From a virus, in the IMG/VR virus record IMGVR_UViG_3300048672_000619, positions 1-29,129 of that record: a stretch of 29,129 nucleotides of DNA; one strand, written 5' to 3'. Both the position numbers and the translations under genes were made by a program. This document shows positions 1-29,129 of this stretch, in pieces. A model generated the notes under the pieces. That model had not been told where the DNA came from and ran no database searches. It worked only from the letters and a program-made list of their open reading frames with translations. The stretch's first letter is position 1, and each line of letters starts with the position of its first letter.

Positions 1-8
1 AGTTGCAT
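1..8 (-). CDS. start of an unidentified leftward gene (partial)
   Basis: Only the start codon and about one and a half further codons are inside the window (Met-Gln). The call rests on a strong ribosome binding site, GGAGG at 16-20, placed seven bases before an ATG on the minus strand. It lies 94 bases beyond the stop of the Gly-rich repeat gene, so it is probably the next gene of the same leftward operon. Nothing can be said about its product. Confidence 0.4.
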
Positions 9-32
9 TGTTTTGCCTCCGGAGTTTCCATT

Positions 33-66
33 CCGGGGAGCAGCTAAAGCCCTCGCCACTCCCCGG
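33..66. repeat. 8-bp inverted repeat between two leftward genes
   Basis: CCGGGGAG at 33-40 and its exact reverse complement at 59-66 can form an 8-bp GC-rich hairpin with an 18-base loop. There is no T tract on either side, so it is not a convincing intrinsic terminator. It could be an mRNA-stabilising or processing hairpin in the leftward transcript. Confidence 0.35.
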
Positions 67-101
67 CGGTGTTCGGCGTACCCCCGCACACCGAATTAAG
101 T

Positions 102-545
102 CTAAGTAATTTCCACGCCGTCGCCGGAGCCGTCGCCGTAGCCGTCGCCGTCGCCGTAGCCGTCGCCGTCGCCGTAGCCGTAGCCGTAGCCGTAGCCGGA
201 GCCGTAGCCGTAGCCGGAGCCGGAGCCGTAGCCGTAGCCGTAGCCGTAGCCGTAGCCGGAGCCGTAGCCGTAGCCGGAGCCGTAGCCGGAGCCGTCGCCG
301 GAGCCGTAGCCGTCGCCGTAGCCGGAGCCGTAGCCGGAGCCGTCGCCGGAGCCGTAGCCGTAGCCGTCGCCGTAGCCGTCGCCGGAGCCGTAGCCGTAGC
401 CGTCGCCGTAGCCGTCGCCGGAGCCGTAGCCGTAGCCGTAGCCGTAGCCGTAGCCGTCGCCGGAGCCGTAGCCGTCGCCGTCGCCGTCGCCGTCGCAGTC
501 GCCGTAGCCGGAGCCGGAGCCGGAGCTATTCGTTTCAGCCGACAT
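102..545 (-). CDS. Gly-Tyr/Asp/Ser dipeptide-repeat protein
   Basis: A 147-aa protein that is almost entirely alternating glycine with tyrosine, aspartate or serine, after a short head (MSAETNSS) and before a short tail (GVEIT). The ATG at 543-545 overlaps the end of the DUF6948 gene by 11 bases, which argues for translational coupling and for this strand. The plus-strand reading would be an alternating Ala-Val/Gly polymer with no start signal and is taken as a shadow. There is one cysteine, in a GDCD block. There is no signal peptide and no membrane segment. Low-complexity proteins of this kind are, from memory, a recurrent partner of DUF6948 genes in phage and prophage; function is unknown. 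A flexible, acidic, tyrosine-rich chain suggests phase separation, adhesion or binding, but that is speculation. Confidence 0.7.
   Translation of the reverse strand: MSAETNSSGSGSGYGDCDGDGDGDGYGSGDGYGYGYGYGYGSGDGYGDGYGYGSGDGYGDGYGYGSGDGSGYGSGYGDGYGSGDGSGYGSGYGYGSGYGYGYGYGYGSGSGYGYGSGYGYGYGYGDGDGYGDGDGYGDGSGDGVEIT
117..528. repeat. imperfect hexanucleotide tandem repeat (about 410 bp)
   Basis: The tract is built from the hexamers GCCGTA, GCCGTC and GCCGGA in irregular order (TACGGC, GACGGC and TCCGGC on the coding minus strand). The period is strictly six bases, so the reading frame is never broken. The variation is confined to the first two bases of the Tyr/Asp/Ser codon. Length polymorphism by slippage or recombination is expected. 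Confidence 0.9.
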
Positions 546-828
546 AGGTCTTGGCCTCCGTCCAGGCCTCAACCGCTTTCGCAGTCATTTCGACAACGGA
601 CGTAACTTTGCGGAGTTCAATACTTTCGACGGTCTCGCCAATGCGAGAACCCTTGCCGGGGCCGTTCGCAGCGAGCCCCATGAACCCGCCCGTTGCGCTG
701 CTCCAATAAATGCAATTGCGTGCGCGCTTCAGAGTGACGGTGTCGCTGCTGGTATCGCTGGCATAGCCAAAAAACACGCCGCGAAATTCTGTCGTTACGA
801 TCACGGGACGTTCGGTTTTGTCAGTCAA
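535..828 (-). CDS. DUF6948 family protein
   Basis: A 97-aa protein of unknown function that I recognise as DUF6948: core motifs GVFFGY (about residues 17-22), ARNCIYWS (about 35-42), a GFMGLAANGP loop, and LRKVTSVVEMT near the C terminus. The start chosen is TTG at 826-828, because a perfect AAGGAGG (834-840) sits five bases upstream; the open frame continues upstream but without a better signal. The stop overlaps the repeat-protein start. The family is common in phages and prophages, often as a small standalone gene; no reaction is known. It lies in the leftward operon beyond the repressor, so it may be expressed in the lysogen or as an accessory gene. Confidence 0.8.
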   Translation of the reverse strand: MTDKTERPVIVTTEFRGVFFGYASDTSSDTVTLKRARNCIYWSSATGGFMGLAANGPGKGSRIGETVESIELRKVTSVVEMTAKAVEAWTEAKTYVG

Positions 829-886
829 ATTTGCCTCCTTGGCGTTAACAGACGAGAGAGAGTTGTTTTGAATACCTGTCGGGACA

Positions 887-1000
887 TCACGGGCACCATT
901 GCCCCTCTCTATCGCCCTCCGAAAAACTCTCGGGAAGTTCTTTGGAGGACGCCCGCTTGCGGCGCTTATGCGGGTCATCATCGCCGGGGTTACTTGACAC
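887..1000 (-). CDS. possible 37-aa basic small protein
   Basis: A GTG start at 998-1000 overlaps the last codons of the upstream membrane-protein gene by 11 bases and gives a 37-aa hydrophilic peptide rich in Arg, Lys, Asp and Glu, with a KRRKRASSK segment. It fills most of the space between two convincingly coding genes of the leftward operon. The ribosome binding site is weak (AGGCAGG close to the start), there is no recognisable family, and the length is short, so this may be chance. Confidence 0.3.
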   Translation of the reverse strand: MSSNPGDDDPHKRRKRASSKELPESFSEGDREGQWCP

Positions 1001-1163
1001 CCTGCCTGCCTCTGGCGGGAGGCGGATTGTCATAGGGATAGTCGGTCAGGTAATCGTGCTCGCCCGTCATTTCAGACCGGCCCATCCATTCGAGTCCGGC
1101 CCAAAATCCGATCGTCAGACCGACGAAAACACCGCCGAGAAAAATCAAAATAGAGTTGGTCAT
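990..1163 (-). CDS. 57-aa single-pass membrane protein
   Basis: The ATG at 1161-1163 has GGAGG (1169-1173) five bases upstream on the minus strand. The 57-aa product begins with one hydrophobic helix (about residues 4-24, ILIFLGGVFVGLTIGFWAGL). A short charged and proline-rich tail follows. It is the first gene after the leftward promoter at 1267-1301. Small one-helix phage membrane peptides of this type are common, with roles from lysis to superinfection exclusion; the sequence does not say which. Confidence 0.7.
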   Translation of the reverse strand: MTNSILIFLGGVFVGLTIGFWAGLEWMGRSEMTGEHDYLTDYPYDNPPPARGRQGVK

Positions 1164-1266
1164 TTTGGCCTCCCTCGTTTCAGCAACACCGGCCTGGCTT
1201 TACAGGGGGACTGTGCGGCCATCCCGAAGTGGATCAGGTGGGGTAGACCGGCGCTGCTGATGGCGT

Positions 1267-1301
1267 AAACTACATCTACGCACAGAGGCGCGTCAAGTCA
1301 A
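1267..1301 (-). promoter_or_regulatory. leftward promoter of the membrane/DUF6948/repeat operon
   Basis: On the minus strand TTGACT (1296-1301) is followed after 17 bases by TAGATG (1273-1278). A second overlapping pair, TTGACG (1291-1296) and TAGTTT (1267-1272) with 18 bases, is also possible. It sits immediately after the repressor terminator and about 100 bases before the first leftward start codon. The -10 region lies inside the operator-like repeat. Confidence 0.5.
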
Positions 1302-1307
1302 AAACGT

Positions 1308-1344
1308 AAAAAAAAACTACGCGTCATTGGCGTGGACGCGTAGT
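1308..1344 (-). terminator. intrinsic terminator of the XRE repressor gene
   Basis: A perfect 10-bp stem (1316-1325 with 1335-1344, ACTACGCGTC and its complement) with a 9-base loop is followed on the minus strand by a run of nine T (A run at 1308-1316 on the plus strand). It lies 23 bases after the repressor stop codon. Confidence 0.85.
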
Positions 1345-1366
1345 CTGTTGATAACGTAGATATAGT

Positions 1367-1606
1367 TTAAGCGGCGCTCTGCTGCCGTGAGTTTCCCGGC
1401 TGTGCCGCGTGGGGCAGTAGTTCGTTGGGGCTGACGTTGAGTAGCTCGCAGATGCGCGTCAGATTCTCGAAATCTGGCTCTGCTTCCCCGCGCTCCCAGT
1501 GACGATATGTGTGTGGGGCCTGTCCGAGCGCATGCGCGAAGGACTGAGCCGAACTGTATCCAGCCCGCTCGCGCGCTTTACGTAGTTGTTTGCCAAAGAC
1601 TTTCAC
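1367..1606 (-). CDS. XRE/Cro-CI type helix-turn-helix repressor
   Basis: A 79-aa protein made of one XRE helix-turn-helix domain. FGKQLRKARERAGY is the first helix, SAQSFAHALG and HTYRHWERG are the scaffold and recognition helices, and LTRICELLNVSPNELLP closes the fold. The recognition region RHWERGEAEPDF is typical of small alphaproteobacterial phage repressors. The frame is open back to an ATG at 1759, but that start would lie inside the divergent promoter pair at 1718-1759. I therefore prefer GTG at 1604-1606, which sits at the family's usual beginning; its ribosome binding site is weak. Orientation against the early genes, its own terminator and nearby repeated CGTAG boxes all fit a lysogeny or early-gene repressor. 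Confidence 0.8.
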   Translation of the reverse strand: MKVFGKQLRKARERAGYSSAQSFAHALGQAPHTYRHWERGEAEPDFENLTRICELLNVSPNELLPHAAQPGNSRQQSAA

Positions 1607-1717
1607 GATTTGTGCGTGCCTTGCTGATCGAGCAGTCTGGTTTCTTCGCCATGTGGGGACAATGGTTTCCCCACACAAGTTATGCACGTCAGTTGAATGT
1701 CCGCTCCAAAGAAGCGT

Positions 1718-1746
1718 TGACCGTAGAGGCACTTTACCGTAGTCTA
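1718..1746 (+). promoter_or_regulatory. rightward early promoter (PR-like)
   Basis: TTGACC (1718-1723) and TAGTCT (1741-1746) are separated by 17 bases. Two copies of ACCGTAG (starting about 1720 and 1737) overlap the -35 and -10 hexamers with 17-base periodicity, as expected for operator half-sites. Transcription would run to the attenuator-like hairpin and the gcrA homologue. Confidence 0.55.
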
Positions 1747-1759
1747 TCTTTACATTCAA
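1731..1759 (-). promoter_or_regulatory. leftward promoter of the repressor (PRM-like)
   Basis: On the minus strand TTGAAT (1754-1759) is followed after 17 bases by TAAAGT (1731-1736). It overlaps the rightward promoter face to face, so occupancy of the shared CGTAG boxes could switch between the two. It would give a leader of roughly 120 bases before the preferred GTG start. Confidence 0.45.
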
Positions 1760-1860
1760 GAGCTAGGTGGAAACATCCACCGTTTCCGATTGGGCCGCAT
1801 AGGAACGCTGTGAAGCGCCCCGCCTGACTATCAAGAGCCGGCCCGAACCGGCCTTGCACC

Positions 1861-1930
1861 TCCCCTGTTCTGCGTTTGTAAAATTCATCGTGCCCGATGC
1901 GTTTGCATGCGCGGGACAGGGGATTTTTTT
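1861..1930 (+). terminator. attenuator-like hairpin ahead of gcrA
   Basis: TCCCCTGT (1861-1868) pairs exactly with ACAGGGGA (1916-1923), followed at once by seven T (1924-1930). Inside the large loop ATGC-GTTT-GCAT (1897-1908) forms a smaller hairpin, and a GCCGG/CCGGC hairpin lies just upstream (about 1837-1852). The gcrA start is only 22 bases after the T run, so this is an intrinsic terminator placed in a leader. The interval 1607-1952 otherwise holds only the promoters; I see no gene in it. A transcript ending here would be about 180 nt. Confidence 0.6.
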
Positions 1931-1952
1931 GTCTGAAATTCCAGGAGGCAAC

Positions 1953-2534
1953 ATGAGTTTCGACGGGACAAAATGGTCAGATGATCGAACGGAGCTTGCA
2001 CGGAAGCTCTGGCGCGAAGGTCTCAGCGCAAATCAGATCGCAGCCCGGCTTGGTGGGGTCACGCGAAACGCGGTGATCGGTAAATTAGATCGGATTGGAG
2101 AGTCCGGGCGCGTGACGCCATCGCGGAATTTTGGCATCAAACGCGCGAAGACGCCGCGGTCGCGAAAGGTGAAGCCCCCCCAGATGGCAACCGTTCGCAG
2201 CGTGTTGACCGGGTTTTCACCGCTACGGATGGTCAAGGCCCCCGAGCCGCTGCAAGAGTACGAAGAACTGTTCATCCCGCTTGAGGATCGCAAGGGCGTT
2301 CTTGATCTCAAAGGGACAGATTGCCGGTGGCCGATCGGTGACCCGCAACATGCAGACTTCCATTTCTGCGGTCATCCGCAAGCTCGCGGCATCTCCTACT
2401 GCGCTCACCATGCGCAACGGGCCTATCAGGCCCCAAAGACAGCCCACTACATCCCCAACACGTATTTCAAGCCTGGACCGCCGAAGGAAGGCCCGGAGGC
2501 GATTCTTGAGATCCTTCGCACGAAGGCCGCCTGA
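1953..2534 (+). CDS. gcrA: GcrA-family cell-cycle transcription regulator
   Basis: A 193-aa GcrA homologue. The N-terminal helix-turn-helix (about residues 8-48) carries the family signature WREGLSANQIAARLGG followed by VTRNAVIGK. A basic Pro-rich linker follows. The C-terminal block (about 122-160) has the GcrA pattern CRWPIGDP, FHFCGHP, YCAHHAQRAYQ, the region known in the family to contact sigma-70. In Caulobacter and relatives GcrA binds methylated GANTC sites and boosts sigma-70 promoters. The start ATG at 1953 has AGGAGG at 1943-1948; an upstream extension to 1854 would run through the attenuator. It is the first rightward early gene, so it is placed to reprogramme host or later phage promoters. 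Family assignment is firm; the target promoters are inference. Confidence 0.93.
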   Translation: MSFDGTKWSDDRTELARKLWREGLSANQIAARLGGVTRNAVIGKLDRIGESGRVTPSRNFGIKRAKTPRSRKVKPPQMATVRSVLTGFSPLRMVKAPEPLQEYEELFIPLEDRKGVLDLKGTDCRWPIGDPQHADFHFCGHPQARGISYCAHHAQRAYQAPKTAHYIPNTYFKPGPPKEGPEAILEILRTKAA

Positions 2535-2541
2535 ACAAACA

Positions 2542-2577
2542 ACGGCCTCCACCGGAGGCACCCGTGGAGGCCGTTTT
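2542..2577 (+). terminator. hairpin terminator after gcrA
   Basis: A perfect 11-bp stem (2542-2552 with 2564-2574, ACGGCCTCCAC and its complement) has an 11-base loop. The tract after it is only four T, so it may be a partial or regulated terminator. It separates gcrA from the replication genes. Confidence 0.6.
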
Positions 2578-2621
2578 GAAGTGTGCGAACGCGAAACTGA
2601 CGCAAACTCGATGGTGTCACC

Positions 2622-2666
2622 ATGAACCTCATTCATGACGATTTTTGGGCGGGGCCAGCCAAATGA
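2622..2666 (+). CDS. possible 14-aa leader peptide
   Basis: ATG at 2622 opens MNLIHDDFWAGPAK and stops at TGA 2664-2666, giving an ATGA overlap with the preferred start of the next gene. The next gene has no good ribosome binding site of its own, so coupled translation from this mini-ORF is plausible. Short length makes chance likely. Confidence 0.2.
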   Translation: MNLIHDDFWAGPAK

Positions 2667-3637
2667 CAGCCCTCTCCTACGTCCGAATGTATCCGACCGA
2701 TTGGCGCTCCGGCTGTATGGGGCTCTCGCTCGAGCAGCAAGGCCTCTACATCGCGATTTGCATGTTCCAGGCAGAGACAGGCCGCCGCGTCCCACTGGAC
2801 GATAGCCAGGCCGCACGCATGCTCGGCGGCATTAACGTCAATCAGTATCGAAAAGTCCTCGGTCAACTCGTCATCAAAGGCAAGGTGAAGCGGCATGAAG
2901 ACGGATACGGCAACGACCGCATCGAACTCGAAACCAAAGCGGCACAAAGCGCTGCCCGGAAGCGTCCCACCGAGACCGAAGACAGCCCCGATGGGGAAGC
3001 CGATCAGGACGAAGGACGGCAAGGTGATGAGATTCCCCTAACAGGGACACCCCCAGCTACCCCCATAGTTACTGGGGTAGTTACCCCCCCAGTCCAGGTA
3101 GATTTTAGCGAGCAAAATCAAAGCCGTCTTATAGAGCCAGTAGCCAGTAATAAAGAAAGAAAGAAAGAGGAACCTAACGGTTCCTTGTCGAATTCGGAAA
3201 ATTCGACGTTGCCGACCGAAAGTGCCGACGAGGCTTTGCCGTCGATCGAGAGAACACCAGCCCAGCCGATCATGCAGGCCTTCGAAGCCTACCTCTCGGC
3301 AGCCCTGCCTCTCGGTCTGGCTCAACCGAGGACGCTCACCCCAGCCCTCCGAAAATCAATCGGAGCCCGTCTTCGGGAGCACGAGTTCGACGGATGGACC
3401 GACATGCTGGCAGCCGTCGCCGTCTCGGATTTCCTGACCGGCAAAAACGAACGGGGTTGGCGCGCTGATCTGCACTGGATCGTCAAGCCCGAGAATTTTT
3501 CGAAGATCCTATCCGGCAAGTACGACAACCGTGATGTTTCCGTGGAGTACCGCAATGTCCAACCTTCCCGCTTCCAGCAACACCCGATCCACGCCGCTCT
3601 CGACGCCCTACGGGACCGTTTCGAACCAATCAATTGA
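2663..3637 (+). CDS. DUF1376 replication-initiator-like protein
   Basis: A 324-aa protein. Residues about 1-75 are a DUF1376 (YdaU-type) winged-helix-like domain: YVRMYPTDWRSGCMGLSLEQQ followed by LYIAICMFQAETGRRVP. Residues about 90-190 are a low-complexity Pro/Thr/Glu linker. The C-terminal part (about 200-324) ends with the pattern WRADLHWIVKPENFSKILSGKYD, found in phage replication proteins related to DnaT or lambda-O-type initiators. It probably starts phage DNA replication or loads a helicase. The start is either ATG 2663 (ATGA overlap with a mini-ORF) or TTG 2645; I prefer ATG. It is followed by an overlapping gene, consistent with a replication pair. Domain call is good; the exact role is inference. 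Confidence 0.75.
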   Translation: MTALSYVRMYPTDWRSGCMGLSLEQQGLYIAICMFQAETGRRVPLDDSQAARMLGGINVNQYRKVLGQLVIKGKVKRHEDGYGNDRIELETKAAQSAARKRPTETEDSPDGEADQDEGRQGDEIPLTGTPPATPIVTGVVTPPVQVDFSEQNQSRLIEPVASNKERKKEEPNGSLSNSENSTLPTESADEALPSIERTPAQPIMQAFEAYLSAALPLGLAQPRTLTPALRKSIGARLREHEFDGWTDMLAAVAVSDFLTGKNERGWRADLHWIVKPENFSKILSGKYDNRDVSVEYRNVQPSRFQQHPIHAALDALRDRFEPIN

Positions 3638-4115
3638 AACGGTCATGGACGCCGCGATCCGCTACGCAACGGACCTCGACGATGCCCCCTGCAAGGCCAT
3701 CATTTCGTTGAACGAAGATATCACCAAGGGTCGCAAATGCTCGCCACAAGGCGCAACCGAGTACGCCAGCCGGATCATCGGCTGCTATCGGGCCCGCGAT
3801 TGGGTCGACCCGCAAATCTTCACGATGGCGCTCGTGGCCGTCTTAGTCGATCGGCACCCAGCGGTTGTTGCCATGGCCGCCGATCCGGTGCGCGGCATTG
3901 CTCGCAAGTACAAGTTCGCGCCCTCGCTCTCCGAGGTGGCCGACGAACTCGACGCGATCGAAAAGCGACTGAGTTTGGCCGCCTATGGAGCCAGGCAATT
4001 GCTGGCACGGACGCCGCGTCCAGACGATCCGCTCGAACCGACACGCGAGATTACCGACCAACGCATGAAGGCCTTTATCGACCAAACCGTCGCGGGTTGG
4101 AAGGAGAAGGCATGA
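3555..4115 (+). CDS. early protein of unknown function, replication neighbour
   Basis: A 186-aa soluble protein with no family I can name. The first 30 residues are Ser/Thr/Pro-rich. The rest is helical with an FTMALVAVLVDRHPAVVAMAADP segment, then SLSEVADELDAIEKRL and a tail of charged helix. The ATG at 3555 has GGAG seven bases upstream and overlaps the DUF1376 gene by 83 bases in another frame. An alternative ATG at 3645, just after the upstream stop, would give 156 aa without a clear ribosome binding site. Position beside a DUF1376 protein suggests a replication accessory (helicase loader or similar), by context only. Its stop overlaps the next ATG. Confidence 0.65.
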   Translation: MSNLPASSNTRSTPLSTPYGTVSNQSIETVMDAAIRYATDLDDAPCKAIISLNEDITKGRKCSPQGATEYASRIIGCYRARDWVDPQIFTMALVAVLVDRHPAVVAMAADPVRGIARKYKFAPSLSEVADELDAIEKRLSLAAYGARQLLARTPRPDDPLEPTREITDQRMKAFIDQTVAGWKEKA

Positions 4116-4300
4116 ACGAGATCAAGCGGGCGAACGCAGAACTTCTGATGAAGCGCTTTCGCGAGAACATGGCCGCTTCAGAGGCCGCAACTAAGCCGAC
4201 GGATTCCACGAAGTTCATGACGCGAGACGAGTTTCTGGACATGCAGAGGCGGAGCAAAAACTACCATCTGCATATCGATCCCAGGAGGCTTCCGCGATGA
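4112..4300 (+). CDS. 62-aa hypothetical early protein
   Basis: A small, charged, mostly helical protein (MNEIKRANAELLMKRFRENM at the start, FMTRDEFLDMQRRSKNYH in the middle). ATG at 4112 overlaps the upstream stop (ATGA), with AAGGAG about six bases before it. It is followed by another ATGA overlap at 4297. No family recognised. The gene order implies co-translation with the replication-associated pair. Confidence 0.7.
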   Translation: MNEIKRANAELLMKRFRENMAASEAATKPTDSTKFMTRDEFLDMQRRSKNYHLHIDPRRLPR

Positions 4301-4461
4301 AATCGACCGGCCCCAAGCTCTGCCTCGATTGCCAAACCGAGATCCTTCAAATCCGAAAATGCTGTTGGGATTGCTCTCGAAGGAAACAAGCAGCCGATGC
4401 CGCTGAAAGATCCAGGCTGAGACGCCTTGCAAGGCGTGAGGAAGGGGAGGGGGCGAGATGA
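4297..4461 (+). CDS. 54-aa zinc-ribbon-like protein
   Basis: A short basic protein with two CxxC knuckles, C9-x2-C12 and C23-x2-C26 (CLDC and CWDC), and an Arg-rich C-terminal helix. Four cysteines in this spacing suggest a zinc ribbon, and the basic tail suggests nucleic-acid binding. It overlaps both neighbours by ATGA, and AGGAGG lies upstream near 4282-4287. No named family; the metal binding is inferred from the motif alone. Confidence 0.65.
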   Translation: MKSTGPKLCLDCQTEILQIRKCCWDCSRRKQAADAAERSRLRRLARREEGEGAR

Positions 4462-4601
4462 CCTTTTTCCATTACGTGCCTCACGACAAGATCGAGGCCT
4501 TTATCGCTCAAGGATGGGTGATCGTTTCAAGGCTCGAGAATACACCACACGGGTTTTATGCCGTGTTCATGAAATGGGAGGGGCAAGGTGAGCCAAGCTA
4601 G
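4458..4601 (+). CDS. 47-aa hypothetical protein
   Basis: A small protein (MTFFHYVPHDKIEAFIAQGW at the start, then a short beta-rich end HGFYAVFMKWEG). ATG at 4458 overlaps the upstream stop. A GGGGAGGGGG tract just before it is a strong ribosome binding site. Its 3' end overlaps the methylase start by 14 bases. The EAFIAQGWVIVSRLENTPHG pattern resembles small phage proteins found beside other early genes, but I cannot name a function. Confidence 0.65.
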   Translation: MTFFHYVPHDKIEAFIAQGWVIVSRLENTPHGFYAVFMKWEGQGEPS

Positions 4602-5577
4602 TTTGCGCGCCCCGTTTCCGTGGTTCGGTGGGAAATCGTCGGTGGCTGAAATCATCTGGCAACGGCTGGGCAATGTCACGAATTATGTCGAGCCGTTCTT
4701 TGGCTCCGGCGCGGTCATGCTTGCCAATCCGAACGACTGCAAAACCGAAACAATCAATGACGCCGATCATTACGTTGCCAATTTCTGGAGGGCGACGCAA
4801 GCCGATCCTGAAAAGGTTTCATATTACGCAAATTGGCCGGTGAATGAAGCAGATTTGCACGCCCGTCATTGGTGGCTGATAACGGAAGGCAAGGCACGAC
4901 TGCATGACCTGATGATTTCTACGGGTGGCTATTGCCCTGAGGTTGCTGGGGTCTGGCTGTGGGGAACATGCTCATGGATCGGGTCGGGGTTCTGCTCAGG
5001 AAAAGGCCCATGGCAATTGGGCGCTTCCGGTTGGTGCAAGGAAGGCGATGACGACGGCAACGCCGGGAGGGGCATCAACCGGCAGCTCCCGCACCTTGGC
5101 ACCGCCGGGAGGGGCCAATTCATCCTCGATTGGGTCTCTGCCCTCTCACATCGCTTGCGCGACGTGCGCGTGTGCTGCGGAGACTGGTCACGGGTGACGG
5201 GCCCAAGCGTCACGCATCGGCATGGGATGACGGGTGTGTTTCTCGACCCACCCTATGCGGACACAGCGGGTCGAACGGCGGACCTGTACGCAACCGATAG
5301 CCTCGATGTTGCGCATGATGTGCGCCGATGGGCGATCGAGGAAGGTAAGCACCCTTTGATGCGGATTTGCCTAGCCGGATACGAAGGCGAGCACGCCATG
5401 CCGGACGATTGGGAGGTTGTCGAATGGAAAGCGCAAGGCGGGTTTGGTTCTCAATCCGACACGGAAGACGGCGGCAGAGCCAATGCGAAGAAAGAGCGCC
5501 TGTGGTTTTCGCCAGCCTGCATCAAGATTGAGAAGGCGCAACGATCCTTGTTTGACATTCTGGAGTCCACCCTATGA
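4588..5577 (+). CDS. dam: D12-class DNA N6-adenine methyltransferase
   Basis: A 329-aa Dam-type methylase. Motif X is PFPWFGGKS (residues 9-17), the SAM-binding motif I is VEPFFGSGAV (about 34-43), and the catalytic motif IV is DPPY (220-223). These mark the D12 (alpha) class that transfers a methyl group to adenine N6; the recognition sequence cannot be read from the protein. The middle of the protein is Gly/Trp/Cys-rich (about 110-185), probably the target-recognition region, and departs from E. coli Dam. GTG at 4588 has GGGAGGGG before it. It could protect phage DNA from restriction or alter methyl-sensitive regulation; a link to GANTC and GcrA is attractive but unproven. Confidence 0.9.
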   Translation: MSQASLRAPFPWFGGKSSVAEIIWQRLGNVTNYVEPFFGSGAVMLANPNDCKTETINDADHYVANFWRATQADPEKVSYYANWPVNEADLHARHWWLITEGKARLHDLMISTGGYCPEVAGVWLWGTCSWIGSGFCSGKGPWQLGASGWCKEGDDDGNAGRGINRQLPHLGTAGRGQFILDWVSALSHRLRDVRVCCGDWSRVTGPSVTHRHGMTGVFLDPPYADTAGRTADLYATDSLDVAHDVRRWAIEEGKHPLMRICLAGYEGEHAMPDDWEVVEWKAQGGFGSQSDTEDGGRANAKKERLWFSPACIKIEKAQRSLFDILESTL

Positions 5578-5858
5578 CCCCCTCACCAGAGAACGAGACA
5601 ACTCGAAAACTCCGCAACTACATCGAGCGGATTGAGCGGGTTAAAGCCGAGGCGAAGGAGCTGACCGACGACATTAAGGACATCTTCGCCCAAGCCAAAT
5701 CGGACGGCTTCGACGTGAAGATCATGCGCCACGTGCTCAAGCTCAGAACGCTATCGAAAGCCGAGCGGCAAGAGGCTCAACACCTGCTCGATACCTACAT
5801 GGCCGCCGTCGATCCGCAGATGTCGTTGTTTGAGGAAAGAGTCGAGGAACCAGCATGA
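5574..5858 (+). CDS. gapR: GapR-like DUF2312 DNA-binding protein
   Basis: A 94-aa protein of the DUF2312/GapR family. The family hallmark IERVKAEAKELTDDIKDIFAQAK leads into GFDVKIMRHVLKLR and then a C-terminal helix with a LLDTYMAA motif. Length is close to the roughly 90 aa of Caulobacter GapR, a small nucleoid protein that clamps overtwisted DNA, stimulates topoisomerases and is needed for replication and cell-cycle progression. ATG at 5574 overlaps the methylase stop. In a phage it could handle supercoiling ahead of replication or interfere with host GapR. The C terminus (SLFEERVEEPA) is an extension beyond the core. Family assignment is strong; role in the phage is inferred. Confidence 0.88.
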   Translation: MTPSPENETTRKLRNYIERIERVKAEAKELTDDIKDIFAQAKSDGFDVKIMRHVLKLRTLSKAERQEAQHLLDTYMAAVDPQMSLFEERVEEPA

Positions 5859-6085
5859 CAGAATGGCGAAAAAAGTGGCGCGACTCAGCTCTAGCCGATG
5901 CCGTTTGGTCGGCAATTGTCGCATACGACGTCGAAGCTGAAAAGGCAGCCCGGAATCTATCGGACGATGCGTTGAAACGATGTGAGCAAGCGGCAGACGC
6001 AATTGACGACGCGATTGAGGCGATCATTGAGTTGGCGGTCGCCGAAGAGATCGAAGCGGCCAAACATGCGGGGAAATCCGAATGA
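5855..6085 (+). CDS. 76-aa helical hypothetical protein
   Basis: An all-helical, Ala/Glu-rich acidic protein (DAIDDAIEAIIELAVAEEIE near the end) with a basic, Trp-containing start (MTEWRKKWRD). The ATG overlaps the gapR-like stop and the 3' end overlaps the next ATG. No signal peptide or membrane segment. No family recognised; it may form a coiled-coil dimer. Confidence 0.65.
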   Translation: MTEWRKKWRDSALADAVWSAIVAYDVEAEKAARNLSDDALKRCEQAADAIDDAIEAIIELAVAEEIEAAKHAGKSE

Positions 6086-6261
6086 CCGTTCCCCGGTGGA
6101 ACTCCTACAACCGAAGAAAGCAACACGCTCTCTTCGACAGAATTAGAACCCTCGCCAAGCAAGGCCATACAGACGAGCAGATTGCTAAAATCGTTGGCCT
6201 TCCTGAACTCAACGTCAGACCCATAGCAGCAACAGCAAGGAAACCAAATGGCAGGCCATAA
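6082..6261 (+). CDS. 59-aa HTH-like small basic protein
   Basis: A 59-aa basic protein with a likely helix-turn-helix: RIRTLAKQGHTDEQIAKIVG at about residues 21-40, resembling the sigma-70 region 4 or resolvase-like HTH (small residues at the turn). ATG at 6082 overlaps the upstream stop (ATGA). It overlaps the next gene by 14 bases. DNA binding is inferred from the motif. It might regulate early to middle transcription. Confidence 0.6.
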   Translation: MTVPRWNSYNRRKQHALFDRIRTLAKQGHTDEQIAKIVGLPELNVRPIAATARKPNGRP

Positions 6262-6421
6262 AACCGCAGTAAAGAACGTGAAGCCCGTGACGAGCAAGAC
6301 CGGCAAGGTCACGCTCAAGCCTACGGCCCGCAAGGGCGAGTCGGTCTCCCGGAAAATCGCGGCGAAGAAATCCACTAAATCTCGCGTCGTCTCTCGCGCT
6401 AAGGCAGGGAGGGGAAAGTGA
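6248..6421 (+). CDS. 57-aa Lys-rich histone-tail-like protein
   Basis: A strongly basic, low-complexity peptide: Lys and Arg make up about a third of its residues, with Ser/Thr/Ala spacers and no acidic stretch (KTAVKNVKPVTSKTGK at the start, KIAAKKSTKSRVVSR near the end). ATG at 6248 has AAGGAAA about five bases upstream, and the stop overlaps the next GTG. Such a peptide should bind DNA or RNA without sequence specificity, like HU tails or histone H1 tails; it could also be a ribosome- or polymerase-binding peptide. No family named. Confidence 0.6.
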   Translation: MAGHKTAVKNVKPVTSKTGKVTLKPTARKGESVSRKIAAKKSTKSRVVSRAKAGRGK

Positions 6422-6630
6422 CTAACGCCGAATGTCATTTGTTGATTGCCGTGTCAGCCCGGCCAGGCCGTCAAATGATGGTCAATGACCTCAAGGACAC
6501 GGGGCTTGATTATCGGCGGCTACCAGCATTGATCCGCGAGAAGTACCTCATTTATTTTGAGGGCGGATGGGTCGCACTAACGGACGGCGGATACGCAGAG
6601 ATGATCAAGCACTGTGCAAAGAACTTTTGA
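6418..6630 (+). CDS. 70-aa winged-helix-like hypothetical protein
   Basis: GTG at 6418 overlaps the upstream TGA (GTGA), with AGGGAGGGG upstream. The 70-aa product has a helix-helix pattern and a closing beta hairpin (REKYLIYFEGGWVALTDGGY), the layout of a small winged-helix domain. DNA binding is possible but not certain. The run of small overlapping genes suggests an accessory early function. Confidence 0.6.
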   Translation: MTNAECHLLIAVSARPGRQMMVNDLKDTGLDYRRLPALIREKYLIYFEGGWVALTDGGYAEMIKHCAKNF

Positions 6631-6641
6631 AAGGAAACCCC

Positions 6642-6878
6642 ATGACCCTCCTCCAACGCCTGCATGACTCCGAGATCGAGGCCTCGATCAACGCAAACGG
6701 GCCAACCATTGACAATGATACGCCGGTCACATGGCTTGTCGGGTCGCCGTTCTACATTCAGCGCACGCGTGTTGGTGACACGGCCACAGTCGCCGAAGCA
6801 GAAGCAGCGATGTCTGCCGCCGCTGTCGAGCTGTTTCCCGAGTCCAACTTCGCTAAGAGCCTGGAGGGCGTAGCATGA
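6642..6878 (+). CDS. 78-aa hypothetical protein
   Basis: ATG at 6642 follows AAAGGAAA; the frame is open upstream but only this start has a site. The protein (MTLLQRLHDSEIEASINANG at the start) has no membrane segment and no family I recognise. Its stop overlaps the next start (ATGA). Confidence 0.65.
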   Translation: MTLLQRLHDSEIEASINANGPTIDNDTPVTWLVGSPFYIQRTRVGDTATVAEAEAAMSAAAVELFPESNFAKSLEGVA

Positions 6879-7162
6879 TGTTCAAAGACCAACAGCTCTT
6901 GGTGGATGTTGCCGACAGCATTTTCGAGGCCAGTTTAGAGGCCGGATGGGGCGGCCTGGATGAGATTAGCCGAGATCAAATGCGGACGATCGCAGTAGCC
7001 GCCATCGCAGCCGTCCGCTGTCACGATGCAGCCAAAGCCGTCCACTGTCACGATGCAGCCAAAGCCGTCCACATTCCGATCAGCGACCTCGACGACCACC
7101 GCGACCTTCCTCTATCTCTCACTGAGCTGCTGAAGTGTCGCGGCGGACTGACGGAGGGGTAA
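6875..7162 (+). CDS. 95-aa hypothetical protein with internal duplication
   Basis: A helical protein with a 9-residue block (CHDAAKAVH) repeated exactly in tandem at about residues 49-66, encoded by a perfect 27-bp direct repeat. The first part (LLVDVADSIFEASLEAGWGG) is common in early phage proteins of unknown function. Two adjacent ATG codons (6875, 6878) could start it; the first overlaps the upstream stop. Confidence 0.65.
   Translation: MMFKDQQLLVDVADSIFEASLEAGWGGLDEISRDQMRTIAVAAIAAVRCHDAAKAVHCHDAAKAVHIPISDLDDHRDLPLSLTELLKCRGGLTEG
7019..7072 (+). repeat. 27-bp tandem direct repeat inside a coding region
   Basis: Two identical 27-bp units lie at 7019-7045 and 7046-7072, in frame within the hypothetical gene. 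Perfect identity, including third positions, implies a recent slippage or duplication. Confidence 0.9.
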
Positions 7163-7384
7163 ATGGCGGACACACTCGAAGACATCATCCAGCGCGATAT
7201 GCTGAAGTTCCTTGGACGCGCTGTCGCCGCCCTAGACGAGGCAGATCGTCTGATCGATTGCCCATATAGGGGCACAGAGAGATGGGTAAACGAGGTCGAC
7301 GCATGGCGCCGAACCAAGGCGCTGTTGCTGGACTGCAATGCGGATGTTGGTAGTGCCGATCGGCCACTTCCCACGGACTCTTAA
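7163..7384 (+). CDS. 73-aa hypothetical protein
   Basis: ATG at 7163 lies directly after the upstream TAA, preceded by GGAGGGG. The product is an acidic helical protein (MADTLEDIIQRDMLKFLGRA) with one Cys-Pro-Tyr segment and a mixed C terminus. No family recognised. It is the last gene of the early stack before the GANTC cluster. Confidence 0.6.
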   Translation: MADTLEDIIQRDMLKFLGRAVAALDEADRLIDCPYRGTERWVNEVDAWRRTKALLLDCNADVGSADRPLPTDS

Positions 7385-7420
7385 GTCCTATATTCACTGA
7401 TTCGAATCACCTGCGTTGCG
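7376..7420 (+). promoter_or_regulatory. GANTC cluster and repeated motif upstream of the porin-like gene
   Basis: Three GANTC sites occur in 33 bases: GACTC (7376-7380), GATTC (7399-7403) and GAATC (7404-7408), the last two forming the palindrome GATTCGAATC. The block CACTGATTCG is found again upstream of the tRNA-like RNA (9076-9085), and a TTGCG follows in both places. A 5-bp hairpin (GGACT/AGTCC, 7375-7388) overlaps. In Caulobacter GANTC sites methylated by CcrM are the sites recognised by GcrA, so this could be a promoter of the phage GcrA. A plausible TATATT -10 lies at 7388-7393. Confidence 0.45.
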
Positions 7421-7459
7421 GTTCGTGCGTCTGTCAATCCCGATTTCGGAGACATTCTC

Positions 7460-8134
7460 ATGACCCGCATTTTGACGATCGCTGCTATGGCTGGCCTTGC
7501 CATCATCGCCCTAGCAGCTCCTGGACGCGCCGCCGACCTCGCCAAGCCAGCTGAACCGGCGCACGTCGCTGAAGTTCTCGCGCCCGCGCCCTTTCAGGGG
7601 CTCTATATCGGCGTTCTCGCTGGCCACGCCACAGGCCAGATCAACGACACTGAGGGATTCAAATTTCCCAGTGACGGCTACACAGGCACCGCCCTCATTG
7701 GCTACAATCACCGTGTGCCGAACGCCTCGCACATCGTCCTGGGGGCCGAAGCGGATCTCGGACTGACCGGCATCAGCGGCGGCACGAACGCGGGCGGGTT
7801 TACCGTTAGTGGCACCAACAAGGTTCTCGGCTCCATTCGCGCCCGCGCTGGCTATGCTGTCGGCTCCTCGATGATCTATGCCACGGGCGGCGTCGCGATG
7901 ACCAATTCCAAGCTCGCCGTCGAAACGATCGGCACCGACTCCGCCAACCGCCTCAACGGCTACGTGTTTGGTGGGGGCCTCGAAACCACGATTTTCGGCA
8001 ACCTCGTCACCCGCCTGGAATACCTCCGCTACCAGTGGAAGGATCAGGATTACACCATCGGCGGACAGAGCACCGGCAAGCTGGGCTCGCACAACGACAA
8101 CATCCGGGCTGGCCTCATCGTCAAGCTCAACTGA
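7460..8134 (+). CDS. Omp25/RopB-like outer-membrane beta-barrel protein
   Basis: A 224-aa secreted porin-like protein. Residues 1-24 are a signal peptide (MTRILTIAAMAGLAIIALAA, cleavage after GRAA). The mature part follows the Omp25/Omp31/RopB layout: FQGLYIGVLAGHATG first strand, GAEADLGLTG, GSIRARAGYAVGSSMIYATGGVA and a closing strand ending RAGLIVKLN. The family forms an eight-stranded barrel in rhizobia and Brucella. In a phage it is a moron, possibly changing the host surface or blocking receptors for superinfection. It has its own upstream GANTC cluster and lies alone, consistent with separate regulation. ATG at 7460 has GGAGA nearby. Confidence 0.88.
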   Translation: MTRILTIAAMAGLAIIALAAPGRAADLAKPAEPAHVAEVLAPAPFQGLYIGVLAGHATGQINDTEGFKFPSDGYTGTALIGYNHRVPNASHIVLGAEADLGLTGISGGTNAGGFTVSGTNKVLGSIRARAGYAVGSSMIYATGGVAMTNSKLAVETIGTDSANRLNGYVFGGGLETTIFGNLVTRLEYLRYQWKDQDYTIGGQSTGKLGSHNDNIRAGLIVKLN

Positions 8135-8289
8135 CTTTACGCAGGGCGGGATAACTCCGCCAGGTGAGCCGGCGCATCTGACTAAGCTAGACAGAGAGGA
8201 TCGGGTCCCGCCCGCCGTTATTCCCTGGCGGTCTCATACGCCCCGCAAATCCTCTCATCGCCGGCAGACATTTTCAAGGGACTGACGAC

Positions 8290-8535
8290 ATGGATCTGAT
8301 CTCCGTCCTAATTCTCACCTACGTCATAGGCGGCCACATCATCGAGTCCGAGCATCCTATGCCGCACAGCCAGTGCATGGCCGCTGAAGCGACGATCGCA
8401 AAAACCTTTGGCACCAAGACCCATGCCATTGTCCAGCTGCTGTCCGGCGATCGAGTCCCCATGTCGAGCGTTGTGTGTCTCCCGGCCTGCATGGCCGATG
8501 GTGAGCCCCTGACGCTGCTCAAGGATGAGGCCTAG
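8290..8535 (+). CDS. 81-aa possibly secreted or membrane-associated protein
   Basis: A small protein starting with a hydrophobic stretch (MDLISVLILTYVIGGH), then a soluble part with three cysteines (SQCMAAE, VVCLPAC). The first helix could be an uncleaved anchor or signal. AAGGGA lies about 12 bases before the ATG. The 155 bases before it (8135-8289) hold no gene and only a weak GGCGG/CCGCC hairpin near 8148. Function unknown. Confidence 0.6.
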   Translation: MDLISVLILTYVIGGHIIESEHPMPHSQCMAAEATIAKTFGTKTHAIVQLLSGDRVPMSSVVCLPACMADGEPLTLLKDEA

Positions 8536-8538
8536 CCC

Positions 8539-9045
8539 ATGATCTGGTACGCCCTGCGAATTCCATCCGGCTACGACATCGGCAAACGCCGTGCCCGCGA
8601 ATTGAGCGTGGCGGAAGAGCTTCGCGCCGACGGCTACACAGTCATGCTGCCCTGCCAGAAGGTCATCAAGCACCAACGCAATTCGAGAGGCCTCGTGACC
8701 ACGCGCGAGAGCTTCGTGCCCCTGGTGCACTCCTACGCCTTCTGCGACACGCCAGCGACCAATCATCGTCTCGTGCGTGGTGTCCTCATGATTGGAGGTC
8801 GCCCGCATCCGATCCCGCATCGGCAGTTTGCTCGCATGCTCGCCGAAGAGCAGCTCGATCGACAAGTGGGGGATGTGCCAAAGTTTCTCACGATCGGTCA
8901 GGTGGTCAAATTGACCGGGACCGCTTTCGACGATCATCATGTCACGATCGCCAAGCTGGATAAGTCAGGCCGGGTAACAGTGTCATTCCAGTTGTTCGGC
9001 AAAAACAACGACGTAGTTGTGAACCGCGAGCAGATCGCGGCTTGA
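8539..9045 (+). CDS. NusG-like transcription elongation/antitermination factor
   Basis: A 168-aa protein with NusG/RfaH architecture. The N-terminal domain (about 1-100) begins MIWYALRIPSG with a typical NGN strand-helix start, and has FVPLVHSYAFC where NGN domains have the pLfpgYvFv strand. The C-terminal part (about 115-168) is a KOW-like beta domain: IGQVVKLTGTAF, then IAKLDKSGRVTVSFQLFGK and VVVNREQI. The family binds RNA polymerase and suppresses pausing or termination. A phage copy just before the late genes could act as an antiterminator for late transcription. Position ahead of long structural operon fits; specific targets are not visible. Confidence 0.7.
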   Translation: MIWYALRIPSGYDIGKRRARELSVAEELRADGYTVMLPCQKVIKHQRNSRGLVTTRESFVPLVHSYAFCDTPATNHRLVRGVLMIGGRPHPIPHRQFARMLAEEQLDRQVGDVPKFLTIGQVVKLTGTAFDDHHVTIAKLDKSGRVTVSFQLFGKNNDVVVNREQIAA

Positions 9046-9075
9046 CGATATCCCGCAAATCAGCCATCCAATAAA

Positions 9076-9095
9076 CACTGATTCGTCACATTGCG
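9076..9095 (+). promoter_or_regulatory. second copy of the GATTCG motif
   Basis: CACTGATTCG, followed by TCAC and TTGCG, repeats the upstream block found at 7395-7420 with a gap. The GATTC (9080-9084) is a GANTC site in the same context TGATTCG. It precedes the structured RNA and the small membrane genes, so it may be a promoter element shared with the porin-like gene. Confidence 0.4.
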
Positions 9096-9210
9096 ACTTC
9101 TATGGGCGGACCCTCCGCGATGCACGTTTGGCCTGCGTGTAGCAGGCGCCAGCATCGAGCCGAGCGCCAGGTGGTAAATCCACGCAAGCCAGAAATACGC
9201 CAAAAATTAT

Positions 9211-9318
9211 GGGCGCCCTGTACCTCAGAGGTTAGAGGTCCTGACAGCAAGGCTGCTATCACAGTGGTGGTCTTGCTCCAGGAAGACGGTGGTTCGATTC
9301 CATCCAGGGTGCCCGCCA
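9211..9318 (+). ncRNA. tRNA-like structured RNA with expanded anticodon arm
   Basis: The segment folds as a cloverleaf. The acceptor is 9211-9220 with 9305-9314 (10 pairs, one G-U), followed by G and CCA (9316-9318). A D-arm CCTC/GAGG (9223-9226 with 9235-9238) carries the loop AGAGGTTA with the GG pair. The T-arm GGTGG/CCATC (9288-9292 with 9300-9304) has loop TTCGATT, which is canonical. The anticodon stem would be TCCTG/CAGGA (9239-9243 with 9279-9283). Instead of seven bases its loop has 35, and those form two further helices: GCAAG/CTTGC (9247-9251 with 9272-9276) and ATCAC/GTGGT (9258-9262 with 9267-9271). It is either a tRNA with an insertion or intron, or a tRNA-derived RNA with another job. 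No anticodon can be assigned. Confidence 0.6.
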
Positions 9319-9337
9319 AACCAACCCGACAGGACAC

Positions 9338-9574
9338 ATGGACGCAAATAAGCTCGCCGCCACCATTACTGGATTCATCACATGGGCCATCAGCAACCCC
9401 TTCGGGTTCCTGCTCTGGCTCGTGGGCTGCGTTGCGATCCTCGCCGTCTCCGCGACAATTCTCGCGACAATTCTCGCGCCATTCGCCCCGCAGTTCATTC
9501 GCCCCGCAGGCGATATCAATAAATGGGTCTACGTTGCTGGTTTTCTGTACCTCATGCGAGGTGCAGGTCGTTGA
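9338..9574 (+). CDS. 78-aa two-helix membrane protein
   Basis: A small protein with a hydrophobic first segment (about residues 8-20), then a second very hydrophobic helix (about 23-50, FLLWLVGCVAILAVSATI) and a weaker third (about 63-74). ATG at 9338 follows AGGA by three to four bases, 19 bases after the CCA of the tRNA-like RNA. Holin-like in size and topology, but I cannot confirm a holin family. The neighbouring small membrane proteins suggest a lysis module. Confidence 0.6.
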   Translation: MDANKLAATITGFITWAISNPFGFLLWLVGCVAILAVSATILATILAPFAPQFIRPAGDINKWVYVAGFLYLMRGAGR

Positions 9575-9628
9575 CCCGAGTTTATGTGGAGCCCGATCTC
9601 AATCGAATAGCCAGGCAGGCCGACCCGA

Positions 9629-9814
9629 ATGGATTACTGGCTCTACGCTATGCTGCAAAAGATCGAGCAGCAGGTGGAGCAGCTCAGACACGAGATTCAA
9701 CGTCTCGCCATCCTGGCAGCCCTTTGGATCTCGGTCACAGTGGTGGGCTACCACTCCCCTACGGCACAAGCACTGCTCGCAGAGATTATCAAATCGTACC
9801 TGCTCAAGCACTGA
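9629..9814 (+). CDS. 61-aa small membrane protein
   Basis: A 61-aa product with an amphipathic helix (QKIEQQVEQLRHEIQRL) followed by one hydrophobic helix (LAILAALWISVTVVGY) and a basic tail. The ribosome binding site is weak (AGGCAGG about ten bases before ATG). A competing frame covers the same DNA but is Pro/Arg-rich and less plausible. Layout recalls small holins or spanin-like membrane peptides; no family recognised. Confidence 0.5.
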   Translation: MDYWLYAMLQKIEQQVEQLRHEIQRLAILAALWISVTVVGYHSPTAQALLAEIIKSYLLKH

Positions 9815-9819
9815 ATCTC

Positions 9820-9903
9820 ATGTGCAGCCTGGCTAAATACAGCCTCGTAGCCATCGTGCTCGGCTTTGTCGTCATCGGCGCTTTCATGCAGGCGCTTCTC
9901 TAG
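9820..9903 (+). CDS. possible 27-aa one-helix membrane peptide
   Basis: Six bases after the upstream stop, ATG at 9820 opens MCSLAKYS and then a continuous hydrophobic helix ending with QALL. The whole peptide would be a single transmembrane segment. No ribosome binding site is evident, and the same codons are also the end of a longer frame from the other direction of the region. Included because hydrophobic minipeptides are common in phage lysis regions. Confidence 0.3.
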   Translation: MCSLAKYSLVAIVLGFVVIGAFMQALL

Positions 9904-10050
9904 GAGCTGGATTTCAGGCCAGCATCGATAACGACATCTGTATCGCCTGGGAAATCTCCTAGGTTTAACCAAATTCCCCGCGGCGCCAGTGCCCAAGCAC
10001 ACGGCCGCTCATCTCTCAGTGCCCCGCGTCAACCTCGATAGGAGGCCATC

Positions 10051-11163
10051 ATGGTCAAAGCGTGGATCGCGCGCCGCTACGCCAGGTATACGTCTGATGG
10101 TCGCTTCTGGCTGACCATCGGGTTTGCCGTGCTGACCGTCGATATGGCAATCGGCTACCTAGCAGGTACTGCCGTTGGCACGTTCTGGCATGGTGTCGGC
10201 TATGCGGCGCTAGCGGCAGGGTTCGCATTCCTACCGGACGCAGCCTATGAGGAATTTGAAGGCGGCAGGTATATTGCCGCTGGATGTTTCGCGCTGCTCT
10301 GTCTGCCGATCGGCATCAAGGCATACGAACAACAGCTCACCTACAGTGCCGGCGTTCGCCATGGCGAAATGCAGCTCACCAGCGTCGTCAATCAGCGCTT
10401 CGACGGAGCGCAAGACGACGTGAAGCGCAACAGAGACGAACTGGCACTACTGCAAACCGTGCTTGCGAAACTCCAGGCCGACAGCCCATGGGCGACCACG
10501 GCTAAGGCTGATGGACTCAAGCGCCAGTTGGCCGACCTGAATGACCGCGTCAACAAGGAAGAAAAGGGCCAACGCGGGCGCAAGGCCGGCAAAGGCAAGG
10601 AGTTCGAACGCCTGCAAGACGAGGCCAACGAGGTCGCCAAGCGCATCGCAACGGTCGAAAAGGCCGACGAAACGCAAAAGCGCATCGAGTTCTTGCAAGC
10701 CGCGATCGACAAGAAGCGCACGGTCGCCAACAACTCCGAGCATCGCCAGAGCATCAACGTCGATGTCGCCAAGACGACCGCAAAACTCTTTAACGTGATG
10801 CGCGGCCAAAGCGCTGAAGACGCCATGAAGACCGACTCAATCTCGGTCGAATACGCGACGATGGGAAGCGCCAGCCTCGGCTCTCTCGCGCTGTTGTTGC
10901 TGGCTCCCGCGTCATTCTTCCTGGCGGGCCGGCGCCGCATCAAGACGGCGATCGAATCCATGACGCCTCCAAGCATGCTCTCCGCGAGCCACACCAGCAC
11001 GCACTCACCCTCTACAGCTTCCCCCCATACGCAAACCGTCCCGACGATCATCAACAAAACTCAGGTCGTTGACGACAAGCGCGCATTAAACCTCGAAGCC
11101 CGGATCGAAGCACTCTGCAATCGCATTGGCCCTGCCACAGCTCAGTATAGGACTGCAGCATGA
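10051..11163 (+). CDS. 370-aa membrane protein with long coiled coil
   Basis: Three hydrophobic helices at about residues 19-40, 44-62 and 73-91 are followed by a charged coiled coil (about 100-255, rich in Lys, Glu, Gln and Arg) and a further membrane helix at about 272-295 (SLGSLALLLLAPASFFL). The end is a Ser/Thr/Pro linker and a short helix. AGGAGG at 10040-10045 supports the ATG at 10051. The topology would place the coiled coil on one side of the inner membrane between two anchors. I recognise no family. Neighbours make a lysis, superinfection-exclusion or DNA-entry role conceivable, none shown. The 147 bases before it (9904-10050) hold nothing I can name. Confidence 0.75.
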   Translation: MVKAWIARRYARYTSDGRFWLTIGFAVLTVDMAIGYLAGTAVGTFWHGVGYAALAAGFAFLPDAAYEEFEGGRYIAAGCFALLCLPIGIKAYEQQLTYSAGVRHGEMQLTSVVNQRFDGAQDDVKRNRDELALLQTVLAKLQADSPWATTAKADGLKRQLADLNDRVNKEEKGQRGRKAGKGKEFERLQDEANEVAKRIATVEKADETQKRIEFLQAAIDKKRTVANNSEHRQSINVDVAKTTAKLFNVMRGQSAEDAMKTDSISVEYATMGSASLGSLALLLLAPASFFLAGRRRIKTAIESMTPPSMLSASHTSTHSPSTASPHTQTVPTIINKTQVVDDKRALNLEARIEALCNRIGPATAQYRTAA

Positions 11164-11390
11164 CGACTCAGGAAATCGCAGAGTCGATTGCTGCGGATAT
11201 GGGGCTTCAAAATCCGATCAAGACAACGGACGGCCTCAACGAAGACGGAGACAAGTTTATCTCCGTCACTGTGTTCCGCGGAATGAAGGAAGTCGGCGGA
11301 ATGCGCGTTATCAAGAACGGCAAGACTGAGGGCGCCTGCATTCGAAGTGTCCTCGCATCTTACGTCGATAAATTCGGGACTGCAGCATGA
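11160..11390 (+). CDS. 76-aa hypothetical protein
   Basis: A small soluble protein (MTTQEIAESIAADMGLQNPI at the start) with two beta hairpins (KFISVTVFRG, GGMRVIKNGKTEG) and a C-terminal helix. The ATG overlaps the upstream stop (ATGA), and the 3' end overlaps the next start in the same way. No family recognised. Confidence 0.65.
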   Translation: MTTQEIAESIAADMGLQNPIKTTDGLNEDGDKFISVTVFRGMKEVGGMRVIKNGKTEGACIRSVLASYVDKFGTAA

Positions 11391-11650
11391 GTGACCGACT
11401 GACGCCCAAGCAAAACGCGTTCCAGAGAATTCTCAAGACACAGGCGGATATTCACGGAATCAACCGTGAAATCACGGTGGCCTGGCTTAATACCAATGAC
11501 ATGTCTGCGAAATTTGGTCCTGAAATAGAAGTGGCCACCTCCATTGAGGATTTTGAGTTCGAAAATGGCGAAGCATTAGCAGGGCTGGCAAACCAAGTCG
11601 TCAAAAAGCTCGTACGTGGGATCATCGCCAAGTACGAGAAAAGTCTATGA
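11387..11650 (+). CDS. 87-aa hypothetical protein
   Basis: A small protein of mixed charge (MSDRLTPKQNAFQRILKTQA) ending in a helix (NQVVKKLVRGIIAKYEKSL). It begins in an ATGA overlap and ends in an ATGA overlap with the small terminase gene, so it is co-transcribed with packaging. No family recognised. Confidence 0.65.
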   Translation: MSDRLTPKQNAFQRILKTQADIHGINREITVAWLNTNDMSAKFGPEIEVATSIEDFEFENGEALAGLANQVVKKLVRGIIAKYEKSL

Positions 11651-12162
11651 GTAGCAGAGGCCGGCCTACAATCTACTCGCAGGAACTAGCAGACAAGATC
11701 TGCGCTGGATTGATGGAAAAACCGAGTCTGCGCCGCGTCTGCCTGCCTGATGATATGCCAGCTGAAAGCACTGTCCGACTATGGGTTTCTGATCCAAAGC
11801 ACCCATTTTCTGCGCAGTACGCTCGCGCACGTGAAATCGGCTATCTTCGAATGGCCGATGAGCTGCTTGATATTGCCGACGATGGTACGAACGATTTTGG
11901 TGGCGTGGATGACGATGGCGAAGAGCGCGTAAACAGCGATCATATTACGAGATCGCGGCTTCGCGTCGATACACGCAAGTGGCTGCTCTCAAAATGCTTA
12001 CCGAAAATCTACGGCGAGAAGGTTGAAAACCGGCATGTCGGCGCTGACGGCGGCGCGATTGAGATCAAAGACGAGAGCGCATCGGCGCGGCGCGTAGCGT
12101 TTATGCTTGGGCGCGCAATCGGTAGACAGGAAAACGTCAAGACAGAGGAAAAGCAATCCTGA
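11647..12162 (+). CDS. terS: terminase small subunit
   Basis: A 171-aa protein. The first part RGRPTIYSQELADKICAGL with LRRVCLPDDMPAESTVRLWV is the helix-turn-helix of terminase small subunits related to Sf6 gp1 and phage packaging. The centre KHPFSAQYARAREIGYLRM and DHITRSRLRVDTRKWLLSKCLPKIYGEKVE are the usual core of the family. It recognises the packaging site and regulates the large subunit. The gene starts at ATG 11647 in an ATGA overlap and is followed by terL after 50 bases. Confidence 0.88.
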   Translation: MSSRGRPTIYSQELADKICAGLMEKPSLRRVCLPDDMPAESTVRLWVSDPKHPFSAQYARAREIGYLRMADELLDIADDGTNDFGGVDDDGEERVNSDHITRSRLRVDTRKWLLSKCLPKIYGEKVENRHVGADGGAIEIKDESASARRVAFMLGRAIGRQENVKTEEKQS

Positions 12163-12212
12163 GAGTCTCGTCTATCACCGGGGCGATACCCGCCATGGAG
12201 GAATAGTTTTCC

Positions 12213-13844
12213 GTGTCGCTCAATCTCGATGATGTTTTAGAGCGGCTGAATGCTCTTGCGCCGAAGGAGCGCGATGAAGTTGAATCGCTCGCTCACGGCG
12301 CCACAGCGCACATGCGCTGGATACCGAACCCAGGCCCGCAGACTCAGGCCTATGACTGCCCCGCCGATCAGCTGCTCTATGGTGGCGAAGCCGGTGGCGG
12401 CAAGACAGACCTGATCCTCGGACTGGCCAGCCAGGAGCACAAGCGCTCTCTTCTCCTCCGGCGCGTCAACAAAGACGTGTCCTGGCTGGTCGATCGCATG
12501 GCGCAAATTCAGGAGACGCGCCAAGGCTACAACGGCCAAGACGATCGCTGGACATTCCCCGATGGGAAGGTGATCGACTTCTCGGGGTGTCAGCACCCGG
12601 GCGATGAGCAGCGAAACAAGGGCCGGCCGAAGGATTTCATCGGCTTCGATGAGGCCAGCGACTTCCTCGAAAGCCAAGTTGAATTCATTCTTGGCTGGCT
12701 TCGCACGACGGAAAAAGGCCAGCGGTGCCGAACGGTCTTCGCGACCAACCCGCCGACCTCGGTCGAAGGCGAATGGATCGTTCGATGGTTTGCACCCTGG
12801 GTGGATCCAAGCCATCCGATGTATCCGTATCCAACGGGTAAACTGCTCTGGACGTGCCGTGGGTTCGAAGATGCTTGGCTGTGGTTCGAGACGCCGCGCA
12901 CGCTTTATGTCAGCGGCCAAGATGTCAGAGACGCCACGCTCGAAGAGATCGCAGATCTGAAAAACCCGAACGTTCGACGCACCACGTCGCGAACGTTCAT
13001 CCGATCGGGTCTGAGTGACAACCCCGATCTCGCCAATACGAACTATCGCAGCCAGCTTGAGTTGATGCCCGAGGAACTGCGCAAGCGCTATCTCAAGGGC
13101 GATTTCACCGCCGGCGCCAATGATGACGAGTTCCAGGTCATCCCGACCGAGTGGATACGCCTCGCGCAAGAGCGGTGGACTGAAGACGGCGGCGAACGCA
13201 TGGAAACCATGGGTGTCGACGTGGCGCAAGGCGGCAACGACAACACCGTGTTTGCGCCACGCTGGAAGGGAAAGAAAACCACCTATTGGGTGGATCGCCT
13301 CAAGAAGTGGAAGGGCAGCGAAACGCCAGATGGTGCCTCCGTCGCCGGCCGCGTCCTGATGCACTTGAAGCATGCAGCCCAAGTTAATGTCGATATGGGC
13401 GGCGGTTGGGGCGGATCGACGTATGAGAAGCTGGAAGAGGCTGAATTCTCGGTCTATGGCTTCGTCCCCTCGGAAACAGCGCATGGGCGCACGCAAGACG
13501 GACGCCTAGGGTTTCGAAACAAACGCGCGGAGGCCACATGGCGCGTGCGTGAGTTGTTGGCCCCGGAAAGCCAGATCACCGTCGCCTTGCCGCCTGACCC
13601 GCAATTAAGAGCCGATCTCGCGTCCTACCGCTGGAAGTTGATGAGCGGCGGCGTGATCCAGATTGAAATGAAAGAGGACATCAAGAAGAGGATTGGCCGC
13701 TCTCCCGACGATGGGGATGCCGTGATTCTCTCGCTCGCCACAGGCGACAAACGCTTGCAGCCGCGCCGTAACGATCCCGCGAATTTTCAGATGCAAACCA
13801 AAACCACTCCCGCCAACCGCTACGCCACGAGGCACAGACGCTAA
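12213..13844 (+). CDS. terL: terminase large subunit (ATPase/nuclease)
   Basis: A 543-aa packaging motor. Walker A is GGEAGGGKT (about 57-65), Walker B with catalytic Glu is FIGFDE (142-147), and the motif FATNPP (about 176-181) is the coupling segment. The C-terminal RNase H-like nuclease starts at GVDVAQGGNDNTV (Asp about 336) and ends with DDGDAVILSLATG. GTG at 12213 has GGAGGA at 12196-12201 upstream; spacing is long but no better start exists. It translocates DNA into the prohead and cuts it. A GAGTC lies at 12163-12167, upstream. Confidence 0.95.
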   Translation: MSLNLDDVLERLNALAPKERDEVESLAHGATAHMRWIPNPGPQTQAYDCPADQLLYGGEAGGGKTDLILGLASQEHKRSLLLRRVNKDVSWLVDRMAQIQETRQGYNGQDDRWTFPDGKVIDFSGCQHPGDEQRNKGRPKDFIGFDEASDFLESQVEFILGWLRTTEKGQRCRTVFATNPPTSVEGEWIVRWFAPWVDPSHPMYPYPTGKLLWTCRGFEDAWLWFETPRTLYVSGQDVRDATLEEIADLKNPNVRRTTSRTFIRSGLSDNPDLANTNYRSQLELMPEELRKRYLKGDFTAGANDDEFQVIPTEWIRLAQERWTEDGGERMETMGVDVAQGGNDNTVFAPRWKGKKTTYWVDRLKKWKGSETPDGASVAGRVLMHLKHAAQVNVDMGGGWGGSTYEKLEEAEFSVYGFVPSETAHGRTQDGRLGFRNKRAEATWRVRELLAPESQITVALPPDPQLRADLASYRWKLMSGGVIQIEMKEDIKKRIGRSPDDGDAVILSLATGDKRLQPRRNDPANFQMQTKTTPANRYATRHRR

Positions 13845-14056
13845 TGGGCATGTTCAAACCCTCACAGCCTGATCCAGCGCCGAAAGCGCCGGACCCCGTG
13901 CGCCTGCCAAACCAAGATGACCCGGATATCCTCGCAGCACGTAAGCGCAAGCTACAGGATGGCATAGGACAAGCCATGGGCCGCAAGAGCACGGATCTCA
14001 CCGGCGGTGCTTCCAGCGCGACACAGCAACCCTACGTTCGATCATCGCTCGGCTGA
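13844..14056 (+). CDS. 70-aa small protein between terL and portal
   Basis: A Pro/Lys/Gln-rich small protein (MGMFKPSQPDPAPKAPDPVR at the start) that starts within the terL stop (TAATG) and whose stop overlaps the portal ATG. A short gene of this composition between terminase and portal is common in BPP-1-like and rhizobial podoviruses; function is unknown, probably virion-linked. Confidence 0.7.
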   Translation: MGMFKPSQPDPAPKAPDPVRLPNQDDPDILAARKRKLQDGIGQAMGRKSTDLTGGASSATQQPYVRSSLG

Positions 14057-15753
14057 TGGCAGACCAGAACTCGCTCGAACTCCTCAAGCGCGGTGACAAG
14101 CGGTTTGCCAAGCGGCAAACGCTGGAATCCTTTTGGCAAGAGGTGATGCTCAACTTTGCCCCGTGGAACGCGTCGTTCACGACAGAACTCCAATGGGGAG
14201 AAGACTTCGCCGCGCATCTCACGGACTCGACGCCAATCCTCTTGGCGCGTGACTTCGTGGGACAAATCGGTGCCATGTTGCGGCCTCCAGGCAAGCAATG
14301 GATGTGGCATCGTTCGAGCCGGGAAGACACCAACGACGATAGCGATGTGCGCGACTATCTTGACTGGCGCTCCAAGCAGATGATGCGGATCATGACCGAT
14401 CGCGTCACGGGATTCGCAGGGGCGAACAAGGCCGATGATGAGTTCTTCGGCATGATCGGCAACAGCGTGTTGTCGGTCGATCTCGATGCCACCCGGTCCT
14501 CGCTGCGCTTCGCGGCCTATCACGTCAAAGACGTGGTGTGGGCGATCGGCGCCGAGAACAAGCCGGACATCCTCACGCGCCGGGAAAGACTGCCCGTCCG
14601 CGTCGTCATGCAGCGGTTTCGCCTCCCCGGTGACAAGCTGCATGAGAAGGTCAAGGAAGCCTACGACAAAGACCCCGATACCGAGATTGAGATTAGGCAC
14701 GAAGTGCTGCCCGTTGAGGATTACGACTCCTACCGCAAGAACGTTCCTGGTATCGGCAAATACGTCTCAGTCTGGATCGACGCGACGAACAAGCACGTCA
14801 TGCGTGAGACCCGGCAACGGACGCTGCGCTATGTCGTGTCGGGCTGGGTGAAGATGCCTGGCTCGCCCTATGCGATCTCGCCAGCCACTACGATTGCCCT
14901 CCCTGATGCGCGGCTGATCCAACAGCAGGCCATCGCCATCCTCGAAGCGGCTGAGAAGCAGATCAATCCGCCGCTGATCGCCACGTCCGACGCCATTCGG
15001 GGAACGATCGGCATCAACGCCAACGATGTGACGTGGGTGGACCGGGATTATGACGAGCGCGCGGGCGAACCGCTGCGGCCCCTCGAACTCGGCAAGAATT
15101 TTCAGCTCGGCGTCGACGCTCTTCTGAGGACAGAACAGCAGCTCACGCGCGCGTTTTATCTCGACACGCTGCGCATGCCCGATACGCGCTCCTCGAAGTC
15201 CGTCGAAGAAGTCCAGTTCAAGATCGACGAATACGTGCGCGCGGCCCTGCCTCTGTTCGCCCCGATGCAGACAGAGAAGAACGAGGCCATGCTTCATGAG
15301 GTCGACCAGCTCATCGCCATCACCGGCGGCTATGAAGGCCGCGACCCGCCGAAGGCGCTCAAAGACTCGGAGATCGTCTTTGCCTGGGACAATCCGCTCT
15401 CCGATATGATGGAGCGGCAGAAGGCCCAGAAGCTCGGCGAACTCTCGCAACTAGCTCAGACCAGCGCGGCCCTCGAAGCGGCTGCCCAGCAGGCCCCGTC
15501 ACTGAAGCAGATCAACGTCGGCAAGGCGTTTCGAGAGGCGGCAATCGGTATTGGCACGGCGGGCTGGCTCTTTACCGAAGAAGAAGCAGCCCGCGAAGCC
15601 AAGGCTGCTCACGATGCCAACGCAGAGCAAGCCATGGTCGCAGCCGCTCCGAATATCGCACAGGTCATCGATAGCGGCGTGAATGCTGCTCAGGTGGCTA
15701 CAACCATTCCCAGCCAGGCTGAGCCCGGCTTTGCTCTGCCGATGCCCGCATGA
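14056..15753 (+). CDS. portal (head-tail connector) protein
   Basis: A 565-aa portal of the T7 gp8/BPP-1 type. It opens with a helix that includes RQTLESFWQEVMLNFAP, followed by a beta-rich wing (LTDSTPILLARDFVGQIGAM, PPGKQWMWH). The conserved DWRSKQMMRIM and FGMIGNSVLSVDLD follow, and the stem region contains the RTEQQLTRAFYL and DTRSSKSVEEVQFKIDE helices. The C terminus is a charged, Gln/Ala-rich tail. It forms the dodecameric ring for DNA passage. The start overlaps the upstream stop, and the stop overlaps the next ATG. Confidence 0.93.
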   Translation: MADQNSLELLKRGDKRFAKRQTLESFWQEVMLNFAPWNASFTTELQWGEDFAAHLTDSTPILLARDFVGQIGAMLRPPGKQWMWHRSSREDTNDDSDVRDYLDWRSKQMMRIMTDRVTGFAGANKADDEFFGMIGNSVLSVDLDATRSSLRFAAYHVKDVVWAIGAENKPDILTRRERLPVRVVMQRFRLPGDKLHEKVKEAYDKDPDTEIEIRHEVLPVEDYDSYRKNVPGIGKYVSVWIDATNKHVMRETRQRTLRYVVSGWVKMPGSPYAISPATTIALPDARLIQQQAIAILEAAEKQINPPLIATSDAIRGTIGINANDVTWVDRDYDERAGEPLRPLELGKNFQLGVDALLRTEQQLTRAFYLDTLRMPDTRSSKSVEEVQFKIDEYVRAALPLFAPMQTEKNEAMLHEVDQLIAITGGYEGRDPPKALKDSEIVFAWDNPLSDMMERQKAQKLGELSQLAQTSAALEAAAQQAPSLKQINVGKAFREAAIGIGTAGWLFTEEEAAREAKAAHDANAEQAMVAAAPNIAQVIDSGVNAAQVATTIPSQAEPGFALPMPA

Positions 15754-16076
15754 ACCGCGTCCCCGAGTACGTCTGGACCAAGGAAGAAGCCCAGATCATC
15801 AAGGCCGCATGGGCCGATGAGCATGGGCGCCGGGCCCTGAACCTCATCATCGATCGTCTCTGCAATGTCATGGGCTCATCCATGGTGCTCGGCGATCCCC
15901 ACGCCACGTCCTTCCAAGAGGGACGCCGGTGGCCGGCCCAACAGCTCGCCATCGTCATCAAGATGCCACTCGATCAACTGACACAGGATACCCCGCATGA
16001 GCCTGCAGGAAGCAGCCCCGTCCTCACAGCCACAGAACGCGCAGCCCGCGGAAGCCTCCCCAGGCCCAAGCGGTAA
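15750..16076 (+). CDS. Bbp19-like structural protein
   Basis: A 108-aa protein whose centre, RALNLIIDRLCNVMGSSMV then LGDPHATSFQEGRRWPAQQL, resembles the Bbp19 domain of Bordetella phage BPP-1, which also lies next to the portal. The last 26 codons overlap the scaffold gene in another frame. The start is in an ATGA overlap with the portal. The family is thought to be virion-associated; its job is unknown. Confidence 0.7.
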   Translation: MNRVPEYVWTKEEAQIIKAAWADEHGRRALNLIIDRLCNVMGSSMVLGDPHATSFQEGRRWPAQQLAIVIKMPLDQLTQDTPHEPAGSSPVLTATERAARGSLPRPKR

Positions 16077-17025
16077 CGCTCCCGCGCTGGCTACTGGCCT
16101 TGGCGGCACGACATCGGCACCATCTCCGACGACCGCAGCGCCAGCGGCCACAACTCCTCCGGCGCCGATCGGTGACAATGGTGGACCGGACTGGAAAGCC
16201 GTGCTCGCGGGCGAAGATGTCAAGGCGATTGAGGAACTCTCTCGATTCCCGAGCGCGAAGGAGTTCCTAAAGTCCAACCGCGAGTTGCGCCAGAAGCTCT
16301 CGCAGCGTGCCGAACCGGCCAAGCTCCCCGACAATGCCACGCCCGAACAGGTCGCGGAATATCGCAAGGCGCAAGGTGTACCCGACGTTGCCGCCGATGC
16401 CACGCCCGACAAGTACATGGAAGCCTATGGGGTCAAGATCCCCGATGGCGTCCAGCTTGGCGAGGTCGAGAAGGGAATGCTCGGAGACTTTGCCAAGACG
16501 ATGCACGCGGCTCACATGCCACCGGCGGCTGTGAAGCAAGCGGCGGACTTTTGGTTCAAGGCTCAAGCCGCCAACGAGCAGGCCATCCGCAACATCGATC
16601 TGCAGCGGGATAAGGAATGGGTCGCTCAGGCCCGTGAACAGCTCGGCAAGGACTATGATGGCCTCGTGGCTGGCGCCAACGACTACCTGACACAGCTCGT
16701 ACCCGACGACACGGTGCGCAGCGAACTCCTCAATGCGCGCTTGCCCGGCGGTGGCCTCATCAGCGCGCATCCCGCCTTCATCCAGATCATGACGACAGCC
16801 GCCGCGCAGAACGGATTCACCGATCGCATCGAGTCGGCCTCGCTGGAAAGCGGCGGTAAGTCTCTCGAACAACAGCAAATGGAAATCGAAGCGCTCCGTC
16901 GTACCGACGTGAAGCTCTACAACACCCCCGCCGTCCAGGAGAAGCTCGACAAGCTGATCGAGCTACGCCTCAAGCGCGGAGAAATCGACGAACTCGGCAA
17001 CCCCACGCGGCGCCGAGCCAGTTGA
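15997..17025 (+). CDS. scaffolding protein
   Basis: A 342-aa protein with an Ala/Pro/Thr-rich disordered start (about 1-60), then Ile/Glu/Lys-rich helices (EELSRFPSAKEFLKSNRELR, EQVAEYRKAQGVPD), an Ala-rich middle and a charged helical end (EKLDKLIELRLKRGEIDEL). Composition and position between portal and capsid fit a scaffold that shapes the prohead and is then removed. It overlaps the Bbp19-like gene by 80 bases. Confidence 0.8.
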   Translation: MSLQEAAPSSQPQNAQPAEASPGPSGNAPALATGLGGTTSAPSPTTAAPAATTPPAPIGDNGGPDWKAVLAGEDVKAIEELSRFPSAKEFLKSNRELRQKLSQRAEPAKLPDNATPEQVAEYRKAQGVPDVAADATPDKYMEAYGVKIPDGVQLGEVEKGMLGDFAKTMHAAHMPPAAVKQAADFWFKAQAANEQAIRNIDLQRDKEWVAQAREQLGKDYDGLVAGANDYLTQLVPDDTVRSELLNARLPGGGLISAHPAFIQIMTTAAAQNGFTDRIESASLESGGKSLEQQQMEIEALRRTDVKLYNTPAVQEKLDKLIELRLKRGEIDELGNPTRRRAS

Positions 17026-17211
17026 GCAGAGTACAGCGGTCAACCCGGCAACGGCGCCGCACACCTAAAGCGTAATCACGCCACAGCTCGCCCCTGACGA
17101 ACGTTCAAGCGGCCCCGCTTCTGCGGCCAACCCGCTTTGCGTTCACGCCAGGCCAACCGACGCCACGGCACCTCCCGACGAAAGGCAGAACACCCAAAGG
17201 AGAACTCTGCC

Positions 17212-18051
17212 ATGGCACTTGGTGAAATGATTAAATTCCGCTCGGAATTTATCGACGGCTTCGCGCAGACTGAATCGATCCTGATGGATCGCTGCGTCGA
17301 AGAAAGCATGACGATGGGCGCTTCATGCGTCTTCGATATCGCCGATCTCACGGGCGAACTGCCCGAACGCGGCGTCGATGGCCGGCTGGCCCGATTGTCT
17401 GCGAATGATACGCAGGTCACGGTCACGCTGAAAGAATACGGCGGCCGCTTCGAGATCTCGGACTTCGAGCGCTTCAAGTCCCAATCGGATGAGCGCAAGA
17501 AGATGAACCGCAAAATCTATGCCCGCGCCAATCGCCGGCTCGATCGCGTTTACATCGCCGAGCTGAGCAACGCTTCGACGCTGTGGAATACGGGCATAGC
17601 TATTACGGTCGACGTCGCCACGATCCAGAAGATCATTGCGACTCTGGCTCAAGGTCAGGTGCCGATCAGCCCTGAGGATGTGACCGCGGTTGTTACCACG
17701 CAGACTTACGGCAAGCTGATGGGCATCAACCAATTCACGTCGTCAGATTGGGTGGCGTCCAAGCCGTTCGAAGGCAACGCCGGTCACTACAACAACACGC
17801 GCAAGATCAAGTCTTGGGCCGATGTGGGCTGGGTTTCTTCGCCACTGCTACCCGGTATCGGCACGGCCACGGCGACCAACTTCATCTATCACCGCAATGC
17901 GCTTGGCTGCGCGCGGCCGTCCAGCGCCATGATCTACACCGCCGGCTTCGACGAAAAGGATCACCAGCACTTTGCTGCCGGCACGGTCAAGGCCGCGGCC
18001 AAGATCCTGCAGCAGGGCGGCATCATCAAGTTCGTGACCAACGACACCTGA
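17212..18051 (+). CDS. major capsid protein
   Basis: A 279-aa major head protein of the BPP-1/podovirus type, identified mainly by length, position after scaffold and the motifs MIKFRSEFIDGFAQTES, RFEISDFERFKS, YARANRRLDRVYIAEL and a beta-rich end with VKAAAKILQQGGIIKFV. The ATG at 17212 has AAGGAG at 17196-17201; the frame is open further back but without a site. The 186 bases before it (17026-17211) hold no gene. It should form the HK97-fold shell. Confidence 0.88.
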   Translation: MALGEMIKFRSEFIDGFAQTESILMDRCVEESMTMGASCVFDIADLTGELPERGVDGRLARLSANDTQVTVTLKEYGGRFEISDFERFKSQSDERKKMNRKIYARANRRLDRVYIAELSNASTLWNTGIAITVDVATIQKIIATLAQGQVPISPEDVTAVVTTQTYGKLMGINQFTSSDWVASKPFEGNAGHYNNTRKIKSWADVGWVSSPLLPGIGTATATNFIYHRNALGCARPSSAMIYTAGFDEKDHQHFAAGTVKAAAKILQQGGIIKFVTNDT

Positions 18052-18073
18052 TCTGAATAAGGAGAACTGAATC

Positions 18074-18385
18074 ATGGCTTACTCGACTACTGGTCTTCAC
18101 CAGATCGTCAACGGGGCGACTAACATCTGGGTTTACGACAGCGCAGACGCTTTGGCGACCGTGTTTGCCGCCAGCTACATCGCCGATGCGACGTCCTCGA
18201 CGACCAACTCGACGCCGGGGCGCGGCATGCAGGTGGGCGATATCGTCTTCGCTCGCACTGTGGGCGCCGTCCCGGTCAACGGGCAGCCCCCAGCAACGGC
18301 GACGGCTGCCCGAACGGGCTTCGTGTCGGCGCTCAATACGACAACCGGCGCCGGGTCACTGACCGCGATGACGGGCAACACCTAA
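18074..18385 (+). CDS. 103-aa head decoration-like protein
   Basis: A Thr/Ala/Ser/Gly-rich beta-strand protein (TNIWVYDSADALATVF, GMQVGDIVFARTVGAV) of the size of capsid decoration proteins. AAGGAG at 18059-18064 supports the ATG. It follows the capsid gene by 22 bases and precedes a strong hairpin. It probably binds the capsid surface; no family name. Confidence 0.65.
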   Translation: MAYSTTGLHQIVNGATNIWVYDSADALATVFAASYIADATSSTTNSTPGRGMQVGDIVFARTVGAVPVNGQPPATATAARTGFVSALNTTTGAGSLTAMTGNT

Positions 18386-18393
18386 CGTCAACT

Positions 18394-18419
18394 GCGGAGG
18401 GCGAAGATTCGCCCTCCGC
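18394..18419 (+). terminator. strong hairpin after the capsid genes
   Basis: A perfect stem GCGGAGGGCGAA and its complement (18394-18405 with 18408-18419) leaves only a two- to four-base loop. There is no T tract, so it may cut transcription partly or protect the capsid mRNA from decay, as is seen downstream of capsid genes in other phages. Confidence 0.6.
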
Positions 18420-18436
18420 CTCATTGGGAGACCTTC

Positions 18437-18880
18437 ATGGCCGTATGCAATCCGCATCAAATCGTCGAACGTCAAACGCAATCGATCAACTTCTTACACA
18501 AAGTTCCGCACGGCCTCGTGCTCGATGACGTTCTGGCTCATGCCTATTGGGCCAACGCCTGGAAGCGTTTCGAGGGCAAGGAGTGCTCGACCGTCGACTT
18601 CCTCGCCGAAGATGGCACGTGGGAAGCCTATGCCCGTGTCACGCGCGTAGTCGAGGGGCGGGTCACATTCCGCATTCTGCATCACTGGCAGGAAGATCCC
18701 GTGTCTATTGAGATCCCTGAGGGCTACCGGGTCGAGTTCCTATCCGACAACGGTTGGCGTGCTCTGGACCCGAACGGCACCATCATCATTGCCAACCAGC
18801 CGCAGCGTGGCGACGTCATGAACGCGGCGCTTGAGCATGCCACCGCCTTTGCTCCGAAACGCAAGAAGGTTGCCGCCTGA
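18437..18880 (+). CDS. 147-aa virion-associated hypothetical protein
   Basis: A protein with a helical start (NPHQIVERQTQSINFLHKVP), a beta-rich middle (TVDFLAEDGTWEAYARVTRV, GRVTFRILHHWQEDP) and a basic tail (KRKKVAA). GGGAG lies upstream. It overlaps the fibre start by one base. Location between capsid and tail-fibre genes suggests a virion protein, with no family I can name. Confidence 0.65.
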   Translation: MAVCNPHQIVERQTQSINFLHKVPHGLVLDDVLAHAYWANAWKRFEGKECSTVDFLAEDGTWEAYARVTRVVEGRVTFRILHHWQEDPVSIEIPEGYRVEFLSDNGWRALDPNGTIIIANQPQRGDVMNAALEHATAFAPKRKKVAA

Positions 18881-21054
18881 TGGCTCTCGATAACTACGAC
18901 CCCGCGACGTCCAGGGATCTATATTTGCCAGATGGCGCAACCCGTCCGGCACACTTGTGGACACGAGAAAAGGTCGTCCACGACTGGAAGGACATCGGGG
19001 CTGTAGATTTTTTCGAAGGCGCGGGCACCAATCCAACGGTGCTTGCGGGATATGACCGCAATAAGCTGTGGCTCTCGGTCGAGGCTGGCGTCACACCTAC
19101 GACTGGGATTGTGCGCTTTTATGCAGGAGGCGATCCCACGTTGATCGCCTCGTGGCCTGCTCTGACACGGGCCGCGTTCAACGCTCATATTGCCTCACGC
19201 GGGGCCAATCTCGATCTGATGTGGAGCGCATCACTCTCGGGCGATCCCGGCGAAGGCAAGGCAGCCGCTAACAATGCCAGCCTGGCTAGCGCGACAACCT
19301 TGCGAATTTCAAAGACGGGACGCGGCGCACAGTCCTACGGCGCTCGTATCGCTGTCTGGGCATCCGGGGATCAAATATTTCTCTACGGATTGACTCAAGA
19401 GGATAAATTTCTCGACGCGCGCATGACAGCCGCGCCGACTGATTTCGGCACATATTTTTCAATTCCGATCACAGTGATTGCGGCGTCGACGATGCCAGCA
19501 GGGGCGTTTGTCGGGATCGGCCAGACGGCGACCAGCGCCGCCCCAATTCCCGTCGTCAAATACTACAACACCAAAGCGCTCGCAACGGCGGCCCTCGGCT
19601 CGCTTGGCGAAGGCCAATGGGTCGAGGTGCTTGCCGACACCAGCCTCAACTCTGGCGCTGACAATGGCATCCCGGAACCGACACGCTATCAAGTCGTGGG
19701 CGGAGCGCTGGTCCTCAAGACCCGCTACGATAACGCAGAGATCCTGCGCGTGGAGCGCGCCGCCAGCGCGAATATTTATTTCCGCGATCTGCGCGCTGAC
19801 GATGTCGCGTACACACATCGCGGCGGCCGATGGAGGTTGGGGGCTATCGCGGCTCATTTCAACGGCACCACAGATCACACATTCGGCTTGGGATTTAACG
19901 AAGATCTGGCGGCGACGGATCTGCCGGTGATCAGCCAGAATTGGGAGCCATATTTTCTCCAAACCGTCGGCGGTGACGCACTCTGCGAAATGAATTGGTC
20001 GTACGTCTCGATCGATCGCACAGTCAATTACCGGCATTTCCTGTGGAACATCAACCAGACCACGCACGACGCCGACTGGTCCTGGAACGGCGCTCAGATG
20101 CGCTGGTGGCATCGCTTGGCGTCATACGACGCCATGCGGCTCCAGCCGAGGTCGAGCGGTAACGGCACACTGTCTCTCAACGGCGAAGTCGTGGTCCTCT
20201 CGGAGGGCGGCCAGTCGACCGGCGCGCTGTTGACGTTGGCAGGATGGCCCGCGACGGGACAGGCCGTGGTTAACATCAACCCGACGAATATCAACGATAA
20301 CCAAGTCGTGATCGAGGCGAGTTTCCAGGGCAGCCCGACGCTGGCGGCAGGGCATGGCAGCTTGGTATTCCAGCGGATGAGCGGCGGCGCGGTCGATGGG
20401 TCATTTTTGCAGTTTCAAAACTACGGCGGCGAGATCGTGCACTATGTCGCTGCATCCGGCGCGACAGGCAACGCGTATTATCGCTCGCAGGCCGGCTCCG
20501 CCGATTGGAATTTCGGGTCGCGCCGCACGGGCTCTCGCTTCGAGATATCGCGAAATATTCCAGGCGGCTTTACTCCGGCCCTAGCGATCGGATCTGATGA
20601 CAGGATCGTCCTGGGCGGCACGGTCGCGGCGGCGGGATTTCAGCTCGACGTGATCGGCAATATCCGCTGCGTAGCGCTGACGCAAACGTCGGATGCCAAT
20701 CTCAAGATCGTCTCCGACGACGATTGTCCTGGCCTCGATTTCGTTTTGGCCCTGACGCCGCGTGTGACGCGCTTCAAGGACGATGCGGAGCAGCGCTGGC
20801 ATTTGTCCTACCTCGCCCAGGAAGTCGAGGCAGTTGCGCCGCCTCAATTTGGTGGCGTCAAAAAATACCTGCGGCCAGATGCCGAAGGCAATCCCGATCC
20901 AGCCCGCGAGGAATACGGCCTCGACTACGCGGAGGTCGGACCGGCCCACACTAAATCCATCCAGCAACTGCACGCCATCGATCAAGAGCAGATCGCGATC
21001 ATCCAGCAACTGCAGGCGCGCATCGCCGCGCTCGAACAAAGGATCACGTCATGA
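18880..21054 (+). CDS. tail fibre with C-terminal S74 chaperone domain
   Basis: A 724-aa beta-rich fibre. Residues 1-600 are shaft and possible receptor-binding modules (Gly/Ala/Thr-rich, YTHRGGRWRLGAI, TGALLTLAGWPATGQAVVNI). The last 125 residues match the peptidase S74 intramolecular chaperone: S604 and K609 in TSDANLK, LDFVLALTPRVTRFKDD, HLSYLAQEVEAVAP, then YGLDYAEVGPAHTKSIQQLH and a trimerising helix. In the family the chaperone aids trimerisation and then cleaves itself at the Ser of the SD motif. It overlaps its upstream neighbour by one base and its stop overlaps the next ATG. It lies before the tail tube genes, an unusual position. Confidence 0.9.
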   Translation: MALDNYDPATSRDLYLPDGATRPAHLWTREKVVHDWKDIGAVDFFEGAGTNPTVLAGYDRNKLWLSVEAGVTPTTGIVRFYAGGDPTLIASWPALTRAAFNAHIASRGANLDLMWSASLSGDPGEGKAAANNASLASATTLRISKTGRGAQSYGARIAVWASGDQIFLYGLTQEDKFLDARMTAAPTDFGTYFSIPITVIAASTMPAGAFVGIGQTATSAAPIPVVKYYNTKALATAALGSLGEGQWVEVLADTSLNSGADNGIPEPTRYQVVGGALVLKTRYDNAEILRVERAASANIYFRDLRADDVAYTHRGGRWRLGAIAAHFNGTTDHTFGLGFNEDLAATDLPVISQNWEPYFLQTVGGDALCEMNWSYVSIDRTVNYRHFLWNINQTTHDADWSWNGAQMRWWHRLASYDAMRLQPRSSGNGTLSLNGEVVVLSEGGQSTGALLTLAGWPATGQAVVNINPTNINDNQVVIEASFQGSPTLAAGHGSLVFQRMSGGAVDGSFLQFQNYGGEIVHYVAASGATGNAYYRSQAGSADWNFGSRRTGSRFEISRNIPGGFTPALAIGSDDRIVLGGTVAAAGFQLDVIGNIRCVALTQTSDANLKIVSDDDCPGLDFVLALTPRVTRFKDDAEQRWHLSYLAQEVEAVAPPQFGGVKKYLRPDAEGNPDPAREEYGLDYAEVGPAHTKSIQQLHAIDQEQIAIIQQLQARIAALEQRITS

Positions 21055-21245
21055 CACCCAAACAACCCATGATCGCGTTGACGGTGTCCCTGGACGACAT
21101 CGGCGGATTCTTGTCTCTGATGCAGGCCGGCGTGCGCTCAGCATCACCGCAAAATTTCGACGAGGCCCTGCGCATTTACGCGTCATTTCGCGATCTGGCG
21201 CACGCTAGCGCACAGCGTGCGGCTGCGACGAATCCACCGGAGTGA
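21051..21245 (+). CDS. 64-aa hypothetical protein, fibre neighbour
   Basis: A small helical protein (SLDDIGGFLSLMQAGV, DEALRIYASFRDLAH) with an Ala-rich end. ATG overlaps the fibre stop. By position it may be a fibre accessory or assembly factor; no family recognised. Confidence 0.6.
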   Translation: MTPKQPMIALTVSLDDIGGFLSLMQAGVRSASPQNFDEALRIYASFRDLAHASAQRAAATNPPE

Positions 21246-21253
21246 CCCCTTAG

Positions 21254-22546
21254 ATGGCCGCAACCACAAAGCTGATCATCTATAACGAAGTCCTCCGCGA
21301 GATCGGCAGCCACAAGCTGGCGGACCTGACGGCGGTCAATACGCGCCTGACGACGCTCAATGATGCGTTCAGCCAAGCCGTCGAATATCTTCTTTCCAAG
21401 AAAGATTGGTCCTTCGCTAGGCGCCGGCAGACGTTGGCCGGTGTGGCCGATACGTCATTCCCGCCCTATGCGTTCCGGTACTCAAAACCATCTGATTATC
21501 TCCGCAAGACATGGGTCAAGGCCGTTGCCGTAGATGCGCAACAGGCTGACCATGCCGAGTCTGGAGCGGTGTTCTATGGGTTTTTGTCCGCGCCAATCCT
21601 CGAATATGTCTCGGACCACGCGGACAACTATGATCCTGTGAATTGGCCGCCGCACTTCACGCGCTGCGCGGTACTCTACCTGGCAGAACTCGTTGCGCCC
21701 AAACTGGCGCGGGCAGGCTCCGGTGAAGTGGGTTCGTTCGAGGCGAAGTTTCAGCAGGCCTTAGTGGCTGCTGACGACTTCGAGGCCGTGTTCCTTACGA
21801 ACGAATCCATCCCCCAGAACCGCTTGCCCGTGTTCCGCAGGGCTATGGAATTCTTAGGCCAACAATTGGCCGGGTCGGTCGCCGTCCATTCGCATGCCGA
21901 TTTCTTGCGCTGGCACATGAACCAAGCGTTCGATCATGCGCTGAAGTACGTCTTGGAACAAGGCGCATGGAACTATGCCACACGCCGCGCCACCCTGACG
22001 GGCGGGTCGGAAGTGGTTCCCGGCGATGTGATCGAGGATTATATCGAGGGCTATTCTTTACCGCCGGCCGTCGAGCCCTCAACCGCCGACCTCCCCGATA
22101 TGGCTGGGTTCGAGTATGGCTACCTTCTGCCTGAGGGATTCTTGCACAAGATTTGGATCAAAGCCGACGCCAACCGGGATTTCGAATGCCATCACCAGTT
22201 CATGCGCAATGCGGTCTATACCAACGTGCAGCCCGTAGTCATGGAATACATCGCTTGGGATGAGGACTCGATCAATCCTGACAACTGGACGGCCAACTTT
22301 CTCGAAGCCGTGGCGGCCTATCTCGCGCTTTTGGTTGCGCCAGAACTCGTGCTTGAGGCCGGGAACAAGGGCAGCGCCCGCGTCTCCGCTCCCAACCTAC
22401 GCGAAAAGCTCGAAGGACTCTACTTCCGCAAACTTTCCGACGCGAAGCTGCGTGATGCCATCCAGCAAGAGCCCTATACGCTGCGGCCGGGGCGGTTCGT
22501 CCAAGCCCGGCGCGGTGGCACTGCTACCATGGGACGGTATCGCTGA
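21254..22546 (+). CDS. tandem-duplicated tail tubular protein A
   Basis: A 430-aa protein made of two diverged copies of the T7 gp11 (tail tubular A) domain, each about 200 aa. The first copy (about 1-205) has KKDWSFARRRQTL, DYLRKTWVKAV, APILEYVS and DPVNWPPHFTRCAVLYL. The second (about 215-430) has QGAWNYATRRATL, GFLHKIWIKAD, PVVMEYIA and NPDNWTANFLEAVAAYLA. In T7 gp11 is about 196 aa and forms the ring between portal and nozzle. A fused dimer would change the ring's symmetry or thickness. The stop overlaps the nozzle start. Confidence 0.85.
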   Translation: MAATTKLIIYNEVLREIGSHKLADLTAVNTRLTTLNDAFSQAVEYLLSKKDWSFARRRQTLAGVADTSFPPYAFRYSKPSDYLRKTWVKAVAVDAQQADHAESGAVFYGFLSAPILEYVSDHADNYDPVNWPPHFTRCAVLYLAELVAPKLARAGSGEVGSFEAKFQQALVAADDFEAVFLTNESIPQNRLPVFRRAMEFLGQQLAGSVAVHSHADFLRWHMNQAFDHALKYVLEQGAWNYATRRATLTGGSEVVPGDVIEDYIEGYSLPPAVEPSTADLPDMAGFEYGYLLPEGFLHKIWIKADANRDFECHHQFMRNAVYTNVQPVVMEYIAWDEDSINPDNWTANFLEAVAAYLALLVAPELVLEAGNKGSARVSAPNLREKLEGLYFRKLSDAKLRDAIQQEPYTLRPGRFVQARRGGTATMGRYR

Positions 22547-25242
22547 TGTCGCGACACCATGAACTGCTCTATGCACTCAACTCCGGCGGGGTCGATCCCG
22601 AGGCCTTAGCCCGAGTCGATCTCGAAAAAATGCGTTTGGCCGGCGAACATCCCGTCGCCAATCTCATGCCCCGTGTGCTGGGCCCCATTGGTCTGCGGCC
22701 GGGTCTGCAATCAATTCTGCGAATCCCCAGCGACTCGCCGACGCGCATGATGGCCTTCGATCTTGGAATCGGGGTCAGCCGTATCCTCTTACAGTCAGCG
22801 GCCATCATGCGCGTGGTGGCAAATGATGCCATTGTGCAGGTGCCGGCGGTCGCTACCACGATTGCAACCGGCGCCTGGACTGATCAATCAACGGCGCCAG
22901 CGACAGCCACCGGCGGGGCAACCCTGACCTTCAACGCGACGAACACAGCATCGGCGCGCCTGAGGCAGGCGGTCACGTTCGCGGCGCTGGATCAAAACAA
23001 GGCCAACATTCTGCGCATTGTCGTGGGAGCGGGCCCCGTGTTCCTGCGCGTGGGAACAACGGCGGGTGGTGAAGAGCTGATCTCGGATACGATCCTGTTT
23101 GAAGGCGAGCATAAGATCGCCATCACGCCCAACGCGGCCACGGCTTACGTCGAGTTTCGCTCCGACGACGCAGTGACGCGCGCTGTCTGGCTTGTGCAAT
23201 TTGAGTCGACGTTGATTGGCGGCACCGGCGATCTATCACTGCCGACGCCTTGGCCGACGATTGCCGACATCAAAAGGGTTCGATCCTGGCAATCTCTTGA
23301 TGTCTTGTTTTGCGGTGACGGCGTAAACCAACAGCGGCGCATCGAGCACCGCGGGGACTCGTCTTGGTCCCTGACGATGCACCAAAGCGTCAAAGGCCCA
23401 TATACGCCGGGCAACTCTCGCATCTCGCTTGCGGCCGCCGCCGCGTCGGGCAATACAACGGTCACGGCATCGGAGGCGATATTCAAGCCGGGACATACCG
23501 GCGCATTGCTGGAAATGACGTCATCGACCGGCAAGACCGTGACGCAAACCCTCACGGGGATCGGCCAAACGTCAGACTATATCACGATCACGGGTATCGA
23601 TGCGGGCCGCACTTTCTACATCACCGGGACGGGAACCGCATTTGTCGGGACACTCGTTCTAGAGCGGTCGTTTGAAAGCGGGGAGCCTACCGTTTGGGCT
23701 GTGGCCAATACCTATGTTGATGGTGCGGCGACGTTCGCGCGTCTCGCCTACAATGACGCGCAACAAAACCTACGGGTGCATTACCGCTGGCGCATATCGG
23801 CCTATACGTCGGGATCTGTGATCGGCAAGCTCGAATACGAGTCTGGCGTGCAAGTCGGGCGGGCGCGGATTACAGGCTATACAAGCCCAACCGTGGTTAG
23901 TGTTGAAGTCCTGACCGCGTTCGGCAACCTCAATGCTACGCGGGATTGGCGCATCGGCGCTTGGTCCGATGTATCGGGATGGCCTCGCGTCCCGGTCATC
24001 CATGATGGGCGCCTGTACTGGTTTCGAGAGGATGACGTGTTCGCCTCCGTGGTGGATGACTATCCTAACCACGATGACAGCACAGAGGGGGATACTGGCC
24101 CGTTCTGGCGCTCGATTGGCGCTCGGTCGAAAGCTGGCGTGCTGTGGGCACTCTCACAAACGCGCCTATTTACGGGCACGGAATCATTCGAGGCAACGCT
24201 TCAGGCCTCCGAGCTGGATGAGCCGATGTCGCCGTCGCGCTATACCGTGCGGTATCCCCGGCGGCGCGGGTCTCTCGATATCCCCGCTGTCGAGCATGAT
24301 GATGGGTTCTTCTTTGCTCAACGGGCTGGCCGACGCATTTACGAGATGTCGACACCACCGGGGGATACGCGCCCACAATCGTCCGACATGATGCGCCTAA
24401 TCCCGAATGCCATAGCGGGAAGCGTCGTGGCCATGGCGGTGCAACAGCAACCTGATACGCGTCTCTATGCTGTGCTCGATGACGGGTCGTGCCTGGTCTT
24501 GACCTATGATCGCGACGACAAAGTTCAGGCCTGGACCTCGATTAACCTCGGATCGGATGGCGCGATCGAGGATGTGCTCACCCTCTCAAACGTGACGCAA
24601 GATGATGTTTATTTTATCGTGCGCCGCAACGGCACGCAGCGCTATCTTGAACGCCTAGCCCCGGAAGCCCTACAAACGGCGCCCTCTACGTGCGCGCTCC
24701 TCGATGCCCACAAGGTGCTCACAGGGCCGACGTTTTTGATTACAAACGCCACGCATTTGGCCGGGCAGACTGTACAGGTCTGGGCAGATGGCCGGCGCCG
24801 ACCGGATGTGACGCTCGACGTATACGGTGGGGGCGGCTTGGATGGCACCTATAGCCGTGTCGTCTATGGGCTGGGCTACAGCGGAACGTGGAACTCGGTG
24901 AAGCTAGCCTATGCCGCTCAATTGGGCACGGCCTTGGGCCAAGAAAAGCTTGTGCACCAGGTCGGGTTGATTTTGCGCAATTCCTGCCTTGATGGCATCC
25001 GTGTGGGCTCAAATGCGAATACTGTGGAACCGTTGCCGGATTATGTTGACGGCGCACCACGAACAAAGAATCAGTTCTTTACCGCCTACGATCACGGGAC
25101 ATTTCCGATCGAGTCCGACTGGACCACCGACACGCGTTTGTATCTGTCAGTCGATAGCGCCGAAGGCCCGTTTACTCTTCAGGCAATCGTTATGGATATC
25201 GAGACACGCGATGGTGCTAGCCCTCAGGCGAGCAACGGCTGA
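22546..25242 (+). CDS. tail tubular protein B (nozzle)
   Basis: An 898-aa protein like T7 gp12. It opens with LARVDLEKMRLAGEHPVANL and MPRVLGPIGLRPGLQ, the family's N-terminal signature; then PTRMMAFDLGIGVSRILLQ, beta-propeller-like sheets (WPTIADIKRVRSWQSLDVLF, WPRVPVIHDGRLYW) and the segment ESFEATLQASELDEPMSPSR. It forms the nozzle at the end of the tail. The start overlaps the upstream stop (ATG inside TGATG). The next gene starts 31 bases inside its 3' end. Confidence 0.9.
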   Translation: MSRHHELLYALNSGGVDPEALARVDLEKMRLAGEHPVANLMPRVLGPIGLRPGLQSILRIPSDSPTRMMAFDLGIGVSRILLQSAAIMRVVANDAIVQVPAVATTIATGAWTDQSTAPATATGGATLTFNATNTASARLRQAVTFAALDQNKANILRIVVGAGPVFLRVGTTAGGEELISDTILFEGEHKIAITPNAATAYVEFRSDDAVTRAVWLVQFESTLIGGTGDLSLPTPWPTIADIKRVRSWQSLDVLFCGDGVNQQRRIEHRGDSSWSLTMHQSVKGPYTPGNSRISLAAAAASGNTTVTASEAIFKPGHTGALLEMTSSTGKTVTQTLTGIGQTSDYITITGIDAGRTFYITGTGTAFVGTLVLERSFESGEPTVWAVANTYVDGAATFARLAYNDAQQNLRVHYRWRISAYTSGSVIGKLEYESGVQVGRARITGYTSPTVVSVEVLTAFGNLNATRDWRIGAWSDVSGWPRVPVIHDGRLYWFREDDVFASVVDDYPNHDDSTEGDTGPFWRSIGARSKAGVLWALSQTRLFTGTESFEATLQASELDEPMSPSRYTVRYPRRRGSLDIPAVEHDDGFFFAQRAGRRIYEMSTPPGDTRPQSSDMMRLIPNAIAGSVVAMAVQQQPDTRLYAVLDDGSCLVLTYDRDDKVQAWTSINLGSDGAIEDVLTLSNVTQDDVYFIVRRNGTQRYLERLAPEALQTAPSTCALLDAHKVLTGPTFLITNATHLAGQTVQVWADGRRRPDVTLDVYGGGGLDGTYSRVVYGLGYSGTWNSVKLAYAAQLGTALGQEKLVHQVGLILRNSCLDGIRVGSNANTVEPLPDYVDGAPRTKNQFFTAYDHGTFPIESDWTTDTRLYLSVDSAEGPFTLQAIVMDIETRDGASPQASNG

Positions 25243-25573
25243 TGATTGGTATGTGTTCCTGGGCCTTCGGGAGCCTCAGGCGTGGGCTGGGCTTGTCGCT
25301 GAAGAGAACGGTATCCTTGCAGGGTTTGGTGGCGTGTGCCTGTCCAAGGACGGACGCTGGTGGGCGTATTTTCGCAAGTTGCCTGGTGTTCGCGGGATCG
25401 TCACGGCGCAAAAAGCAGCCAAGACCATCCTCAGTGCAACGGCTGAAATCGGCCTGCCGATCCATGCCATTGCCGATCCACGTGTCGATGGGTCTGCGGT
25501 TTGGTTGCGACGGCTTGGCTTTGTCGAGTCTCCTGAAATCCTCGAAGGGGAGCGGGTCTGGATCTATGGATGA
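25211..25573 (+). CDS. GNAT-fold internal virion protein (T7 gp13-like)
   Basis: A 120-aa protein. The layout RRATADDW at the start, GILAGFGGVCLSKDGRWWA in the middle and VWLRRLGFVESPEIL at the end is that of a GNAT acyltransferase fold, which also underlies T7 gp13. I cannot see a clear acetyl-CoA loop, so it may be structural only. ATG at 25211 lies in the nozzle gene; overlap is 32 bases. The next gene follows after nine bases. The order nozzle-gp13-gp14 matches T7. Confidence 0.65.
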   Translation: MVLALRRATADDWYVFLGLREPQAWAGLVAEENGILAGFGGVCLSKDGRWWAYFRKLPGVRGIVTAQKAAKTILSATAEIGLPIHAIADPRVDGSAVWLRRLGFVESPEILEGERVWIYG

Positions 25574-25582
25574 GGTGACCCG

Positions 25583-26113
25583 ATGATGGCTGCAGCTTTA
25601 CTGTCCGCTGGCGCTACGGCGATTGGCGCAATCTCGCAATCGAATTCGATGAATGCGCAGGCTAAGGTCGACCGGCAGCGGTCGGAAATCGAATCGCAAT
25701 GGGCCGAACGGCGCGCCCTTGAGGAGCGTGTAGCCGGTCAACAGGCTGGTTCTGAGGAATTGCGTAAAACCCGCCTGGCTCAAGGCCGGGTGACGACGCT
25801 GGCTGCAGCCTCCGGTGGCGCTGCAGATGACGTCAGCGTGCAAGATACAATTGGCGATATCGAGCAGCAAGGCCAATACAATTCCAAGATGGCCGAAGCC
25901 GGCCATCAACAGAAAGCTGCAGGCATCCAATACCAATCGAACCTAGACCGCTGGACGACGGATGCGAACGCCCGCATCAAGCAATCAAGCGCTAAAGCCA
26001 CGTTGATAGGTGGTCTCATGGGCGCTACTGGTCAAGCAGCCAGCGGCTACTACAAGACGAATATGGGCGCCCGCTACGGCACAGAGCCAACCTCAAACTA
26101 TCGGTACGGGTGA
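25583..26113 (+). CDS. internal virion protein B (gp14-like)
   Basis: A 176-aa protein with hydrophobic glycine/alanine helices at the start (about residues 3-18, AAALLSAGATAIGAIS) and near the end (about 138-157, GGLMGATGQAASGYY). Between them is a charged Gln/Arg-rich helix containing RTHE-less but repeated AQ and RQRSE patterns. This is the layout of T7 gp14-like proteins that are ejected into the host envelope. Two ATG codons in a row (25583, 25586) could start it. Confidence 0.75.
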   Translation: MMAAALLSAGATAIGAISQSNSMNAQAKVDRQRSEIESQWAERRALEERVAGQQAGSEELRKTRLAQGRVTTLAAASGGAADDVSVQDTIGDIEQQGQYNSKMAEAGHQQKAAGIQYQSNLDRWTTDANARIKQSSAKATLIGGLMGATGQAASGYYKTNMGARYGTEPTSNYRYG

Positions 26114-26116
26114 GGC

Positions 26117-26674
26117 ATGGACCCATTTTCGCAGGTCGATGATGTCTCTGGCCTATCGCACCGTCTCGAAGACCTTGTGCGCGCCATGTCGATGCGCACC
26201 AAGCCGTCTCTCAAACACATCTATGCGCTATTGGCGTATGCCGATCAGCCGGGCGTGCGTGAAAAATTCGACGAACGATTCGGGATAGGGTCAGCAGACG
26301 CGATCATCTCCAAAGCGACCCAGAACGATGCCGTCACGTCGCTAAGATCCGCCGTCGATGTGCTCAACAAGCAAGTGTCGGAACTCCCGGCCCTGGCCTC
26401 ACGTCTCGATGCGATTAGCGCTGCTGTGCAAGCGGTCGCTGCACCGGATTTCTCGCCACTCATTCAGGCCGTGCGCGAGAGTGCCGCAAAGCCGGAAGTC
26501 GAGACGGACTCAGAGGACGATGATGGGCAGGAAATCGCGGCACTGCAAGCCCTGACGGCTGCGGTCAATCAGATGATTGCGCTTCAGCAAGAGACGATCC
26601 GCCTTCAGAGGGCCAAGCGCGTCATTCTGAAGGATATCAACGACAACGTTACCGGGATGAAATTAGAGGATTGA
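26117..26674 (+). CDS. 185-aa coiled-coil virion-region protein
   Basis: A mostly helical protein with a coiled-coil stretch (about 80-110, LRSAVDVLNKQVSELPALAS), a very acidic linker (EVETDSEDDDGQE) and a last helix rich in Gln and Arg (LQQETIRLQRAKRVILKD). It starts three bases after the gp14-like stop. Location suggests internal virion or assembly role, function unknown. Confidence 0.65.
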   Translation: MDPFSQVDDVSGLSHRLEDLVRAMSMRTKPSLKHIYALLAYADQPGVREKFDERFGIGSADAIISKATQNDAVTSLRSAVDVLNKQVSELPALASRLDAISAAVQAVAAPDFSPLIQAVRESAAKPEVETDSEDDDGQEIAALQALTAAVNQMIALQQETIRLQRAKRVILKDINDNVTGMKLED

Positions 26675-26675
26675 G

Positions 26676-27119
26676 ATGCCGACAAGCACGCTAACGACCT
26701 TCGCCGATCTTGCCGAGCAGATGGGCAAAGGCGTCCACAACTTCTCGACGCACACGTTTAAGTTGGCTCTGTCGAACACGGTGCCAATTGCCGCAATAAA
26801 CGCAGTGCTTGCCGATATCACCCAGATTGCGGCCTCTGGTGGCTACACGGCCGGCGCGGGCGGCGGTTATGCTGTTGCGGGCGCGGGATATACAGAAACG
26901 GGCGGGACGGCGACGTTCACCTTTACGGATCACGTCATCACTGCGACGGGCGGTAGCGTCGGGCCGTTTCGCTACGTGGTCCTCTACAACGACACGGCTA
27001 CTTCGCCAGCGGATGCTCTCGTGGGGTATCTCGACTATGGCTCTGCAATCACGTTGGCCGATACCGAGACACTGACAGTTGACCTGGGGGCATCGGGCAT
27101 TCTGCAGGTGGCTGCCTAA
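26676..27119 (+). CDS. 147-aa virion surface/structural protein
   Basis: A beta-rich protein with the layout of a widespread phage structural family: FADLAEQMGKGVHNFSTHTF then LALSNTVPIAA, a glycine-rich middle, FTFTDHVITATGGSVGPFRY and VVLYNDTATSPADALVGYLD. The family is seen as a small virion protein, sometimes near tail fibres. It is one base from the next ATG (TAATG). Confidence 0.75.
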   Translation: MPTSTLTTFADLAEQMGKGVHNFSTHTFKLALSNTVPIAAINAVLADITQIAASGGYTAGAGGGYAVAGAGYTETGGTATFTFTDHVITATGGSVGPFRYVVLYNDTATSPADALVGYLDYGSAITLADTETLTVDLGASGILQVAA

Positions 27120-28021
27120 TGCTTCTCCTCACCTCGACCTCCGACATTATCCGACTCGTTACGGGGGCAGCCGTCGCGACGATCACCGTGCACGCGGATT
27201 ACGTGGACAACGCATCCGGCACAATCACGCCGGGACGAACAAATACGGCGATTACCACGGCCGCAACAACAACCGTGGTTGCGGCACCGGCCGCCTCGAC
27301 GCAGCGCAATGTCAAAGGCCTGTATATCACCAACAACAACGCCACGACGTCGTGCCAGGTGACCGTGCAGCATTTCGACGGCACGACATCGACCGATCTG
27401 ATGAGCGTCACGCTGCTGGCCGGCGAGAATATGATCCTCGATCAAGAGGGACAGTGGCGCCACCACGACTCCCAGGGCGCTGAGTACACCTACGCTGGTC
27501 CGCCGACCGCCAACCTGGGCATCACCGGCACGCTGGCGGAGTCGATGCCACGAGAAACTTGTCCCGAAGTCAATACGACCGCACCCGCATCTGGTACGCT
27601 GGCGATGCAGGCGATCTACCTTAAGGCTGGGCAGCTCGTCAGCAATATCACTCTTGCCTCGGCGATCACGCCGGCCGGAACGCCGACCAACTATTTTTTC
27701 GGGTTGTACGACGTCAACCGCAACCTGCTCGCGCAGTCCGCCAACCAGACGACGACAGCCTGGGCGTCAAACACGGTCAAAACGCTGGCCATGACGACGC
27801 CCTATCGTGTCCCGGCGAGTGGCCTCTACTACATCGGCTATTTCATGACAGCGACCACGGTGGCGACACTCAAGGGCGGCACGGCGCGCACCGGCGGCCA
27901 GCTCGCGAGTACGGCGCCGATTATTTACGGCACGTCGACAACCGGCCTGACGACGGCTCTACCAAATCCAGCCGCGGCCCTCACCGGCACTACGGCCAGC
28001 ATTTACGCAGCGGTGAGCTAA
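27119..28021 (+). CDS. 300-aa Thr/Ala-rich virion structural protein
   Basis: The first ~120 residues form a beta domain (YITNNNATTSCQVTVQHFDG) and the second half is another sandwich-like region (GLYDVNRNLLAQSANQTTTA, SGLYYIGYFMTATTVATLKG). Thr and Ala dominate, typical of surface fibres or appendage proteins. It starts in a TAATG overlap with the previous gene and is followed directly by a TTG start. Possible carbohydrate-binding or head-fibre role; no family name. Confidence 0.65.
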   Translation: MLLLTSTSDIIRLVTGAAVATITVHADYVDNASGTITPGRTNTAITTAATTTVVAAPAASTQRNVKGLYITNNNATTSCQVTVQHFDGTTSTDLMSVTLLAGENMILDQEGQWRHHDSQGAEYTYAGPPTANLGITGTLAESMPRETCPEVNTTAPASGTLAMQAIYLKAGQLVSNITLASAITPAGTPTNYFFGLYDVNRNLLAQSANQTTTAWASNTVKTLAMTTPYRVPASGLYYIGYFMTATTVATLKGGTARTGGQLASTAPIIYGTSTTGLTTALPNPAAALTGTTASIYAAVS

Positions 28022-28669
28022 TTGGCCACGCCACTTGGACTGTTTGATCCAGATCTGGTCTTGGCCGAATGGTTCGATGAGAGCCAACAGCTTATCGGGT
28101 GGTTTGACGAGGACCTGATTGCGCCAGCAGTCTCCGGCGCCTACACGCTGACCGTCAATCCGGCCACTGTGCCGATTGCTGGCGTGCTTGTTTCCCTCTC
28201 CCGAAGCCTCCGGCTCAGTGTCTCTCCGGGGACTGTTGCAACCGTTGGGCAAAACGTTTCCCTGCGGCGCTCATTGAGCCTTGCCGTTACTCAAGCCACC
28301 GTACCTATCACAGGTCAGTTGGTCGGGCTGAGCCGCGCCAATTTTCTGACCGTCCTGCCCGCAACGGTGCCTGTTTCTGGGCAGTCTACCACTCTAAAAG
28401 CGGCCCGTCAGCTCACCGTCAATCCGGGCGCGGTCATCGCCGTTGGGCAAGACGCAACGCTAACGGTCACGTCAACCAGCCACGTTCTGACTGTGTTGCC
28501 TGGGCTGGTGCCGATCACGGGACAATCTGTCAATCTGACGCGAACGACAGTCGCGACATCCCTGGCAGAAGAACCTACCGGTGCCTTCATCGGGTACGAT
28601 GCCTTTCTTCGTCGCCGCAAGAAACGCCGCAATGACGCCCTCGCTCTCCTGCTGATGGATGCCGCCTAA
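28022..28669 (+). CDS. repeat-rich virion protein (22-aa repeats)
   Basis: A 215-aa protein from a TTG start directly after the previous stop. After an acidic start (EWFDESQQLIGWFDEDL), about six copies of a ~22-residue unit follow from residue 42 to 175, with the core pattern L-x-V-x-P-x-x-V-P-x-x-G-Q-x-V-x-L. The end is a basic helix (FLRRRKKRRNDALALLLMDAA). Repeats of this form appear in other phages next to tail or head fibre genes. No function known; a shaft-forming beta repeat is likely. Confidence 0.7.
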   Translation: MATPLGLFDPDLVLAEWFDESQQLIGWFDEDLIAPAVSGAYTLTVNPATVPIAGVLVSLSRSLRLSVSPGTVATVGQNVSLRRSLSLAVTQATVPITGQLVGLSRANFLTVLPATVPVSGQSTTLKAARQLTVNPGAVIAVGQDATLTVTSTSHVLTVLPGLVPITGQSVNLTRTTVATSLAEEPTGAFIGYDAFLRRRKKRRNDALALLLMDAA

Positions 28670-29129
28670 TGGCAAGACTGCCACAAGCTGAAGATCTACA
28701 GCGCCAGCCAGCGCCAACCAGCTCACCGGGCATCCGTGTGGGCGCGATCGATTATGGGCTCGAGTCGCGCAATCAGGGAAGCCCGATTGTTGGCGGCTTG
28801 CGGTCGATTGCCGGCGGCTTGGAGGCGGCCGGACAGGCGCAGCTCGAGATCGACGACTACGACACGCGCAAGAACCTTCTCGATTTCCAGATGAACCAGG
28901 AAATGGCGCTTGAAGAGAAGAAGCGCCAGATGCCGCCCGGCGGCGCGGGCTTCACGGCAGCTTGGCAGGACGACTACAAGAAAAGCGCAGATGCTTTCTT
29001 TGGCAAGAAGGGCGCCAACGTTACGCCGGAGCAGCGCCAGAAGGTCGATCTGCACTTGCTGCAATTCGATCGCCGCTTGTCGGAAAAGGCGCAAAAGTAC
29101 GAACTTCAGGAGCGCGATCGCAACGAAAC
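28669..29129 (+). CDS. internal virion protein, gp15-like (partial)
   Basis: Starts with ATG inside the previous stop (TAATG) and runs off the right edge after 153 codons. The visible part is a disordered Pro/Gly start followed by long charged helices (EMALEEKKRQ, QRQKVDLHLLQFDRRLSEKA). This is the N terminus of a large, helical, ejected core protein such as T7 gp15, judged from position after gp13- and gp14-like genes and from composition. Full identification needs the missing part. Confidence 0.6.
   Translation, partial: MARLPQAEDLQRQPAPTSSPGIRVGAIDYGLESRNQGSPIVGGLRSIAGGLEAAGQAQLEIDDYDTRKNLLDFQMNQEMALEEKKRQMPPGGAGFTAAWQDDYKKSADAFFGKKGANVTPEQRQKVDLHLLQFDRRLSEKAQKYELQERDRNE

Follow-up and report, generated by a model that had tools for sequence, protein, structure and literature searches.

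The early operon of the phage described here encodes homologues of GcrA, of Dam-type adenine methylases and of GapR, and we favour the view that these are three separately gained early functions of a probably temperate podophage over the view that they form one cell-cycle module. The trio adds modestly to what is known of phage biology. We regard it as an incremental case, since GcrA in phages, proteins of the GapR family and orphan methylases are all either known already or common. The part most deserving of specialist attention is the methylase, which belongs to a family carrying a tandem repeat array of variable length.

The window analysed, 29,129 bases long, comprises an entire IMG/VR virus record. 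Its ends are linear, so the genome is probably partial. The early region lies at 1.3-9 kb, and the structural genes occupy ~10 to 29 kb (Sf6-type small terminase, large terminase, head-tail adaptor, major head protein and tail proteins). The phage is probably an Sf6/P22-like, temperate podophage of an alphaproteobacterium. Relatives were collected via the large terminase, which has no bearing on the module question, and the window is collinear with the nearest of them, G001 (terminase 91% identical) and G003 (75%). The structural proteins of G001 are mostly 70-91% identical to those of the window, and in this relative a gene for a serine recombinase lies at the edge of the contig, and HTH repressors occur in tandem. 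A temperate life style is suggested by these genes together with the repressor of the window. A terminase scan of GTDB returned a single relative, L020, inside a Roseovarius MAG, and the host assignment therefore stays at the level of a probable alphaproteobacterium.

A Cro/CI-type HTH repressor gene (1367..1759, minus strand; Pfam HTH_3 45.4 bits, NCBIfam RstR-like 37.7 bits) is divergent from the early operon, and related HTH genes occupy the matching position in G001. The rightward operon contains, in order, gcrA, a replication-initiation-like gene, small ORFs, the methylase gene, gapR, more small ORFs, a beta-barrel protein gene (7460-8134) and a gene for a NusG/RfaH-like antiterminator, so that the divergent repressor and the replication genes adjoin the trio. 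gcrA (1953..2534, plus strand; 193 aa) opens the operon with an ATG at 1953, preceded by a Shine-Dalgarno sequence, AGGAGG, at 1943-1948. It is separated from the methylase gene by several small ORFs and by the replication-initiation or helicase-loader-like gene (2663..3637, plus strand), whose product matches PHROG 19658, 10469, 345 and 5810 and has a DUF1376 N-terminus scoring 29.3 bits, slightly below the cut-off of 30.1. Between this gene and the small ORFs lies a protein-coding ORF without assigned function (3645..4115, plus strand), with zero matches in Pfam, PHROG and NCBIfam. The methylase gene (4588..5577, plus strand) starts with GTG and overlaps gapR (5574..5858, plus strand; 94 aa) by 4 bp, and the gapR stop codon ends at 5858. 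The original prediction of an early position for the trio, at 1953-5858, thus agrees with the layout of the operon.

The gene identities given in that prediction also hold, as all three proteins score far above their Pfam family cut-offs (four- to five-fold for GcrA and GapR), and GcrA and GapR align to solved structures. The GcrA homologue covers the entire family model (PF07750, 142.7 bits, cut-off 26.9, E 1.7e-41). Among solved structures, Caulobacter GcrA ranks first (7ye1, E 6.4e-29), and the phage protein aligns to it over the full length, DNA-binding and sigma-binding domains included. In the N-terminal DNA-binding domain 43 residues align to 5yiu (E 8e-13), and the recognition region, the TRNAVIGK DNA-binding helix, is fully retained. 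The C-terminal sigma-interacting domain aligns to 5yix residues 23-73, and its C.WP..C..YC..H motif is invariant in all 6 phage GcrAs compared. Host GcrA recruits sigma-70 RNA polymerase to GANTC-methylated promoters (PMC7403470). With both domains intact by alignment, we infer the same recruitment for the phage protein, and binding to m6A-GANTC promoters and to sigma-70 is the straightforward prediction from its sequence. It may, alternatively, bind sigma yet have lost the reading of methylated GANTC. The protein scores 128.7 bits against the NCBI equivalog NF050816, below the curated cut-off of 280, and is therefore not classed as an orthologue of host GcrA. It is 33% identical to the phiCbK proteins and falls on a separate branch; the proteins of the window, G001, G003 and the distant podophage MW202785 cluster weakly (84/26) in a tree whose backbone is poorly supported and in which the placement of the window protein is non-significant. 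Carriage of GcrA by phages has been known since 2012, and phage GcrA has been proposed to push swarmer cells toward replication or to alter the replicative state of the host (PMC3556154).

The GapR homologue contains the complete DNA-binding domain (PF10073, 94.4 bits, cut-off 22.6, model positions 3-72 of 72) and matches seven GapR-family PDB sequences (6cg8, 6jyk and others; best E 1.2e-16). Six residues of GapR contact DNA, K34, K42, K49, K56, K59 and K66, and R65 is structural (PMC7373187). In an alignment against this list, four of the seven positions are identical (K42, K49, K56 and R65), one is conservatively replaced (K59R) and two are lost (K34A and K66T); the two losses could lower the DNA affinity of the phage protein. 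Its score against the NCBI GapR model is 74.3 bits (cut-off 140). GapR-family proteins are common in phages (142 of 50,697 phage records). A GapR peptide scan of IMG/VR, a method ill-suited to short helical proteins, gave 37 candidate stretches, none of them confirmed.

The methylase was expected to be of the D12 class and not CcrM-type, which is borne out by its motifs and its predicted fold. PF02086 matches at 51 bits (cut-off 22), with the match confined to the N-terminal motif X/I region, residues 12-77, and motif IV, LDPPY, is present at residues 219-223. Together with motif X (GGK) and motif I (FxGSG, here FFGSGAV), this gives the order X-I-TRD-IV that characterizes D12/Dam enzymes. PF01555 (N6_N4_Mtase, beta-class), the domain expected of a CcrM-type enzyme, had no match at the thresholds used. 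An AlphaFold model (pLDDT 81.5, pTM 0.84) superposes on E. coli Dam with a Z score of 17.4, on T4 Dam with 13.4 and on other methylase folds with ~10; according to this model, the protein is a Dam-fold DPPY enzyme. It reaches 39 bits against the NCBI Dam model (cut-off 114.85). As GcrA, GapR and the methylase all fall under the NCBI cut-offs, we treat them as family members and not as orthologues of the host regulators.

In IMG/VR the methylase has at least 559 confirmed viral relatives, and 80 of these were kept. Full-length relatives were absent among the 385 alphaproteobacterial genomes sampled, and the corresponding stretch of G001, flanked by the replication gene and the small ORFs, contains a C5 cytosine methylase gene with a broken frame. 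That the enzyme is an orphan, that G001 has a cytosine methylase in its place and that no full-length relative occurs in the sampled genomes all favour a phage-borne protective or marking function. CcrM specificity is mimicked by phage methylases, with GANTC-specific examples adjoining replication genes in Sinorhizobium phages (PMC5537653), a precedent by which the window methylase might still have a regulatory role.

All 76 analysable members of the family have a 14-residue unit where the Dam-like N-terminal half meets the half containing DPPY. By HMM count, 1, 2, 3, 4, 5 and 6 copies occur in 7, 24, 27, 10, 5 and 3 proteins, respectively. The consensus is R-Q/K-L/R-P/V-H-L-G-N/D-A-G-x-G-V/I-N/H, with variation mainly at positions 2, 3, 4, 8, 9 and 11. 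The array region spans 36 to 139 residues with a standard deviation of 17; that of the whole remainder of the protein is 10. In the window methylase only ~1.5 units are recognizable from alignments and a repeat HMM over the 76 relatives (5056..5115, plus strand; GNAGRGIN-RQLPHLGTAGRG, residues 157-176), and residues 154-170 form a low-confidence loop in the model. When the six-repeat relative L124 was folded, array residues 126-223 were under pLDDT 50.

The DNA identity between units is 92% within one array versus 66% between proteins, a signature of recent duplication. Exactly one 42-bp unit separates locus L075 from L077, L082 and L083, whose flanks match its own at 99.6-99.9% identity over ~5 kb or more. 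Four loci from one metagenome (L103, L113, L117 and L120) have different arrays and are nearly identical elsewhere; here pN/pS is >=1.7 in the array versus 0-0.14 in the flanks, values that few substitutions underlie. Among pairs not belonging to this group, constraint is ordinary in array and flanks alike (pN/pS 0.09-0.4). A diversity-generating retroelement was considered as the source of repeat diversity and rejected, as a motif scan of the loci revealed no reverse-transcriptase-like ORF. In the helix and strand order of the model, the array takes the position of the Dam hairpin, the element with which Dam contacts and reads DNA. This position, together with the variation among units, suggests that the array reads DNA. 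We tentatively propose a methylase family with modular target recognition, in which the repeat array replaces the Dam hairpin and units are gained, lost and recombined, changing specificity and allowing fast escape from restriction. If the array sets specificity, it would be a naturally occurring module for DNA reading that can be exchanged within a single-chain adenine methylase. In the literature covered, with most subscription papers outside its scope, no matching description of repeat-array phage adenine methylases was found.

The original prediction took the three genes to be a cell-cycle module and suggested a search for their co-occurrence in related phages. gcrA occupies the same post-repressor slot in G001 (37% identity) and G003 (40%), and in MW202785 it precedes replisome organiser, RfaH-like and outer-membrane genes. 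gapR and the D12 methylase gene are both absent from G001 and from G003. The retention pattern across G001, G003 and MW202785 identifies gcrA as a lineage gene and the other two genes as accessory cargo. The slot is not universal, since L020 (terminase 66%) has no gcrA within 10 kb upstream. Among 50 long records with this methylase family, one contains GapR and two contain GcrA, and both occur together in a single record, the IMG/VR contig G436 (L118), where the order repressor, gapR, D12 methylase, N6_N4 methylase, RusA-like gene, gcrA is found inside 7 kb. Of 11 non-redundant GcrA phages, only Caulobacter phage DMCA has GapR, with gapR, gcrA and an N6_N4-type adenine methylase gene inside 4.2 kb. 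The three families are thus grouped within ~5 kb in three unrelated phages (the window, G436 and DMCA), with different methylase classes and gene orders. The search therefore yielded two further, unrelated cases, but showed the combination to be rare; the families and the early position of the proposed module stand, whereas co-inheritance as a conserved unit does not, given the absences in G001 and G003 and the low co-occurrence. The clustering is compatible with convergence, or with such genes gathering in the early regions of alphaproteobacterial phages.

Possible targets and controls of GcrA were sought in the window. GANTC is under-represented (74 observed, 106 expected). Intergenic sites account for 15 of the 74 in 11.9% of the bases, a slight enrichment (p 0.026, uncorrected and with local composition ignored). 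GATC occurs about as often as expected (227 versus 229 sites), a count that has no bearing on methylase specificity. A perfect palindrome, TGATTCGAATCA (7398..7409, no strand assigned), contains two overlapping GANTC sites, precedes the beta-barrel gene by 50 bases and is a candidate GcrA/CcrM-responsive element. It is kept at the matching place in G001, and the sequence further upstream diverges. The intergenic enrichment and the conservation of the palindrome make phage promoters plausible GcrA targets, nothing firmer. In host genomes the palindrome was found in 1 of 190, which is chance level. Directly 5' of the gcrA ribosome-binding site lies a terminator- or attenuator-like leader hairpin (1861..1930, plus strand; stem 1861-1923, then seven U at 1924-1930), whose arms are conserved in G001. 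The RNA fold of 1840-1960 has -50.6 kcal/mol (z -4.06), and none of 200 shuffles was equally stable. We read the hairpin and the U tract as a putative terminator or attenuator restricting gcrA expression until read-through. The leader has no Rfam match as a known riboregulator, and exact searches for the leader and for the palindrome had G001 as their sole match.

On the observed gene identities, position, fold and conservation pattern, the following activities may be predicted. Lambdoid phages keep early regulators just after a divergent repressor, and GcrA would be a lineage-retained early gene in this typical slot. It would bind host RNA polymerase via sigma-70 and aid the opening of GANTC-methylated promoters, those of the phage itself (the beta-barrel gene with its double-GANTC element is one example) and possibly those of host replication genes. 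The trio sharpens the question whether a phage GcrA acts on its own promoters or on those of its host. The methylase would act on a motif of its own in phage DNA, with protection from restriction as the most likely purpose; other methylases replace it in relatives, and its repeat array probably helps in target reading. The GapR homologue may be a small protein that clamps overtwisted, AT-rich DNA and assists phage DNA replication or transcription. Counting against three separate gains is the recurrence of the trio in two unrelated phages, which purely independent acquisition explains less neatly.

That recurrence within ~5 kb is the main argument for a coordinated module overriding the host cell cycle, in which GcrA, a methylase that resets methylation and GapR would together bring about a replication-permissive state. 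The proposal that phage GcrA drives swarmer cells into replication (PMC3556154) and the CcrM-like GANTC methylases next to replication genes in Sinorhizobium phages (PMC5537653) point the same way. We nevertheless consider such a module rather unlikely: two of the three genes are missing in the nearest relatives, co-occurrence is 1 in 11 and 1 in 50, the methylase class differs (D12 in the window, D12 plus N6_N4 in G436, N6_N4 in DMCA), and the known GANTC phage methylases are of the NPPY/F/W type whereas the window enzyme has DPPY. The proteins could also be domain-level relics that kept their DNA-binding folds for generic roles, GcrA as a methylation-independent phage activator and GapR as a histone-like protein. 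Relics would fit with the rapid change of gcrA among near relatives (37-40%, versus mostly 70-91% for structural genes), with the loss of K34 and K66 from GapR and with the scores far below the NCBI equivalog cut-offs, but not with the full retention of the TRNAVIGK helix and of the Cys/His motif of the sigma domain, and we judge this account improbable. Three separately gained early functions remain our preferred reading.

Compared with known systems, the window GcrA belongs to the same Pfam family as Caulobacter crescentus GcrA and the GcrA of phiCbK-like phages (gp222), with both domains aligned. It differs from the phiCbK-like protein in being encoded by a small, probably temperate podophage, in the position of an early regulator, and the two are not closely related. 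The GapR homologue shares the entire DNA-binding domain of the nucleoid-associated protein GapR (UPF0335/DUF2312), but lacks two contact lysines. Like the Sinorhizobium phage enzymes PhiLM21_p027, Phi2LM21_p21 and Phi3LM21_p21, the window enzyme is an adenine methylase of an alphaproteobacterial phage encoded near replication genes; those are described as NPPY/F/W and GANTC-specific (PMC5537653), whereas the window enzyme is a Dam-fold DPPY protein. It has the motif order X-I-TRD-IV, the DPPY motif and the Dam fold in common with T4 Dam-like (D12) orphan phage methylases, from which its family differs by the 14-residue tandem array, in 1 to 6 copies, at the position of the Dam hairpin. The specificity subunits of type I restriction systems contain variable TAEL repeats, a 4-residue spacer between two recognition domains. 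The likeness lies in an in-frame change of repeat number in a DNA-reading protein; in the family described here, however, the unit is 14 residues long and sits inside a Dam-fold methylase.

Directly 5′ of the gcrA ribosome-binding site, a very stable hairpin followed by U7 (1861-1930) resembles a terminator or attenuator, and it is kept in G001, the nearest relative of the window. A NusG/RfaH-like phage antiterminator (8539-9045) precedes the late genes, and its target could be either the late operon or the terminator-like gcrA leader. Also kept in G001, upstream of the beta-barrel gene, is the perfect palindrome TGATTCGAATCA (7398-7409 in the window), which contains two overlapping GANTC sites.

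The left arm of the window holds a 410-base low-complexity array (117-526) of GCCGTA, GCCGTC and GCCGGA hexamers, with a 12-base period and 34 copies. It is open on both strands, reading Val-Ala/Gly-Ala in one direction and Gly-Tyr-Gly-Asp in the other; the corresponding left arm of G001 carries a pentapeptide-repeat gene. GapR-family (UPF0335) genes are common among phages (142 of 50,697 records in a phage collection), mostly annotated as hypothetical and in records with mostly alphaproteobacterial hosts. In the one paper found to name DUF2312 together with phage, phage GapR was not the subject.

The stretch corresponding to the adenine methylase of the window is occupied in G001 by a C5 cytosine methylase, split across two frames (L006 3790-4799). 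The adenine methylase belongs to a Dam-fold family carried by viruses (the window and relatives L018 and L060-L138), with tandem 14-residue (42-bp) units in 1-6 copies, located at 5056-5115 in the window. Among near-identical phages, the methylase array of L075 differs by one unit from those of L077, L082 and L083, and in L103, L113, L117 and L120, from one metagenome, diversification is confined to the array. L103 carries two tandem copies of the gene (3798-4867, which appears frame-broken, and 5007-5948), with arrays unlike each other. The unit array sits where Dam has its reading hairpin.
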